Positions 1 through 64,000 of a stretch of 64,000 nucleotides of DNA are shown piece after piece; within the stretch, counting starts at the first letter, position 1, and each line of letters begins with the position of its first letter. The stretch is from an uncultured Desulfovibrio sp. (GTDB lineage Bacteria; Desulfobacterota; Desulfovibrionia; Desulfovibrionales; Desulfovibrionaceae), in contig CALVHF010000003.1 of assembly GCA_944327295.1 (NCBI GenBank), positions 62,001 through 126,000 of the forward strand, read 5' to 3'. The notes under the pieces were generated by a model, which saw only the letters and a program-made list of their open reading frames with translations, had not been told where the DNA came from and searched no databases. Made by a program: the position numbers and the translations under genes.

Positions 1-917
1 TCTTCCTCGTGTACATCTCTTGGGGCAGTGTCTACCTTGGCAACAAGCTGAGCCTGGAAATTGCGGGCCCCTTTCTTGTCTGCGGCGTCAGAAACATTCT
101 GGCCGGCATCCTGATGCTCGGCTGCGCCCTGTGTCTGAAGGGGCAGTGGCGCAGGCCGGCGCTGCGCGAGATTGTGGTGCTGTCAGGACTGGCCGTGCTG
201 CTCGTACTGGCCTCGGGCGGCTTTCTGGTCCTTGGCCAGACGCAGGTGTCTTCCATGGTGGCTGCCGTGGTCATGAGCTCCACCCCCATTTTCATGCTGA
301 TTGGTGCCTTTCTCTTTGCCGGTGAACCTGCGCCCAATCTGCCCCAGTGCATTGGCATGATAGCAGGTGCCTGCGGTGTCATCTTTCTTTCCTGGTCCGA
401 GCAGAGTGCCGGAACAGGCACCGTTCTTGGCGTCATCACCCTTCTTGGCGCCGTCCTTGGCTGGGTCTCCGGGTCTCTCCTGCTGAAAAAGGTCTCCGTC
501 GCCAGGGACATGCCCATGCTGGAGAGCACGGGCATCATTCTTCTGATTGGGGGCATAGAGAGCCTGCTTGTGGGCCTTGGCCTTGGCGAAGGTGCAGGCA
601 TCCACCTGGAAAACCTCAATGCCGCCAATGTCACGGCCTTTGCCTGGATGGTTGTGGGCGGCTCCTTTCTGGCCTATGGCAGCTATCTCTGGCTCCTTGC
701 CCATGTCTCGGTTTCTCTGGCTGTCTCCTACGAATATGTGGTGCCGGTCATAGGCATCCTTCTGGGCTGGCTCCTGGGCGGTGAGGCCATCACCTCCAGC
801 ACCATCATTGCCTGCCTTGTCACCATTTCTTCCGTCGTTCTAGTTGTGCGCCACAGGCACAGTTTCAGGGTCTATATCAGGCACTATTTCATTCGCAAAA
901 GCCCGCAGCATCAGTAG
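1..917 (+). CDS. EamA/DMT-family exporter, 5' end cut by window
   Basis: Inner-membrane drug/metabolite transporter of the EamA family, which usually exports small metabolites or amino acids; the substrate cannot be predicted. The frame stays open to the left edge, so the start lies outside the window. The first visible residues read F-L-V-Y-I-S-W-G-S and align with residue 21 onward of a full paralogue at 22585-23568, so only about 20 residues are missing. The rest is a run of hydrophobic helices in two halves, with the family-like pattern WGxxxLxxK near the first helix, and a basic tail rich in R and H. The two paralogues share the tail pattern RHRH...RVY.RHY. A terminator-like hairpin follows at 983-1024. 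Confidence 0.85.
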   Translation, partial: FLVYISWGSVYLGNKLSLEIAGPFLVCGVRNILAGILMLGCALCLKGQWRRPALREIVVLSGLAVLLVLASGGFLVLGQTQVSSMVAAVVMSSTPIFMLIGAFLFAGEPAPNLPQCIGMIAGACGVIFLSWSEQSAGTGTVLGVITLLGAVLGWVSGSLLLKKVSVARDMPMLESTGIILLIGGIESLLVGLGLGEGAGIHLENLNAANVTAFAWMVVGGSFLAYGSYLWLLAHVSVSLAVSYEYVVPVIGILLGWLLGGEAITSSTIIACLVTISSVVLVVRHRHSFRVYIRHYFIRKSPQHQ

Positions 918-982
918 GAGAGGAGGCGACGCCGGACGTTGTGCGAACATGTGGCTGTCGGCTGTTCCGATTTCTGCGGCAT

Positions 983-1024
983 GAAAAAGGGAGAGGAGGC
1001 TCAAAAACCTCTTCTCCTTTTTGG
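983..1024 (+). terminator. Terminator-like hairpin after the EamA gene
   Basis: The left arm AAAAAGGGAGAGGAGG and right arm CCTCTTCTCCTTTTT pair around a CTCAAAAA loop with one bulge. The flanking A and T runs would let it work on both strands. It lies 66 bases past the EamA stop. Confidence 0.65.
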
Positions 1025-1610
1025 TGTGCGTCCGGCATGGCGCAAGACGAGGCGGTGAAAGACTTCTGAGGGGCCCGGCAGCGGGAACCTCCAACCGAAG
1101 GACAGGGAGCTTGTCGCAAGGCACGTTCTGAAGGAAGTCCATGGCAAACCACTGACCTGACGAACAAAAAACAGCACAGGAGTCTGGCGTGTCGGAGAAG
1201 AGGGCAATGAGACTCAAGGTCCAGGAGCTGCACGGAAGGCTCGAAGGCAAGGACGGCAGGGACAAGTGGGCACGTATTGCGTCGTACCCGGGGAGGCTAC
1301 GGCAGCACTGCCGGAGCAAAACGTGCTGTGATGCGTCGGCCGGGGCAGAGGAGCTCCTTTGGCGTGAAGGCCGGAATTCCAGCGTACCCATCAGAGGAAC
1401 TGAAACTTCAGGCATGAAGAGAGAAGAGACAGAAGCCGGAGGGCACGCCCACGAGCCTGTTAGAGAGCAGGCGACGGATGCGCCGAGTGCATGAAGGGTG
1501 CATGAACATGTCTGGCAGGGACAGAGGCCCGCGGGGAATGCAAACTCTGAGTCGTACTGGTCATACTCAGGAAACCCGCCATGATACATGAGCTGTACGT
1601 CTGGCGGTGT

Positions 1611-1643
1611 GGGAGGCTGGGGCGATTGCTCGCCCAGCCTCCC
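1611..1643. other. GC-rich inverted repeat downstream of zinc-ribbon gene
   Basis: GGGAGGCTGGGGCG and CGCCCAGCCTCCC pair around ATTGCT with one bulged G. It sits just after the stop of the minus-strand gene ending at 1671. There is no T tract, so termination is possible but unproven. Confidence 0.4.
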
Positions 1644-1670
1644 CGATGTGAGCCGCCCGCAGCAACAGGG

Positions 1671-2090
1671 TCACAGGCCGAGTTTTTTGCAGGTTTTTTT
1701 GAAGGGAAGAACTACGGCCCTGTGCTGTCCCGTCTCGGAGCAGCCATGGGGATAGCGTGCTTCGCAGGAAGGGCAGTACCACTGGCTGCCTGCTTCTTCG
1801 CCCTCTTCTTCCAGACGGATGAGACTGCCGTCCGTACTGTGGCACAGGGGGCAGAAGGGCCCCTTGAGACCGGCTTCTGTTTCCATCCAGATGAGACCGC
1901 TGCGCGTGCGCATATGCCCGGCAACAGGGAGAAGTTCTTCAAATGTGTGGACACGCAGCTGCAGATGCTGGATTTCCTCCATGAGGGTGAAGTAGCCGGC
2001 CTGCAGAGCCAGGAGCAAATCCCGTGCCTTTTCGGACTCGCCGCTTTTGAGCAAATCTCTGAGTTCTGTGAAGGCAGCGTTGGAAATCAT
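1671..2090 (-). CDS. Hypothetical protein with CxxC zinc-ribbon
   Basis: 139 residues. I chose the ATG at 2090, which has AAGG seven bases upstream; an in-frame extension to 2477 looks non-coding. Residues 1-58 are charged and probably helical. The C-terminal part carries CPLC (about 80-83) and CPSC (about 106-109), a spacing typical of zinc ribbons. The region between the pairs is acidic (RLEEEGEEAG). The end is basic. No family recognised; the ribbon suggests a nucleic-acid or protein-binding accessory factor, but that is inference. It stands alone, convergent with the EamA gene. Confidence 0.6.
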   Translation of the reverse strand: MISNAAFTELRDLLKSGESEKARDLLLALQAGYFTLMEEIQHLQLRVHTFEELLPVAGHMRTRSGLIWMETEAGLKGPFCPLCHSTDGSLIRLEEEGEEAGSQWYCPSCEARYPHGCSETGQHRAVVLPFKKTCKKLGL

Positions 2091-2488
2091 GACAAAACCT
2101 TGGTGAGAGGAGAAAAGTGTTGGAAAAAAAGACAGAACCCCTTGTGCTGCCGCAAAGAGGCTCTCTACATGCCTTTTCGGCCATGAGCAGGAAAAACTTA
2201 AGGGGAATCTGCCTTCCTGCATGTTTTTCCGGCAAATGGTGTGCCATTTGACCAGAGCTACAGGCTGGCTTGCGTTCAGCTGTGTGTTTTTGAGGAGTAC
2301 GACCTCTGACGCTGTCACAGACTTCAGGCTGTTTCTTTGCATGTGCGCCAGAGACAAGAGTACTCCCCGCATGGTCCTTGCAACTGAAACACAAAAAAAA
2401 GGCCCTCTTTGGCAAGGCTGCCTGAAGAGGGTCCTGAAAAGAATGGAACAACAGTTAGGATTTTTGTCAGGCCACAAGACACAGCAGT
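2091..2488. other. Intergenic region with a minus-strand terminator
   Basis: About 400 bases between two minus-strand genes. Apart from the terminator at 2392-2436 I see no gene; it probably contains the promoter of the zinc-ribbon gene. Confidence 0.5.
2392..2436 (-). terminator. Rho-independent terminator of the proline-rich lipoprotein gene
   Basis: On the minus strand GGACCCTCTT pairs with AAGAGGGCC across a short loop and is followed by a run of eight or more T. It lies 50 bases past the stop of the gene ending at 2489. Confidence 0.75.
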
Positions 2489-2899
2489 TTATCTGTGCGG
2501 ACCACCGGGTCTCGGACCAGGACCACCGCCGGGTCTCGGGCTGCCACTTGGCCTCGGGGCACCGCCACCGGGCCTTGGGCCAGGACTGCCAGGTCTCGGA
2601 CCACCGGGTCTCGGACCAGGACCACCGGGTCTGGGACCGCCGGGCCTTGGACCAGGATTACCGGGTCTGGGGCCGCCGGGTCTCGGGCCAGGACCACCGG
2701 GTCTGGGACCGCCGGGCCTCGGGGGCGGAGGACGATGGCCGCGAGGCGGCGGAGGCGGGGGACGATGGCCGCGAGGCGGCGGAGGCGGGGGACGATGGCC
2801 GTAGTAGGGCTCGTTGTAGTACGGCGACTGCACGCAGCCGCCAAGCAGTGCGCTGCTGGCCAGGGCGCACAGAGCCATGAGGAACTTGCGTCTTTGCAT
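2489..2899 (-). CDS. Proline/glycine/arginine-rich lipoprotein with Tat-like signal
   Basis: 136 residues. The ATG at 2899 is preceded by GGAGAG. The N-terminus reads MQRRKFLMALCALASSALLGGC: it carries a twin-arginine RRKFL pattern and a lipobox LLGGC, so it is probably exported and lipidated at Cys22. The mature part is almost wholly repetitive. Three copies of a decapeptide GHRPPPPPPR (residues about 34-60) are followed by many PRPGGP and GPRPGG units, ending PGGPHR. It should be extended, basic and surface-associated; the function is unknown. A second Tat-like proline-rich protein is encoded at 5539-5850. The repeats are reflected in DNA (2731-2801). Antisense frames over this gene are low-complexity shadows. 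Confidence 0.7.
   Translation of the reverse strand: MQRRKFLMALCALASSALLGGCVQSPYYNEPYYGHRPPPPPPRGHRPPPPPPRGHRPPPPRPGGPRPGGPGPRPGGPRPGNPGPRPGGPRPGGPGPRPGGPRPGSPGPRPGGGAPRPSGSPRPGGGPGPRPGGPHR
2731..2801. repeat. 30-bp tandem repeat, about 2.4 copies
   Basis: Two exact 30-bp units (2731-2760 and 2761-2790) and a partial third encode the decapeptide repeat of the proline-rich lipoprotein. Being a multiple of three, copy-number change would preserve the frame. Confidence 0.85.
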
Positions 2900-3154
2900 A
2901 AACGTCTCTCCAGAAACAAGACAGGAAAGAGGAAGCAGACAGCTGTGCCCTGTCTGTGGGCATGGGCACCTTAAGAGAAGAAAGAGTCTACAGATTCTTT
3001 TCCTTCTCTGCTCTTCTACCCGTTCACCTGATATCTGCCAAGATGCACACTGTGGAAAAGAATGCAAAAGGGAATGGAAACAGAGAGTTTAGGGAAAAAA
3101 GAGAAAAGAGAATTTTTTTTTGTTCCCTGTCCCTGAACGTGTCTGCAGCAGGAT

Positions 3155-5074
3155 TCAGGCCGTTTCCCTTGCAGACTGTGCCGTTTTTTTGCGGGCCGTC
3201 TTTTGCTGCGGTTCCTTCCAGAGGACACGGATCCAGCCGCCCATGGTCTGCTTGATGAGCAGCTCCTCGGGCAGGCGTACCGTTGCCCAGCGTGCCACAA
3301 GACCGGCCCTGCTGGCAGGAAAGGTTCCCTGTCCGCAGACCTTCCAGAAATCCCTGCTGTCCTGCAGGGCCCAGTAGGCAGTGCGGGACTTGCGGCCCAT
3401 GGCCCCTTCCGGATCCAGGATGACCTGCACGTTTCTGCGTCCGATGCCAGGAACTTCGACCAGGATGTCGAACTTGAGGGCTACCGCTCCTGCTGCGGGG
3501 CCGTTGCGTATCTGATACACTTCAGGCTTCGTGTGGCTGCAGACGCGGGCTTTGGTTGGTTCGCCCTGATTGATGAGACTGGCCCTGTGAGCCGCCTTGC
3601 GCCTGGCCTGTTCTTCCTGTCTGGCCTTTTCCCTAGCCCGTTCCAGGGCTTCGGCCTCTTCTCGCAGCCTGCGCACCTCGTCGCCCCTGCGCATGTAGTG
3701 CTCCAGCCGGGCCAGGTTGATGCGCTGAAACTGGCGGCCCTGTTCCTCGAACTCGAAGAAGGGCGCCTGGCACTGGGGGCAGTTGAGGCTGGCTGTGTCA
3801 AAAAGCAGGGCATCGCAAAAGGGGCAGCGTCGCTCGGGCACTTCCTCCGTGTCGCCAGCACCTTGGCCAAAGGCCTCCAGGGCGAGGTTTGCGCCGAGCC
3901 GTATGCGCGGGGCATTGGGAGAACCGTGGCGGAGGATGTTGCCCGACAGGTCGAGCAAAAGGCAGTCCTTCTTGCCCTCGCTGATGCGCAGGCCGCGTCC
4001 CACCATCTGCACATAGAGCGCCGGGGAGAGGGTCGGTCTGCACAGCACAAGGCAGTCCGTCTGCGGGCAGTCCCAGCCTTCGGTGAGCATGCCTACGGAA
4101 CACAAAACGCGCAGATTCCCCCTGGCAAAGGCGGTCAGCACCTCCTGATTGGCCTCGTGACCGGCTTTTGAGTCAATGGCCGCGGCAGGAATGTCCGCTG
4201 CGGCAAAGCGATCGGCCAGGGTTCTCGCATGGGCTATGGTGACGCAGAAGACGGCAATATGGGCCCTGTCGGCGGCATACTGCTGCACGGCCTTCACGGC
4301 ACTGCCAAGATGCAGGGGCTTGAGCAGGGTGGACTCCAGGGCGTCCTCCCTGAAGTCGCCCGAGGCCCCCACAGGCAGGTGCAAAAGGTCTTCCTCTGGA
4401 GCGCAGCTCAGGGCTGTCAGAGGCGCAAGCCAACCCTGGGCCTGCAGCTCGGCAATGGAGATATGCACATCCAGGCTGTCCCACCAGCACTCTTGGCCAG
4501 CCCTGAGGCTTGGACCGTAGATGCAGGGCTGTCCCAGTCGCCAGGGCGTGGCCGTAATGCCGATGATGCGGGCATTGGGACGGGCTGCGATCACAGCTTC
4601 GATAACGTCCGCATAGAGCGACTTCTGGCCTTTGGGCGGCACCCGGTGGCATTCGTCGATGAGCACCACGTCAATGCGCGGCAGATCGTCCAGGCGTCTG
4701 GCCAGGGTCTGGGGCGAGGCCACGATGATGCGTTCCCTGGCCACTCCGGGTTTTTGCACGGAGGCACACAGGCAGTCCACGTTGAAGTCCGCATCGGCAA
4801 AGCTGGCTTGCATGCGTTTCAGGGCCTGCCGCACCAGAATGGCCTTGTGCGCCAGAAAAAGGCAGCGAAAATTCCACTTTTCGGCATAGTACTGCATGAT
4901 GTGACTGGCCATGACGGTCTTGCCGGCACCCGTGGCCGCCTGCAAAAGCAGGAACTGCTTGGCAGGCGCCAGACGGATGAGCGTATCCACAGCCATGTGC
5001 TGATAGGGGCGCAGGGTATCCAACTCGAAAGCCTTCCTCGAAAGAGAGTCTGTCAGACAGAAGATGCCTGGCAT
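3155..5074 (-). CDS. DEAD/DEAH-box (ResIII-type) superfamily 2 helicase
   Basis: 639 residues from the ATG at 5074. A TTG at 5023 has the better ribosome site (AGGAAAGG eight bases upstream) and would start just before LRPYQ, the usual beginning of these helicases, so the true start is uncertain. Motifs seen: LRPYQ (Q-motif-like), Walker A AATGAGKT near residue 50, DECH (Walker B) near 140, motif III-like ITATPWR, and a C-terminal helicase domain with motif VI-like QMVGRGLR. After the helicase core come CPFC and CPQC (a zinc ribbon) and a long charged, probably coiled-coil segment rich in E, R and A. Such enzymes resemble the type III restriction helicase fold, but no methylase or nuclease gene is adjacent. 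It is probably a stand-alone nucleic-acid translocase. Confidence 0.85.
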   Translation of the reverse strand: MPGIFCLTDSLSRKAFELDTLRPYQHMAVDTLIRLAPAKQFLLLQAATGAGKTVMASHIMQYYAEKWNFRCLFLAHKAILVRQALKRMQASFADADFNVDCLCASVQKPGVARERIIVASPQTLARRLDDLPRIDVVLIDECHRVPPKGQKSLYADVIEAVIAARPNARIIGITATPWRLGQPCIYGPSLRAGQECWWDSLDVHISIAELQAQGWLAPLTALSCAPEEDLLHLPVGASGDFREDALESTLLKPLHLGSAVKAVQQYAADRAHIAVFCVTIAHARTLADRFAAADIPAAAIDSKAGHEANQEVLTAFARGNLRVLCSVGMLTEGWDCPQTDCLVLCRPTLSPALYVQMVGRGLRISEGKKDCLLLDLSGNILRHGSPNAPRIRLGANLALEAFGQGAGDTEEVPERRCPFCDALLFDTASLNCPQCQAPFFEFEEQGRQFQRINLARLEHYMRRGDEVRRLREEAEALERAREKARQEEQARRKAAHRASLINQGEPTKARVCSHTKPEVYQIRNGPAAGAVALKFDILVEVPGIGRRNVQVILDPEGAMGRKSRTAYWALQDSRDFWKVCGQGTFPASRAGLVARWATVRLPEELLIKQTMGGWIRVLWKEPQQKTARKKTAQSARETA

Positions 5075-5538
5075 GAAATATGCTTGGAACAGGGAGGGGT
5101 GCTCGATGAACAGGCCGGTTCCTGTCCGTGCAGGCTGCCCATGAAGCGCCTGTCCGACTGCTTCCCGGGGCGTTTCGCATGGGGCCTGCACAAGGGCTTG
5201 CGGCCTGTCCCGGACAAAAAGGGCAGGCTCTGCCGGCCTGCACCCTGCAAGCCCCCTTTTCTTGCGTTCCAGTACAGTGTACAGGGACTATACAGCTGTG
5301 TGCAAAATGGACAGTTGCTCCCGATTGAGAAGGACCTGTCCTTGTGCAGCGCACATGGAAAAGGTGAAGGAGCCTTTTCCGTGCATCCCGGTCCTGACGT
5401 CTTGCGGGCAGATGTGCCTGCAGAACAGGGGACTGAAGTTTTTTTTTGAGAAACAGTGCAAAGAAGCTCTTTTGCACTGTGCGAGTTTCCGGCCATCTGG
5501 CCGGAAAGGACATGCCACCCTTTTTCCCGGAGGATACC
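5075..5538. other. Divergent intergenic region, helicase / proline-rich gene
   Basis: About 460 bases that should hold promoters for both neighbours. It contains GTACAGTGTAC (a palindrome at 5272-5282), a run of ten T near 5438-5448, and two consecutive perfect hairpins at 5453-5507. No gene recognised. Confidence 0.5.
5453..5507 (+). promoter_or_regulatory. Tandem hairpins in the leader of the Tat proline-rich gene
   Basis: Hairpin 1 is ACAGTGCAAA / TTTGCACTGT (5453-5480, loop of 8). Hairpin 2 is TTTCCGGCC / GGCCGGAAA with an ATCT tetraloop (5486-5507). Both are perfect and end 31 bases before the ATG, leaving the GGAGG site free. A regulatory or stabilising role is inference. Confidence 0.45.
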
Positions 5539-5850
5539 ATGCTCGCCCGTCGTGAACTGCTCAAAGGTCTTTGCGTAGCCGGAGCCCTGATGCTGGGTTC
5601 CCTGTGCGTCCCGGCTCAGGCCCAGCCCCCCAGGGACGGTCGCCCCGGTCCTGATCGCAAGCCGCCTGCGCCCCACAATCCGCCAAAACCCCGCAAGCCC
5701 GAAGCCCACAAACCGCCAAGACCCCGCAAGCCCGAACCGCACAAGCCTCCGAAACCGCACAAGCCCGAGCCGCACAAGCCTCCGAAACCGCACAAGCCCG
5801 AGCCGCCGCGCCCCGGTCGCCCCGGCCCTGACCACAGACCGCCGCGCTAG
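5539..5850 (+). CDS. Proline/lysine-rich exported protein with Tat-like signal
   Basis: 103 residues. The ATG at 5539 is preceded by GGAGG. The N-terminus has ARRELLKG, close to the twin-arginine consensus, then a hydrophobic stretch LCVAGALMLGSLCV and a likely signal-peptidase site at AQAQ. The mature chain is highly repetitive: three units of an 11-residue motif of the type PEPHKPPKPHK, flanked by PGPDRKPP and RPGRPGPDHRPPR. It is basic and extended like the lipoprotein at 2489-2899, but richer in lysine and not lipidated. Function unknown; cell-wall or polyanion binding is conceivable. The leader has two perfect hairpins, and a strong terminator follows. Confidence 0.7.
   Translation: MLARRELLKGLCVAGALMLGSLCVPAQAQPPRDGRPGPDRKPPAPHNPPKPRKPEAHKPPRPRKPEPHKPPKPHKPEPHKPPKPHKPEPPRPGRPGPDHRPPR
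5698..5796. repeat. 33-bp tandem repeat, three units
   Basis: Units at 5698-5730, 5731-5763 and 5764-5796. The last two are nearly identical and the first has diverged. They encode the 11-residue PEPHKPPKPHK-type repeat. Confidence 0.8.
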
Positions 5851-5950
5851 CCCCTGGGGGTGCAGTCAGACTGCACGAAGGCTTCACCACAAGGATTCTG
5901 TACAGTGATTCCGTACAGGAACCGGAAATGTCGCAGGACAGGAACACAGA

Positions 5951-6007
5951 CAAAGCGCGATTCCCCGGAGGCGCACCAAGCCTTGCCAGAGGGAATCGCG
6001 CTTTTTG
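5951..6007 (+). terminator. Strong terminator after the proline-rich gene
   Basis: AAAGCGCGATTCCC pairs with GGGAATCGCGCTTT (14 bp) across a loop of about 25 bases and is followed by T5. It is oriented for the plus-strand gene. A smaller hairpin, GTGCAGT/ACTGCAC, lies upstream at 5860-5876. Confidence 0.75.
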
Positions 6008-6078
6008 CTTGTCCCCGGTCTCTGTCGTCCGAGCAGGCTGTGCAGTCAGTCGTACAGTCCGCGCAGTCGGGGCAGGTC

Positions 6079-9000
6079 CTATCTGTCGGACGCCATGGAC
6101 ATGAAGAGCTTGACGCGGTTCAAGAGGTTGGCCTCGGAGCTGCCTGCCTCATAGTCCATGGCCATGAGGTTGGCATCGGCACACAGGCGCTTGATTTCCT
6201 TGAAGACACCGCGACCGACCACATGATTGGGCAGGCAGCCGAAGGGCTGCAGGCACAGGGCATTGGTCGTGCCCTGGGAGATGAACTTGAGCAGCTCTGC
6301 GGAAAGAAGCCAGCCTTCGCCGGCCTGGTAGCCGGGGGAAATGAGCTTGCCTGCGCTGGCAAACAGGTCCTTGAACTTTGCCACCTGCGGGAAGCGGCTG
6401 CCGGCCAGGGCCTTGCGCAGGGCATTGCGCATGTGGTCGAACTTCTGGATGAAGTACCAGCCAAGGAAGGCCGGCAAGGCCTTGCCGCCCAGACGCTGCC
6501 ACTGATAGATGGGATCCGAGAAGCAGTAGAGGAAGAAGTCCACCATGTCCGCAAGCACGGGCTCCCCGCCTTCCTGACGGGTGAGATCGGCAATGTGGCG
6601 GTTGGCGTCCGGATGGTAGCAGAGCAGGATCTCGCCCACAATGCCCACCCTCGGGCGCTTCTCGCTGTACATGGCAATGCTGCCGAAATCTCTGGCCATG
6701 GCCTGCATGTCCGCATCGAGATCGCGGTCCTTGCCGGCAGCAAAGTCAGCGCCCACCAGATCCACCCATTTCTTGATAAGGGCATCCGTGTCGCCCTTGT
6801 TGATTTCGTAGGTGTAGGTGTGCTGGGAGAGGCGCTGTATCATGTCGCCGTAGAGGATGGCCTTGAAGGTATTGTTGAACAGGGAACGGGTAAAGGTAAA
6901 TCCCGGCTGATAGGTGCCGGTCTGGCTGCGCAGGGTCAGAGCCGGCACGTTTTCATAGCCAGCTTCCTTGAGCGCCCGCTTGAGCAGGCCGGGGTAGTTG
7001 GTGGCACGGCAGGGGCCGCAGGTCTGCGAGAGCAAAAGCGCACAGTGCTTGGGATCCACGGCACCGCTCTGCAGGGCACCAATGAGCTGGCCTATGACGA
7101 CCTGGGCCGGGTAGCAGGCATCGTTGTTGACGTACTTGAGGCCTGTTTCAATGTCCTTGGCCGACACTGTGGGCAGCACATAGAAGTTGTAGCCGGAGCC
7201 CCTGAAGACGCTCTCGGCAAAGGCAAAGTGCACGGGCGACATTTGCGGGGCAATGATGTCAAAGGACTTGCGCATGGGGACCGTGAACACGGGCGGATGG
7301 ACAAGGTAGTCGTCCACCTTGCGCTGCCGGGCCTTCCTTCTCTGCTCCCGGCGTTCCTCGATGGAGGCGAGCAGGGAGCGGATGCGGATGCGGGCCGCGC
7401 CAAGGGAGGGACCTTCGTCAATCTTGAGCAGGGTGTGCATCTTGCCGGCCCTGTGCAGAATTTCGGCCACTTGATCCGAGGTTACGGCATCAATGCCGCA
7501 GCCAAAGGAGGTGAGCTGCACAAGTTCGAGCTCCTCATGGTTGGCAACCACGCGGGCGGCCCGGTAGAGCCTGGAGGGGAAGGTCCACTGATCCACCACG
7601 CGCAGGGGTGTCTTCTCCTCCACGTCCACCTCGTCCGCATAGAGGCTGGCCACGCTGTCCTCGCTCAGGATGGCAGCGCCCAGGGAGGAGATGAGGTTGG
7701 GAATGCCATGATGGACCAGGGGGTCCACGTGGTAGGGCCTGCCGCACAGGACAATGCCGGTCACCCCCTGTTCCTTCACAAGGCTGATGATGCGCCTGGC
7801 CTCTTCCTTGAGCTCCTGGCGGTAGGCAGCCAGTGCCTCGTAGGCCCTGGTCAGGGCCTTCTTGACCTCGCGTTTCGGCAGCCCGAATTCCTCGGCAAGG
7901 GTACGGGCCATGGAAGAGGGATCCTCGGGATTCAGATAGGGTGTGTGCAGGATGCTTTCGCCCTTGAGCAGTTCCTCGGTATTGAGGCGCACGACTTCCG
8001 GATAGCCGCAGACCACAGGGCAGCTGTAGCAGTCAAAGGCATCCTTGTTCTCGATGCGTTCACGGGGAATGCAGGGATAGAAGATGTGCGGCAGTTTCTG
8101 TTCGATGAGGTAGTTGACATGGCCGTGCGCCAGCTTGGCCGGGAAGCACACGGTTTGCGAGGGCATGGAGGAGAGGCCCAGGGAATAGATGTCCTTGCTG
8201 GAGACCGGGGAGAGCTCGACCCTGTAGCCCAGGGATGTGAACAGGGTGAACCAGAAGGGATAGCGCTCGTACATGTTGAGCACCCTGGGAATGCCGATGC
8301 GTCCGCGAGGGGCCTGGTTTTCGGCCAGGGGCGTGTAGTCGAAGAGACGCTTTTCCTTCCATTCGTAGATGGAGGGCAGATGCGGAGTGCTCTTGCTGCG
8401 CACCTCGCCGCCGCGCTCGCAGCGGTTGCCGGAGACAAGACGCTGACCATTGGAAAAGGTATTGACGGTCAGGTGGCAGCGGTTGCCGCAGCCCTTGCAA
8501 AGCACGGCCTTGGACTTGAAGGACAGATTGCGCAGCTCCTGGGCTGTCAGGGTGCAGGGGGCGAGCGTGTCCCTGTGCCCAAGGCACATGAGGGCAATGC
8601 CGTAGGCGCCCATGTGGCCGGAAAGGCTCGGGCGGGTCACCTCGCGGTGCAGCATGTTTTCCATGATGCGCAAGAGGGCATCGTTGAGGAAGGAGCCGCC
8701 CTGCACAAGGACGTGTTCGCCAAGATCTTCGGGAGAGCGCAGGCGCAGCACCTTGTAGAGGGCATTGCGCACCACGGAATAGCAGAGCCCGGCCGCAATG
8801 TCCGGCACGCTGGCGCCTTCCTTCTGGGCCTGCTTGACCTTGGAATTCATGAAGACCGTGCAGCGCGACCCCAGATCCACGGGCTGCCTGGCAAAGAGGG
8901 CTGCCTGCACGAAGCTTGGCATGCTCATGCCGAGACTGGTGGCAAAGGTCTGCAAAAAGGCGCCGCACCCCGAGGAGCAGGCCTCGTTGAGACGCACGTC

Positions 9001-10314
9001 CGAAACCGCACCATCCTGCACTTCCAGGCACTTCATGTCCTGGCCGCCAATGTCGATGACATAGGTGCATTCGGGCTCCATGAAGCAGGCGGCCTTCAGA
9101 TGCGCCACGGTCTCCACTTCCGAGATCTGGGCATTGAAGGCAGCCTTGGCCAGATTGGCCCCGTAGCCTGTGGTGCCTATGCCGCGCAGGCGTGCCCCTT
9201 CGGGAATGCTTTCCAGCAGGGTGATGAGATAGGGGATGAGCGTTTTCAAAGGATCGCCGTCATTGCGGGCATAGGACTGCTCAAGCACGGCGCCGGTCTC
9301 GTCAATGAGCACGCTTTTCACCGTGGTGGAGCCGAGGTCCACACCAAGGAAGAGATCGCCTGTGGCCTCTTCGAGCTTGCCCTGACGGATGGCGTCCCTG
9401 GCATGCCTGGCTCTGAAGGCCGCATAGTCGGCCTCGTCCTTGAACAGGGGCGGCAGGGACTGGGTGATTTCCGCCGAGTCTGTCCTGCTTGTGAGCCGCT
9501 GGATGAGTTCCGTGACAGCCACTGGCACGCCCTTTTCCATCTGCGCCGAGAGGGCAGCGCCTCTGGCCACCATGAACTGGCCCTCGGGGAAGGTCAGGGT
9601 CTGTTCCGGAGTCAGGTGCAGAGTTGCCACAAAGCGCTTCACAAGCTCGGGCAGAAAGTGCAGGGGGCCGCCCAGGAAGGCAACATTGCCCCTGATGGGC
9701 TGGCCGCAGGCAAGGCCGCTGATGGTCTGTTCCACCACGGCCTGCAGCACGGAGATGGCGAGATCCTCTCTGGAAACACCCTCATTGAGCAGGGAGACAA
9801 GATCCGTCTTGGCAAAGACGCCGCAGCGGGAGGCAATGGGATGAATGGCCTTGGCCTGGGAGGCCAGGGTATTCAGGCCAAGCGTGTCCGTATGCAGCAG
9901 TGTGGCCATCTGATCGATAAAAGCGCCTGTGCCGCCGGCACAGGCTTCGTTCATGCGCAGGTCGATACTGCGGCCAAAGTAGAGAATCTTGGCGTCTTCG
10001 CCGCCCAGCTCAATGGCCACATCCGTCTGCGGAGCGACCTTGGCGATGATGCGGGAGGAGGCAATGACTTCCTGCACAAAGGGCACCTCCAGGGATTGGG
10101 CCAGATTCAGGGCCGCAGAGCCTGTGACTGCGCCCTGCAGAAGGACATTGGGAAACTGCGCGTGCAGCTCCTGCAGGATATCGGCAAGAGTCTGCCTGGA
10201 GGCGGATCCGTGGCGCTGATATTTCTGAAAGAGGATATTCCCCTGGGCATCGGCAAGGACGGCTTTGACAGTGATGGATCCCAGGTCGATGCCAAGGTAG
10301 AGTGGGTCAGTCAT
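6079..10314 (-). CDS. Giant acyl-CoA dehydratase activase (BcrA/BadF/HgdC family) fused to dehydratase-like region
   Basis: 1411 residues from the ATG at 10314 (GGAG three to four bases upstream); a TTG at 10329 is less likely. Two ASKHA ATPase domains are visible: GIDLGSITVK at the N-terminus with NEACAGGTGAF, and GVDLGSTTVKS near 327 with NEACSSGCGAF. The cysteines in NEAC and in SRCGVF / SRCTVF match the [4Fe-4S] ligands of the HgdC activator of 2-hydroxyacyl-CoA dehydratases. From about residue 665 the chain resembles DUF2229 and the HgdB-type subunit (PSQTVCFPAK, YPCIPRE, SCPVVCGYPE). In characterised relatives the activator uses ATP to send one low-potential electron to a dehydratase or reductase. 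Here both halves are in one protein, and no hydratase, CoA-transferase or ferredoxin gene is adjacent. The substrate is therefore unknown. Confidence 0.88.
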   Translation of the reverse strand: MTDPLYLGIDLGSITVKAVLADAQGNILFQKYQRHGSASRQTLADILQELHAQFPNVLLQGAVTGSAALNLAQSLEVPFVQEVIASSRIIAKVAPQTDVAIELGGEDAKILYFGRSIDLRMNEACAGGTGAFIDQMATLLHTDTLGLNTLASQAKAIHPIASRCGVFAKTDLVSLLNEGVSREDLAISVLQAVVEQTISGLACGQPIRGNVAFLGGPLHFLPELVKRFVATLHLTPEQTLTFPEGQFMVARGAALSAQMEKGVPVAVTELIQRLTSRTDSAEITQSLPPLFKDEADYAAFRARHARDAIRQGKLEEATGDLFLGVDLGSTTVKSVLIDETGAVLEQSYARNDGDPLKTLIPYLITLLESIPEGARLRGIGTTGYGANLAKAAFNAQISEVETVAHLKAACFMEPECTYVIDIGGQDMKCLEVQDGAVSDVRLNEACSSGCGAFLQTFATSLGMSMPSFVQAALFARQPVDLGSRCTVFMNSKVKQAQKEGASVPDIAAGLCYSVVRNALYKVLRLRSPEDLGEHVLVQGGSFLNDALLRIMENMLHREVTRPSLSGHMGAYGIALMCLGHRDTLAPCTLTAQELRNLSFKSKAVLCKGCGNRCHLTVNTFSNGQRLVSGNRCERGGEVRSKSTPHLPSIYEWKEKRLFDYTPLAENQAPRGRIGIPRVLNMYERYPFWFTLFTSLGYRVELSPVSSKDIYSLGLSSMPSQTVCFPAKLAHGHVNYLIEQKLPHIFYPCIPRERIENKDAFDCYSCPVVCGYPEVVRLNTEELLKGESILHTPYLNPEDPSSMARTLAEEFGLPKREVKKALTRAYEALAAYRQELKEEARRIISLVKEQGVTGIVLCGRPYHVDPLVHHGIPNLISSLGAAILSEDSVASLYADEVDVEEKTPLRVVDQWTFPSRLYRAARVVANHEELELVQLTSFGCGIDAVTSDQVAEILHRAGKMHTLLKIDEGPSLGAARIRIRSLLASIEERREQRRKARQRKVDDYLVHPPVFTVPMRKSFDIIAPQMSPVHFAFAESVFRGSGYNFYVLPTVSAKDIETGLKYVNNDACYPAQVVIGQLIGALQSGAVDPKHCALLLSQTCGPCRATNYPGLLKRALKEAGYENVPALTLRSQTGTYQPGFTFTRSLFNNTFKAILYGDMIQRLSQHTYTYEINKGDTDALIKKWVDLVGADFAAGKDRDLDADMQAMARDFGSIAMYSEKRPRVGIVGEILLCYHPDANRHIADLTRQEGGEPVLADMVDFFLYCFSDPIYQWQRLGGKALPAFLGWYFIQKFDHMRNALRKALAGSRFPQVAKFKDLFASAGKLISPGYQAGEGWLLSAELLKFISQGTTNALCLQPFGCLPNHVVGRGVFKEIKRLCADANLMAMDYEAGSSEANLLNRVKLFMSMASDR

Positions 10315-10914
10315 AAACTCCTGCTCCAATCAGGAAACAACATACAGGTCCAGCGGTGCTGCCGTCAGGGCCTGCTTTATATATGAAAAGCCTGGCGGGC
10401 ACGCCCGGGCTTTTGCTGAAGTTTTGAGGGACAGCATACATTGGGAACAGTATACCCCGGCATGGCCTCTGATGCAAGGAAGATGTCCCTGCTTTGAGAA
10501 AGGACGGCTGGAGCAGCCTTCTGGTTGTCACTCGAATGTCAGATAAAGAGTACGGAGATTTTTTGTGCCCTGTCTACGGACAGGAAAAGGGGCACAAGCG
10601 CTCTTGTACGGCAAGAATACAGATGCTTGGTCAGAGAAAGGACATCAGGCACGCTGTTTTTGCGATAAGCGCCCTGTACAGTGTTCCGATTTTTTTACTT
10701 GCACAAGTTATGCAAATATTGTCGGCAGCGAATGCAAGACCTGTCTCAGTTTGCCTGGCTGCGCCCTCTTGCAGGGAACGCACCTGAAACGGGGATATGC
10801 AGACACAAAAGGCATGACCTTATGGAAGAAGGCCCTGAAAAAGAAGTTTTGCCAGAAGTGGCAAAGACGTATACACTTTCAGGCATCTTGGAGGGATTGG
10901 GAGGACGGAGCAGG
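10315..10914. other. Divergent intergenic region between activase and TetR gene
   Basis: 600 bases with no convincing gene. It contains CTGTACAGTG at 10674-10683 (a motif seen in other spacers here), a T-rich stretch, and an imperfect 17-bp palindrome at 10699-10715. Confidence 0.5.
10699..10715. promoter_or_regulatory. Candidate operator, 17-bp imperfect palindrome
   Basis: TTGCACAAGTTATGCAA is self-complementary at 14 of 16 non-central positions. It lies 200 bases upstream of a TetR gene and 385 bases from the divergent activase gene. TetR proteins commonly bind 15-20 bp palindromes, so autoregulation is possible. Confidence 0.35.
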
Positions 10915-11538
10915 ATGTCGAAACTCAAGGAACAGATATTGCGGAGCGCCTGGCAGCTTTTCAGGGAGCGCGGCTACGAGAATGTGTCCTTGCGGGCCAT
11001 TGCCGAACATGCGGGAACAACCATAGGCAATCTGACCTATCACTATCCGCAGAAGGAAGACCTCTTGTGCGCCATGCAGATTTCCACGCAGGGCGAGGCC
11101 CTGGCGCAGTACGGCAGCATGCCGGAGACGCCCGAGGACATTTTGCGTGAACTGCACGCCATGATAGAGCGCACGGAGAACATCATCCGCGAGCGGGCCT
11201 TCTATTTCAACAGCATTTTCAATCTCTGTCGGGATGTGCCCCCCCTGCGTACCAACGTGGAGAAGATCCGCGACATCGTCTACAATATCTACCTGAGTCG
11301 TTTCGAGGCCCTGCGCAACAGCGGTTACATGCGTGCCGACGTCCCCATGGACGTGTACAGCAATCTCATCCTGGGCATCATCCTGAGTATTTCAAGCTGG
11401 CTCTACGTCCAGGAAAACTTTCATGACAGGGCTTCGCAAGCATCCATAGCCGAAGTCCTCAAGGCACTCATCTTTGTCTGCCTGACAGAGAAGGGGACGG
11501 TCCTGTGGCAGGAGCTGGATGCAGGGAAAGAAGCCTGA
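10915..11538 (+). CDS. TetR/AcrR-family transcriptional regulator
   Basis: 207 residues. The ATG at 10915 follows GGAG at short spacing; an in-frame extension to 10681 looks non-coding. Residues 1-50 form the TetR helix-turn-helix: ILRSAWQLFRERGYENVSLRAIAEHAGTT is followed by the typical GNLTYHYPQKEDLL. The remaining 150 residues are a helical ligand-binding and dimer domain without recognisable specificity. The divergent neighbour is the large activase-dehydratase and the convergent one is the porin; no efflux pump is adjacent, so its target is unclear. Confidence 0.88.
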   Translation: MSKLKEQILRSAWQLFRERGYENVSLRAIAEHAGTTIGNLTYHYPQKEDLLCAMQISTQGEALAQYGSMPETPEDILRELHAMIERTENIIRERAFYFNSIFNLCRDVPPLRTNVEKIRDIVYNIYLSRFEALRNSGYMRADVPMDVYSNLILGIILSISSWLYVQENFHDRASQASIAEVLKALIFVCLTEKGTVLWQELDAGKEA

Positions 11539-11579
11539 AGCTGACCTGTGTTCCTGCCGAAAGGACAAAATTTGGACGA

Positions 11580-11622
11580 CAAAAAAGCGGGCCATTGTCG
11601 GAAATTCTGACAATGGCCCGCA
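11580..11622 (-). terminator. Terminator of the porin gene
   Basis: GCGGGCCATTGTC and GACAATGGCCCGC pair perfectly (13 bp) around a nine-base loop. On the minus strand the hairpin is followed by T6. It lies 40 bases past the porin stop. Confidence 0.85.
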
Positions 11623-11660
11623 CACGTTTTAGAAGCTGTGAACGCTTCTTGCGTCAGGCT

Positions 11661-13193
11661 TTAGAAGGTGTAGGCAAAGATGAGCTGAGCCTTCCAGGCG
11701 TCCTGCTTTTCATAGGCAGAAGCATAGTTGGCTCTCTTCCAGGTGTCCTGATCGATGAAGTTCACCACATAGCCCAGTTCCAGGTTGATCTCGAGGTTTT
11801 CGTAGATCTGGTAGGCATTGACCAGGTTGAATTCCAGCAGACCATCGTTGGTGGTCAGATAGACTTCCTGGTCATGATAACCGGTAAAGGCTTCGCCCTG
11901 ACCGGAAGCCCAGCCCCAGGAATTGTTGGCGTACTTGGCCATATTGGGGGAGTTGGTGCCGCCCCAGTAGGCCACACGGAAGGTGTGCTTGAGGTCTTCC
12001 AGGAAGCTCATGTCGCGCACCTGCAGGCCGATGCCCCAGGTACCGGTGTAGGACATGTTGCGGTCGTAGAGTGCTGCAGTTGTGGACCAGCCCCAGTTGC
12101 CATCACCAAAGAAGGAGGTGAAGTTGCCGCAGGGGGAGATGGTGGGCATGCGCTCGGAGCCGTTCTTGGGATTGCTGTCGTCACCGGAAGCATACCAGCC
12201 GAAGATGCCGGGGGTACCCCAGTCCATCTTGTATTCGATCAGGGCCTTGGCAATCCAGCCCTCGCGGCGGCTGTCGTAACGCTTGGGGGTGTTGTCTCGG
12301 TCGTACAGCCATCCGCGGCCCATGCTTTCCATGAAGCCGTAGTTGAAGTCGATCTGGATGTTCAGCGGATCCCAGAGGCTCAGCTTGATCGGAATGCCGG
12401 CCCAGAAGGCGCTGGTATTGGCCTTGCTGCGACCAAACATGCCATCAGAACGCCAGCGGGCAGTGTCCTGGTAGCCATTCAGCGTATAGGCTGTGCGGTA
12501 GTTGTCGTTATCACGGAAGGCATTCTGGCCGATGACACCGTACATGACCCAGGGCGTGGCCTCGATGCCGTCAAAGGTCAGGGGCAGGGCCAGGGAGAAG
12601 AGGTCTACGTTGTCAAGATAATTTGTCTTGTGGTTGTCGTAACTGGCCCCTTGAACTTCATAGTTGTCATTGTAGGGACGGGCCCAGAAGCCGGTCAGCC
12701 CCACGTTTTCGGTGAACTGATAGGAGAAGGACACGGCAGCCACATCGTCGTCCAGGATGGCAGAGCCACCGGCAGCATTGGGCAGGGCCAGGCCCTGCAG
12801 GCCCATGCGGAACTTGAGATCTGTGTTCGGCACGGCCCAGTCGATGTAGGCGCGCTTCACTTCGATGATTGTGCCGTCGGCACCAAGGGCACCGCCGCTG
12901 CCGGCCTGGCCCCAGGTGGTGTCACCGATTTCGAAGAAGACGGTACCGGACAGGCTCTCGGAGGCCACGGCGTCGATCTGCAGACGGACGCGCTGGGCAG
13001 CAGTGAACTTGTCGCTGTTTTCAGCTTTTTTCATCTTCCCGCCGGCTTCGCGGGTTTTGTTGATGAGGCTGCCATCGCCACCGGCAAAGCCCATCAGCCA
13101 CTGGCCGGAAGCTTTGAAGTCGATGGCCTGGGCACCATTGGCTGCAGAGAAGACAAGGCCTGCAGCCAGAACAAGAGTCATAAGACGTTTCAT
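11661..13193 (-). CDS. Outer-membrane homotrimeric porin (Desulfovibrio type)
   Basis: 510 residues. The ATG at 13193 starts a classical signal peptide (MKRLMTLVLAAGLVFSAANG, cleaved near AQA). The mature chain alternates polar and aromatic residues as expected for a beta-barrel and ends in aromatic F (AQLIFAYTF), a normal outer-membrane assembly signal. It opens with IDFKASGQWLMGF and has many W, Y and G residues, as in the abundant porins annotated in Desulfovibrio species. It allows passive diffusion of small solutes through the outer membrane. It is a single-gene unit with its own strong terminator. Such porins are usually among the most expressed proteins. Confidence 0.85.
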   Translation of the reverse strand: MKRLMTLVLAAGLVFSAANGAQAIDFKASGQWLMGFAGGDGSLINKTREAGGKMKKAENSDKFTAAQRVRLQIDAVASESLSGTVFFEIGDTTWGQAGSGGALGADGTIIEVKRAYIDWAVPNTDLKFRMGLQGLALPNAAGGSAILDDDVAAVSFSYQFTENVGLTGFWARPYNDNYEVQGASYDNHKTNYLDNVDLFSLALPLTFDGIEATPWVMYGVIGQNAFRDNDNYRTAYTLNGYQDTARWRSDGMFGRSKANTSAFWAGIPIKLSLWDPLNIQIDFNYGFMESMGRGWLYDRDNTPKRYDSRREGWIAKALIEYKMDWGTPGIFGWYASGDDSNPKNGSERMPTISPCGNFTSFFGDGNWGWSTTAALYDRNMSYTGTWGIGLQVRDMSFLEDLKHTFRVAYWGGTNSPNMAKYANNSWGWASGQGEAFTGYHDQEVYLTTNDGLLEFNLVNAYQIYENLEINLELGYVVNFIDQDTWKRANYASAYEKQDAWKAQLIFAYTF

Positions 13194-13392
13194 TGGGATC
13201 CCCCCCAAAAGAATAATGGAGCCTTTTGTTAAAGGCTATTCTCTAAGCCTACAGGAAAAACTGTTTTCTTGGCAAGTCTTTTTTTCTCTCTCATGCCCTG
13301 CTTGCAGAGTACTGCAAGGCAGGGGCAAAAGTTCCCCGTTTCTGTACATGTGCGTGGTCGCAGAACCGTTCGCCGTTGCAGCAGTACAGATC

Positions 13393-13424
13393 AAAAAAAG
13401 TGCAGCCCATACTTTGGACTGCAC
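13393..13424 (-). terminator. Terminator of the zinc-ribbon gene at 13461
   Basis: On the minus strand GTGCAGTCCA pairs with TGGGCTGCAC (one mismatch) and is followed by T7. It lies 36 bases past the stop. Confidence 0.75.
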
Positions 13425-13460
13425 CTGCATGAAGGAGGGATGGGCTCAGTGCCGGTCTGC

Positions 13461-13739
13461 CTAAACAAATTCCTGACAGGCGGCAGCCCTGCCTTCGGCC
13501 GTGATGACCTGCATGAACTTGATGAGGGCATCGTCCACAGGCACTATGGGAAACTGCTTGTGGCACTGCGGGCAGGAAATGACCACCGGCTTGAGGGGCG
13601 AGCTCACACGAATGACCTTCTGGCAGAAGGGGCAGGCATAGTGAAAGGCTATGTCCATGCCCATGGGCGCCACGGGCGTGGTCAGGGAACCGTTCATGAG
13701 ACCGCCGCGACGGCCTTGAATGTCTTCGTTCCTTTGCAT
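13461..13739 (-). CDS. Small zinc-ribbon protein, hypothetical
   Basis: 92 residues. The ATG at 13739 follows AAGG. CPFC (36-39) and CPQC (56-59) form a two-knuckle zinc ribbon in the context YACPFCQKVIRVSSPLKPVVISCPQCHKQFPIVPVDDAL, which resembles short MJ0042-like or rubredoxin-like ribbons. The C-terminal 25 residues are probably helical. No enzymatic motif is present. It lies between the porin gene and gpmI with its own terminator. Function unknown. Confidence 0.65.
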   Translation of the reverse strand: MQRNEDIQGRRGGLMNGSLTTPVAPMGMDIAFHYACPFCQKVIRVSSPLKPVVISCPQCHKQFPIVPVDDALIKFMQVITAEGRAAACQEFV

Positions 13740-13831
13740 GGCACTACCTTTTTGTATTGATTGTTGCGGAGTGATTGTTGCCTTTGGGAAAAGGCCGGTT
13801 TCCGGGCAAGGCTTTGTTCGTGTCCAAGGGC

Positions 13832-15373
13832 CTATGAGTCTGAGTCCACAAGAGACGTGCCGTTCATGGCTGCGGGCACATCCATGTGCCACAGGCGCAG
13901 TATGGTCACGGCCACATCGGCAAGCTTGCCGCTTTTCAGGGCCGGGATGGATCCTGCCTGCTCGGAGGCGTCGAGCAGGATGCAGGGCACGGGATTGGTG
14001 GTATGGGCCGTATGGGGTTTGCCGTGCTCGTCGAGCATCTTTTCGCAGTTGCCGTGGTCGGCAATGAGGATCATGCGTCCCCTGCGGGCCTTCACTGCTT
14101 CCACCATGCGTCCCACGCAGGCATCCACGGTCTCGCAGGCCGTGACGGCGGCAGGAATCACGCCGGTGTGGCCGACCATGTCGCCATTGGCAAGATTGCA
14201 GACCACAAGATCATACATGCCCTTGTTCCAGGCCTCCACGAAGCGGTCCGTCACTTCCGCGGCACTCATGGCCGGGGCAAGATCATAGGTGGCAACGGAC
14301 CTTGGCGAGGGCACAAGGATGCGGTCCTCGCCGGCAAAGGGCTCTTCCACGCCGCCGTTGAAGAAGAAGGTGACGTGCGCGTACTTTTCGGTCTCTGCCA
14401 GCCTGAGCTGCTTCAGCCCGGCCTGTGAAACCACTTCGCCGAGCACCATGGGAATGTCCTGGTCCGGGAAGGCCACGGGAATGGTGAGCTGGGCATCGTA
14501 GCTTGTCATGGAGGCAACGCCGGCAAGGCTGGGCAGACTGCCGCGATCAAAAGCGTCAAAGCCTGGCAGAGTCAGGGCAGAGACAATTTCGCGCATGCGG
14601 TCGGCCCTGAAGTTGAAGAAGAAGACGCCATCCCCGTCCCTGAGACCGGGCGCTCTTTTGCTCACCCACACGGGCTTCACAAACTCGTCATAGACCTTTT
14701 CGTCATAGGACGCCTGCAGAGCCGCCACGGCTCCCTGATGCACAGGGCCTTCGCCGTGCACGAGCAGGTTGAAGGCCTGAGAGACGCGCTCCCAGCGCTT
14801 GTCGCGGTCCATGGCATAGAAGCGGCCGTAGAGGGCGGCTATTTCCTGATCGGGATACTGGGCAAGTTCTGCTTCCAGGGCACGGACATAGGAGAGGCCG
14901 CTGTCCGGCGGCGTGTCCCTGCCGTCGAGCAGGCAGTGCACGCACACGGGCACGCCGGCCTCGCGGGCCAGGCGGCACAGGGCAAAGAGGTGGTTGATAT
15001 GGCTGTGCACGCCGCCGTCGGAGAGCAGGCCGGCAAGGTGCAGGGTGCCGCCGCTCTTTTTGGTCCTGGCAAGCAGATCGCAGATGACCGGATTGGTGGC
15101 AAAGGAGCCGTCTTCTATGGCCACGTCAATGCGGGTCATGTCCTGGTAGACAATGCGGCCTGCACCAATGTTCAGATGCCCGACCTCGGAATTGCCCATG
15201 TAGCCTTCGGGAAGGCCCACGGCTCTCCCAGAGGCGGTGAGCTCGGAATGGGGGCAGGAGGCGAGAAGGGCATCAATGTTGGGCGTTCGGGCCAGGGAGG
15301 CGGCATTGCCCGGGCCGGCAGGCGCAATGCCCCAGCCGTCCAGGATCAGCAGCAGAGTAGGCGTCGGGCGCAT
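13832..15373 (-). CDS. gpmI: 2,3-bisphosphoglycerate-independent phosphoglycerate mutase
   Basis: 513 residues, the normal length for this family. It interconverts 3- and 2-phosphoglycerate in glycolysis/gluconeogenesis using two manganese ions. The start MRPTPTLLLILDGWG has the metal-binding Asp12. Catalytic Ser62 lies in GYMGNSEVGHLNIGAG. Further family motifs are HCLLDGRDTPP, FFNFRADRMREI, FFNGGVEEPF and the metal site ADHGNCEKM. The ATG at 15373 starts one base after the rsfS stop, so the two are co-transcribed and probably translationally coupled. Confidence 0.95.
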   Translation of the reverse strand: MRPTPTLLLILDGWGIAPAGPGNAASLARTPNIDALLASCPHSELTASGRAVGLPEGYMGNSEVGHLNIGAGRIVYQDMTRIDVAIEDGSFATNPVICDLLARTKKSGGTLHLAGLLSDGGVHSHINHLFALCRLAREAGVPVCVHCLLDGRDTPPDSGLSYVRALEAELAQYPDQEIAALYGRFYAMDRDKRWERVSQAFNLLVHGEGPVHQGAVAALQASYDEKVYDEFVKPVWVSKRAPGLRDGDGVFFFNFRADRMREIVSALTLPGFDAFDRGSLPSLAGVASMTSYDAQLTIPVAFPDQDIPMVLGEVVSQAGLKQLRLAETEKYAHVTFFFNGGVEEPFAGEDRILVPSPRSVATYDLAPAMSAAEVTDRFVEAWNKGMYDLVVCNLANGDMVGHTGVIPAAVTACETVDACVGRMVEAVKARRGRMILIADHGNCEKMLDEHGKPHTAHTTNPVPCILLDASEQAGSIPALKSGKLADVAVTILRLWHMDVPAAMNGTSLVDSDS

Positions 15374-15374
15374 A

Positions 15375-15791
15375 TCAGGCTCCCTGCTCGGCGGCATGAG
15401 CCATGGCCTGCAGCTCTTCCTTGCTGGCAGGCACGCTCCAGAGGGCTTCCAGCTTGTAGAGGCTCCTTGTGTCTGCCTGGAAGATGTTGACGACAAAGTC
15501 GTTGCAGTCCACGAGAATCCACTGGCCAACGGTATATCCGTCCATGCGCAGGAATTCGTAGTTCTTTTCGCCGCACAGGCGGTTCACGCCGTCGGCAAGG
15601 CTCTGGGCGTGGCGCACGGACGTGGCCGAGGCAATGATCATGGCCTCGGTGAAGGCGCCGCGGCCGGCAAGATCCAGGACAGTAACGTCACCGGCCTTGT
15701 GTTCCTTGAGCCAGGCTTCGACGTCGGCGATTTTGTCTGCGACAGGGAGTTCCGAATATTTCTTGGGAGAAGTCTGAAGTGTGTTTGGCAT
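15375..15791 (-). CDS. rsfS: Ribosomal silencing factor RsfS
   Basis: 138 residues. Members bind ribosomal protein uL14 and block joining of the 30S and 50S subunits when nutrients are scarce. The conserved core is present: DVTVLDL, FTEAMIIASATSVRHAQSLAD, and GYTVGQWILVDCNDFVVNIF followed by YKLEALW. The start MPNTLQTSPKKYSEL gives a slightly long N-terminus. It is first in a two-gene unit with gpmI. In many bacteria rsfS sits next to nadD and proA instead, so the gpmI pairing is lineage-specific. Confidence 0.93.
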   Translation of the reverse strand: MPNTLQTSPKKYSELPVADKIADVEAWLKEHKAGDVTVLDLAGRGAFTEAMIIASATSVRHAQSLADGVNRLCGEKNYEFLRMDGYTVGQWILVDCNDFVVNIFQADTRSLYKLEALWSVPASKEELQAMAHAAEQGA

Positions 15792-16307
15792 TGCAGTCTG
15801 ATGTCTTGCGGCGTTTTGGGTTGGGGACAGTCGGAGAAGACATTTTTACAACAGCCCGGGGAAGGGCTGCTGTCTTCCCTTGATCCGTGATATAAAAGTT
15901 GGTATTTTAGTAGAGTTACTGACTTTTTCAGTAAGGAATGCCAGTTACGGGCCTCGTTGGCCATGTTCGTCCCAGGCACTGGGGCGGCGCGCACTGGGGA
16001 GATTTTCGCGTAACTGGGGCACGGCAGGCCCTGAAACAGGGCAGGAGCGCCGGGAAGCTGCAGAAGAGGGCACGTTGTGCGATCCTCCGTGCAGGCACTT
16101 CCATGGCGCAAGGGGAAGGGGCAGTCTGCTTTTCGCAGTCTGCCCGTCCTGTCCACCAGTGGTGGACGCCGTATCAGTTCACAGGCAGACACGGCATGCT
16201 CTGCCGCCGCGTCGGCTGTTAGCACACAAAAGGCAGAAAGGCAAAAATTTTATGGCGTCTTGCCTTCCTGACTGGCCGGGATCCCCACGGAAATCCGGCC
16301 ATTTGGG
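15792..16307. other. Divergent intergenic region rsfS / phenylacetate-CoA ligase
   Basis: About 515 bases with no convincing gene. It holds TTACTGA/TCAGTAA (15916-15934, loop of five), a hairpin at 16119-16145 (GGGCAGTCTGC / GCAGTCTGCCC, one mismatch) and a perfect 17-bp palindrome at 16151-16167. Confidence 0.5.
16151..16167. promoter_or_regulatory. Perfect 17-bp palindrome upstream of paaK-like gene
   Basis: GTCCACCAGTGGTGGAC has two 8-bp arms around a central G. It lies about 140 bases before the ligase ATG and directly after a hairpin. It is a plausible dimeric repressor or activator site; the regulator is unknown. Confidence 0.4.
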
Positions 16308-17636
16308 ATGGGCGGACGCAAGACGGGTAATACTGTGCTCTTCGACATCAAGAATGAAACTCTTCCCAGGGAAGACCTCCGCAAATTGCAGCTGCAGCGT
16401 CTGCAGGATCTCTGCCGTCGTGTCTACGCCAATGTGCCCTTTTACAAGAAGCGTTTTGATGAAATGGGCATCAAGCCCTCGGATATCCGCAGCCTGAGCG
16501 ACTTGCGTCGCCTGCCCTTTACCGAAAAGCAGGACCTGCGCAACAATTATCCCTATGGCCTGTTTGCCGTGCCCAGGGAGAACATGGCCCGCGTGCACGC
16601 TTCCAGCGGAACCACGGGTCAGGCTGTCGTGGTGGGCTATACCCAGCGCGACCTTGAGAACTGGGGCAAGCTCATGGCCCGCTGCATGTGTGCCTGCGGC
16701 GTGACGCCCGAGGACATTGTGCATGTGGCCTATGGCTACGGTCTCTTCACGGGCGGCCTCGGTGCCCATGACGGCGCCCAGACCCTGGGTGCCATGGTCG
16801 TGCCGGCCTCCGGCGGTGCCACCAAGCGCCAGGCCCAGCTCCTCCGCGACCTTGGCGCCACAGTGCTCGCCTGCACGCCCTCCTTTGCCCTGCACCTGTG
16901 GGAAGCCGGCATGGAAACGGGCATCAATTTCCGTGACCTGCCCCTCAAGATAGGCATTTTCGGCGGTGAGCCCTGGTCCGAGAGCATGCGCCACAGCATG
17001 GAAGAGAAGATGGGCATTGACGCGCACAACATCTATGGTCTCTCCGAAATCATGGGCCCCGGCGTGGCCATCGACTGCATGGAGCACAACGGCATCCATT
17101 TGTGGGAAGATCACTTCCTGGCAGAAATCATCGATCCTGCCACCGGCGAGAACCTGCCCGATGGCGAAGTGGGCGAACTTGTCATCACCACCCTGACCAA
17201 GGAAGGCTCCCCGCTCATCCGCTACAGGACCAGGGATCTGACCTCCATCGACTCCACTCCCTGCCGCTGCGGACGCACCCATCTGCGCCTGAGCCGCCTT
17301 GCCGGCCGCACCGACGACATGCTTATCATCCGCGGCGTAAACGTCTTCCCGCAGCAGATTGAAAGCCTGCTCATGGAGACCAGGGGCGTCAGCCCGAACT
17401 ACCTCATTGTGGTGGATCGCCAGGGCTCCATGGATACCCTTGAGGTGCAGGTGGAAGTGACTCCGCAGCTCTTCAACGACAAGATCCGCGATCTGCAGGC
17501 TGTGGAAAGCCGTCTGCAGAACAGCATCAAGGAATTCTGCGGCGTGACCGCCAAGATCCGCCTCATGGAACCCCATTCCATTGAGCGTTCCGGCGGCAAG
17601 GCCACCCGTGTGCTCGATCGCCGTCCCCGGCAGTAG
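16308..17636 (+). CDS. paaK: Phenylacetate-CoA ligase family AMP-forming enzyme
   Basis: 442 residues, the usual PaaK length (about 430-440). It activates an aryl or acyl acid to the CoA thioester via an adenylate. Evidence: the P-loop [15 protein letters not shown] (98-112), [32 protein letters not shown] (A8-type RYRTxD), and [20 protein letters not shown] leading to the C-terminal lid domain. The start at 16308 has only a weak ribosome site; a GTG shortly downstream is possible. Sulfate reducers often carry several PaaK-like ligases, some for indoleacetate or phenylacetate from amino-acid fermentation. No iorAB or paa genes are adjacent, so the substrate is not assignable. Confidence 0.88.
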
Positions 17637-17719
17637 CAAGGAAGGGTATGGCTAATTGTCAGCAACAATTGATGAAAAAAATTTTGTGACAAAAAATAAC
17701 AAAAAATGTCAAAAACTGC

Positions 17720-17748
17720 TTGACGAAGTGCCCGGCTTCGCGTAGAAG
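17720..17748 (+). promoter_or_regulatory. Sigma-70-type promoter of the tRNA cluster
   Basis: TTGACG (17720-17725), a 17-bp spacer and TAGAAG (17743-17748) lie 15 bases before the first tRNA gene. Confidence 0.6.
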
Positions 17749-17763
17749 CTTTTCTCGCACTGA

Positions 17764-17838
<75 letters not shown>

Positions 17839-17847
17839 GAACCTCAA

Positions 17848-17922
17848 GGCGGAATAGCCAAGCGGTAAGGCAGAGGTCTGCAAAACCTCTATGCTCCAGT
17901 TCGAATCTGGATTCCGCCTCCA
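17848..17922 (+). tRNA. tRNA-Cys (GCA)
   Basis: 75 bases including an encoded CCA. Acceptor GGCGGAA / TTCCGCC, anticodon loop CTGCAAA with anticodon GCA, T-loop GTTCGAATC. It follows the first Gly tRNA by nine bases. Confidence 0.97.
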
Positions 17923-17951
17923 AATCATCTTTTTCCAGCGCTTGCTCACAA

Positions 17952-18026
<75 letters not shown>

Positions 18027-18044
18027 CATATTCATCTTCTCAGT

Positions 18045-18119
18045 GCGGGAATAATTCAGCGGTAGAATGCTAGCTTCCCAAGCTGGAAGTCGCGGGTTCG
18101 AATCCCGTTTCCCGCTCCA
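18045..18119 (+). tRNA. tRNA-Gly (CCC)
   Basis: 75 bases including CCA. Acceptor GCGGGAA / TTCCCGC, anticodon loop TTCCCAA (anticodon CCC, reading GGG). It is last in the cluster; a terminator follows ten bases later. Confidence 0.96.
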
Positions 18120-18128
18120 GAAATTCAT

Positions 18129-18157
18129 GCCCTCTGTGCACAACAGGGGGCTTTTTT
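18129..18157 (+). terminator. Terminator of the tRNA cluster
   Basis: GCCCTCTGT pairs with ACAGGGGGC (9 bp, one G-T) around GCACA and is followed by T6. Confidence 0.85.
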
Positions 18158-18468
18158 GTTGCCCTTGCAAAACCTGTCCCCAAACCGGACAAGGCTGCCC
18201 CCTGGGGCAGGGCAGGGGAAAAACAGGTGCCTGAAGGCCCGTGCCAGGCCCAGATCCGGGGCCCTGTCACAAAAATTTCGCCGCCGTATCACTTTTTGGC
18301 CTTCCAGAGTCATTTTTTGGTTGATCCAATAGCCATTTATTTCGTATAACGGAGCTACGCTTTCATGTGACGCGCCGGACCTCTGGAACACGCCTTTTGT
18401 CATGATGGAAAGGGAGTGACATGTGTCCTCGGGAAAGGCGTATGTTTATCCGTTGAGGAGGATAAGGA
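18158..18468. other. Leader/promoter region of lactate permease 1
   Basis: About 310 bases without a gene, holding the promoter and candidate operator at 18317-18350 and an untranslated leader of about 110 bases. Confidence 0.55.
18317..18350 (+). promoter_or_regulatory. Promoter with overlapping LldR/PdhR-like operator
   Basis: TTGATC (18321-18326), an 18-bp spacer and TATAAC (18345-18350) form a promoter. Its -35 is embedded in TTGGTTGATCCAA (18317-18329). That palindrome differs little from TTGGTTCAACCAA before the second permease. FadR-type GntR regulators such as PdhR bind ATTGGTnnnACCAAT. Overlap with the -35 would fit repression. Confidence 0.5.
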
Positions 18469-20106
18469 ATGGCTTGGACTCAGGTCTATACCCCGATTGC
18501 CGACAGCGTGGGCCTGTCGGCCCTGTGCGCGGCAATCCCGCTGTTCATCCTGTTTTACATGCTGGCCATCAAACAGGCCAAGGGGCATGTGGCCGCAATT
18601 TCCGGTCTGATAGGCGCTCTGGTGGTTGCCATTGTTCTCTGGGGAATGCCCACAGGACTGGCCGTGAGCTCCATGCTCAATGGCGCCTGCTTTGGTCTGT
18701 TCCCCATTGTCTGGATCATCATCACGGCCGTGTGGATCTACAACATGACCGTGGAATCCGGAGAATTTGAAATCATCAAATACTCCCTTGCCAGTGTGAC
18801 CAATGACCGTCGCCTTCAGGCCCTGTTCATTGCCTTTGCCTTCTCCTGCTTCATCGAAGGTACTGCCGGTTTCGGTACGCCTGCAGCCATTGCCGCTGCC
18901 ATGCTCATGGGCCTGGGATTCAAGCCCCTGTGGGCCGGCGGCATTGCCCTGATCGCCAACACCGCTCCTGTGGCCTTCGGCGCCATCGGCGTGCCGATCA
19001 TCGTGGGTGCCCAGGTCTCCGGTCTGGACATGATGCAGATCAGCGCCATTGCCGGCCGTCAGCTCTCCCTGCTGGCCCTCATCGTGCCCCTGTGGGTCTG
19101 CGTTGTCATGTGCGGCTTCAAGCGCTCCATGGAAGTGCTGCCCGCCATCCTGGTTTCCGGCGTTTCCTTTGCTGCCGTGCAGTTCCTGCTCTCCAACTTC
19201 CATGGCCCGACCCTCGCTGACGTGGGTTCCGCCATTGCCAGCATCGCTTCCCTCATGGCTCTGCTCAGAGTCTGGAAGCCCAAGAACGTCTTCGTCTTCG
19301 AGGGCGAAAAGGTGGCCGAGGTCGAGGCCAGCAAGTACACCGGCGGCCAGATCATCAAGGCCTGGGCTGCCTATCTCATCCTGGCCGTCTTCGTGTTCCT
19401 GTGGGGCCTTGGCTCCGTGAAGGCCCTGCTCAACGGCATCCCCGGCGCCAACTTCACCTTCTCCTGGCCCGGTCTGGACGGTGAAGTCCTGAAGACTGCC
19501 CCCATCGCCAAGGATGGCACCGTCTACGCTGCCAAGTTTGCCTTCAACTGGCTCTCCGCCGGCGGCACCGCCATCTTCCTGGCCGGCCTCGTGTCCGTGC
19601 CCTTCATGAGCAACTACTCCTTCGGCAAGGCCATCAGCTGCTTTGTGCGTACCCTGACCCAGCTCAAGTTCCCCATTCTCACCGTGTCCACCATTCTCGG
19701 CCTGGCCTATGTGATGAACTACTCCGGCATGAGCTCCACCCTGGGTATCGCCTTTACCCATACCGGCTCCTTCTTCCCCTTCTTTGCTCCCATCCTGGGC
19801 TGGCTCGGCGTGTTCCTGACCGGTTCCGACACCTCCTCCAACGCCCTCTTCTGCGGCATGCAGAAGGATACGGCCGTGGCAGTGGGCATGTCTCCGGAAC
19901 TGGCCGTTGCCTCCAACGCCTCCGGTGGCGTGACCGCAAAGATGGTGTCCCCGCAGTCCCTGGCCGTGGCCACCGCTGCTACCAATTCCGCCGGCATGGA
20001 AGGTCAGCTCTTCCGCTTCTGTGTGTTCCACAGCATCGGCATGACCCTCTTCCTGAGCGTTCTCTCCTACCTGCAGGCTGGTCCTCTGAAGTGGATGCTG
20101 CCGTAG
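18469..20106 (+). CDS. lctP: L-lactate permease (LctP/LldP family), copy 1
   Basis: 545 residues, full family length. It imports lactate (or glycolate) with protons across the inner membrane. The start ATG follows GAGGATAAGGA. About a dozen hydrophobic helices are visible, with the family signatures GTAGFGTPAAIAAAMLMGLGF, NTAPVAFGAIGVPI, NYSGMSSTLG and FLTGSDTSSNALF. It is the first of two tandem permeases (second at 20743-22389), each separately transcribed with its own terminator. Together with glcDF at 58 kb it provides lactate uptake and oxidation, the main electron source for many Desulfovibrio. Confidence 0.94.
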   Translation: MAWTQVYTPIADSVGLSALCAAIPLFILFYMLAIKQAKGHVAAISGLIGALVVAIVLWGMPTGLAVSSMLNGACFGLFPIVWIIITAVWIYNMTVESGEFEIIKYSLASVTNDRRLQALFIAFAFSCFIEGTAGFGTPAAIAAAMLMGLGFKPLWAGGIALIANTAPVAFGAIGVPIIVGAQVSGLDMMQISAIAGRQLSLLALIVPLWVCVVMCGFKRSMEVLPAILVSGVSFAAVQFLLSNFHGPTLADVGSAIASIASLMALLRVWKPKNVFVFEGEKVAEVEASKYTGGQIIKAWAAYLILAVFVFLWGLGSVKALLNGIPGANFTFSWPGLDGEVLKTAPIAKDGTVYAAKFAFNWLSAGGTAIFLAGLVSVPFMSNYSFGKAISCFVRTLTQLKFPILTVSTILGLAYVMNYSGMSSTLGIAFTHTGSFFPFFAPILGWLGVFLTGSDTSSNALFCGMQKDTAVAVGMSPELAVASNASGGVTAKMVSPQSLAVATAATNSAGMEGQLFRFCVFHSIGMTLFLSVLSYLQAGPLKWMLP

Positions 20107-20133
20107 TCGCAGGCTAAAGAATCAATCGAAAAA

Positions 20134-20175
20134 GGGGTTTCTGTCCTTGACCCGGGGCAGAAGCCCCTCTTTTTG
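20134..20175 (+). terminator. Terminator of lactate permease 1
   Basis: GGGGTTTCTG pairs with CAGAAGCCCC (10 bp with one G-T) and is followed by CTCTTTTT. Confidence 0.8.
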
Positions 20176-20468
20176 ATCCCCAGACCGTTTCCGGCCAGAC
20201 AACAGGCCGTACAGCTCCCGTGCTGGACATGCATCCGGCAGACAGTCCTGGCTTCTGTGTGATTTCACGTTGTTTTTTTCACAAACACAGCGAAGAGGCT
20301 GGAAAAAGCAAGAACTTGCCTGCTGGAACCATATGTCTCTCGTAATATACAAATGCAATGACAAGAGTGATCTGCAAAGTGCTTTCTTTATCCTCTGCAC
20401 AATTTTTACTGTATTTTTTATATAAAGACAAAAATATACTGTATATCGTTTCAAAATAAATTGACTTT

Positions 20469-20487
20469 AAATTGGTTCAACCAATTT
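20469..20487. promoter_or_regulatory. Perfect 19-bp operator palindrome (LldR/PdhR-like)
   Basis: AAATTGGTTCAACCAATTT is a perfect palindrome around a central C and matches the FadR-type GntR consensus ATTGGTnnnACCAAT exactly. It lies just 3' of a TTGACT -35-like hexamer (20461-20466). A related site overlaps the promoter of permease 1. No GntR gene is in the window. Confidence 0.6.
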
Positions 20488-20510
20488 TAGCTTGGATCTG
20501 AGAGACTGTT

Positions 20511-20520
20511 TGGTTAACCA
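20511..20520. promoter_or_regulatory. Second TGGT/ACCA palindrome upstream of permease 2
   Basis: TGGTTAACCA is perfect. Its centre lies about 37 bases from that of the first palindrome, but its half-site spacing (2 instead of 3) differs. It may be an auxiliary site. Confidence 0.35.
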
Positions 20521-20742
20521 GTCAATGTGAGAACGGATGCTTCATATTCAAATTTAAGACATTTTTCGTAAAATCTTTGACAGTCTGCATGGTCTGTGTT
20601 AAGTGTCGGAGGTTCGATCCTTTCTTGATGTGCCAAAGCGGACGAACGCCATGCGTTTTCTCATAAACGCTGCCATTCGCCCGCTCAGAGAAGGTCCGAG
20701 CATCTGTCTGTAGGTTTGTCTACCTTTATACTGGAGAGAAGT

Positions 20743-22389
20743 ATGGAAGTTTGGCATCAACTATACGCCCCGGTGGGTGGCTCCATTGTCTCAGCCCTCA
20801 TCGCAAGCATTCCGCTCATTGCCCTGTTCTACATGCTGGCCGTCCGCAAGGCCAAAGGCCATCATGCAGCCCTTGTTGCCGTTGTGTGCGCCTTCCTGTG
20901 CGCCGTTCTCGTCTGGGGCATGCCCGTCAGCATAGCTGCAAGCTCCTTTGTCTACGGTGCAGCCTTCGGCCTGTTCCCCATCATCTGGATCGTCATCACA
21001 GCCGTGTGGGTGTACAACATGACTGTGGACTCCGGCGACTTTGAACACATCAAGACTTCCATTGCCCGCCTGACCGATGACCGTCGTCTGCAGGCCATCT
21101 TCATCGCCTTTGCCTTCGGTTCCTTCCTCGAAGGTACCGCCGGCTTTGGTACGCCTGTGGCCATCACCGCAGCCATGCTGACCGGCCTCGGCTTCCAGCC
21201 CATCTACGCCGCCGGCATGTGCCTCATCGCCAATACCGCTCCCGTGGCCTTCGGCGCCATCGGTGTGCCGGTTATCGTTGCCGGTCAGGTGTCCGGCATC
21301 TCCGACCTGCACATTTCCGCCTATGTGGGCCATCAGCTGCCTCTGCTTTCCGTCTTTGTGCCCATGTGGCTGTGCTGCGCCATGTGCGGCTTCAAGCGCG
21401 CTCTTGAGGTGCTGCCCGCCATCCTGGTTGCCGGTGTGTGCTTTGCCGGTTCCCAGTTCTTCTTCTCCACCTACCACGGCCCGACCCTGCCCGATATCAT
21501 GTCCGCCCTGTGTGCCATTATCGGTCTGATGATCCTGCTGCGCGTGTGGAAGCCCGGCCAGATCTGGCGCTTTGAGGGCGAAGCCGAAGCCAAGGAAGCT
21601 TCCGGCCCCATGCCTTCTGCCGGCGAAGTGCTCCGTGCCTGGAGCCCCTTCATCATCCTGGCCATCATGGTCTTCCTCTGGGGCCTGCCCCAGTTCAAGA
21701 ACCTGCTGAACAGCGTCCCCGGTGCCGTGATTACCTTTGCCTGGCCCGGTGTTGACGGTCTGGTCATGCGTACCGCTCCCATCGTGCCCGAGCCTTCCGT
21801 GTACGCTGCTAAGTTCACCTTCAACTGGCTCTCTGCCGGTGGTACCGCCATTCTCATCGGCGGCTTCCTGGCCGTGCCCTTCATGCCCAAGTACAGCTTC
21901 GGCCGCGCCATTGGCTGCCTTATCAAGACAACCTATGTGCTGCGCTTCCCCATCCTGACCATTTCCCTCATTCTGGGTCTGGCCTACCTCATGAACTACT
22001 CCGGCATGAGCTCCACCCTGGGTATTGCCTTCACCCTGACCGGTGCTGCCTACCCCTTCTTTGCTCCTCTGCTTGGCTGGCTCGGCGTGTTCCTGACCGG
22101 TTCCGACACGTCCTCCAACGCCCTGTTCTGCGGCATGCAGCGCTCCACTGCTGAAGTGGTCGGCATGGATCCCACCCTGGCCGTTGCCTCCAACTCCTCC
22201 GGTGGTGTTACCGGTAAGATGATTTCGCCTCAGTCCATCTCTGTTGCTACCGCTGCAACAGGCATGGTTGGACAGGAAGGCAACCTCTTCCGCTTCGCCC
22301 TGCCGCACAGCCTTGCCATGACGCTCATCGTCTGCGTCCTGACCTGGCTGCAGTCCGGCCCGCTGAAGTGGATGCTGCCCACCTTCTAA
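20743..22389 (+). CDS. lctP: L-lactate permease (LctP/LldP family), copy 2
   Basis: 548 residues from the ATG at 20743, which has GGAGAG at good spacing; a TTG at 20716 is less likely. It is a close paralogue of the gene at 18469-20106 over its whole length, with the same motifs (GTAGFGTPVAITAAMLTGLGF, NTAPVAFGAIGVPV, NYSGMSSTLG, FLTGSDTSSNALF). It carries its own AT-rich upstream region with palindromic operators, so the copies may differ in induction or affinity. A strong terminator follows. Confidence 0.94.
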   Translation: MEVWHQLYAPVGGSIVSALIASIPLIALFYMLAVRKAKGHHAALVAVVCAFLCAVLVWGMPVSIAASSFVYGAAFGLFPIIWIVITAVWVYNMTVDSGDFEHIKTSIARLTDDRRLQAIFIAFAFGSFLEGTAGFGTPVAITAAMLTGLGFQPIYAAGMCLIANTAPVAFGAIGVPVIVAGQVSGISDLHISAYVGHQLPLLSVFVPMWLCCAMCGFKRALEVLPAILVAGVCFAGSQFFFSTYHGPTLPDIMSALCAIIGLMILLRVWKPGQIWRFEGEAEAKEASGPMPSAGEVLRAWSPFIILAIMVFLWGLPQFKNLLNSVPGAVITFAWPGVDGLVMRTAPIVPEPSVYAAKFTFNWLSAGGTAILIGGFLAVPFMPKYSFGRAIGCLIKTTYVLRFPILTISLILGLAYLMNYSGMSSTLGIAFTLTGAAYPFFAPLLGWLGVFLTGSDTSSNALFCGMQRSTAEVVGMDPTLAVASNSSGGVTGKMISPQSISVATAATGMVGQEGNLFRFALPHSLAMTLIVCVLTWLQSGPLKWMLPTF

Positions 22390-22416
22390 TAAGAAAGCGT
22401 TTTAAGGCCTGAATTC

Positions 22417-22466
22417 GACCGCCTGCCGTGCTCCTGTTCTGGAGCTGGCAGGCGGTCTTTCTTTTT
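22417..22466 (+). terminator. Terminator of lactate permease 2
   Basis: GACCGCCTGCC pairs with GGCAGGCGGTC (11 bp), with a further inner stem CTCC/GGAG, and is followed by TTTCTTTTT. Confidence 0.85.
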
Positions 22467-22584
22467 GGGACCGGCCTCTTGTCAAACATGGGGCAAAAGG
22501 GCACAACCTGTCCTCATTAGGAGTGCCCTGTCGTCTCGTCTTTATGACTTTAAGAGAACAAGCACCATTTTTGTGGAGGTACCC

Positions 22585-23568
22585 ATGCCCGTCCGCCCCA
22601 TCCGTCATCAGCAGCCCTCAAGGTACAAGGCTCTTCTCATGCTCTTTCTTGTCTATATCGCCTGGGGAAGCACCTATCTTGGCAACAAGCTGAGTCTGGA
22701 AGTGGCAGGCCCCTTCCTTGTGTCTGGAGCCCGCAACATCCTGGGAGGCCTTGTGCTGGCCCTGGTACTCCTCGTCTGGAACAGGCGGCTGAATTGCCCG
22801 GGCTGGAAGGATGTGGTCCAGCACTGTGCCATGGCCCTTCTTGTGGTGCTCATGACCGGCAGCTTCATTGTCTGGGGACAGACACAGGTGACCTCAGCCG
22901 TGGCGGCCATCGTCTCAAGTCTTGTGCCGGTCTTCATGATTCTGGGCGGCTGGCTCTGTGCCGGCGAGGAACGCCCCACTGCCGCCCAGTGGGCGGGCAT
23001 GGCCCTTGGAGGGACAGGTGTCGTCCTCCTTGCCTGGACCCAGCATGCGGCCGGCACAAGCACGCTTGCCGGCATAGCCATCGTGGTCATTGCGGATGTG
23101 AGCTGGGTGGCAGGCTCGCTCTACATGAAGCGGCATCCCTTAAGCAGCAGGCTCACCATGATGGAGAGTACAAGCCTGCTTCTGCTCTGCGGCGGCATGG
23201 AGGCACTCACCCTGGGGATACTTTTGGGCGAGCACAACGCCCTGCACTGGGCGAACCTGCGCCCGGCCGTGGTTGCGGGCTTTTCCTGGATGGTCCTGGG
23301 CGGTTCTGTGCTGGCCTATGGCTGCTATCTGTGGCTCCTGCAGAACGTGGCCACGCCGGTGGCCATCTCCTATGAATACGTGACACCCGTCATTGCCCTC
23401 TTTCTCGGCGCCTTTGTGGGCGGCGAGGTTGTCACTTCCTCCATGCTTTGTGCAAGTGTCCTCATCATTGTTTCCGTGCTCCTGGTCATACGTCACAGGC
23501 ACGGGCTCAGGGTCTATGTCCGCCACTATCTTCTGCACAAGGCCCCTTCCCGCCAGAGCCGCAGCTGA
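22585..23568 (+). CDS. EamA/DMT-family exporter
   Basis: 327 residues from the ATG at 22585 (GGAGG upstream). About ten transmembrane helices in two EamA repeats. It is clearly paralogous to the truncated gene at the window start (shared FLVYI.WGS.YLGNKLSLE.AGPFLV and the RHRH..RVY.RHY tail). In this family the role is usually proton-coupled export of metabolites. It follows lactate permease 2 by about 200 bases but behind a terminator, so it is probably transcribed separately. Substrate unknown. Confidence 0.88.
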   Translation: MPVRPIRHQQPSRYKALLMLFLVYIAWGSTYLGNKLSLEVAGPFLVSGARNILGGLVLALVLLVWNRRLNCPGWKDVVQHCAMALLVVLMTGSFIVWGQTQVTSAVAAIVSSLVPVFMILGGWLCAGEERPTAAQWAGMALGGTGVVLLAWTQHAAGTSTLAGIAIVVIADVSWVAGSLYMKRHPLSSRLTMMESTSLLLLCGGMEALTLGILLGEHNALHWANLRPAVVAGFSWMVLGGSVLAYGCYLWLLQNVATPVAISYEYVTPVIALFLGAFVGGEVVTSSMLCASVLIIVSVLLVIRHRHGLRVYVRHYLLHKAPSRQSRS

Positions 23569-23731
23569 GGTGTGAGCATGTCCCGAAGGGTCAGTTCAGC
23601 CTGCTCCCTGTCTTCAGTCCCTGCTCAACGCCAGGCAAGAGCCCCTGTCCACTGTTGCTGTGCCAGGGGCCCATTCCTGGGGCACCACATGGGGGAAGCG
23701 CTGCTTGTGCAGGCTGCGTGGTTCATGAGGC

Positions 23732-23765
23732 AAAAAAAAAGCCCCACACGAGAGGGGGCTCTTTG
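23732..23765 (-). terminator. Terminator of the pstSCA operon
   Basis: On the minus strand AGCCCCC pairs with GGGGCT around a short loop and is followed by T9. It may also act for the convergent EamA gene. It lies 45 bases after the pstA stop. Confidence 0.75.
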
Positions 23766-23809
23766 TCATGGCACAGGAGAGAGTGGAAGAGACAGCTTGC
23801 TGCTGTTTC

Positions 23810-24706
23810 CTAGTGCTTTCTTTGCAGCTTGTCGCGTACAACCAGGGCCACGGTGTTCATGCCGAGCACGAGAATGATGAGCACGATGGCTGTGCCGTAC
23901 TGCAGGGGTCTTGTCTTGTCGATTTCCGTGCCAGCGGTACACAGAACGTAGATGTGGTAGGGCAGGCACATGACGGAGTCGAAAATGCTTGTGGGGGTCC
24001 TCGGCGTGAAGAACACGGCTGCCGTGAACATGATGGCTGCGGTTTCACCGGCTGCACGGGCCACGCCAAGAATGGCGCCTGTCAGCATGCCGGGAATGGC
24101 GCTGGGCAGCACGACTCTGGCAATGGTTTGGGACTTGGTTCCGCCCAGGGCCAGGGAGGCTTCCCTGTAGGTGTCCGGCACGGTGCGCAGGGCTTCTTCG
24201 GAGGTACTGATGATGACCGGCAGGGTCAGCACGGCCAGGGTGAGGATACCGGAGAGAATGCTCACGCCGAAGCCCAGGAAGGTCACGAAGAAGGAGAGGC
24301 CGAACAGGCCGAAGACAACGGAGGGCACACCGGCCAGGTTGTTGACGCCCAGGCGGATGATGCTGGCAAAGCGGGTCTTGCCTGCATATTCATTGAGGTA
24401 GACGGCGGAGGCCACGCCCAGAGGGAAGGCAATGAGCAGGGATCCCAGGGACAGGATGGCCGTGCCGATGATGCAGGGGAAGATGCCGCCTTCGGTCATC
24501 ATGTTGCGCGGGGGCTCGGTGAGGAACTCCCAGGTGACCACAGGCAGACCGTTCCAGCACAGGTAGAAGCAGATTCCGGCCAGGACGGCCACATTAAGGC
24601 AGGCGACGACTCGCAGAAAGAGGAACATGGCCTTTTCTGCAGCCTTGCGACTGGCTGCAGAAGGCAGTTGCATGCGAGCGGCGCTGGCAGAAGCGGTAGA
24701 ATCCAT
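23810..24706 (-). CDS. pstA: Phosphate ABC transporter permease PstA
   Basis: 298 residues; inner-membrane subunit of the high-affinity phosphate importer PstSCAB. The ATG at 24706 follows AAGGAG. Six hydrophobic helices are visible; the permease coupling region reads REASLALGGTKSQTIARVVLPSAIPGMLTG, and NMMTEGGIFPCIIGT is typical of PstA. It starts 12 bases after pstC and is last in pstS-pstC-pstA. The ATPase gene pstB is not here but in the divergent cluster at 30087. Confidence 0.94.
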   Translation of the reverse strand: MDSTASASAARMQLPSAASRKAAEKAMFLFLRVVACLNVAVLAGICFYLCWNGLPVVTWEFLTEPPRNMMTEGGIFPCIIGTAILSLGSLLIAFPLGVASAVYLNEYAGKTRFASIIRLGVNNLAGVPSVVFGLFGLSFFVTFLGFGVSILSGILTLAVLTLPVIISTSEEALRTVPDTYREASLALGGTKSQTIARVVLPSAIPGMLTGAILGVARAAGETAAIMFTAAVFFTPRTPTSIFDSVMCLPYHIYVLCTAGTEIDKTRPLQYGTAIVLIILVLGMNTVALVVRDKLQRKH

Positions 24707-24718
24707 AAAGTGTGCTCC

Positions 24719-25609
24719 TTAAAGGCTGGATGTGCCCACCTGGCGGTGTTTCTCGGCGATGCGGCTGGCAATGATGTTGAAGCACAGCGTGAGCAGGAAA
24801 AGCAGGATGCCGATGGCGAACAGGGCGTGATAGTGGTCGGAACGGAAGGGCGCTTCGGCCATTTCGGCGGCGATGGAGGCAGGCATGGGGCGGATGGGTG
24901 CGAACAGGGAGTCCGGCAGGATGCCGGCACCACCGGCACACATCAGCACGACCATGGTTTCGCCGATGGCACGGGACATGCCGAGCATGATGGCTGTACC
25001 GATACCGGAAAGGGCGGCAGGCAGAACGACGCGGCGGATGGTCTGCCATCGGGTGGCACCAAGGGCCAGGGAGCCTTCACGCAGGGAACCGGGCACGGCA
25101 TGCAGGGCGTCCTCGGAAATGGAGCAGATGGTCGGCACGCTCATGAAGGTGAGCACAATGGCGGCATTGAGCAGGTTCAGGCCCGTATCGGCGTTGAAGA
25201 CTTCCTGCAGGAAGGGGGCAAGGAGCACCATGCCAAGGAAGCCCAGAACAACGGAGGGCAGGGCTGCCAGAAGCTCGATGAAGGGCTTGATGATGCGGCG
25301 CGTGTTGGAGTGGGCGATTTCATTGAGGTAGATGGCCGTGAAGACGCCCAGAGGAATGGCAAAGGCCGAGGAGAGCACCGTGACTGCGATGGAGCCGATA
25401 AACAGGGGGAAAATACCAAAGACTCCTGGCTCTTCAGTCGGATACCACAGCTGCCCGAAGAAGAAATCCGTGAAGGAATAATGCGAGAACAGGGGCAGGC
25501 CTTCGAGGAAGAGGAAGAGAACGATGCCCAGCAGGGCGAGAAGAGAGAGTGTGGCTGTAATGGCCAGTGACTTTTGTATTACTGCTTCCTTAAAACGATA
25601 GTTGCGCAT
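24719..25609 (-). CDS. pstC: Phosphate ABC transporter permease PstC
   Basis: 296 residues. The ATG at 25609 follows GGAG. It begins with a single helix (LAITATLSLLALLGIVLFLFLEG) and has the PstC motif FFFGQLWYPTEEPGVFGIFPLFIGS. The coupling loop reads REGSLALGATRWQTIRRVVLPAALSGIGT. It heterodimerises with PstA to form the phosphate channel. It follows pstS with a strong intercistronic hairpin between them. Confidence 0.94.
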   Translation of the reverse strand: MRNYRFKEAVIQKSLAITATLSLLALLGIVLFLFLEGLPLFSHYSFTDFFFGQLWYPTEEPGVFGIFPLFIGSIAVTVLSSAFAIPLGVFTAIYLNEIAHSNTRRIIKPFIELLAALPSVVLGFLGMVLLAPFLQEVFNADTGLNLLNAAIVLTFMSVPTICSISEDALHAVPGSLREGSLALGATRWQTIRRVVLPAALSGIGTAIMLGMSRAIGETMVVLMCAGGAGILPDSLFAPIRPMPASIAAEMAEAPFRSDHYHALFAIGILLFLLTLCFNIIASRIAEKHRQVGTSSL

Positions 25610-25632
25610 GAAGAGTCTCCGGCTTGGACAAA

Positions 25633-25676
25633 GAAGCCTGATCGCAAGGAACAGGAGCGAACTGCGATCAGGCTTC
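25633..25676 (-). promoter_or_regulatory. Intercistronic hairpin between pstS and pstC
   Basis: GAAGCCTGATCGCA and TGCGATCAGGCTTC form a perfect 14-bp stem with a 16-base loop. On the minus strand it is followed only by TTTG, so it probably acts as a partial terminator or 3' mRNA stabiliser, raising PstS over PstCA. Such differential expression is common for binding-protein genes. Confidence 0.6.
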
Positions 25677-25702
25677 CGGGAAAGTGTTTTTAAAGAAGCA
25701 GG

Positions 25703-26524
25703 TTACTTTGTGGGCATGGGAATGTAGCCGATTTCGGCAACATTCTTCTGGCCCTTGGAGGGATCCAGGAGGTAGTCCACCAGCTTCTTCACATCGCCCT
25801 GGGGCTGGCCGTTGGTGTAGATGTACAGTTCGCGGGAGATGGGCCACACCTTGGAGATGGCGTTGGCAGCGGTGGGTTCCTTGCCGTCAACGGTCAGGCC
25901 ATGGACGCTCTTGTTCAGGTAGCCGAGTCCCACGTAGCCGATGGCGTTGGGATTCTTGGCGATGGCCTGGATGACAGCGCCGTTGGAGGCCTGCATCAGG
26001 GCACCGGGCATAACGCGGGTCTTCTTCATGACCAGTTCGTTCCAGCATTCGAAGGTGCCGGAGGAGGTGTCACGGCTGATGACGACGATCTTGGAGTCCT
26101 TGCCGCCGAGTTCCTTCCAGTTCTTGATCTTGCCGGCGTACACGTCACGCAGCTGGGCGGAGGTCAGGCTCTTGATCTTGTTGTCGGGATGCACAACGGG
26201 AACAATGGCATCGTAGGCAATAGCGGTAGCCACGGGCGTCACACCCTTGGCAGCGGCAGCCTTGCTTTCCTTGTCCTGGATGGCACGGGAGCTCATGGCA
26301 ATAGCACACTGGCCTTCGATCAGGGCCTTGATGCCGTTACCGGAACCGCCGCCGGAGATGGACAGATGGATGTCGGGGTGGGCGGCCATGAAGGCCTCGC
26401 CGGCTTTCTGCATTACGGGAAGAACGGTGGTGGAACCATTGATGACGATCTGGCTGCTGGCCATGGCGGGAGCGGCCACAGCCATGCTCAGCACGGCGCA
26501 AGCGCAAATTTTGCCAAGAGACAT
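25703..26524 (-). CDS. pstS: Phosphate-binding periplasmic protein PstS
   Basis: 273 residues from the ATG at 26524 (AGGAG upstream). The signal peptide is MSLGKICACAVLSMAVAAPAM with cleavage near AMA-SSQ. The phosphate-binding signatures are INGSTTVLPVMQKAGEAF, SGGGSGNGIKALIEGQCAIAMSSR and SRDTSSGTFECWNELV. It captures phosphate for PstCA and is the first gene of the minus-strand pst operon. The upstream 960 bases are shared with phoB; I could not identify a clear Pho box in the pstS orientation. Confidence 0.93.
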   Translation of the reverse strand: MSLGKICACAVLSMAVAAPAMASSQIVINGSTTVLPVMQKAGEAFMAAHPDIHLSISGGGSGNGIKALIEGQCAIAMSSRAIQDKESKAAAAKGVTPVATAIAYDAIVPVVHPDNKIKSLTSAQLRDVYAGKIKNWKELGGKDSKIVVISRDTSSGTFECWNELVMKKTRVMPGALMQASNGAVIQAIAKNPNAIGYVGLGYLNKSVHGLTVDGKEPTAANAISKVWPISRELYIYTNGQPQGDVKKLVDYLLDPSKGQKNVAEIGYIPMPTK

Positions 26525-27082
26525 GGATGAACTCCTAAGATTTTGTGACCTGCAGGTCTCCAAATATTCGGAGAGAGCTCGGGTCAGGTCGTTGATATCA
26601 CTGTTTTTTTATTCCTTTGGGGAACAATGAAAAGACCCGTTTCCGAAAGGAACGTGTGCAACTTCATTCGTCTGTGTTACGAAAACATGACGACAAGGTG
26701 TTATGTTGGTGAAGAGGTGCACAGGCAGCATCTTTTTTTTGTAAAAAACAAGTAATATCAAGGAGATGATTTAAATGCTGATATTTTTTTTGCACGAATG
26801 GCTCAGTACCGGGTACAAAACAGTCATTCGACAGCAATATGTGCATGCATTTTTAGGGAGCAATACTTTCCATTAACTTCCTTATGGATGTATTGTGAAG
26901 CCTGATGTTCCCTTCCACTGCAGATTGTGTACATGTAGGCCATTGCAATATGTCCTTTTTCAGATTTTGATACAACCTATGCTGTTTTTGTGAAAAAACA
27001 AGTACAACGGACAGTCTCTCGTTTCTCGATGAACTGACACAATTGGCCAGGCCTTCGAAACCAGCCTTTCGCACGTTTCGGA

Positions 27083-27382
27083 CTAGGGCGTGTTGACAAA
27101 ATCAAAATCCGGCAGTGGCAAACCCGCATATGCCAATAGACTGAGGCGCACCGACTTCCTTTGGGATCTAGCCCCCAATAGCTTGGTTTCATTTGAAAGC
27201 ATTTATCAGTCTTAGAAGCGATGACCTCCCTTGGAGAGATCTGTTCGGAAAGCGAGGTTCTCTCCAGAAAAAAGTTGTTCCATCTGGAAAATGCTCTCAT
27301 GGTATCAGAGCTCACTATCGCACCATGCCCCGTCTGAAATCAGGCAGATCAGGGCGACGCCTCATTTGTCAACACGCCCTAG
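27083..27382. mobile_element. Degenerate IS remnant or MITE with 18-bp inverted termini
   Basis: CTAGGGCGTGTTGACAAA at 27083-27100 is exactly repeated in inverse at 27365-27382. CTAG at both outer ends could be a duplicated target site. GGGCGTGTTGACAA-type ends occur in IS5-family (IS427-group) elements. The 300-bp interior has no intact transposase; one frame reads LPWRDLFGKRG, recalling the PWRDLP segment of IS5-type transposases, but this is weak. It is either an internally deleted IS or a non-autonomous element. It ends 27 bases before the Pho-box-like array. Confidence 0.7.
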
Positions 27383-27408
27383 GGAAGTGAGCACGTTATG
27401 TTCCTCTT

Positions 27409-27438
27409 CTTGTCACAGAATCGTCATATTGGCATCAT
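27409..27438 (+). promoter_or_regulatory. Pho-box-like tandem array upstream of phoB
   Basis: GTCAC (27412), GTCAT (27423) and ATCAT (27434) repeat with an exact 11-base period. This is the phase of PhoB half-sites (CTGTCAT every 11 bases). The array ends about 50 bases before the phoB start, a normal place for PhoB autoactivation. Confidence 0.55.
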
Positions 27439-27489
27439 GTTCCTGTGACTGTATTCGATTTCTATTCCCCCGGACTAACGGAGTATCCC

Positions 27490-28167
27490 ATGTCAGACGG
27501 AACCATCCTTATCATTGAAGACGATGCGGACATTCGCAATCTTCTGCATTTCAATCTCGCGGGCGAAGGGTTTACCCCTCTTGAGGCAGCCGACGGCGTG
27601 ACTGGTTTTGCCATGGCCAAGGAACACGTCCCGAGCTGCATTCTTCTTGATCTCATGCTGCCCGGCATGGACGGCCTGGAAATCTGCCGCAGGCTGGCTG
27701 CCACCCCGGAAACCCAGGAGATACCGGTCATCATCCTCACCGCACGCGGCGAGGAGATGGACAGAGTGGTCGGCCTGTCCCTTGGTGCAGACGACTACGT
27801 GGTCAAGCCCTTCAGTGTCCGGGAGCTCATGCTGCGCATACGCGCCATACTGCGGCGCAGGAGACGTCCCACCAGCGGCGTGGTGGATGGTCACGGCATC
27901 CATCTTGATCCCGAAGCACACAAGGTGACGGTCTCCGGCCAGGAAGTGCTGCTCACGGCCACGGAATTCCGCCTCCTTGAGGATCTTATGCGTCACGCCG
28001 GGAACGTGCGTACCCGCGAACAGCTCCTGGACAAGGTCTGGGGCTATTCCTTCGACGGCTACGCCAGAACCGTTGATACCCACATGCGCCGCTTGCGTTC
28101 CAAGCTTGGCGAACAGCAGAAGTACCTGGAAACTGTCCGCGGAGTCGGCTACCGCTTCAGTCTCTAG
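27490..28167 (+). CDS. phoB: Phosphate-regulon response regulator PhoB
   Basis: 225 residues from the ATG at 27490 (CGGAG upstream). The receiver domain has acidic pocket EDD (10-12), phospho-acceptor Asp54 in ILLDLMLPGMDG, Thr84 and Lys106 in DDYVVKPF. The C-terminal OmpR-type winged helix ends with THMRRLRSKLGEQQKYLETVRGVGYRF. It activates genes for phosphate scavenging when phosphorylated by PhoR, whose start lies 28 bases downstream. A Pho-box-like array lies upstream. Confidence 0.92.
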   Translation: MSDGTILIIEDDADIRNLLHFNLAGEGFTPLEAADGVTGFAMAKEHVPSCILLDLMLPGMDGLEICRRLAATPETQEIPVIILTARGEEMDRVVGLSLGADDYVVKPFSVRELMLRIRAILRRRRRPTSGVVDGHGIHLDPEAHKVTVSGQEVLLTATEFRLLEDLMRHAGNVRTREQLLDKVWGYSFDGYARTVDTHMRRLRSKLGEQQKYLETVRGVGYRFSL

Positions 28168-28195
28168 TGACAGCCGGGTCACTCTGGAGAAAATC

Positions 28196-30004
28196 GTGCT
28201 CAAATCGTTCACTGTCCGCGTTGTTGTCGGCGTGCTTGCCGCTGCCTTTCTCTCCATTGCCATTACCATCTTCTTTGGCATCCGTACCATCGAGCAGGGG
28301 CAGGAACTCGACGTCAGGGATAGAATGCTCAGCGAGGCAGCGCTTGCCTCGGAGATCTACAGTCTGAACAAGAACGACGCCAGGTCCGTGTTCGAGACTG
28401 TCAGCAGGGACAAGGGTGCCGAATACAGCGCCGATGTGCGCCTGACTATCATTGATGCCCAGGGAAAGGTGAGCTTTGATTCGGCTCCGGAAAAGAGCCT
28501 TGACGACTTCGACAATCATGCCGATCGTCCGGAAATCCGCCAGGCCATGGAAACGGGCAGGGGCTTTTCCCTGCGTGACAGCAGCTCTCTGAAGACCCGC
28601 TTTGTCTACACGGCCGTGCGCCTGGAGGATGGCGGCATCCTGCGTCTGGCCGTCCCCATGGCTAGTGTTCAGCACAATGTGTGGAACAGGACAGAGGTGC
28701 TCCTGCAGGTGGGCGCCCTTGCCGTCGTGGTTTCCCTTGTTCTGGCCATGCTGGTCTCCCTCTCCCTCAAGAATTCCTTCCAGCCCATGATAGGCATTGT
28801 GGAGGCCATTGCCGCAGGCAAGCTCCACCGCAGGATACGCCATTATCCCGGCCGCGAATTTGCGCCTCTGGCCGAAGCCGTGAATACCATGGCCCAGAGC
28901 ATCGAGGAGCAGGTGCATTCCTATGCCGACCAGACGGCCCAGCTCGAGACCGTTCTCAATACCATGAGCGACGGCGTGCTTGTTCTTGGTCCCAGGGGCC
29001 ATATCCGCCGCTGCAACCGGGCCATGGAACGCTGCTTCCCCGAGATTGGCAATGCCAGGGGACGCCAGGTCGTGGAAATCATTCCCTATCCGGCCCTGCA
29101 GAATGCCGTCAACGGCATGCTGCACGAAGTGCCTGCCAAGTCCGGTGCTCTGACCCAGACCGTGTCCCTGCACATGGGATTGCAGTCCGGCCAGGTCTTC
29201 TCCATCTTTCTTTCCCGTCCGCAGAAGCCCGATCCGCGCTGCGGGCTTGTGGCTGTCTTCCATGATGTCACGGATGTCATGCGCCTGGAACAGGTCCGTC
29301 GCGACTTTGTGGCCAATGTGAGCCATGAGCTGCGCACGCCCCTGACCGCCATCAGCGGCTATGCCGAAACCATCCTCTCCGTTCGCGACATGGAGCAGTG
29401 CCGCAAGTTTGCCCAGGTCATCCTGCGCAATGCCAACGGCCTTGAGCGCATGATCAGGGATCTGCTCTCCCTCACCCGCCTCGAACGCGAGGGGGCTGTT
29501 GTGTCCCTGTCGCCCATCCGCGTCCACGATGCGGTGGAGGACGCCCTGAGCGTCTGCCAGAATGCCTTCAGGGCACGCAACGTACAGGTGGAGAGCACCA
29601 TCCCGGCCGGCTGCACGGTGATGGCCGACGAAACCTATTTGAGCCAGATTTTCAGGAATCTGCTTGAAAATGCCTCGCGCTATGCCGAAGAAGGCAGTAC
29701 GGTGCACATCAGCTCCGTGGAAAAGGAAGATCAGCTTTTCTTCCGCGTGAGCAATCGCGGTCCCCTCATTCCGAGGCAGGATCTCGAACGTATCTTTGAA
29801 CGCTTCTACAGTGTGGAACGGCACCGGGGACAGGGAACCACAGGCCTTGGCCTGGCCATCTGCCGCCATATTCTGGAGCGTTTCCACGGCCGTATCTGGG
29901 CCGAGAGCCCGGATAGCGAAGGCTGCACATCCTTTGTCTTTACTCTGCAGAAGGCCGAAGACTCTGTCTGCGGATCCGACGAGCAGGACGACAAGTCCGC
30001 CTGA
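28196..30004 (+). CDS. phoR: Phosphate-regulon sensor histidine kinase PhoR
   Basis: 602 residues from a GTG at 28196 with GGAGA five bases upstream. Order: helix 1 (about 8-30), an extracytoplasmic domain of about 135 residues, helix 2 (about 168-192), HAMP, a PAS domain ([16 protein letters not shown]), the HisKA dimerisation domain with His377 in [12 protein letters not shown], and an HATPase domain with [12 protein letters not shown] and GTTGLGLAI. The sizeable periplasmic domain is unlike E. coli PhoR but common in other phyla. It acts with PhoB and, through PhoU and Pst, reads phosphate uptake. Confidence 0.9.
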
Positions 30005-30086
30005 GCCGGATCCCGAAGTTGTACCAGAAACGCTGTGTACGGGTCGCTCCAGTCTTGTGCGTCAACTTTTTTGTGTCGAGGAACAT

Positions 30087-30842
30087 ATGGAATATTGCAT
30101 GCGTGCCAAAGAAGTCAGTGTCTTCTATGGAGGAAAGGAAGCACTGAGCAAGGTGTCACTTGATTTTCCCAAGGGTGCCGTGACGGCTCTGATCGGACCT
30201 TCCGGCTGTGGCAAGTCCACCTTCTTGCGCTGCCTCAACCGCATGAACGACCTCATCCCGGCCTGCCGTGTGGAAGGGGAGATCTTGCTTGACAATCAGG
30301 AAATCATGTCACAGGGTATGGACGTGGTCGAGCTGCGTCGCAGAGTGGGCATGGTGTTCCAGAAGCCCAATCCCTTCCCCAAGTCCATTTTTGAGAACGT
30401 GGCCTATGGCCTCAGAGTCAATGGTGTTAAGGACGAAGGTCTCATTGCCGGCAAGGTGGAAGCTGCCCTGAATCGGGCCGCCATCTTTGAAGAGGTCAAG
30501 GATCGTCTGAACGATTCCGCTCTCGGTCTTTCCGGCGGTCAGCAGCAGCGCCTGTGCATTGCCAGAGCCCTGGCCGTGGAACCCGAAGTCCTGCTCATGG
30601 ACGAACCCGCCAGCGCCCTGGACCCCATCGCCACCCAGAAGATCGAAGAGAGTATCCGCGAGCTTGCCGGCGATCTGACCATCATCATCGTGACTCACAA
30701 CATGCAGCAGGCTGCGCGTGTGTCTGACTACACCGCCTTCTTCTACATGGGCCACCTCATCGAGACCGACAAGACAGATACCATCTTCACCCGCCCAAGC
30801 AAGAAGCAGACCGAAGACTACATCACCGGCAGATTCGGTTAG
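30087..30842 (+). CDS. pstB: Phosphate ABC transporter ATP-binding protein PstB
   Basis: 251 residues from the ATG at 30087 (GAGGA upstream). Walker A is GPSGCGKST, the Q-loop is [11 protein letters not shown] (diagnostic of PstB), the signature is LSGGQQQR, Walker B is [12 protein letters not shown], and the switch His lies in VTHNMQQA. It powers PstCA. It lies between phoR and phoU rather than with pstSCA. Confidence 0.95.
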
Positions 30843-30999
30843 ATCTTTTCTTCGCCTGAACACATCCGATGCAGAAAGCGGTCCCGATCAGGTCTTTTTG
30901 CACGGAATTCCAGGACATCCAGTATTGGCACATCCGTCAGTTCTCTTCATAACGCATCAGAAAAAGCAGAACTGTACGCCTTTGTAAGGAAGCACCGGC

Positions 31000-31707
31000 A
31001 TGATAAAGCAAGAAAGTTATATAGAGCAGATGATTGTTTCCCTGCGCACACGTCTGCTTGTAATGGGCGCCTCGGTGGAAATTGCCGTGGACAACATGAA
31101 GAAGGCTGTGACGGATCTCAATGTCGGCACAGCCCAGGCCGTCATCGAAAATGATGACGACATTGATGCCATGGAAAATGAAATCGACGCGAGCTCCCTG
31201 GCACTCCTTGCCCGTACCCAGCCCGTGGCCAAGGATCTGCGCTTTGTGGTGAGTGTCCTGCGCATGGTCGTGGACATGGAGCGCATTGGTGACGAATGCA
31301 CCTCCATCTGTTCCCAGGTCGTGCTCATGAAGGATGGCGACAAGAAGCAGATCATGGACTACGTGGGCGAACATCTGAACTCTGCCACAGAAGCCTTCCG
31401 CTGTGCCCTGAAGCTCATGCGCGCCAACAATGCCGAAGAAGCCCTGACCATGCAGCACACCGATGACGAGGCCCTGCAGAGCGAGGTGGCCATTATCGAA
31501 CGCATGATGCGCGAGCTCGAGTGCAACGACCATGCTGCTGATCATCCAGATCCTGTCATCATCATGCACCTGATTCTCCTTGTGCATTCCCTGACCCGCA
31601 TCTGGCGTCGTTCTGCCAATATTGCCGGCCACATCTACTTTGCTTCGCTCGGCGACTCCCTCAAGCATGCGCCCGAAAAGATGAAGGCCGAACGTCTGCA
31701 CTTCTAA
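31000..31707 (+). CDS. phoU: Phosphate signalling protein PhoU
   Basis: 235 residues; two helical PhoU repeats, each with the metal-binding pattern of E/D-rich helices (for example ENDDDIDAMENEIDASSLALLARTQPVAKDLR in repeat 1). It links Pst transporter activity to PhoR and restrains the kinase when phosphate is plentiful. It is last in phoB-phoR-pstB-phoU. It is followed by three hairpins in the convergent spacer to dapA. Confidence 0.92.
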   Translation: MIKQESYIEQMIVSLRTRLLVMGASVEIAVDNMKKAVTDLNVGTAQAVIENDDDIDAMENEIDASSLALLARTQPVAKDLRFVVSVLRMVVDMERIGDECTSICSQVVLMKDGDKKQIMDYVGEHLNSATEAFRCALKLMRANNAEEALTMQHTDDEALQSEVAIIERMMRELECNDHAADHPDPVIIMHLILLVHSLTRIWRRSANIAGHIYFASLGDSLKHAPEKMKAERLHF

Positions 31708-31740
31708 ATGTTCACAACGCTGGCACGCTGATACAGCCAG

Positions 31741-31790
31741 TCCCCAAATGAGAGAGCCCCGCTCAATGGCGGGGCTCTCTCATTTGGGGA
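31741..31790 (+). terminator. Perfect 22-bp hairpin after phoU
   Basis: TCCCCAAATGAGAGAGCCCC plus GC pairs with its exact complement around TCAATG: a 22-bp stem without mismatch. T5 follows only after five further bases (ACTACCGTTTTT). It may terminate both converging transcripts, although the geometry is not canonical. Confidence 0.55.
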
Positions 31791-31808
31791 CTACCGTTTT
31801 TGTGTCTC

Positions 31809-31835
31809 CTGTCTTTGTCTGCGGAGCAAAGACAG
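31809..31835. other. 9-bp hairpin in the phoU-dapA spacer
   Basis: CTGTCTTTG and CAAAGACAG pair perfectly around TCTGCGGAG, between the long hairpin and the dapA terminator. Role unknown. Confidence 0.4.
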
Positions 31836-31857
31836 GCGCTGCCAGGGATATGGGCAC

Positions 31858-31886
31858 AAAAAAGGCCCCGTCCTGGAGAACGGAGC
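31858..31886 (-). terminator. Terminator of dapA
   Basis: On the minus strand GGCTCCGT pairs with ACGGGGCC (one mismatch) and is followed by T7. It lies 34 bases past the dapA stop. Confidence 0.7.
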
Positions 31887-31920
31887 CGTGGCACCTGATT
31901 TTTGCAGTACCTTTCGCGTG

Positions 31921-32805
31921 CTACTTCGCCAGAAGACCTGCGTCCTGCATGGCGGTCACAAGCTTTGCGCGATCGGCAGCAGAGAGCGGGAAGAGCGGCA
32001 GGCGCATTTCCTCTTCCACCTTGCCCATGAGGGCCAGGGCTGTTTTGACCGGAATGGGGTTGCTGACCATGAACATGGCCTGATGCAGGGGAAAGAGCTG
32101 GTGGTGCAGGGTGCGGGCCTTTGCCCAATCGCCCTGCTCAAAGGCCTTCCAGAGAGCGGACATGGCCCTGGGAGCAATGTTGGAGGTCACGGAAATGACA
32201 CCGCAGCCGCCCAGTGCCCAGAGGGGGAAGGCCGTGAAATCGTCGCCGGAGAGTACGCAGAAGTCCTTGGGGCAGGCGGCGATGAGCTCGCTGCACTGTA
32301 CCATGTTGCCCGTTGCTTCCTTGACACCCACAAAGTTGGGGAATTCATGGGCCAGGCGGGCGATGGTGGCAGGCAGCATGTTGCAGCCCGTGCGGCCCGG
32401 CACATTGTAGGCAATGAGAGGAATGTCCACGGCCCTGGCCACGGTGGCGTAGTGGTGGTAGAGGCCTTCCTGCGTGGGCTTGTTGTAGTAGGGGGTAATG
32501 AGCAGGGCACCGTCCGCGCCTGCATCCTGGGCAAAGCGGGTGAGATTGATGGCTTCTATGGTGTTGTTGGAGCCGGAGCCGGCCAGGACCTTGACGCGTC
32601 CCTTGACCTGGTCAACGCAGATTTCTATGACCCGTTTGTGTTCATCGTGGGAAAGAGTTGCGGATTCGCCTGTGGTTCCACAGGGAACAAGACCACTGAC
32701 GCCTTCCTCGATCTCCCAGTCTATAAGGGCACGAAAGGCGTCTTCATCAATATTGCCATTCTTGAATGGGGTAATGATGGCTGTAAAGACTCCGGAAAAC
32801 TGCAT
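31921..32805 (-). CDS. dapA: 4-hydroxy-tetrahydrodipicolinate synthase
   Basis: 294 residues. It condenses pyruvate with aspartate semialdehyde in lysine and diaminopimelate synthesis. The ATG at 32805 follows AAGGAG. TIM-barrel motifs: GTTGES with Thr44/45, Tyr133 in AYNVPGRTG with Arg138, and Schiff-base Lys162 in VGVKEATGN. It stands alone, with a terminator downstream and a 230-base spacer upstream to gdx. Confidence 0.95.
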   Translation of the reverse strand: MQFSGVFTAIITPFKNGNIDEDAFRALIDWEIEEGVSGLVPCGTTGESATLSHDEHKRVIEICVDQVKGRVKVLAGSGSNNTIEAINLTRFAQDAGADGALLITPYYNKPTQEGLYHHYATVARAVDIPLIAYNVPGRTGCNMLPATIARLAHEFPNFVGVKEATGNMVQCSELIAACPKDFCVLSGDDFTAFPLWALGGCGVISVTSNIAPRAMSALWKAFEQGDWAKARTLHHQLFPLHQAMFMVSNPIPVKTALALMGKVEEEMRLPLFPLSAADRAKLVTAMQDAGLLAK

Positions 32806-33038
32806 AGAACTCTCCTTGGGGCACAGCCGGACCATGACGGCACAGGCGATCCGGCTCGGGATATTTGCAGCAAAACTCTTGCACAACGGGGTCACAAAAG
32901 CAAGCACGGGACTCGAAAAAGATGGCTTGGACAGTCCCGGGCTCAGGCCCTGAAACAAGGCGTTCCGCTGGAGGCATCTGAGAGCGGCAGAAGGCAGGTG
33001 CCTGCAGGGAACGAGGCAAGGCCCTGCACGTCTTGTGC

Positions 33039-33353
33039 TCAGGAAACAAGGCGCAGGCCGACAATGCCCAGGACAATCAGGGCAAGGCAGGCCAGACGCT
33101 CGAAGCTGGCGTTTTCGCCCAGAAAGAGGATGCCCACGAGCACGGAGCCTACGGCTCCTATGCCTGTCCAGACGGTATAGGCCGTGCCCAAGGGCAGCTT
33201 GCGCATGGCAAGGGAAAGCAGAAAGAAGCTGATGATCATGAAGACCAGGGTGCCCACTGTGGGCCACAGGCGGGAAAAGCCGTGGGAGAGCTTCATGCAG
33301 CCAGCCCAGGCCACCTCAAGCAGTCCGGCAATGAAAACGCAGAGCCAGGCCAT
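33039..33353 (-). CDS. gdx: Guanidinium exporter Gdx (SMR family, formerly SugE)
   Basis: 104 residues, four transmembrane helices. The start MAWLCVFIAGLLEVAWA holds the essential Glu13; LPLGTAYTVWTGIGAVG and the end LACLALIVLGIVGLRL match E. coli SugE/Gdx far better than EmrE. Gdx dimers exchange guanidinium for protons. A two-hairpin guanidine-II riboswitch occupies the leader (33376-33424), which strongly supports the substrate. GGAG lies nine bases before the ATG, where a riboswitch can control access. Confidence 0.93.
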   Translation of the reverse strand: MAWLCVFIAGLLEVAWAGCMKLSHGFSRLWPTVGTLVFMIISFFLLSLAMRKLPLGTAYTVWTGIGAVGSVLVGILFLGENASFERLACLALIVLGIVGLRLVS

Positions 33354-33375
33354 GATGGAAAACTCCGGAAGTTGC

Positions 33376-33424
33376 GAGGTCGTCCCCAGAATCTGAAAGA
33401 GGGGCCTTCAGGGGTCGTCCCCCG
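33376..33424 (-). ncRNA. Guanidine-II riboswitch (mini-ykkC)
   Basis: On the minus strand two hairpins, GGGG-ACGA-CCCC (33411-33422) and GGGG-ACGA-CCTC (33376-33387), are joined by a 23-base linker. Paired stems with ACGR tetraloops are the defining feature of mini-ykkC, where the two loops dimerise around guanidinium. The second hairpin ends about ten bases before the gdx Shine-Dalgarno sequence, consistent with translational control. Confidence 0.9.
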
Positions 33425-33474
33425 AGCCCTGCACAAGGCTTTCTGCGCAAAGGGCTTGTCCTGCCCCGTGCACC

Positions 33475-34863
33475 TTAAGGCTGCGTGCCCTGACAGAAGC
33501 GGACCACAAAGCGGTTGCCCCGCTTCCAAGTCTCGTGGTGCACGGACCAGCCCAGGCGCTCGCAGCCGCGCTGCACCAGGGAGAGGCCGAGGCCGCTGCC
33601 TGGTGTTGTGCTCAGGCCGCGCACACCGCGTTCGAACATGCGGGCGCGCACCTCCTCGTCAATGGGAGGTGCCGTGTCCGTCACCACAAAGCCGTCCCTG
33701 TTCAGACGCAGTTCAATACCCCCTTCCTGCGTGTACCTGCAGGCATTGTCAAGCAGATTGTGGACGACCAGAGCGGACAGATCCGGGTTGCCGTGGATCA
33801 TGAAGGTGTCCGGCAACGCGAGCGTGAAGCTGATGGGCCGGTTCCTGAGCAGGGGCTGCACAAAGTCCTCTTCCCTGCGTATGAGGGCCGAAAGGTCGAA
33901 GGCATGGTACTGCAGCTGTTCCGGCCGGCGTGCCAGCACAAGCATGGTATGCACCGTATCCGTCATGCCTTCAAGGGTGCGCTGCATGCGGGTGACCACG
34001 GGCTTGAGCGGCGTGTCGGCCAGGCGTGCCTCCAGAATTTCCGTGGCTCCTTGCAGAACGGTGAGAGGGGTGCGCAGCTCATGACTCACATCGCCCGTAA
34101 AGAGCTGCTCGCGGTTCAGAAAGTCGCGCAGGGATCGCTCCCTGGCCACAAAGGCCCGGGAGAGTTCGCCTACCTCGTCCTTGCGTCCGCACAAGGGGCT
34201 GGACTCCAGCGTTTCCCCGGAGTGTATGGTTTTGGCGAGGCGCACAAGCGGGGTGACAAGACGCTTGCTCAGCCAGCAGGAAAGCAGCAGGGCCGCCACA
34301 AGGCTTACGCAGCCGCAGGCAAGCGTCACGGTGAGGAGCACTTCTTCTATGTCGTCCAGATCCTTGACCCGGCCCACGACCGCATAGCAATGCTTCCTCT
34401 TTTTGTCGGCGCTCACAAAGACATAGCTTTCGGTGTCTATGCGGGTGAGTTCCTTCTTGCCCCGCTTCGGTCTGAGCTCTTCCGGGATGGTTTCGTCAGC
34501 AAACCAGGAAACGCGCAGGGACCGGGCCAGATCATGGAGCTCCTGATCGCTTCTGCCCTCCTGCTTGGCCTGGATGAGCAGGCGCAGGATGGGATCCATG
34601 TGCCAGCGCACGATGTGCGAGAGCGTCATCTCGTAGGTGACGTAGCTGCACAGCCCGAAGACAAGGCAGCTCGCCACGGCAAGACCGGCCATGGTGAGAG
34701 CAAGCCGTGTGCGCAGGGAGTGCCTGGCCATCAGCCTGTGCCAGTCATCCTTCGCAGGCAGCTGTCCCTTCAGGAAGCGGACGAGGGAGAGGCCGGCCAC
34801 GATCCTTGCGAGCGCCGCGCGAGCGCCGGTAGGCCTGGTTGAAGAGGAAGGGCTGCTGCGCAT
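33475..34863 (-). CDS. Sensor histidine kinase, QseC-like
   Basis: 462 residues from the ATG at 34863 (GGAGG upstream). Order: a cytoplasmic lead of about 50 residues, helix 1 (about 54-76), a periplasmic loop of about 100 residues rich in K, R and E, helix 2 (about 177-198), HAMP, HisKA with His261 in [12 protein letters not shown], and HATPase with NLLDNACRYTQEGG and GSGLGLSLVQ. It pairs with the response regulator 17 bases upstream and the ygiW-like gene before it, the order of ygiW-qseBC loci. The ligand cannot be deduced. Confidence 0.87.
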   Translation of the reverse strand: MRSSPSSSTRPTGARAALARIVAGLSLVRFLKGQLPAKDDWHRLMARHSLRTRLALTMAGLAVASCLVFGLCSYVTYEMTLSHIVRWHMDPILRLLIQAKQEGRSDQELHDLARSLRVSWFADETIPEELRPKRGKKELTRIDTESYVFVSADKKRKHCYAVVGRVKDLDDIEEVLLTVTLACGCVSLVAALLLSCWLSKRLVTPLVRLAKTIHSGETLESSPLCGRKDEVGELSRAFVARERSLRDFLNREQLFTGDVSHELRTPLTVLQGATEILEARLADTPLKPVVTRMQRTLEGMTDTVHTMLVLARRPEQLQYHAFDLSALIRREEDFVQPLLRNRPISFTLALPDTFMIHGNPDLSALVVHNLLDNACRYTQEGGIELRLNRDGFVVTDTAPPIDEEVRARMFERGVRGLSTTPGSGLGLSLVQRGCERLGWSVHHETWKRGNRFVVRFCQGTQP

Positions 34864-34880
34864 GAAAGCCTCCGGTCGTC

Positions 34881-35603
34881 TCAGCCGTTGTGCTGCCTGT
34901 CAGTGTCCTGCACCTCTCTGGCAACAAGAACAAAGCCCACGTGGGGAATGGTCTTGAGCAGAGGTGTGGCAAAGGGCTTGTCCATCTTGCTGCGCAGCTC
35001 GTGGATGTGGGTACGCAGGGCATCGCTGTCCGGGGGCGAATCGCCCCACAGGGTCTGTTCAAGCCTGGCCCTGGGCACAATGGCCGGAGCAGCCCGCAGA
35101 AGTTCTTCCAGAATGGCAAAGGCCGTGGGGCCGAGGCGCAGGGGAATGCCGCTACGGTGCACCGTATGGGTGGACGGATCGAGCTGCAGGTCCTCCCATG
35201 TGAGCACCTTCTGGACCTGCCGGCCCTGCGAACGGCGCACTAGGGCCCTGAGTCGCGCGTCGAGCTCCTTCATGGAAAAGGGCTTGACAAGATAGTCGTC
35301 CGCTCCGCAGTCCAGGCCCGTGACCCTGTCGGCCACGGTGTCCCTGGCCGTGAGCATGAGGATGGGCACGGGGTTGGCGTAGTCTCTGCGCAAGGTACGG
35401 CAGAGGGTAAGCCCGTCCATGCCCGGCAGCATGATGTCCAGCACGATCACGTCAAAGTGCCCGTCCACTGCCTGCCTGAGACCGACAGTGCCGCTGGCGG
35501 CACTGTCCAGCTCATAGCCCAGGGGCTCGAGAAAGGCATAGAGGTTGGCGGTAATGTCCTGATTGTCTTCCACAAGCAGGACCCTGATGTTTTTTTGACG
35601 CAT
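34881..35603 (-). CDS. OmpR-family response regulator, QseB-like
   Basis: 240 residues. The receiver has Asp56 in VIVLDIMLPGMDG and Lys108 in DDYLVKPF. The C-terminal winged helix includes LRLGPTAFAILEELLRAAPAIVPRARLEQTLWGD and THIHELRSKMDKPF. The ATG at 35603 has AGAGG upstream. It is encoded just before its kinase (17-base gap). A terminator-like hairpin separates it from the ygiW-like gene. Confidence 0.9.
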   Translation of the reverse strand: MRQKNIRVLLVEDNQDITANLYAFLEPLGYELDSAASGTVGLRQAVDGHFDVIVLDIMLPGMDGLTLCRTLRRDYANPVPILMLTARDTVADRVTGLDCGADDYLVKPFSMKELDARLRALVRRSQGRQVQKVLTWEDLQLDPSTHTVHRSGIPLRLGPTAFAILEELLRAAPAIVPRARLEQTLWGDSPPDSDALRTHIHELRSKMDKPFATPLLKTIPHVGFVLVAREVQDTDRQHNG

Positions 35604-35664
35604 GCGTCACCTCTTGTTGTCCCGGTGCTGTCGTCGCGGGACGGTATCGGACTTGGGCAGACAG

Positions 35665-35703
35665 GAAAAGAGCAGTACAGCCGTCGGAAGTTGTACTGCT
35701 CTT
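35665..35703 (-). terminator. Hairpin between ygiW-like gene and response regulator
   Basis: AAGAGCAGTACA and TGTACTGCTCTT form a perfect 12-bp stem. On the minus strand TTCCTG follows, with a T4 overlap. It may terminate or attenuate transcription from the ygiW-like gene into the two-component genes. Confidence 0.6.
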
Positions 35704-35761
35704 GCCAAATGTTCCAGGGCCAGATGTTCAGGGGGCAAATGCTCTGGGGACGGACAAAAGG

Positions 35762-36154
35762 CTAGCGCACGATTTCCAGGTAGTCCACGTCCACTTCCCT
35801 GCCGCCGTGATCAAAGTCCACCTCGCCCACGATCCGGATGCGGGTATCTGGGGTGACCGTCTGGCCGCGGAACTTCTTCTTGCCAATGTTGACAATGGTG
35901 GTTCCGGAAGCATCGCGGAAGGTATACCTGTTCTTGGAAAGTTGCTCAGTGAGCGAGCCTGTCAGCGTACATTGGGTATCCTCGTAGGCTGTGGCCACCT
36001 GGCTTGCCTGGGTGATGGCCGCAGACTGCGGTCCCTTGAAACCGCCCTGAGGTGCGGTCTGGGCAGCACCGGGCGTTGTGCCAGGGCCTTCAAAGGCTGC
36101 CAGGGCAGGAGTGGCACAAAGGCAGAGGAAGAGCGCAAGAATGAGTGCACGCAT
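35762..36154 (-). CDS. YgiW/YdeI-family OB-fold periplasmic protein
   Basis: 130 residues from the ATG at 36154 (AAGGAGAA upstream). The signal peptide is MRALILALFLCLCATPALA. The mature domain has the pattern of the bacterial OB-fold (BOF) family: CTLTGSLTEQLSKNRYTFRDASGTTIVNIG and RIVGEVDFDHGGREVDVDYLEIV. Relatives (YgiW/VisP, YdeI) are linked to stress tolerance and cationic compounds. In several gamma-proteobacteria ygiW is linked to qseBC, as it is here to a QseBC-like pair. Confidence 0.85.
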   Translation of the reverse strand: MRALILALFLCLCATPALAAFEGPGTTPGAAQTAPQGGFKGPQSAAITQASQVATAYEDTQCTLTGSLTEQLSKNRYTFRDASGTTIVNIGKKKFRGQTVTPDTRIRIVGEVDFDHGGREVDVDYLEIVR

Positions 36155-36335
36155 GGGGATTCTCCTTGACAAGAGGGAAGCAGGTCAGAGTACGGGATGA
36201 CCGAGCCTGGTGTGCCTCGTGTCGGGTTGCTGGTGAAGGGCTTTAGGCACAAGCTTTCTTGCGCCTGTGCCTTTCTGACAGAACACATTAGAGACCCTGG
36301 CGTGAAGAAAGTGTGAAGGAGACGGTTCTGCTTCT

Positions 36336-37295
36336 TCAGCGGGATGATTTTTTTGGGGAAGCACTGCCCTTAGGTGCTTTTTCCGTGGCTGCAGCCCGTG
36401 CGGGCGAAGCCTTCTGGACAGGACGAGTCTGGGCGGGAGTCGTGCCCGGGGACGCAGCGGCCTGGTCAGCCGGAGCGGCCGCTGCAGGCTTGCGCGTGCG
36501 CAGGGAGAGGCAGGGGGAGATGGTGCCCTCGGCAATCATCTTCCTGCGCAGGCTTTTCAGCTTTTTCGCTATGGAGGCAATGTCCGTGGCTGCCGGGCTC
36601 TCGGGAAAGAGGTGCAGCAGGGGCGTGCGCTTGTACACGGCTTCCTGCAGCAGGGGATCGTGGCGTATGGTGCCAATGAGCCTTGCTTCCACCTGCAGGA
36701 ACTTGCGGGCCGCGCCAAGGAGCCTTGTGCGGGTGAGGCTCACCTCCTCCGGATCCACAATATTGTTGATGGCCACCTGGAAATGGTTGAGATGATGGGC
36801 CTTGCTGAGTACCTTGAGGAGCGCGTAGGCATCGGTGATGGCCGTGGGTTCGGGCGTTGTGACCACAAGCTGCACGGCTGCGGATCGGGCGAGCAGGCGC
36901 ACGGTCTCGGAGAGGCCTGCGCCTAGATCCAGCAGTACAAAGTCATGTTTTTCGGCCAGGGGGCGCAGGGTTTTCAGGAGCAGCTGGCAGGACTTTGTGT
37001 CCAGCTGGGCCTGCTGCCCCGTGCCCGAGGCGGCAGGCAGAACATGCAGGCCCGAGGCGGGATCCGTGTGCAGGACCCTGTCAATGGTCGTGCGTCCCTG
37101 CAGGACGTCCCAGATGGTGCCGTCCGGGGTAAAGCCCATGAGCACATCCACATTGGCAAGCCCCAGGTCGCCGTCCAGAACAAGGACACTGGCCCCAGAT
37201 TGCTGCAAAGACAAGGCGAGATTCAGGGTGACGTTGCTTTTGCCAACGCCGCCCTTGCCGCTGAGAATGGCAACACTGAGTGTCTGTGCGGGCAT
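36336..37295 (-). CDS. MinD/FlhG-type P-loop ATPase
   Basis: 319 residues. The deviant Walker A SGKGGVGKSN (12-21) is followed by DGDLGLANVDVLMG and DFVLLDLGAGLSETV, the pattern of FlhG/FleN and MinD-like ATPases that set flagellar number or protein position. The C-terminal 65 residues are a low-complexity A/P/K tail (TPAQTRPVQKASPARAAATEK), which is unusual for FlhG. The membrane-targeting helix of MinD is not obvious. No flhF or flagellar gene is visible nearby, so a non-flagellar role is possible. It follows a small gene of unknown function by 60 bases. Confidence 0.8.
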   Translation of the reverse strand: MPAQTLSVAILSGKGGVGKSNVTLNLALSLQQSGASVLVLDGDLGLANVDVLMGFTPDGTIWDVLQGRTTIDRVLHTDPASGLHVLPAASGTGQQAQLDTKSCQLLLKTLRPLAEKHDFVLLDLGAGLSETVRLLARSAAVQLVVTTPEPTAITDAYALLKVLSKAHHLNHFQVAINNIVDPEEVSLTRTRLLGAARKFLQVEARLIGTIRHDPLLQEAVYKRTPLLHLFPESPAATDIASIAKKLKSLRRKMIAEGTISPCLSLRTRKPAAAAPADQAAASPGTTPAQTRPVQKASPARAAATEKAPKGSASPKKSSR

Positions 37296-37355
37296 GGAAG
37301 ACTCCGAAAAAGACAGGGATGGGCAGGGAAGGGAACGAAGAGGGAAGGAACAGGG

Positions 37356-37886
37356 TCAGCAGGAGAACAGGAAGCGCTTTTCCTCGGCACTGACCCTGGC
37401 TTCGTCCTCGTGGATCGTCACGGGCAGGGACATGTCCTGCGGCTCGCTGGAAGGCTTGAGGCAGGCAAGCTGAGGATCCAGTCGTTCAATCAGCTCCTCC
37501 GGCTGCAGCTCCGCCCAGGCGTGATCCGGCAGGGAACAGAGAAGGACCGCGGCCGGCTGATGCCGATCTCCCTGGAGTTCCAGGATTTCCCTGGCCAGGG
37601 CCTGCGCCCGCAGCCAGTCCGTGGCCGGCATGAGCAGGGCCGCACTGCGGGCGTCCAGGCTGATGAGGCTGTCGCATTCCTGGGCCAGGGAGGCGAGTAC
37701 CTTGACGGGGTCGGCGCTGCGCACCCCTTTGGGAAAGAGGCGCAGGAAGAGAATCTGCGTTTCTTCGCAGCCCCGCTGGTAGCGCCTGGCTTCCGCTGTC
37801 AGGGACAGCAGAAGATCAGAGTACCCCGGCCCGAGTGCGGTCCTGTCTGCATGCGTCCTGCTAGGACTTTGCGTGCGTTTGCTCAT
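37356..37886 (-). CDS. Hypothetical protein between prfB and MinD-like gene
   Basis: 176 residues from the ATG at 37886; an ATG at 37907 is equally possible, and neither has a clear ribosome site. Either start overlaps the prfB 3' end by 26-47 bases, suggesting translational coupling. The segment ETQILFLRLFPKGVRSADPV...LISLDARSAALLMPATDWLRAQALAREI has the helix-strand rhythm of a degenerate GGDEF-like fold (compare the DxxxRYGGDEFxxLLPxT motif), but every catalytic residue is absent. This is an inference from pattern only. It may partner the MinD/FlhG-type ATPase that follows. Confidence 0.65.
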   Translation of the reverse strand: MSKRTQSPSRTHADRTALGPGYSDLLLSLTAEARRYQRGCEETQILFLRLFPKGVRSADPVKVLASLAQECDSLISLDARSAALLMPATDWLRAQALAREILELQGDRHQPAAVLLCSLPDHAWAELQPEELIERLDPQLACLKPSSEPQDMSLPVTIHEDEARVSAEEKRFLFSC

Positions 37887-38998
37887 GTCTGTAGAGCAGA
37901 TAGGCATGGGTGAAGCCGTCTATGTCTCCGTCAAGCACGGCGTCCACGTCCGTGGACTCGAAGCCTGTGCGGTGATCCTTGATAAGGCGGAAGGGTTGCA
38001 GGGTATAGGTCCGGATCTGGCTGCCAAAGGCAATGGCTTCCTTGCTGGCATAGCTTGCCTGGCGTTCGGCATCGCGCTTTTCCAGTTCCAGATTGTAGAG
38101 TCGGCCCATGAGGATGCGCATGGCGCTGTCCTTGTTGTGGTGCTGGCTGCGTTCGTTCTGGCACTGGGCCGTGATGCCCGTGGGAATGTGAGTGATGCGC
38201 ACGGCCGAGGTGGTGGTATTGACGCCCTGGCCGCCGGGACCGGAGGAGCGGAAGGTATCGATGCGCAGATCCGATTCCTTGATGTCCAGCTTGATGTCAT
38301 TGCCGATGTCCGGGATGACGTCAATGGAGGCAAAGGAGGTGTGGCGCCGGCCTGAGGCATCGAAGGGCGAGATGCGGATGAGGCGGTGAATGCCGCGCTC
38401 GCTGCGCAGCTGGCCAAAGGCATAGGGCCCGACAATGCGCAGGGTGACACGCTTGATGCCGGCCTCGTCGCCTGGCAGGCAGTCCAGTTCCTCGACCTTG
38501 AAGGCATGGCGGGCCGCCCAGCGCAAGTACATGCGCTGCAGCATCTCGGCCCAGTCCTGAGCTTCCGTGCCGCCGGCACCGGAATGGATTTCCATGATGG
38601 CATTCTGGGAATCTTCCTCTGCGCCAAGCAGGGTGACCATTTCCGTGTCGTCGAGCTTGTGATCGAGCAGGGTGCATTGCTCGTCCAGAGAGGCGAGCAG
38701 TTCCTGCATCTCCTCTCCCTGCGCCTCCTGAACCAGTTCCAGCAGCGTGTCCAGATCCTCCCAGCAGCGCTTCAGATCGGCATAGCGTGCGGCATTGGCT
38801 TCCAGACGGCTCTTTTCCTGCAGTAGGGGCTTGAGTTCCTCATGATTGTCCCAGGCGCCGGGCTCGGAGAGCTTCTTTTCTATCTCTGCCAGGCGCTTGT
38901 CCGTGCCCGTGACGTCAAAGACGCCTCCACAGGCTCTGGAAGCGGTTGGTCAGTTCCTGGCAGCGCGGGCGAAGTTCACTCAGTTGCAGCATTGTCAT
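37861..38998 (-). CDS. prfB: Peptide chain release factor 2, with programmed +1 frameshift
   Basis: 378 residues after frameshift: 38998-38918 (27 codons), then one skipped base, then 38916-37861. The ATG at 38998 overlaps the lnt stop (ATGA) and has AAGGA upstream. The N-terminal frame ends CTT TGA C, the invariant RF2 slippage site, preceded by a GGAGG stimulator three bases before CTT. The main part has the stop-codon tripeptide SPF (RISPFDASGRR) and the catalytic GGQ (GPGGQGVNTT). RF2 reads UGA and UAA; low RF2 lets ribosomes shift at UGA, so synthesis is self-regulated. It lies in a chain lnt-prfB-hypothetical-MinD-like. Confidence 0.96.
38914..38928 (-). promoter_or_regulatory. prfB recoding signal
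   Basis: The minus-strand order is GGAGG, CGT, CTT, TGA, C. The SD-like sequence at -3 from the slippery CUU, the in-frame UGA and the following C match the E. coli prfB signal. Confidence 0.95.
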
Positions 38999-40638
38999 TG
39001 TATCCTTCTGATGGTTCCCGATGGATTCCGGGTAAGGTAGAGCAGCCCTGCAAGCAGAAGCGCGCAGACAGCGGGCAGGGCGTAAAAAAGTTTGTGGAAA
39101 GGGCTGGTCTCGTTCTCAGTGCGGGCCTGGGCCCACAGGGCCTGAGCCTGGAACTGCGGGCCTGAAAAGACGAGGCGCCCCCTGGCATCGAAAATGGCCG
39201 AAATGCCTGTATTAGTACAGCGCACAAGCCAGCGGTTCTGCTCCAGGGCTCTTAGGCCCGTGAGGGCCAGATGCTGCCAGGGCGCTGCAGTGTCCCCAAA
39301 CCAGCCGTCGTTGCTCACGTCAATGAGCACGTTGGCGCCCTTTGCCACGCGTTCCTGGGCAAGCCAGGGAAAGACGGCCTCATAGCAGATGAGCGGCCCC
39401 ATGGCGAGGGAGCGCTGGCGCAGGGGCGCCGTGCGTGTGCCCGCGCTGTAGGCACCCACTTCCTGCAGCAGACTGGCAAGGAAGTCCCAGCGCAGGAAGG
39501 AGGGCACATATTCCCCGAAGGGCACAAGGTGCTCCTTGTCGTAGCTGCCGGCCGGCGAGCCGTAGGCATCCAGCAGCCAGACCCTGTTGTAGACATGGGT
39601 TGCGCCGCCAAGGGCCCGTTCCATGCCCGGTGCGCCGGTGAGCAGCGGCATGCCGGCCTCCGCGCACAGGGCCATGAGCCTGCGGGTGTGCCGGGAATGG
39701 GCCAGATCAAAGGGCATGGCCGTTTCCGGCCAGAGAATGAGCCCGCGGCCAAGGTAGCCTGCCAGTGCCTGGCGATCCCCATCTGTCTGAGCGACCGACC
39801 GGGCCCTGTGCAGGGCCTCGCGGGTCAGGTTTATATAGGTGTCCACGGTCCGGGTGCGAAAGGCTTCCACCCACTTCTGGTTCTGATCGATATTGCCTTC
39901 CACAAGCAGGACGGGAAAGACGGATGGATCTGCCACCGGGCGGGGCAGGGCAAGAGGCGCTTTGTCGGGACCTGTGGCCGCAGTCTGCGGATGCGCCTGC
40001 AGCTGCCAGAGTCCGTAGCCGCCAAGGGCCAGGGCGAGCACCAGGGCTCCGCCAAGGGCCCTGAGCCTTCCCGTCAGAAGAGCGCCCGTGAGCATGAGGG
40101 CTGCGCCGGCCCACAGGGAGCCTGTGAGGGTGGCGCCCAGTGTGTCGGCTGCCTGCATGGTCCAGGGCCAGAGAATCAGGGCGCCCGAGAGGGGCAGCCA
40201 GGGAAAGCCTGCCGCCAGGGCATAGCCGTATTCGAGAAAATACCAGACAAGAGCCAGGGCAAGTGCCGAGGCGCTGTTTTCCGGCTGCCAGAAGCGGTGC
40301 ACGAGCAGGGCAAAGAGGCCTGCCTGCGTGGCCAGGGCCACGGCCACGAGCACGGCACAGGGCGCTGCCACGGTCATGGGCAGTCCGCCCACGCGGGAGA
40401 GGGGGACCGTGAGCCAGGACAGGGCAAGAATGTGGCCAATGGAGGCGGCAAGCCAGCCGCCAAGAAAGGCCTTTTTCGGAGTTGGGGCACCATGGCCCAG
40501 CAGGGCCAGTCCCGCAGGGCAGGCCAGGACCAGCAGGGGGCAGGAGAAAAGGGGATTGGGAAAGCCAAGCCACAGACCGGCGATCACGAGGAGCGATGCC
40601 AGCAGACGGATCTGTGTGAAACCTGTAGTGAACGCCAT
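38995..40638 (-). CDS. lnt: Apolipoprotein N-acyltransferase
   Basis: 547 residues from the ATG at 40638 (CCGGAG upstream). It adds the third acyl chain to lipoproteins in the inner membrane. The N-terminal half has about seven hydrophobic helices; the C-terminal nitrilase domain holds the catalytic triad Glu305 (LWPETAMP), Lys368 (DKEHLVPFGEY) and Cys418 (ICYEAVFP), and VNVSNDGWFGD-like LIDVSNDGWFGD. The stop overlaps the prfB start by ATGA. A Tat-like lipoprotein (2489-2899) in this window is one possible substrate. Confidence 0.95.
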   Translation of the reverse strand: MAFTTGFTQIRLLASLLVIAGLWLGFPNPLFSCPLLVLACPAGLALLGHGAPTPKKAFLGGWLAASIGHILALSWLTVPLSRVGGLPMTVAAPCAVLVAVALATQAGLFALLVHRFWQPENSASALALALVWYFLEYGYALAAGFPWLPLSGALILWPWTMQAADTLGATLTGSLWAGAALMLTGALLTGRLRALGGALVLALALGGYGLWQLQAHPQTAATGPDKAPLALPRPVADPSVFPVLLVEGNIDQNQKWVEAFRTRTVDTYINLTREALHRARSVAQTDGDRQALAGYLGRGLILWPETAMPFDLAHSRHTRRLMALCAEAGMPLLTGAPGMERALGGATHVYNRVWLLDAYGSPAGSYDKEHLVPFGEYVPSFLRWDFLASLLQEVGAYSAGTRTAPLRQRSLAMGPLICYEAVFPWLAQERVAKGANVLIDVSNDGWFGDTAAPWQHLALTGLRALEQNRWLVRCTNTGISAIFDARGRLVFSGPQFQAQALWAQARTENETSPFHKLFYALPAVCALLLAGLLYLTRNPSGTIRRIQ

Positions 40639-41164
40639 GGCTGAAAACTCCGGCACGCCGCATGCCTGGGGAGAAGGCTGTTTCCCCCAATTTGACGAGG
40701 CGTGCGCTGCCTCCATGCTGTTGGTTGAAGTGGGGCTGAAGGGCAAAGGACACGGACAGAGCACGGAAAAGGTACGGACGGGTGCCCTGATGTGCCGCTC
40801 TTCTGCTGAGGCAGGGCGTGAAGTCGTGCGCGCTCGCCCTGACACAGTATGCCCCGGCCTGCAGACGCCCCTGTGTCCGCTCCGTGTCTGTTGTGGCACC
40901 GTCCTGCGGCATTCCGCGATATGCTGGCAGGTGCCCATGTCCTGCCAGTTTCCGGATCCTTGTGGAAGGGAGCCCGGGAAACCCTGCCCCCAACTAAACT
41001 TTTACAGAAAGAAATTCAAGGCCGTATCACGTGGGGATCCCGAAGCCTCTCGGAGCGTTCTGGCCGCCCTGTCCGGCATGAAAAAAGACCAGGGCGTGTG
41101 CCGCTGGTCTTGAAAGCGCAGGGACGGCGTCAGGGGCTTTCGACCCCCTGATCCCTGGCGCTTG
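40639..41164. other. Intergenic region corC / lnt
   Basis: About 525 bases without a convincing gene. The right end has the corC terminator (41081-41112) and a GC-rich hairpin (41117-41161, inner arms TCAGGGG/CCCCTGA) directly after the corC stop. The rest presumably holds the lnt promoter. Confidence 0.5.
41081..41112 (-). terminator. Terminator of corC
   Basis: On the minus strand AAGACCAG pairs with CTGGTCTT and is followed by T6. Confidence 0.75.
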
Positions 41165-42034
41165 TCACTGTCTTTCTTCTGCAGGCTTGTCGGAGCTGTC
41201 TTTGTCGCTTTCCGTGCTCTTGGTCATGCGCAGGAGCTTGACGTGCTTCTTGTCGGCATCAAGAATGGTAAAGGTCCAGCCCTCCACTGTCATGCTCTCG
41301 CCCACGGCAGGCACGTGTCCGGCCTCCATGGAGAGGAAGCCGCCAATGGTGTCCACGTCTTCCGATTCAATCTTCGGTCCGAACTCGGCCAGATCCTCCA
41401 GGTAGACTCGGGCAGACATCTCGTAGGCATTGTTGCCGAGATCCGTGATGGTATCCTTGGCCGGCTTGTCGTGCTCGTCCTCGATGTCTCCGAAGATTTC
41501 CTCCAGCACGTCTTCGAAGGTGATGAGACCGCTGGTGCCGCCGTACTCGTCCAAGGCAATGGCTATGTGCTGCTTGCGCAGGCGGAATTCCTGCAGCAGG
41601 GTGGGGATGGATTTGGTTTCCGGGACAAAGAAGGCCTCGCGCATGATGGTGGAGACCGGATCCTGCAGGGCGCTGGTATTGCCCAGGCACTTGAGCAGAT
41701 CCTTGGCATGGACAACACCGACAATGTTATCCCTGTTGTCCCGGTATACGGGCAGTCTGGAGTGCCCGGAACTGATGACCGTCTGCGCCACCTCGTTCAA
41801 GGGGGTGTCGTCCTCCACGCAGTCTATGTCTGCCCTGGGGGTCATGGTGTCCTGCACCTGCAAATCCTTGAAACGAAGGATGCCCAGCATCATGGCACTC
41901 TGTTCCGGTTCGACTTCGCCATCTGCACGGGCATCAATGATGGCTCTTTCCAGGCTTTCTTCTTGTTCATGGCCGAAGAAGTGGCCAAGCCGGCCCCAGA
42001 GACTGGTACTGTGGCCCGAACTGCCGCTGTCCAA
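41165..42034 (-). CDS. corC: CorC/HlyC-type CBS-domain protein
   Basis: 289 residues from a TTG at 42034 with AGGAG six bases upstream. Layout: an N-terminal helix pair, two CBS domains (DTMTPRADIDCVEDDTPLNEVAQ and DPVSTIMREAFFVPETKSIPTLLQEFR), then a CorC_HlyC transporter-associated domain (GNNAYEMSARVYLEDLAEFGPKIESEDVDTIGGFLS). It lacks the DUF21 membrane domain, so it is the soluble type, related to magnesium/cobalt efflux (CorC). In proteobacteria corC often precedes lnt, as here, though a terminator separates them. Confidence 0.88.
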   Translation of the reverse strand: MDSGSSGHSTSLWGRLGHFFGHEQEESLERAIIDARADGEVEPEQSAMMLGILRFKDLQVQDTMTPRADIDCVEDDTPLNEVAQTVISSGHSRLPVYRDNRDNIVGVVHAKDLLKCLGNTSALQDPVSTIMREAFFVPETKSIPTLLQEFRLRKQHIAIALDEYGGTSGLITFEDVLEEIFGDIEDEHDKPAKDTITDLGNNAYEMSARVYLEDLAEFGPKIESEDVDTIGGFLSMEAGHVPAVGESMTVEGWTFTILDADKKHVKLLRMTKSTESDKDSSDKPAEERQ

Positions 42035-42368
42035 TGTCAGCTCCTTTGCTGATTGTTCCGGGATCTGAACGTCTCCTGGTCCGGGACGTCAGGCTTGGGC
42101 AGACAGACTCCGGCAGGGCGCACAGGGAAAAGAGGCGCTCGTTCTGCCCGGAGGCCGGGCAGGGGAGCTTTCGCACTCCCTGTCCTTCGTGGAAAATCTG
42201 CCAAGCTCCCTTCTTGTAGCCTGTCCTGCCCGTACAGGTCAACAGCCCGCAATCTGTACGTTTCGTCTTTGGCCGAAAAAGAGAAAGCCGCCCTCTCCTC
42301 ATGCGGAAAGAGCGGCGCAAATTTTCTGTTTCCAGGCCTGTGCTCGGTGCGCGGTTCCTGTCGGCCTG
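42035..42368. other. Intergenic region mnmG / corC
   Basis: 334 bases; contains the mnmG terminator at 42276-42319 and presumably the corC promoter. No gene recognised. Confidence 0.5.
42276..42319 (-). terminator. Terminator of mnmG
   Basis: On the minus strand GCCGCTCTTTCC pairs with GGAGAGGGCGGC (imperfect) and is followed by TTTCTCTTTTT. It lies 50 bases past the mnmG stop. Confidence 0.6.
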
Positions 42369-44252
42369 TCAGGAGCGCACCTTGTGGAAGCGCAAAAGCC
42401 CGAGCTTGTGCAGATGGATTTCCAGGCAGTCCACGGCCGCAGGCGTCACCCCGGAAATGCGGCCGGCCTGGCCGAGGCTTGCGGGACGGATGCGGCAGAG
42501 CTTTTCCACCACCTCGTTGGAGAGGCCGGCTACGGTGCGGTAGTCCAGATCGTCCGGCAGGGGTGTTTCCTCGAGCTTGAGGCTGCGCTGGACCAGGGCC
42601 TTCTGGCGATCCATGTAGCCCTTGTACTTGACGTCGGACTGTATGGTAAGCCTTGTGAAGGCATCAATGCCTTCAAGCCGTGCATCGAGCTCCGTATCCA
42701 GGCTGCGCAGTGTGTCAAGATCGACTTCGGGCCTGCGCAGGATGTCGGCAAGGGTCTGCCCCTGCAGGGAGGAATCGCAGGCTCCTGTCTCCTGATTCCT
42801 GGTCTGGCAGCGCCTGTGCTCGAGCAGATCCGTGACGTTTCGGCACTGCTCGCGCCTGCGCTCGAACTGTTCCCAGCGCCTGTCGTCCACAAGGCCCAGC
42901 TCGCGGCCAATGGGGGTGAGGCGCATGTCCGCCGTGTCCTCGCGCAGGAGCAGGCGGTGTTCGGCCCTGGAGGTGAACATGCGGTAGGGCTCCATGGTGC
43001 CCGAGGTGACGAGATCGTCCACAAGCACGGCCATGTAGGCTTCGTCCCTGCGCAGCAGGAAGGGGGGCCGATTCTTGAGGCGGCAGGAGATGTTGAGGGC
43101 TGCCCACAGACCCTGGGCAGCAGCCTCCTCGTAGCCCGAGGTGCCGTTGATCTGGCCGGCAAACCACAGCCCGGGAACGGCCTTGGTTTCCAGGGTCTTT
43201 CTGATCTGCACGGGGTTGGCATAGTCGTATTCTATGGCATAACCCGGCCGGACCATGACGGCGTGCTCCAGGCCCCGGATGGAGTGGATCATGCGCTCCT
43301 GTATGTCCAGAGGCAGGCTTGTGGAGATGCCGTTGCAGTAGACTTCCGCACCGTCCAGGCCTTCGGGCTCCAGGAACACGTGATGGCGCTCCCGGTCGGG
43401 GAAGCGGGCCACCTTGTCTTCGATGGAAGGGCAGTAGCGGGCCCCTGTGCCCCTGATGACGCCTGTGAAGAGGGGCGAGCGGTCAAAGCCCTCGCGAATG
43501 ATGTCGTGGGTTTCTGTACTGGTCCAGGTAATGTGGCAGGGCACCTGGGGCAGGGCCGGAGCCGGTCCGCAGAAGCTGAACTGCGGCAGGGGATCGTCCG
43601 AGTACTGTGGTTCCAGCACGGAAAAGTCGATGCTGCGGGCAAGAAGCCGCGGAGTTGTACCCGTCTTGAGGCGGCCAAGCTGTATGCCCAGGGCAGTCAG
43701 CGCCTTGCTGAGATCCGTGCTCGGCTCATCGCCCAGGCGCCCGGCAGGCAGGTTGATGAGGCCTATGTGGATGCGCCCGTCCAGGAAGGTGCCCGTGGTC
43801 AGCAGCACGTTTTTCGCCGCAAAGCTCAGGCCCTGTTTGGTCTTTACGCCCGTAATGGCACGATCGTCGGTCGTGAGTGCCGTGACCTGGTCCTGCCAGA
43901 TGAGAAGACGGGGCAGGGAGAAGAGGGTCCTGCGGACGTTCTGCATGTAGTGGGCACGGTCCATCTGCCCCCTGGTGGCCCGCACGGCAGGCCCCTTGCT
44001 CATGTTGAGGACACGCATCTGTATCCCCGAGGCATCGGCCCACAGGCCCATCTGACCGCCCAGTGCGTCGATTTCGCGGACCATGTGGGTCTTGGCAAGG
44101 CCGCCAATGGCCGGATTGCAGGAAAGATGGCCGAGCCTGTCCACATTGCCGGTGATGAGCAGGGTGGAGTGGCCGAGCCTGGCCAGGGCGCAGGCAGCTT
44201 CACAGCCGGCGTGGCCGCCGCCGACAACAATGCAGTCAAAGAGAGTGCTCAC
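42369..44252 (-). CDS. mnmG: tRNA uridine-5-carboxymethylaminomethyl modification enzyme MnmG (GidA)
   Basis: 627 residues from a GTG at 44252 (AGGA nine bases upstream); this start clears the M20 gene by ten bases, while longer frames overlap it. The start VSTLFDCIVVGGGHAGCEAA has the FAD-binding GxGxxG-type motif. LSCNPAIGGLAKTHMVREIDALGG and GTFLDGRIHIG are MnmG hallmarks. With MnmE it makes cmnm5U34 in tRNA anticodons. It follows the M20 peptidase on the same strand. Confidence 0.95.
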   Translation of the reverse strand: MSTLFDCIVVGGGHAGCEAACALARLGHSTLLITGNVDRLGHLSCNPAIGGLAKTHMVREIDALGGQMGLWADASGIQMRVLNMSKGPAVRATRGQMDRAHYMQNVRRTLFSLPRLLIWQDQVTALTTDDRAITGVKTKQGLSFAAKNVLLTTGTFLDGRIHIGLINLPAGRLGDEPSTDLSKALTALGIQLGRLKTGTTPRLLARSIDFSVLEPQYSDDPLPQFSFCGPAPALPQVPCHITWTSTETHDIIREGFDRSPLFTGVIRGTGARYCPSIEDKVARFPDRERHHVFLEPEGLDGAEVYCNGISTSLPLDIQERMIHSIRGLEHAVMVRPGYAIEYDYANPVQIRKTLETKAVPGLWFAGQINGTSGYEEAAAQGLWAALNISCRLKNRPPFLLRRDEAYMAVLVDDLVTSGTMEPYRMFTSRAEHRLLLREDTADMRLTPIGRELGLVDDRRWEQFERRREQCRNVTDLLEHRRCQTRNQETGACDSSLQGQTLADILRRPEVDLDTLRSLDTELDARLEGIDAFTRLTIQSDVKYKGYMDRQKALVQRSLKLEETPLPDDLDYRTVAGLSNEVVEKLCRIRPASLGQAGRISGVTPAAVDCLEIHLHKLGLLRFHKVRS

Positions 44253-44262
44253 GGGGATCGTC

Positions 44263-45489
44263 CTAGAAACTGTTCGTGCCAAGGGCAATGCGGGCAAAAA
44301 TCTGCGCATCCTTCAGCGTGGCCGTGATGGAGGAGAGCTCGTTGGGTTCGTGGCAGCAGGAGCGAATGGTGCTCCAGACGCAGGCGGCAAGGCCCCTGTG
44401 ACGGAGCAGGGCGGCCACCGTGCCACCGCCTATGCCCACGGGACGGGGCGTGATGCCGGCTTCGGCCAGGGCCTGGGTCAGGGCTCTGACCACGGGCGCG
44501 TCGGCCTCGGTCGCTGATGCAGGGTTGCACACGGGCACCTCGACGCTGACCGTGGCGCCATGGCGGGCCGCGCAGGCCGAGGCCCGCTCCCGGACTTTGC
44601 AGAAGACGCTGTCCACATCCGTTTCGGGCAGGATGCGGCAGTCCATCCAGAAGACGTCGCGTCCTGGCATGATGTTGACGCCGTCCACGTTGTTTTCGTG
44701 CCGGGTGGGGGTAAAGGTGCTGACAGGGGGTGCAAAGAGGGGATTGCGATCGGAAAAGTCCTGAGCGAGGTTTTGCAGATCCATGATGATGGCCGAGGCA
44801 GCCACCAGGGCATTGACGCCCTTGTACGGCAGGGAGGCGTGGCACTGCTCGCCAGTCACCGTGAACTTGAGCCAGCAGAGACTCTTTTCGGCAATCTCTA
44901 TTTCCGAGCCGTCTGGAGAGCCGCCGTCCGGGACGATGTAGAGATCGTCTGCCGGGAAAAGATCGCCACGCTCAGCAAGCACATGGGCAAGGCCCATGGT
45001 ATTGCCGCATTCCTCGTCGCTCATGAAGACAAGCTTCAGGGTGTATTCGGGCACAATGTGCAGCTCCTGAAGCCCCTTGGCCAGCAGCAGCATGGAGACC
45101 AGGGCCTGTTGATTGTCTTCCACACCGCGGCCCATGAGCAGATCGCCCCTGCGCTTCACAACCCAGGGGTCGGTCTTCCACAGGCTAAGATCCCCGCAGG
45201 GCACCACGTCCATGTGGGCAAAGAGCCAGAGCGCCCTTGTGCTCCTGCCTGGGAGGGTGGCAATGAAGTTGGGGCGCAGGCCGCCCGGCACACGAGGATC
45301 CGGGGCATCGACATGCACAATGTCCGTTATGTTGTGAGCCCTGAGAAAGTCCTCGATCAGGGCTGCCTTGGCAGCTTCGCCCTCTCCGCCGTTCTCCGGG
45401 CCCACGGCCCGGGCCGCCGTGAGTGCTGACTGCAGCTCGAAGACCAGATCACCTTGTCTGTCCAGAAGGGATACGAGTTTGGCAAGCAT
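44263..45489 (-). CDS. M20-family metallopeptidase/deacylase (DapE/ArgE-like)
   Basis: 408 residues from the ATG at 45489, whose GGAG site lies inside an alternative longer start (45501). Zinc ligands of the family: His in AHMDVVP, Asp in GRGVEDNQQ, Glu-Glu in SDEECGNT, Asp in VPDGGS, and His in CCHEPNE. A dimerisation lid occupies the middle (CHASLPYKGVNALVAA). Members hydrolyse N-acyl amino acids or dipeptides; DapE would fit lysine synthesis (dapA is at 32 kb), but specificity cannot be settled from sequence. The stop lies ten bases before mnmG. Confidence 0.87.
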   Translation of the reverse strand: MLAKLVSLLDRQGDLVFELQSALTAARAVGPENGGEGEAAKAALIEDFLRAHNITDIVHVDAPDPRVPGGLRPNFIATLPGRSTRALWLFAHMDVVPCGDLSLWKTDPWVVKRRGDLLMGRGVEDNQQALVSMLLLAKGLQELHIVPEYTLKLVFMSDEECGNTMGLAHVLAERGDLFPADDLYIVPDGGSPDGSEIEIAEKSLCWLKFTVTGEQCHASLPYKGVNALVAASAIIMDLQNLAQDFSDRNPLFAPPVSTFTPTRHENNVDGVNIMPGRDVFWMDCRILPETDVDSVFCKVRERASACAARHGATVSVEVPVCNPASATEADAPVVRALTQALAEAGITPRPVGIGGGTVAALLRHRGLAACVWSTIRSCCHEPNELSSITATLKDAQIFARIALGTNSF

Positions 45490-45643
45490 GACACTCTCCA
45501 TGAGCAGTTTTTTTGTGGCGCCTGTCTTATGCCAGAACCGCCTGAAGGTGCAAGGCCCGTGCGGCCCCGCCAGCGTTTCAGGCAGGCCGCTGGTACTAGC
45601 CCGGCAAAAGCTCGGGCAGACATCCCGGGCTGCGGGAGGCGAC

Positions 45644-45682
45644 AAAAAAGGGAGGCTCCGCACACGCGAAGCCTCCCTTTTT
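45644..45682 (-). terminator. Terminator of the PxxKW gene
   Basis: GGGAGGCT pairs with AGCCTCCC and is flanked by A6 and T5, so it works in both directions. It lies 28 bases after the PxxKW stop. Confidence 0.85.
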
Positions 45683-45710
45683 GCCGTTTCGGCAGGAAAA
45701 CGTATGTGGC

Positions 45711-45974
45711 CTAGTGACCCTTGGCAGCACGCTTGGATGCCTTCAGGGGGTTGACCTTTGCTGCAGCTGCAGCTTCCACCTTGATGTGGGTGGCGAAGTT
45801 GCAGCGGCCTCCGGCCCACTTGCTGGTGGGGTTGGGGTAGCTGGAGCAGAAATTTTCACCTTCGAATTCGCGCAGGCGATCACAGCCTGTGCACTTGTCA
45901 ATAGCAGGCGCGACCACGAAACCGTTCACGACGACACCTTCGGGTGTCCTGGTAGCATTTTGCAATGCGAGCAT
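45711..45974 (-). CDS. PxxKW-family cysteine-rich protein
   Basis: 87 residues. The ATG at 45974 follows GGGAGG. Cysteines are in the pattern DKCTGCDRL...NFCSSYPNPTSKWAGGRCNFATH, with the family-defining PTSKW. The tail is basic and alanine-rich. This small family occurs in Desulfovibrio and relatives. Four clustered cysteines could bind zinc or an iron-sulfur cluster; the function is not established. It is a single-gene unit with strong ribosome site and terminator, so it is probably well expressed. Confidence 0.85.
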   Translation of the reverse strand: MLALQNATRTPEGVVVNGFVVAPAIDKCTGCDRLREFEGENFCSSYPNPTSKWAGGRCNFATHIKVEAAAAAKVNPLKASKRAAKGH

Positions 45975-46605
45975 GACTTTTGTCCCTCCCGGCGCTGGGC
46001 GCCGTTACAAAAATTGGAAAGGCACCATACGTCCCGAAGTCTTGACCTGTCAAGGAGCTGGAACGCTTTTTTTTGCAGACATGACAGGAACGGAGCCTGA
46101 CCTGCCGTCCGGATTCGCATTCCAGTCTGCAGGGAGCCTGTCAGGGCTGATTGGGAAGCGTCACAGCCTTGTCATGAAAATGTCATGGCACAAGGGGCAG
46201 TGCTTGTCCCAAGGCAGTTTTTTTGCCCCTTGTCCTGCCTGGGCACTGTACCAGCGGCACGCCCCGGGCCGGGAAGTTTCGGTAGTTTGCCCCTGAATTT
46301 GCGTGCCTTGCCTCTTGCGGGACGCGCCGCACAGGGGTAGCATATTGGTCTTTTGCAGACAGCCCCCGCCAGTTTTTTGCAAATTTCTTGCAAAACCTCT
46401 GTCTTTTTTGTAGTGACTTGCGGGGAAGATGCAAAATTCCCGAACCGCTGGACGTTGTAACGCCTGCCTGCCCGCCCCACGTGCCCCCTGTGCGCAAGGC
46501 AGGGCAGTGTGCCTGTGCCGGCCCTTGAGTGCGTTTTTTGTGCCTGCCTTTTTTGCGGGCCCGTGGCTGGCGGTTTTCTGCCATTGATCTTTTTGGAGGT
46601 GTCTC
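45975..46605. other. Intergenic region PxxKW gene / yajC
   Basis: About 630 bases, divergent. It has a possible long hairpin, CAAGGGGCA (46191-46199) with TGCCCCTTG (46224-46232), and a TTTTGCAAATTTCTTGCAAAA region near 46373-46397. No convincing gene; it should hold promoters for both neighbours. Confidence 0.5.
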
Positions 46606-46971
46606 TTGTTGTTTGTCAGTGAAGCTTTTGCCATGGCTCCGCCCCAGGGCGCTGCAGGTGCTGCCCCGAGTGGTACAGACATGCTGATGCAGTTCTTCCC
46701 CCTCATCCTCATGTTTGTGATCTTCTGGTTCCTGCTCATCCGTCCGCAGCAGAAGCGTGCCAAGGCACACAAGGCCATGCTGGCCGCCCTGAAGAAGGGG
46801 GACTACGTCATTTCCTCCGCCGGCCTTCTGGGCCGCATTGTGGAAATCGACGAGGAAACCGTGCTGCTCGAGTGTGGCGAATCCAAGCTGCGCATGAGCC
46901 GTGCTGCCATTGGTAATGTTGTCGACAAGGATGGCAAGCCCGTCGAGCCCGAACCAGCCAAGAAGAAGTAA
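46606..46971 (+). CDS. yajC: Preprotein translocase subunit YajC
   Basis: 121 residues from a TTG at 46606 with GGAGG six bases upstream. One transmembrane helix (FFPLILMFVIFWFLLIRPQQKR) with the conserved RPQQKR, then a small cytoplasmic domain GDYVISSAGLLGRIVEID and a lysine-rich tail. It is an accessory of the Sec translocon and lies in the classical order yajC-secD-secF. A terminator-like hairpin separates it from secD. Confidence 0.94.
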   Translation: MLFVSEAFAMAPPQGAAGAAPSGTDMLMQFFPLILMFVIFWFLLIRPQQKRAKAHKAMLAALKKGDYVISSAGLLGRIVEIDEETVLLECGESKLRMSRAAIGNVVDKDGKPVEPEPAKKK

Positions 46972-46992
46972 CGAATTTTTCTTCGTTGAGCC

Positions 46993-47037
46993 ACGCTTTC
47001 TGTCCGTCCTCTGTGCGGCAGAAAGCGTCTTTTCATT
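46993..47037 (+). terminator. Attenuator-like hairpin between yajC and secD
   Basis: ACGCTTTCTG pairs perfectly with CAGAAAGCGT (10 bp, loop of 16) and is followed by CTTTTCATTTTT. It may lower transcription from yajC into secDF. Confidence 0.65.
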
Positions 47038-47098
47038 TTTCAGCTGAAGTATACTGCGCGGCACAGCCGCCTGCGTTCCCTGATTTTTTGGAGTCACC

Positions 47099-48682
47099 AT
47101 GATTCATAGATGGCGTGTCCTTGTCATCCTGCTGGTTCTAGTGCTGACACTTGCCTATGCCCTGCCCAACATCCCGATTCTGGGCACAGCCCTGGCACCC
47201 ATACTGCCGGACAGCAGGGTCAACCTGGGCTTGGACCTGAAGGGCGGTATCCACCTCACCCTTGGCGTGGAAGTGGATAAGGCCGTGAGCAACTCCCTGG
47301 CTATCACGGGCCAGGACTTGCGCCGTGAAGGCCAGGAAAAGAAGATTGCCGTGCTGCGTCCGCGTGTGGTTGGCGGCACTACCCTGGAATTCCTTGTGCC
47401 CCGTGCCTCGGACGAGGAGCCGCTCAAGGAACTGGTCGCCAAGCGGTTTCCCCAGCTTGTGCTGGATGACCCCCAGCGCGGCGATGCGGGCCAGCTCAGA
47501 TACATGGCCCACCTGGCTCCCGAAGAAATCAAGCGCATAGAGGAGCTGGCCATGGACCAGGCCCTGCGCACCATCCGCAACCGCATCGACCAGTTCGGCG
47601 TGGCCGAACCCGATATCCGCAAGCAGGCCGGCAATCGCATCCAGGTCCAGCTGCCCGGCATTTCCGATCCCCGCCGTGCCGTCCAGCTGCTCGGCCAGAC
47701 CGCACATCTGGAATTCCATCTTGTGCGCGATGATGTGGATCCCACCAAGCCCGTGCTGCCCGCAGGCGTCATTGCCCTGCCGCTGCTCGAAAAGGATCCG
47801 GGCCGGCAGGAACAGCCACAGCAGCTCATTGCCGTGGAACGCGATGCCATGCTGACCGGCGAGGATGTCTCGGACGCCCGTCCGGCCTTTGACCAGATGA
47901 ATCAGGCCTACGTGACCCTGAACTTCAACAGCCGCGGTGCGGACATCTTCGAGCGCGTGACAGCCGAGAACGTGAACCGCCGCATGGCCATTGTCCTGGA
48001 CGGCAAGGTCTACTCTGCCCCGGTGATCCGCGAACGCATCGGCGGCGGCAGGGCCAGCATCTCCGGCAACTTCACCACGGCCGAGGCCCAGGACCTGGCC
48101 ATCGTGCTGCGTGCAGGCTCCCTGCCCGCACCCGTGACTGTCCTGGAAGAACGCACGGTCGGTCCCTCCCTTGGTCAGGAATCCATTGACAGCGGTCTTC
48201 TGGCAGGTCTGGTGGGCGCTGCCACAGTCATGATCTTCATGGCCGTGTACTACGGCATGAGCGGTGTCATTGCCGACGTCATCCTCTGCTTTACTCTGCT
48301 CATCATCCTGGCAGGCATGTCCGCCTTCGGAGCCACCCTGACCCTGCCCGGCATTGCCGGCATCGTGCTGACCATCGGTATGGCCGTGGACGCCAACGTG
48401 CTCATCTACGAACGAATACGAGAGGAGCTGCGGCGGGGCTTCTCGCCCCTGGCAGCCGTCAAGGCGGGTTTTGATGCCGCCTCCGTGGCCATCATCGACT
48501 CCAACCTGACGACCATAATCACGGCTGTCATCCTCTACCAGTTCGGTACAGGACCCGTGCGCGGCTTTGCCGTGACCCTGACCCTGGGCATTGTGGGATC
48601 CATGTTCACGGCCGTGTTTGTGTCCCGTGTCATTTTCGAATATATCGCCCGCGCCCGTGGCTCCAAGGGTCTGAGCATCTAG
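47099..48682 (+). CDS. secD: Protein translocase subunit SecD
   Basis: 527 residues from the ATG at 47099 (GGAG upstream). N-terminal helix, a large periplasmic P1 domain, then five helices. Hallmarks: DLKGGIHLTLGVEVDK, GKVYSAPVI, GPSLGQESIDSGLLAGLVGAA, and GMAVDANVLIYERIREEL. With SecF it uses the proton gradient to pull exported proteins through SecYEG. secF starts 15 bases downstream. Confidence 0.96.
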   Translation: MIHRWRVLVILLVLVLTLAYALPNIPILGTALAPILPDSRVNLGLDLKGGIHLTLGVEVDKAVSNSLAITGQDLRREGQEKKIAVLRPRVVGGTTLEFLVPRASDEEPLKELVAKRFPQLVLDDPQRGDAGQLRYMAHLAPEEIKRIEELAMDQALRTIRNRIDQFGVAEPDIRKQAGNRIQVQLPGISDPRRAVQLLGQTAHLEFHLVRDDVDPTKPVLPAGVIALPLLEKDPGRQEQPQQLIAVERDAMLTGEDVSDARPAFDQMNQAYVTLNFNSRGADIFERVTAENVNRRMAIVLDGKVYSAPVIRERIGGGRASISGNFTTAEAQDLAIVLRAGSLPAPVTVLEERTVGPSLGQESIDSGLLAGLVGAATVMIFMAVYYGMSGVIADVILCFTLLIILAGMSAFGATLTLPGIAGIVLTIGMAVDANVLIYERIREELRRGFSPLAAVKAGFDAASVAIIDSNLTTIITAVILYQFGTGPVRGFAVTLTLGIVGSMFTAVFVSRVIFEYIARARGSKGLSI

Positions 48683-48697
48683 TTGCCGGAGGGACAC

Positions 48698-49795
48698 ATG
48701 CCATTCCATATTGTAAAACCCAACGTCAATATCAATTTCATCGGCAAGCGCAAGATTGGCTATACGGTCTTTGCCATAGCCCTGCTTCTTTCCTTGGCTT
48801 CCGTGATCTTCGGCAACGGCCTGAAGCTCGGCATCGACTTTGCCGGCGGTGTGATAGCCCAGGTGCACTTTGCCCAGAACATAGAGGATCAGACCCTCAA
48901 GAAGGGACTGGATGTGCCGGAACTGCCCGGCCTCTCCATTCAGCGCTACGGTGAAGTGGGCAGGGACTACCTGCTGCGCTTCAACTCCAGCGAACTGACG
49001 CCCATGGAGCTGCGTACCCGCATAGAACAGTCCCTGGTCAAGGCCTTTCCTGACAATCCGGCTGCCATGGAGCGCCTGGAGGTCGTGGGCCCCAAGGTCG
49101 GCAAGGATTTGACGGAAAAGGGCCTGAGCGCCATCTTTTATGCCATTCTCACCATTGCCGTGTACATCTCCGGCCGCTTTGAGCAGCGTTGGATGGCAGC
49201 AGCCGCCATGGCGGCCTGCCTGTGGGGCGCCACCTATGTGGTGGGCCTGGCCGGAGTGAGCACAGGCATCCTTGTCTGCGTGGCCATGGCCATTACCCTG
49301 GGCGTGTGCTTCTTCATGCGTCTCAACTTTGCCCTGGCCGCAGTGACCAGTCTGCTGGTGGTGGTGGTTATAGCCGTGGGGCTGCTCTCGTTCATGAGCA
49401 TCGATCTCGATCTCAATGTGCTGGCAGCCATCCTGACCATCATAGGCTATGCCCTGAACGATACCATCATCACCTTTGACCGCCTGCGCGAAAACCTGCG
49501 TCTGCATGCCGACAAGCCGCTCGACATACAGATCAACCAGAGTATCAACCAGACGCTGGCCCGTACGGTCCTCACTGTGTCCACAACCCTGATGGCCTCC
49601 ATTTCCCTGCTTATCCTGGGTGGCGGCGTCATCTACTCCTTTGCCCTGACCATGACCGTGGGTGTGGCCGTGGGTACTTTCTCGACACTCTTTGTGGCCT
49701 GCCCCATGCTGCTGGCCCTGGGTGACAGGGACTTCTACGTGAAGGTCTCCAAGAAGGAGACCTACGAAAAGCCCGGCGAGCACGGTATGGTGTAA
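48698..49795 (+). CDS. secF: Protein translocase subunit SecF
   Basis: 365 residues from the ATG at 48698 (GGAGGG five bases upstream). Hallmarks: IDFAGGVIAQVHF (SecF signature), GPKVGKDLTEKGLSAI, GYALNDTIITFDRLREN and NQTLARTVLTVSTTLMA. Six helices are visible. It completes the SecDF unit and is followed by a strong terminator. Confidence 0.96.
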   Translation: MPFHIVKPNVNINFIGKRKIGYTVFAIALLLSLASVIFGNGLKLGIDFAGGVIAQVHFAQNIEDQTLKKGLDVPELPGLSIQRYGEVGRDYLLRFNSSELTPMELRTRIEQSLVKAFPDNPAAMERLEVVGPKVGKDLTEKGLSAIFYAILTIAVYISGRFEQRWMAAAAMAACLWGATYVVGLAGVSTGILVCVAMAITLGVCFFMRLNFALAAVTSLLVVVVIAVGLLSFMSIDLDLNVLAAILTIIGYALNDTIITFDRLRENLRLHADKPLDIQINQSINQTLARTVLTVSTTLMASISLLILGGGVIYSFALTMTVGVAVGTFSTLFVACPMLLALGDRDFYVKVSKKETYEKPGEHGMV

Positions 49796-49854
49796 TCCTG
49801 GCTGAAGGCCCATGCGGGGCATGCCGGGCCTGCCTCGCGTGCGTGCATTTTCTG

Positions 49855-49903
49855 AGGGGATCCTTCCGACAGACCTTCCTTGTCGGCAGGATCCCCTTTT
49901 TTT
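49855..49903 (+). terminator. Terminator of yajC-secDF
   Basis: AGGGGATCCT..CCGACA pairs with TGTCGG..AGGATCCCCT (one internal mismatch) and is followed by T7. Confidence 0.85.
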
Positions 49904-49972
49904 GTTTGTCCCGTGATCTGTACTCAGAATTTCCGGCACCGGGGGCCTCGAGTTCCCCCTGAGGGAGGTTTC

Positions 49973-50407
49973 ATGGCTGAAGAAAAGCGCATCGACGAGA
50001 CGGATGTCCGCATCATAGAATGCCTGCACGAAAACTCGCGCACGACTATGAAGGAGCTTGGCGGGAAGGTGCACCTGACAGGCCAGGCTGTCCGCAACAG
50101 GGTGGAGCGCCTGGAGAGCCTGGGCATTCTTGAGCGCTATACCGTGAACGTGAACTGTCCGGTCTTTGGCTACAGGATACATGCCCTTATCAGGGCCCGC
50201 ATGACCAGGACGGAACAGGCGGCCTTCCTTGCCCTGTGCACGCCCTCCTGCAGCAGACTTGTGCACTGCTATGCCGTAACCGGCGCCCACAATGTCTTTT
50301 TTGACATCTATTTCAAGGAGATGGACGCCATGCAGGCTGTCCTGGACAAGGCAGGCGAGCACTGCAACATCGAGGTGCAGATTGTTCTGCAGGAAAACGG
50401 ACGCTGA
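49973..50407 (+). CDS. Lrp/AsnC-family transcriptional regulator
   Basis: 144 residues from the ATG at 49973 (GGGAGG upstream). N-terminal HTH: DETDVRIIECLHENSRTTMKELGGKVHLTGQAVRNRVERLESLGILERYTV; C-terminal RAM-type domain of about 85 residues with AVTGAHNVFFDIYFKEMDAMQAVLDK. Such regulators sense amino acids and control transport or metabolism. It is a single gene, convergent with the MBL-fold gene. Confidence 0.88.
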   Translation: MAEEKRIDETDVRIIECLHENSRTTMKELGGKVHLTGQAVRNRVERLESLGILERYTVNVNCPVFGYRIHALIRARMTRTEQAAFLALCTPSCSRLVHCYAVTGAHNVFFDIYFKEMDAMQAVLDKAGEHCNIEVQIVLQENGR

Positions 50408-50497
50408 ACGCACAGGAGCTGGCAGGGATGTGTGCCCGGGACGTGCGTCGGTGATTCTGGCAAGCCTGCGATTCGTCCGGCCAGCCCTCTTGCAGAC

Positions 50498-50537
50498 AAA
50501 AAACAGCCCGGAAGTGCATGAGGGCACGTTCCGGGCC
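50498..50537 (-). terminator. Terminator of the MBL-fold gene
   Basis: On the minus strand GCCCGGAACGTGC pairs with GCACTTCCGGGC around CCTCAT and is followed by T6. It lies 59 bases past the stop. Confidence 0.8.
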
Positions 50538-50595
50538 GCAAAGAAGAGGATCTATCTGCAGGGAGCAGACTGGCAGGATTGGCAGGGGCTGCTCC

Positions 50596-51381
50596 CTAGA
50601 AGGTGCAGACCTCGCCGTCTTCGGGCATGTGCATCTTCTCGTGCAGGCCAAGCCTGTTCAGACGCTCCTTCATGTCCGCACGGGTGATGGAGGCATGGGC
50701 CACGTTGTCCATGTGGCTTATGACAATTTCGGCCTCCGGGCAGGCCTTTCTCACCATGGCCACGTCCTGATCGTCCATGATGAGGCGGCCAAAGCCCACC
50801 AGTTCGGCCGCGCAGGCATTGAGGACAATGACATCGGGGGCAAAGCGCTGCAGGGTGTCGGCCACGCCCTCGTACCAGATGGTGTCGCCGGCCACATAGA
50901 GCGTTTTTTCTTCGGGGTGGCTGAAGAGGACACCGCAGGAGGGGCCGCAGGGCACTATCGTGCCGTGGCAGCCTGGCGTCCTGGTGAGGGCAATGCCGGC
51001 AAAGGAAGAGCTCGAGCCCAGGACATCCACCCTGGCAAAGCCCGAACGGGCCAGGACTTCGGCATCTTCGCTGCTCTGCACAAGGCAGGGCATATCCTTG
51101 GGCAGATAAGCGCCCACGGTGCCGTCCTGAGCCATGTCTATGTGATCGGGGTGCACATGGGTGATGATGCAGGCATCGACGCCCTTCAGCACCTCTTCTC
51201 TCGTCATGGGCAGATCGTGGATGGGCATGGGAATGGTTTTCTGTTCGGGGTGGCAGACCTGAAAGGGCGTGTCGGCAAAGCAGCCCATGCTGCCCTTGCC
51301 GGCAAGCCAGGGATCGATGAGAAAGGTTGTCCCGGCAAAGGTGACGCGCAGGGTGGCATTGCGGATTTGTTCTATGCGCAT
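50596..51381 (-). CDS. MBL-fold metal-dependent hydrolase (UlaG-like)
   Basis: 261 residues from the ATG at 51381 (AAGGAG upstream); an extension to 51540 looks non-coding. The metallo-beta-lactamase metal motif THVHPDHIDM supplies His75, His77, Asp79 and His80; AGDTIWYEG and VISHMDNVAH provide further ligands. The layout resembles L-ascorbate-6-phosphate lactonase UlaG and other single-domain MBL hydrolases. There is no sugar-phosphate gene nearby, so the substrate is unknown. Confidence 0.85.
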   Translation of the reverse strand: MRIEQIRNATLRVTFAGTTFLIDPWLAGKGSMGCFADTPFQVCHPEQKTIPMPIHDLPMTREEVLKGVDACIITHVHPDHIDMAQDGTVGAYLPKDMPCLVQSSEDAEVLARSGFARVDVLGSSSSFAGIALTRTPGCHGTIVPCGPSCGVLFSHPEEKTLYVAGDTIWYEGVADTLQRFAPDVIVLNACAAELVGFGRLIMDDQDVAMVRKACPEAEIVISHMDNVAHASITRADMKERLNRLGLHEKMHMPEDGEVCTF

Positions 51382-51753
51382 GGGAAACTCCTTGAAAAAA
51401 ATGGGGTGCAGGAATGCGTGCCGTCTTCTTTCGTACAGGGTGCGGATGTAGCCTCTGCGAGCCCCTCTGGCCAGAGCCTGAGTCAAGAAATTCTCCATCC
51501 GCACTTGATTTTGCCAAGAGCTGACAGAAAGGACAGGCACCTGGAGTTCCCTGAGCGGAGCATTTTTCTGCCCTGCTTCCGTCTGTCCCCTTCCACTGAC
51601 TGGCCATGCAATCAGTTATATTTCCTGTGGCACAGGTTGTGCCTTTGTGCTATAGTTCACCACAGTAGAGAATTTGCATGGAATAACGGGAGCCACCCTG
51701 ACGCGAGCAAAAGCCTGTCAGGACAGGGCACCTTTCCCGACGGAACAAGCCTT
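51382..51753. other. Divergent intergenic region MBL hydrolase / GGDEF gene
   Basis: About 370 bases without a gene. It holds a sigma-54-like sequence at 51628-51643, overlapping an inverted repeat GGCACA/TGTGCC, and a TATAGT hexamer at 51651-51656. Confidence 0.5.
51628..51643 (+). promoter_or_regulatory. Possible sigma-54 promoter of the GGDEF gene
   Basis: TGGCACAGGTTGTGCC has GG and GC dinucleotides at the -24/-12 spacing of sigma-54 promoters and matches TGGCAC exactly; TTGC reads GTGC here. A TATAGT hexamer eight bases later offers a sigma-70 alternative. Confidence 0.35.
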
Positions 51754-52731
51754 ATGGAAGAGAGCGGAGACAGGACAAGATGCCGCATGGTGCGTGAGAT
51801 CACGAGCCGTATCCTGCACAAGCACTACTGCGAGAACAATGTCGAGGCCATTGTCAGTACCTTTTCGGACACCTTCAGCTGGATAGGCGCTGCAGAGCAC
51901 GAGTATGCCGTGGGCGGAGACAGAGTAAGAGGGATTTTCCGGCAGTTTGCCGGCAAGGTGCCCAAATGCAACATTTCTGACGAACACTATGATGTTCTGG
52001 AGCTGGCAGAGGACATCTATCTGTGTTCCGGCATGTTCTATGTTGCCACGGATCCCGGCACGGGCATCTTCCTCCGCGTCCATCAGCGCATCACGATACT
52101 GTTCCGCTGGGAAGGGGAGAGCCCCAGGTGCTGCCACATCCACATTTCCAATCCGTATACGGAAATGAACGACAAGGATGTGGGCTTTCCCACCCAGATG
52201 GCCAGCGAATCCCGCAAGTACGTGCAGGAAGAGGTCCGCACCAAGACCATGGCCCTCGAGAAGCAGGCGCGCTTTCTGGAAAGAAAGAGCTACGAGGATT
52301 CCCTGACCGGCATCTACAACAGAAGCAAGTTCAACCAGATCCGCAATGCCTCCTTCAAGGGGCCCTTAGGCGTGGCCTTCTTCGATCTCAACGGCCTCAA
52401 GCAGGTCAACGATCTGTACGGCCATGCGGCGGGTGACGAGCTCATCCGCAAGACCGTGCAGTGCATTGACGGCTTCTTCCGCAACAAGTGCTACCGCATA
52501 GGCGGCGACGAAATCATCGTGGCAGACGACAGCAGTGACGAGGCGACCTTCAGAAGGAACGTGGAACTGGCCCGCCGCTGCATAGAACACACGAGGGGCA
52601 GCGTGTCCATCGGCATTTCCTGGCGAGACGAAGCCTGCTTTGACGAGCAATTTTATGAGGCCGACCGGGCCATGTACGACGAAAAGAAGCGCTTCTACAG
52701 ACTCAAGGAGCACGATCGCCGCAGAGGCTAG
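51754..52731 (+). CDS. GGDEF protein with N-terminal SnoaL/NTF2-like domain
   Basis: 325 residues from the ATG at 51754 (weak GGAAC site; an ATG at 51787 is possible). Residues about 12-135 form an NTF2/SnoaL-like alpha-beta cone (NVEAIVSTFSDTFSWIGAAEHEYAVGGDRVRGIFRQF). A short coiled coil (about 155-178) leads to the GGDEF domain: FFDLNGLKQVND with metal Asp211, and GGDEI at 250-254 instead of GGDEF. There is no RxxD inhibitory site at the usual position. It is a cytoplasmic, probably ligand-regulated diguanylate cyclase; the F-to-I change may or may not affect activity. Confidence 0.85.
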   Translation: MEESGDRTRCRMVREITSRILHKHYCENNVEAIVSTFSDTFSWIGAAEHEYAVGGDRVRGIFRQFAGKVPKCNISDEHYDVLELAEDIYLCSGMFYVATDPGTGIFLRVHQRITILFRWEGESPRCCHIHISNPYTEMNDKDVGFPTQMASESRKYVQEEVRTKTMALEKQARFLERKSYEDSLTGIYNRSKFNQIRNASFKGPLGVAFFDLNGLKQVNDLYGHAAGDELIRKTVQCIDGFFRNKCYRIGGDEIIVADDSSDEATFRRNVELARRCIEHTRGSVSIGISWRDEACFDEQFYEADRAMYDEKKRFYRLKEHDRRRG

Positions 52732-53178
52732 GACAACCGGACAGCGAAAAGGCTGGCTCCGGTGGCAGCTGCCCCGGAAGACTGCTGCAAAGGGACAGCT
52801 GCCGGCACAGGGCACTGGGACATCCAGACAGATTCCAGATATTCCGGAGGCTTGCCGCCGTATTCCCGGGAAGAGGGAAGGGAGCACATTGACGCAGACC
52901 GGGGCATGATTATGTTAGTATAAGCCTGAAGGCCTGGCTGCCCTGCCTGCCGATTCTTCGCAATCGCCTGTGCACGGGCGGCAGGACCCTTGAGCCAGGG
53001 CTGGCAGGGCGATGCAGACTGCCTGCTGCTCCTGTCTGTTCCTGGAATCTTGGCGTGTCATGAAGAGAAGAGAGACAGGTCTGCGCGCAGCGCATGGCCT
53101 GTTCCCGGGCAGGAATCAGGTACATGCCCGGACGTGCTGAAGGTCAGGTGACATGGCACGCAGCGTTTCGGAGGAACA
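52732..53178. other. Intergenic region GGDEF gene / cbpA
   Basis: About 445 bases, GC-rich, no convincing gene and no clear terminator; the promoter of cbpAM must lie here. Confidence 0.45.
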
Positions 53179-54123
53179 ATGGCTGTTTCATACAAGGATT
53201 ATTACGCACTGCTTGGTGTGGACCGCTCGGCGGACAAGGACACCATTGCCAGGGCTTTCAAGAAGCTTGCGAAAAAATACCATCCCGATCTCAATCCCGG
53301 CGACAAGAAGGCCGAGGAAAAGTTCAAGGAAATCAACGAGGCCTACGAAGTCCTCAAGGATCCCAAGAAGCGCCAGCTCTACGATCAGCTCGGTCCCAAC
53401 TGGCAGCAGGGGCAGCAGTTTGACGGCTTCGGCGGCTTTGGCGGTTTCGGCGGTCAGGGCTTTGACCGGGGCAATGTCCACTTCTCCTTTAACGGCCGCG
53501 ACATGGGCGGCATGGGCGGAGGCGACTTCTCGGACTTCTTCCAGTCGCTCTTTGGCGGCCGCGATGTCTTTGGCGGCCAGGGCGGTCGCGCACGCTCCAT
53601 GCGCGGCAGTGATTTGCAGATGGATCTTTCCCTCTCCCTGGAGGACGTCCAGAAGGGCGGCCAGCGTTCCCTGCAGATCCCGGACGGGACGTCCTACAAG
53701 ACAATCAAGGTCAACATCCCGCAGGGTGTGCGGGACGAGGGCCGGCTGCGTCTGGCAGGTCAGGGCCAGCCAGGCCCCGGCGGTCGCGGCGATCTCTATG
53801 TCCAGATCCACTACAAGCCTCATCCCGTTTTCAGGGTGGACGGCAGCAATCTGCACTGCACCCTGAACGTTGCCCCCTGGGAAGCGGTCCTGGGCGGAAC
53901 GGTGGAAGTGCCCACCCTTGAGGGCATGGTGCAGATGAACCTGCCTGCCGGCTGCTCGTCCGGCCGCAAGTTCCGCCTGCGCGGCAAGGGCCTCGGACCC
54001 GAGGGCAGCAGGGGCGACATCTACGCCACCCTGCAGATTCAGGTGCCCGCACACAGTTCGCCGGAAGAGCTGGATCTGTGGAACAGGCTCGCCCGGTGCT
54101 CGACCTTCAGGGCCAGAGGGTAG
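53179..54123 (+). CDS. cbpA: DnaJ-like co-chaperone CbpA
   Basis: 314 residues; the ATG follows GGAGG. J domain 1-70 with the HPD motif (KKYHPDLNP); a Gly/Phe-rich linker (FGGFGGFGGQGFDRG); then two C-terminal beta domains without the zinc finger of true DnaJ (class II). It stimulates DnaK ATPase. The gene for its modulator CbpM starts 11 bases downstream, and clpB follows further on, giving a proteostasis cluster. Confidence 0.92.
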   Translation: MAVSYKDYYALLGVDRSADKDTIARAFKKLAKKYHPDLNPGDKKAEEKFKEINEAYEVLKDPKKRQLYDQLGPNWQQGQQFDGFGGFGGFGGQGFDRGNVHFSFNGRDMGGMGGGDFSDFFQSLFGGRDVFGGQGGRARSMRGSDLQMDLSLSLEDVQKGGQRSLQIPDGTSYKTIKVNIPQGVRDEGRLRLAGQGQPGPGGRGDLYVQIHYKPHPVFRVDGSNLHCTLNVAPWEAVLGGTVEVPTLEGMVQMNLPAGCSSGRKFRLRGKGLGPEGSRGDIYATLQIQVPAHSSPEELDLWNRLARCSTFRARG

Positions 54124-54134
54124 GAGGCATACTC

Positions 54135-54449
54135 ATGACCAACATCATCATTCGCAAGGAAACGGATCTGCCGGCCCAGTCCTGCCTCATGAGCGAAGAG
54201 GAATTCCTGGACCGCACGGGACTGCCCCGCGAGCGTCTTGTGGAGCTTCTGCAGCTGGACTGGCTGCACTTTGTGCGCACGCAGCAGACCCTGCTCTTTC
54301 AGGAAGACGACATAGCCCGCGTGCGCAAGCTGGAGCGCCTGTGCTGCGACTTCGAGCTGCCCGTGGTTGGCGGCACCATCGTGGTGGAACTTCTGGACCG
54401 CATCAGCGAGCTGGAACGCGAAATCCGCCATCTGCGTCGGTTGATCTGA
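54135..54449 (+). CDS. cbpM: CbpM-like chaperone modulator
   Basis: 104 residues from the ATG at 54135; its GGAGG site overlaps the cbpA stop codon, indicating coupling. MerR-like helical fold: EEEFLDRTGLPRERLVELLQLDWL then LLFQEDDIARVRKLERLCCDFEL and a C-terminal helix ELEREIRHLRRLI. CbpM binds the CbpA J domain and inhibits it in E. coli; the same gene order here supports the assignment. Confidence 0.85.
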   Translation: MTNIIIRKETDLPAQSCLMSEEEFLDRTGLPRERLVELLQLDWLHFVRTQQTLLFQEDDIARVRKLERLCCDFELPVVGGTIVVELLDRISELEREIRHLRRLI

Positions 54450-54991
54450 CGGATTTGCTCTGGCGTCTTTGCCCGGACGGCAACCGCATCTTTCGGGCAG
54501 CAGCCTTGAGGAGGTCCTGCCGTGGCATGCGGCCTTCTGTCTGAACAGGGGCAGGCAATGGGGCACAGGAGACCATACGGGTCCCCCTGGCTTCCATCCC
54601 TGCCTTTTTTTGCGCCTTCTGGACGGAGCTTGGGTGCCGCCTGAGGCTTCCTGGAGCTTCCCCTGCCGGCGTGCAAAAATTTTTTCGTGTCCTGGCCCTG
54701 GAAATCTGGACAAAGAAACAAGGATGCTTATCTTTCCTTCAGTGAAGGAATGCTGTTCAAGGTCCTGTATCAGGGACGATAATCCATGACAGTAAGGACA
54801 GAAATGCATTCTCTTCTGTCTGCAGGGAGATGCCAGGTGACCGCAGGATACATCCTGACTTGCCTTGGAGTACATCTTTCTGCAGCAGAAACTGCCAAAG
54901 ATACAGACAAACACATTGCGGGTTCGGCCTGACACTGTACAGACCGGACCGTTCAGGCAGGAAAAGGTCCTGCCTGGAGGAGAAACGCTGT
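54450..54991. other. Intergenic region cbpM / clpB
   Basis: About 540 bases. A likely cbpM terminator spans about 54550-54610 (GGCAG ... CTGCC followed by T7, with inner pairing). CACTGTACAG lies at 54933-54942, 50 bases before clpB. I could not find a convincing heat-shock sigma-32 promoter or CIRCE element. Confidence 0.5.
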
Positions 54992-57598
54992 ATGAATATA
55001 GAAAAATTCACCGACAAGGCCAGGGAGGCCCTGAGTGATGCCCAGAGCATTGCCAATGGCCTTGGCCATCAGGAAACCGATACAGCACATCTTGCCCTGG
55101 CGCTGATCCGTCAGGAAAAGGGCATTGTTCCGGCCATCCTGGAACGCATGGGCGTGCAGCTCAAGGCCTTTGACGTGGCTGTGGACGAGGCGGTGCGCAA
55201 GCGTCCCTCCGTTTCCGGACTGCAGGTGGAGCCCGGAAAGCTCATGGTGAGCAAGCGCCTTCTTGAGGTCATCAGCACGGCCCAGCAGGAAGCGGCGCGC
55301 ATGCACGACGAGTACGTGAGCGTGGATCACCTTTTCTGTGCCATTACCGACGAACCCGGTTCTACGCCCCTGGGCAAGGTGCTGCGCGAGTACAACGTGA
55401 GCCGTGTGGCCTTTACGAAGGCCATGGAAGAGCTGCGCGGCGGCAGCCGTGTCACCAGTGCCACCCCTGAGGAGACTGTGGAAGCCCTGAGCAAGTACGC
55501 AAGGGACCTTCTGCAGGATGTGCGTGACGGCAAGCTCGATCCTGTCATCGGCAGGGACGAGGAAATCCGCCGTGTCGTGCGCATCCTCTCCCGCCGCACC
55601 AAGAACAACCCCGTGCTTATAGGCGAGGCCGGCGTGGGCAAGACCGCCATCGTGGAAGGTCTGGCCTACCGCATCGTCAAGGGCGATGTGCCTGAGAACC
55701 TCAGGGGGCACAAGCTCTATGCCCTGGACATGGGCGCCCTTATTGCCGGCGCCAAGTACCGTGGCGAGTTCGAGGAACGCCTCAAGGCCGTCCTCAAGGA
55801 AGTGGAGAAGAGCGAGGGCACCATCATCCTCTTCATTGACGAGCTGCACACCATCGTGGGCGCTGGCAAGAGCGAGGGCTCCATGGATGCGGGCAATCTG
55901 CTCAAGCCCATGCTGGCCCGCGGCGAGCTGCACTGCATAGGTGCCACCACCCTGGACGAGTATCACAAGTACATCGAAAAGGATCCGGCTCTGGAACGCC
56001 GCTTCCAGCCCGTGCTCGTGGACGAGCCCTCCATAGAGGACGCCATCTCCATTCTGCGTGGTTTGAAGGAACGCTTTGAAGTGCACCATGGCGTGCGCAT
56101 CAGCGACTCCGCCCTGGTAGAGGCCGTGACCCTGTCAAGCCGCTACATTCCCGACCGTCAGCTGCCGGACAAGGCCATTGACCTCATAGACGAGGCGGGT
56201 GCCATGATTCGCACGGAAATCGACTCCCTGCCCACGGAGCTCGACGAGGTCAACCGCAAGGTCATGCAGCTTGAAATCGAGCGTGAAGCCCTGCGCAAGG
56301 AAGAGGATGACGCTTCCAGGGAACGCCTGGGCAAGCTTGAAAACGAACTAAACGATCTTCGGGCTGTCCAGGCGGCCAAACGCCAGCAGTGGGAGAAGGA
56401 GAAGGGCGAGATCGAACATGTCCGCTCCCTCAAGGCGGAGATTGAAAAGGTCAACAACAGCATCGAGGAAGCCAAGCGGGCCGGTGATCTGAACCGCGCT
56501 GCCGAGCTCACCTACTCCCGCCTGCCCAGCCTGAAGAAGGAACTCGAGCTGGCCTCGAAGAAGCAGGGCGAGGAACAGCGGCTCCTGCGCGAGGAAGTGG
56601 GCCCGGATGACGTGGCCCAGATTGTGGCCAAGTGGACCGGCATCCCGGTGACCAGGCTTTTGCAGTCCGAGCGCGAAAAGCTGCTCAAACTGGGCGATCA
56701 GCTGCACCTGCGTGTGGTGGGCCAGGACGAGGCCGTCAAGGCCGTGTCCGAGGCCGTGCTCAGGGCCAGAGCCGGACTCTCGGACCCCTGCCGTCCCACA
56801 GGCTCCTTCCTCTTCCTGGGCCCCACGGGCGTCGGCAAGACGGAACTGTGCAAGGCCCTGGCAGAGGCACTCTTTGATACGGAGGACAATATCGTCCGTC
56901 TGGATATGAGTGAGTACATGGAAAAATTCTCCGTGTCCCGCCTCATCGGTTCGCCTCCAGGGTACGTGGGCTTCGAGGAAGGCGGCCAGCTCACCGAAGC
57001 CGTGCGCCGCAAGCCCTACTCCGTGGTGCTCTTTGACGAAATCGAAAAGGCCCACCCCGATGTCTTCAACATCCTGCTCCAGGTGCTGGATGACGGACGC
57101 CTGACGGACAGTCAGGGACATACCGTGGACTTCCGCAACACCATTATCATCATGACCTCCAACATCGGCTCGGCCAGACTGCTGCAGGGCATTGACGAGA
57201 AGGGTGAACTGGATCCCAAGGCCAGAGCCGACGTCCTGGCAGAGCTGAAGACCCGCTTCAGGCCGGAATTCCTGAACCGTATTGACGAGACGGTCCTCTT
57301 CACGCCGCTGCGCCGCCAGGAAGTGGCCCGCATTGTGGACCTGCAGCTCGACAGGCTGCGCAAGCGTCTGGCAGACCGCCAGATCGGTCTGGAGATGAGT
57401 CCGCAGGCCAGGGAATATGTGGCCGATGAAGCCTACGATCCCATCTACGGTGCCCGTCCCCTCAAGCGCTATGTGCAGCAGTACATCGAGACCCCTCTGG
57501 CGAGAGACATTATTGCCGGCAAGGTCCGTGACGGACAGATGGTGACGGTCAATGTGTCCGATGGCGAACTGATCTTTGCCACCAGAGAGCAGAACTGA
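54992..57598 (+). CDS. clpB: ATP-dependent disaggregase ClpB
   Basis: 868 residues from the ATG at 54992 (GGAGGAG upstream). Clp_N domain (1-145), NBD1 with Walker [10 protein letters not shown] near 212, the long coiled-coil middle domain (about 400-530) that distinguishes ClpB from ClpA/C, and NBD2 with Walker [10 protein letters not shown] near 610 and [17 protein letters not shown]. It extracts aggregated protein with DnaK. It is downstream of cbpAM but separately transcribed, with a good terminator. Confidence 0.96.
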
Positions 57599-57715
57599 CG
57601 GGAATGAGCCCTGTCCCGGCCAAAGGAAGGTGCAGAGACAGGCAAAAGAAGAGAAGGCCCGCACAGGGCGGGAGCCCATGCAGGAACCTTCTCCCTCCCA
57701 AAATATGCATGACAC

Positions 57716-57755
57716 GGACTGCCTGGAAGGAAAGACTTCGGGCAGTCCTTTTTTT
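57716..57755 (+). terminator. Terminator of clpB
   Basis: GGACTGCC pairs with GGCAGTCC, with an inner GAAG/CTTC stem, and is followed by T7. Confidence 0.85.
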
Positions 57756-57908
57756 GTACTTGCGCATGTCTCTGCCGGCCCCTGGACAGGAAGGAACGGG
57801 TTTGGCCGTCTGAAATACTGAAAAAGCTCTGCAAAACAGGGCATCGGCAGACGGCAGGGCGTGCGGGAACTATGTCTGGCAGTGTGTAGAGTAAAAAATT
57901 TCAATATC

Positions 57909-57937
57909 TTGACTATGCTATATAGTTGGGCTAACAT
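57909..57937 (+). promoter_or_regulatory. Sigma-70 promoter of glcDF
   Basis: TTGACT (57909-57914), a 17-bp spacer and TAACAT (57932-57937). The predicted start near 57944 is followed at once by TGACTGTACAGACA (57948-57961), a near palindrome suited to repressor binding. Confidence 0.6.
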
Positions 57938-58022
57938 TTGAGTAATCTGACTGTACAGACAATCAGCCTGACAGGCAGGGTGATCTGCTCACATCCTGTC
58001 TGCAAACATCCTTGGAGGAACC

Positions 58023-59420
58023 ATGGCCAACAGCGCTCTGATTAAAGAATTTGAGGAGATGCTCGGCAAGGAAAATGTCTTTTCCAGCGAAGCCGACCGC
58101 CGCACCTATGCCTATGACGCGGCGGTCCTCAATCCCGTAGTTCCTGCCTTCGTCATTCGCCCCACAACAACCGAACAGCTCGGCAAATGTGTTGTGAAGC
58201 TCTACAATGAAGGCATTCCCATGACCGTGCGCGGTGCGGGAACCAACCTCTCCGGCGGAACCATTCCGGACACCAGCGACACCGTAGTCATTCTGACCTG
58301 TGCCCTGAACCGCATTCTCGAGATCAATACTAATGACCTCTATGCCGTTGTGGAGCCCGGTGTCGTGACTGCAGACCTTGCCGCTGCCGTTGCCGCCAAG
58401 GGCCTGTTCTATCCCCCGGATCCCGGCTCCATGAGCGTGTCCTCCATCGGTGGCAACATTGCCGAGAATGCCGGCGGTCTGCGCGGCCTCAAGTACGGCG
58501 TCACCAAGGACTATGTCATGGGCGTGGAATTTTTCGATTCCACCGGTGGCTGGGTGCGCAGCGGATCCCGCACGGTCAAGTGCGTCACGGGCTACAACCT
58601 GGCCGGCATGCTCATCCAGTCCGAAGGCACCCTGGGCGTGATAAGCCAGGCCGTGATGAAACTCGTGCCCCCGCCGAGCGCTTCCAGGGCCTGTCTGGCC
58701 GAATTCGACGACATGCAGAAGGCCGCCGAAGCCGTGGCCGGCATCATCGCCGAGCACATTCTGCCCTGTACCCTGGAATTCCTGGACAACAACACCATCG
58801 TCAAGGTGGACGACTTCACCCACATTGGTCTGCCCCGCAATGCCGCAGCCATCCTGCTCATTGAAGTGGACGGCCATCCGGCCCAGGTCGCCGATGATGC
58901 TGCTGCCGTGGAGCGCGTGCTCAAGGCTTGCGGCGCCACAGCCGTGCATGTGGCCAAGGACGCTGCCGAAAAGACTCAGCTCTGGGAAGCCCGCCGTCAG
59001 GCCCTGCCCGTGCTCGCCCGCGTGAAGCCCACCACGGTTCTGGAAGACGCCACCGTGCCGCGCTCCCAGATCCCTGCCATGATGCAGGCCATCACCGATA
59101 TCTCCAAGAAGTACCGTGTGGACGTGGGTACCTTCGGTCATGCCGGCGACGGCAACCTGCATCCCACGTTCCTGTGCGACAAGAGAGACAAGGAAGAATA
59201 CGCCCGCGTGGAAGCTGCCATTGACGAAATGTTCGATGTGGCCATCAAGCTGCACGGCACCTTGTCCGGCGAACACGGCATTGGCACTGCCAAGGCCAAG
59301 TGGATGGAAAAGGAAACCTCCCGCGGCACCATTCTCTTCTCCCGTCGTCTGCGCAAGGCCCTGGATCCCAAGGGTCTGCTGAATCCCACCAAGCTGGTCG
59401 GAATTCTGGGAGGCGAATAA
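58023..59420 (+). CDS. glcD: FAD-linked lactate/glycolate oxidase subunit (GlcD-like)
   Basis: 465 residues; the ATG follows GGAGG. The PCMH-type FAD-binding domain (VRGAGTNLSGG, PPDPGSMSVSSIGGNIAENAGG, GYNLAGMLIQSEGTLG) is followed by the FAD-oxidase C-terminal domain with GHAGDGNLHPTF and SGEHGIGTAKAKWM. It oxidises D-lactate or glycolate to the 2-oxoacid and passes electrons to the iron-sulfur partner encoded by the next gene, which overlaps it by one base (TAATG). With two lactate permeases in the window, lactate is the more likely substrate. Confidence 0.9.
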   Translation: MANSALIKEFEEMLGKENVFSSEADRRTYAYDAAVLNPVVPAFVIRPTTTEQLGKCVVKLYNEGIPMTVRGAGTNLSGGTIPDTSDTVVILTCALNRILEINTNDLYAVVEPGVVTADLAAAVAAKGLFYPPDPGSMSVSSIGGNIAENAGGLRGLKYGVTKDYVMGVEFFDSTGGWVRSGSRTVKCVTGYNLAGMLIQSEGTLGVISQAVMKLVPPPSASRACLAEFDDMQKAAEAVAGIIAEHILPCTLEFLDNNTIVKVDDFTHIGLPRNAAAILLIEVDGHPAQVADDAAAVERVLKACGATAVHVAKDAAEKTQLWEARRQALPVLARVKPTTVLEDATVPRSQIPAMMQAITDISKKYRVDVGTFGHAGDGNLHPTFLCDKRDKEEYARVEAAIDEMFDVAIKLHGTLSGEHGIGTAKAKWMEKETSRGTILFSRRLRKALDPKGLLNPTKLVGILGGE

Positions 59421-60709
59421 TGGCCGATCTGAAAGCGCTCGTAAGCCGTCTGATGACCCTGGAGGACAGGATCATCGCCTGCATGCGCTGCGGCAACTGC
59501 CAGGCTGTCTGCCCTATGTTCGGTGCCACCCACATGGAAGCCGACGTTGCTCGCGGCAAGCTGGCTCTGGTGGACGACCTGGCCCATGAGCTCATCCGTG
59601 ATCCCCAGGCTGTGGCCGACAAGCTGGGCCGCTGCCTTTTGTGCGGATCCTGTCAGGCCGGCTGTCCCTCTGGCGTCAAGATTATGGATGTCTTCATGGA
59701 AGCCAGGGAAATTGTCTACAGCTACCTGGGCCTCGGCCCGGTCAAGAAGGCCATCTTCCGCGTGATGCTGGCCAAGCCCTGGCTCTTCAACATCTCCATG
59801 CGCGTGGGCAGCCCTGCTTCCCACCTGCTTTTCCGCAAGAACAAGACAGCCCAGAACACGGTGTCCTCGCCCCTGCTGCGTCCGCTCATCGGCGACAGAC
59901 ACCTGCGCTCCCTGCCTGTGCGTCCCCTGCATGCCATCGTTGGCGCCCTCAACGAGCCCCGTGTCTCCGGCGGCCTCAAGGTGGTGTTCTTCCCGGGCTG
60001 CATGGGCGACAAGTACTATGTGAACATGGCCCTGGCCTGCCTCAAGGTGCTCAAACACCATCAGGTGGCCGTCTTCATGTCCCCCGACTTTGCCTGCTGC
60101 GGCATTCCTGCAGTGTCCAGTGGTGACGGTCAGGGCATGGTGGACGAACTGCGCAAGAATCTGGACATCCTGAGCAAGGTGGACTTTGACTACATTGTCA
60201 CCCCTTGCGGATCCTGCACGAGCACCATCAAGGAACTCTGGCCCAAGTACGCTGCCCGCATTGACGACGCAGCCATGCACATCAGCAAGGCTCTTTCCAA
60301 GAAGACCATGGACATCACCCAGTTCCTGGTGGATGTCCTTGGCGTACATGGCGTGGAACCCAGGGACAATGCCATCAGCATTACCTACCATGATTCCTGT
60401 CACCTGCGTAAGGGACTCGGTGTCAGCAGTCAGCCCAGGGAGCTGCTCAAGGCCAATTCCGGCTACCGCTTCGTGGAAATGAAGGAAGCGGATCGCTGCT
60501 GCGGTTGCGGCGGTTCCTTCACCCTGTACCACTACGATCTCTCCCGTGCCATTGGTCAGCGCAAGCGTGACAACGTGGTGGCCAGCAAGGCCCAGGTTGT
60601 GGCAGCGGCCTGTCCTGCCTGCATGATGCAGCTTGAGGACGTGCTCTCTCACAACAAGGACGATGTGACAGTCAAGCATCCTGTGGAAGTCTACGCAGAA
60701 ACGCTCTAG
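59420..60709 (+). CDS. glcF: Iron-sulfur (GlcF/CCG-type) subunit of lactate/glycolate dehydrogenase
   Basis: 429 residues from the ATG at 59420, which overlaps the glcD stop; GGGAGG upstream. Two [4Fe-4S] motifs, CMRCGNCQAVCP and CLLCGSCQAGCP, are followed by two CCG domains (PGCMGDKYY...CCGIP and DSCHLRKG...CCGCGG). It carries electrons from the FAD subunit toward the membrane pool or another acceptor. A strong terminator follows. Confidence 0.92.
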   Translation: MADLKALVSRLMTLEDRIIACMRCGNCQAVCPMFGATHMEADVARGKLALVDDLAHELIRDPQAVADKLGRCLLCGSCQAGCPSGVKIMDVFMEAREIVYSYLGLGPVKKAIFRVMLAKPWLFNISMRVGSPASHLLFRKNKTAQNTVSSPLLRPLIGDRHLRSLPVRPLHAIVGALNEPRVSGGLKVVFFPGCMGDKYYVNMALACLKVLKHHQVAVFMSPDFACCGIPAVSSGDGQGMVDELRKNLDILSKVDFDYIVTPCGSCTSTIKELWPKYAARIDDAAMHISKALSKKTMDITQFLVDVLGVHGVEPRDNAISITYHDSCHLRKGLGVSSQPRELLKANSGYRFVEMKEADRCCGCGGSFTLYHYDLSRAIGQRKRDNVVASKAQVVAAACPACMMQLEDVLSHNKDDVTVKHPVEVYAETL

Positions 60710-60749
60710 GTCGTGTGACAGACGCATTTTCTTTCCGCAAGACATAATC

Positions 60750-60798
60750 AAAGCGTGCCGGTTCCGCTGTGTTCCGGCACGCTTTTCTCTTTTTTTTT
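60750..60798 (+). terminator. Terminator of glcDF
   Basis: AAAGCGTGCCGG pairs with CCGGCACGCTTT (12 bp perfect) and is followed by a T-rich tail of 14 of 16 bases. Confidence 0.9.
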
Positions 60799-60875
60799 CG
60801 AAGCAGGCAAAAGGACGGAGAGTCCTGCAGGGGGCCGGGCTACCACCAGAAGCTGTCGCGGCTGTTGGCAATGAG

Positions 60876-61184
60876 TCACATGCCTGCGCCAGCAAGATGA
60901 ATGTCCCAGGTGTCTTCATGGCTCACCGGGCGTGCACCGTTCAAAAGACAGTAGAATTCTTTTCCGTGGCTTGTGCGTACGGTGACCTGGGCCTTTAGCA
61001 GGTCGTGCAGCAGGGTGATGAATTCGCCAACGGGCTTGCCCATGTGTTCGCCGAACAAGGCAAGGTTCACGCGCAGGATTTTGGGATCCTGCTGTGTTAT
61101 GGCAAAGGGAGCCAGGCTGTGCAGAAACCTAGCATGGTCCTGATCCATGCCTGTGCCAAAGGAGACAGTTTCCTGGGGCATCAT
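60876..61184 (-). CDS. Hypothetical protein (uncertain)
   Basis: 102 residues if it starts at the ATG at 61184. No clear ribosome site is seen, and the frame is open further upstream to 61328. The sequence DPKILRVNLALFGEHMGKPVGEFITLLHDLLKAQVTVRTSHGKEFYCLL looks like a folded alpha/beta protein rather than a shadow, and no gene lies on the other strand. No domain recognised. It could also be a decayed gene. Confidence 0.4.
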   Translation of the reverse strand: MMPQETVSFGTGMDQDHARFLHSLAPFAITQQDPKILRVNLALFGEHMGKPVGEFITLLHDLLKAQVTVRTSHGKEFYCLLNGARPVSHEDTWDIHLAGAGM

Positions 61185-61849
61185 GCATGTATTGGGGGCG
61201 ATTGTCGCAGTGCGTGACTCATGCTCTCTCTTGATGTGCAGCCGTACAGCAGGTTTCTGCAGGCAGTTCCGGTTGTCCAAGGCATTGTGCAGGGGACAGA
61301 CGTGCAATGCGGAATGTTTTGAGCGCAAGAGGTAGGGAATGCTGATACGCCTCTGTACAGTGCGATAATAATACAGAACAATGTACTTATCTCAATAAAC
61401 TTGAGAATTTGTTAATAATATGCAACAAAATTTGTATGTTACAGTTGATGTAAAAAGAGATATTATGTATGTTTTGTAATTATACAGGAAACAATACAAA
61501 AAATTCTGTTCTCATGTGGAAGTATAAAGTAAAAAATATAGAAAAATACAGAAATTCACAGAGGAACTGCAGTACAAATCAGGACATGCTCTGCGCAGGA
61601 ACGAATGTGGAAAAAAAATCTGAGGTGATCTGAGAAACCTCCTGAAGCCGGATTGAAGACATGTGTCGGGCATGGAGTGGAGCGATGAGGGCAGTTCAGG
61701 AGAGAGCGGCCGCACAGGATACGTCTTGCTTTCTTTGGAAGGGCTTGCTAATTCCAAGATTCTAGACAAGGCCTCACTCGCTTGTATGAGTGCAGGCCAG
61801 ACAATGTATACAATGTATTTTGATTTGCGACTAAAGAAAGGGGAAGAAC
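61185..61849. other. AT-rich intergenic region before glmU
   Basis: About 665 bases, markedly AT-rich from 61340 to 61620. It includes CTGTACAGTG at 61353-61362. A possible glmU promoter is TTGTAT (61782-61787), 17 bases, TGTATA (61805-61810). No convincing gene; frames here have many rare codons. Confidence 0.5.
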
Positions 61850-63226
61850 ATGGGCATTCATGCCGCTTGTGTCCTTGCCGCAGGCAAGGGAACCCGTATG
61901 CATTCATCGCGCCCCAAGGTCCTGCAGACCCTGCTTGGCGAACCCATGGTTCGCTATGTCCTGGCTGCCCTTGAGCCGCATTTTGCCGACAATATATGGC
62001 TGGTCGTGGGGCATGGCGCCGAAGAGGTGCAGAAAGCTGTGCCCGGTGGCCGTTTCGTACTGCAGAGCGAGCAGCTGGGTACAGGACATGCCCTGACCTG
62101 CGCCCTGCCGGTCCTGAAGGAAGCAGGTGTGGAACGCCTGCTTGTCATCAATGGCGATGTTCCCCTGGTGACAGCCGACATCCTTGCCCGCTTCTTGGAA
62201 CAGATGGGCGACAGCGAGCTTGCCTTTGCCACCATCAATCTCGGCAATCCCGGAGCCTATGGCCGCATCGTGCGCAAGGACGGGCATCTCATCGGCATCG
62301 TGGAGGCAAAGGACTACGACATGAGCCTCTGGGGACCGCCCTCGGGCGAAGTCAATGCCGGCCTCTATTCTCTCGATCTGAGCCTCGCCGAAAAGCTTCT
62401 GCCCAGGCTTGGCAATGCCAACAAGAGCGGGGAATACTACATTACCGATCTCATCGGCCTGGCCCTGGAAGAAGGGCACAGGGTGGCAGGCGTCGTCTGC
62501 GGCAATACCAATGCATTGCTTGGCGTGAACTCGCCGCTGGAACTCGATGAGGCCGAAACCATCCTGCAGAAGGAAATCAACCGCAGGCTCCTTGCTAGTG
62601 GCGTCATCCTGCATGCTGCTGCCAGTGTGCGCATAAGCCCCTTTGTGGAGGTGGAGCCCGGTGCCGACATTACCGGTCCCTGCGAGATTACCGGAAAAAG
62701 CTGCATCAGGGCCGACGCCCGCATCATGACAAGCTGCGTTGTGCGAGACTCTGTCGTGGAAGGAGGTGCGGAGATCCGTCCCTTCAGCCATCTCGAAGGA
62801 GCCCTTGTGCATGCCGGAGCCCTGGTGGGCCCCTACGCCCGCCTGCGCCCTGGTGCAGAGCTCGGCGTCAATTCCCATGTGGGCAACTTTGTGGAACTGA
62901 AGAAAACCAGACTTGGTGAAGGTGCGAAGGCCAACCACCTCACCTATCTCGGCGACGCCACCATCGGCCGGGGCACGAATATCGGTGCCGGAACCATTAC
63001 CTGCAACTATGACGGCAAGCACAAGTACCAGACCATTATTGGCGAACATGCCTTTATAGGCTCCAATACGGCCATGGTGGCGCCTGTGCGTGTGGGGGAC
63101 AACACCCTTATCGGTGCCGGGTCCACAATCACCAGGGATGTGCCGGACGGCGAACTTGCCATTGCCCGCGCCCGTCAGAAAAACCTGGGCATGCGCAGGA
63201 ATCTGCACTCGGAAGAAAAAGCGTAA
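61850..63226 (+). CDS. glmU: Bifunctional GlmU (GlcN-1-P acetyltransferase / UDP-GlcNAc pyrophosphorylase)
   Basis: 458 residues; the ATG follows AAAGGGGAAG. N-terminal nucleotidyltransferase with VLAAGKGTRMHSSRPKVLQ; C-terminal left-handed beta helix of hexapeptide repeats with GAKANHLTYLGDATIGRGTNIGAGTITCNYDG. It makes UDP-GlcNAc for peptidoglycan and lipopolysaccharide. No glmS is adjacent. Confidence 0.96.
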   Translation: MGIHAACVLAAGKGTRMHSSRPKVLQTLLGEPMVRYVLAALEPHFADNIWLVVGHGAEEVQKAVPGGRFVLQSEQLGTGHALTCALPVLKEAGVERLLVINGDVPLVTADILARFLEQMGDSELAFATINLGNPGAYGRIVRKDGHLIGIVEAKDYDMSLWGPPSGEVNAGLYSLDLSLAEKLLPRLGNANKSGEYYITDLIGLALEEGHRVAGVVCGNTNALLGVNSPLELDEAETILQKEINRRLLASGVILHAAASVRISPFVEVEPGADITGPCEITGKSCIRADARIMTSCVVRDSVVEGGAEIRPFSHLEGALVHAGALVGPYARLRPGAELGVNSHVGNFVELKKTRLGEGAKANHLTYLGDATIGRGTNIGAGTITCNYDGKHKYQTIIGEHAFIGSNTAMVAPVRVGDNTLIGAGSTITRDVPDGELAIARARQKNLGMRRNLHSEEKA

Positions 63227-63605
63227 GGTGCCAGGCATACGCTCGCAAACTGTGTTTGGTCTCCTGCGTCTCACGTATCCTGTATGCCTGCAAAAAGGCA
63301 TGCAGGGTGCGTTTCTATGCTTCTTCTGAGAACCCCTGAAACTTCCGCATCCTTCTTTGCACAAGGAAGGCAAGGTCGTGCCTGTCCTTGCAAAAGAGGC
63401 CACCGTGACAGGCTGTTGCGGATGTAGTCCCAGGCCCGAGACAGGGCATGGAAAAGTGTCTGCACAAGGGAACAGCAAGGGCATTCAGGAACGAAAAACT
63501 TTTGTTCTTTTTGCGCTGTCTCTTAAAAAAAATATCATTACGGTCTATTAGTTGATGCGCTGCTGACAGGGAACGAGCCTGTTTTTGGTTGCCAAGGAGA
63601 GGGGC
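63227..63605. other. Intergenic region glmU / zapB-like gene
   Basis: About 380 bases. CAGGCATAC (63232-63240) and GTATGCCTG (63282-63290) pair over a 41-base loop just after glmU, a possible terminator. A promoter lies at 63511-63538. No gene recognised. Confidence 0.5.
63511..63538 (+). promoter_or_regulatory. Promoter of zapB-like/zapA genes
   Basis: TTGCGC (63511-63516), 16 bases including A8, then TATCAT (63533-63538). Confidence 0.5.
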
Positions 63606-63857
63606 TTGGGATATAACGAAGACATGGACATTCTCCTCAGGCTTGAGCAGGAAGTACAGAACCTTGTTTCTGAACTTCATGCCGTGCAGGCCAGACTTGA
63701 CAAAGCCGGGGAGTTGTGTGCAGCGTTACAGGAAGAAAACCTTATGCTGCGTCGTTCCCTCGCTTCCGAACAGGCCATGCGAGAGAAGGCTCTGGCCCAG
63801 ATCGATGCCGTCATAGACAGGATCAATGGCCACATAGGCGCGGAGAAGGTTTCGTGA
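63606..63857 (+). CDS. Small coiled-coil protein, ZapB-like
   Basis: 83 residues from a TTG at 63606 with AAGGAG six bases upstream; an ATG at 63624 lacks such a site. The sequence (MDILLRLEQEVQNLVSELHAVQARLDKAGELCAALQEENLMLRRSL...) has heptad leucines and is predicted coiled coil throughout. It overlaps zapA by GTGA. Position and shape suggest a ZapB-type cell-division partner, but sequence similarity is not decisive. Confidence 0.7.
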   Translation: MGYNEDMDILLRLEQEVQNLVSELHAVQARLDKAGELCAALQEENLMLRRSLASEQAMREKALAQIDAVIDRINGHIGAEKVS

Positions 63858-64000
63858 CTTCTGATAATACTAACATTATCCTTCTTGGCATACCCTTTTC
63901 CCTCAAGGCCGGAGCCGAACAGGATCGGATCCGTGAAGCCGTGGAACTGGTCGAGAAGCGATATGAAGACCAGATACGCAGGACCCGCAGTGGGCTGAAC
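63854..64000 (+). CDS. zapA: Cell division protein ZapA, 3' end cut by window
   Basis: The first 49 residues are visible from a GTG at 63854 (AAGG upstream), which overlaps the previous stop (GTGA). The sequence NIILLGIPFSLKAGAEQDRIREAVELVEKRYEDQIR has the ZapA beginning: a short beta-hairpin followed by the helix that contacts FtsZ. The gene runs past the window end. Confidence 0.75.
   Translation, partial: MTSDNTNIILLGIPFSLKAGAEQDRIREAVELVEKRYEDQIRRTRSGLN

Follow-up and report, generated by a model that had tools for sequence, protein, structure and literature searches.

The gdx locus and its neighbourhood

The window analysed here, i.e. the whole 64-kb stretch of DNA, lies within contig 3 of a host genome of 2.99 Mb (161 contigs, 99.92% complete). 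The gene gdx (sugE), encoded on the minus strand of the window, is preceded by a leader which, when read 5' to 3', comprises a P1 hairpin, a linker, a P2 hairpin and a further 21 nt containing the motif GGAG, followed by the ATG at 33353. The individual features are listed below.

33408..33425, minus strand: P1 hairpin of the aptamer, 7 pairs, ACGA loop (RF01068 alignment; hairpin scan)
33389..33407, minus strand: linker between P1 and P2, the 3' end of which (33389-33394) falls within the predicted anti-Shine-Dalgarno arm (sequence; fold)
33375..33388, minus strand: P2 hairpin, 5 pairs including one G-U, ACGA loop (RF01068; hairpin scan)
33384..33394, minus strand: predicted sequestering arm (linker end and P2 5' strand), the partner of which would be 33360-33370 if P2 is unformed (MFE fold)
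33363..33366, minus strand: Shine-Dalgarno sequence GGAG, 9 nt 5' of the start codon (sequence)
33039..33353, minus strand: gdx (sugE), a 104-aa SMR protein of the Gdx type (NF008512; PF00893; residues)

The initial annotation had placed the whole unit at 33039-33424, with a 5' limit 2 bases short of that of the Rfam match, which extends to 33426. A simple scan found no sigma-70-type promoter near the leader.

Judging from profile names, the gene order in the window is response regulator, histidine kinase, riboswitch/gdx and dapA, with phoU also located downstream. The two-gene response regulator and histidine kinase pair (33475-35603, minus strand) is codirectional with gdx and lies directly upstream, separated by 48 nt from the Rfam match. 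When Gdx sequences are compared, Candidatus Desulfovibrio intestinipullorum (88%) and Desulfovibrio sp. An276 (78%) come closest among named organisms, in a listing that may omit records very near the host genome. Both carry a histidine kinase upstream of gdx as well as dapA and phoU downstream (named by eye, from similar translations), with two extra ORFs between the kinase and gdx in An276. Elsewhere in the window, Rfam matches include a group II intron (D1-D4-3) at 1110-1282 (plus strand; 78.4 bits), and a cluster of four tRNA genes is found at 17764-18116 (plus strand), two of which are identical in the Rfam alignments.

A Guanidine-II aptamer in the gdx leader

When the window was compared with the RNA families of Rfam release 15, the Guanidine-II model (RF01068, mini-ykkC) was matched over its full length (1-48) at 33375-33426 on the minus strand. 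The match scores 39.1 bits, where the gathering score is 32, and has an E-value of 2.7e-4 for the search of all 64 kb. This is the only Rfam match at E≤1 in the region 32800-33600 and the only riboswitch match in the window. Its 3' end is separated from the ATG by 21 bases. The covariance model, which the initial annotation had named as the way to check its mini-ykkC assignment, therefore bears that assignment out. So does direct reading of the minus strand, which gives GGGG-ACGA-CCCC and GGGG-ACGA-CCTC separated by 23 bases, precisely as annotated. Both hairpins are G+C-rich, with 7 pairs in P1 and 5 in P2. A scan of both window strands for two ACGR loops on stems of at least 4 pairs each, 24-60 nt apart, retrieved a single hairpin pair, namely the element at 33375-33426; 100 dinucleotide shuffles yielded a mean of 0.04 and a maximum of 1.

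Distribution and conservation among relatives

A search for RF01068 was also run across 288 genomes from the family at E≤0.001 using strict filters, for which reason the resulting counts are lower bounds; the positive control from E. coli was detected. The search returned 39 matches in 38 of the 288 genomes, and 35 of these matches scored above the cut-off. In 34 of the 39 cases an ExxW-type SMR frame starts no more than 180 nt downstream. Thirty-two of these frames are complete, one (L027) is truncated by a contig end, and one (L019 from 1556, genome G117) is interrupted by an in-frame stop codon. An additional case beyond the 34 is L017 (L159:4485-4528, minus strand; genome G181), where the Guanidine-II leader is followed by a gdx frame with a frame shift. 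The stop codon in L019 and the frame shift in L017 each reflect either decay or sequencing error. The remaining four matches (L034, L038, L040 and L041) have no gdx downstream. By eye, L038 (32.1 bits, above the cut-off) sits in an acidic coding repeat, and the weak match L041:1501-1557 (30.5 bits, below the cut-off) in an apparent array of GGGGACGAC-type repeats; both look false because of this placement, and GC-rich repeats containing ACGA are able to mimic RF01068. Among 80 homologous loci from named genomes, 20 were run through Rfam and Guanidine-II was present in 5 of them.

Removal of the four matches without gdx left 35 leaders, which were aligned. ACGR loops are borne on stems in all 35 and ACG is invariant in both loops, a conservation which is partly by construction because the leaders were chosen by the RNA model. 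The stems of the Guanidine-II aptamer covary among these leaders. Standard pairs occupy 88.4% of the cells, compared to 72.0% after shuffling (95.9% of cells are paired in P2 and 83.8% in P1), and 79 cells are changed on both sides versus 30.3 in shuffles. The covariation score is 0.429 versus 0.158, with none of 500 shuffles as high, and it does not exceed 0.162 when the structures are slid by 1-3 columns. One of the five stem measures was not above the shuffles, namely the number of pairs in which both sides show any change (9 versus 8.0, with 149 of 500 shuffles as high). Since the sequences are related, none of these shuffle figures should be read as a probability.

Folding of the leader and the proposed mode of control

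In the predicted fold of the leader, the 5' strand of P2 together with the end of the linker (33394-33384) pairs with the Shine-Dalgarno region (33370-33360). If P1 and P2 are forced to form, the Shine-Dalgarno sequence is predicted to become more accessible, its mean unpaired probability rising from 0.06 to 0.45. Taken alone, this leader proves nothing about switching. The gap between its best fold and the P1/P2-forced fold is 4.1 kcal/mol, a value also reached by 51 of 200 sequences in which the downstream part had been shuffled (41 of 200 in a separate run), and the complete leader is no more stable than its shuffled versions (z -0.50; 48 of 200).

The energy gap was also summed over 33 leaders, L017 and L020 being additionally omitted from the 35. 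The sum amounts to 107.7 kcal/mol, whereas shuffles average 40.1 and never exceed 64.5 (0 of 200 as high). The sum remains above the shuffle maximum among 26 less redundant leaders (60.5 versus 54.5) and among the 27 leaders left after removal of one six-member clade (57.1 versus 51.7). No competing fold (gap 0.0) was found in 11 of the 33. Forcing P1/P2 increased the unpaired probability of the Shine-Dalgarno sequence by at least 0.1 in 6 of the 33 leaders, decreased it by at least 0.1 in another 6 and left it within 0.1 in 21, counts that include three leaders (L004, L021 and L030) in which the wrong second hairpin was forced.

The presence of the aptamer, its conservation and placement, and the family to which the gene belongs are shown by the sequence data. 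We consider it very probable that the element represents a Guanidine-II riboswitch located in the gdx 5' leader and acting as a translational ON switch. Membership of the family points to guanidinium as the putative ligand. When guanidinium is absent, P2 would open, and its 5' strand and the linker end are predicted to pair with the Shine-Dalgarno region. As guanidinium accumulates, two ions would bind the ACGA loops and P1 and P2 would kiss, as has been proposed in print for the family; P2 would then be locked and the Shine-Dalgarno sequence freed, again following the published proposal. More Gdx would be produced, and this protein may export guanidinium against protons in the manner established for Gdx proteins. 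The initial annotation spoke of the RNA as directly controlling gdx, which is what we infer from the arrangement described above. In the literature the class is treated as translational (PMC12186494, PMC9094411 and PMC5486947, these comprising a review and, for PMC5486947, a structure paper), and a stem that shares sequence with both P2 and the ribosome binding site has been proposed to exclude the folded riboswitch (PMC5486947). The modelled folding picture fits both that proposal and the translational description given in PMC12186494 and PMC9094411.

It is quite unlikely that the aptamer, although real, acts on transcription (by attenuation) or on RNA stability rather than on the start of translation. 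The competing fold of this particular leader is not stronger than chance, and in the Guanidine-II match L158 of the relative G041 a terminator-like hairpin carries P2 at its tip, both of which would accord with such an action. However, a scan revealed no terminator-like site between the aptamer and the start codon, the sole such site in 32800-33700 being located inside gdx (shuffles average 1.1). Moreover, the aptamer ends 21 nt from the ATG, with the Shine-Dalgarno sequence in between, and the class is handled as translational in PMC12186494 and PMC5486947.

The match in G041 deserves a separate description. L158:6190-6242 on the minus strand (G041:C24:27189-27241) is a second Guanidine-II match, which scores 38.7 bits and is not followed by gdx. 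Its P2 caps a long hairpin with a T run after it, resembling an intrinsic terminator (z -5.24), and the element occupies the interval separating the end of one ORF from a convergent ORF. Among 79 genomes of the genus, the 171-base neighbourhood of the element occurs in just one, G041, and the element consequently stands without comparative support. We regard as very unlikely a broader scenario according to which Guanidine-II has been rebuilt in more than one way in this Desulfovibrio group, with P2 strands serving directly as an anti-Shine-Dalgarno or anti-start arm in part of the gdx leaders and, in the sister species G041, with P2 placed at the tip of an intrinsic terminator at the 3' end of a gene. 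If true, the G041 element would show a class hitherto regarded as translational being employed at the level of transcription.

The gdx product and the genes associated with the aptamer

The solved sequences closest to the gdx product are those of the SMR proteins 8vxu (9.8e-29) and 6wk5 (4.8e-28), entries which we take to be Gdx-Clo; EmrE is more distant (8.8e-14). The product scores 129.8 bits against the NCBIfam SugE equivalog NF008512 (cut-off 126) and 108 bits against Pfam PF00893 (cut-off 23.7). Residues G10, E13, W16, S42, Y59 and W62 are all present, and E13, W16, S42, Y59 and W62 are counted among the Gdx residues in PMC7695847. Identification of a SugE/Gdx protein with Glu13 in the initial annotation is thereby upheld. 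Its WTGIGAVG helix is likewise present, starting at W62. According to the same paper, W62 is highly conserved across SMR proteins generally, and it is W16, also found here, that distinguishes the Gdx from the Qac type, in which Gly or Ala occupies the position (PMC7695847). Based on family membership, the product of 33039-33353 is probably a guanidinium exporter of the Gdx type.

The aptamer was also approached from the protein side, using 32 SMR loci of the genus chosen by protein, of which 30 were drawn from well over 100 matches and two were the other SMR genes of the host genome. Two ACGR hairpins precede all 12 of the W16-type (Gdx-type) genes and none of the 20 non-W16 genes. The comparison of related leaders that had been suggested along with the initial annotation thus came out in favour of conserved ACGR loops before Gdx-type genes.

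These observations bear on the possibility that the gene mainly exports quaternary ammonium compounds or other cations, its control by guanidine being incidental, which we judge to be very improbable. The SugE equivalog is named a quaternary ammonium exporter by NCBIfam, and resistance to this class of compound can stem from Gdx proteins, as stated in PMC12186494. Against this, the protein retains W16, S42 and W62, which belong to the guanidinium site, with W16 replaced by Gly/Ala in the Qac type (PMC7695847), and the hairpins accompany only W16-type genes among the 32 loci (12 of 12 versus 0 of 20). Finally, the notion that the leader merely displays chance GC-rich hairpins of a GC-rich genome, for which one might cite the 17 single ACGR hairpins on the same strand of the window and the false-looking family-wide matches L038 and L041, has next to no probability and was rejected in view of the RF01068 match above the gathering score, the covariation in relatives, the uniqueness of the hairpin pair in the window (1 versus a shuffle mean of 0.04) and the association with Gdx-type genes.

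Predicted guanidine handling in the host genome

RF01068 has one match in the host genome, and no match to the Guanidine-I riboswitch was found there. Of the three SMR genes present, only that at 33039-33353 is of the Gdx type; the other two form a pair nearest to MdtJ and MdtI, below the respective cut-offs. Nothing in the genome scores above the cut-off for the urea/guanidine carboxylase (TIGR02712), which extends to the whole genome the initial statement that no carboxylase is visible. The best match, a 1247-aa frame scoring 366.5 bits where 1303.85 would be required, was rejected as a guanidine carboxylase and is probably another biotin-dependent carboxylase. That statement does not carry over as readily to guanidinases: the arginase family is represented by one agmatinase (193.8 versus 174.3 bits) and a second protein below every cut-off. 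A guanidinase of this family may thus still exist in the genome.

Comparison with known guanidine systems

According to PMC9574504, roughly half of the bacteria that carry guanidine riboswitches export guanidinium rather than consume it; the element described here fits this view and alters no concept. It offers a clean example, from a Desulfovibrio lineage, of guanidine sensing that is apparently linked to export, and the genome concerned shows no carboxylase route.

With respect to the RNA, nothing of substance separates the element from Guanidine-II (RF01068) as described in PMC5486947, i.e. two G+C-rich ACGR hairpins joined by a short linker and lying near an efflux gene's ribosome binding site; here P2 includes one G-U pair and the linker measures 19-23 nt, the exact figure varying with the way of counting the stems. 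The RNA class is shared with the leader of E. coli sugE (gdx), which is controlled by a Guanidine-II element (PMC9094411). With respect to the protein, E13, W16, S42, Y59 and W62 are all shared with the guanidinium/proton antiporter Gdx-Clo (PMC7695847); the organism differs, and guanidinium/proton antiport is what the sequence would predict for the present gene. Multidrug transporters make up 65% of mini-ykkC regulons (PMC3766115) and efflux pumps slightly over half of Guanidine-II examples (PMC5486947). The initial reading of a guanidine riboswitch in front of a Gdx exporter is supported: Guanidine-II before a Gdx exporter is the commonest known arrangement, and the finding is correct and ordinary.
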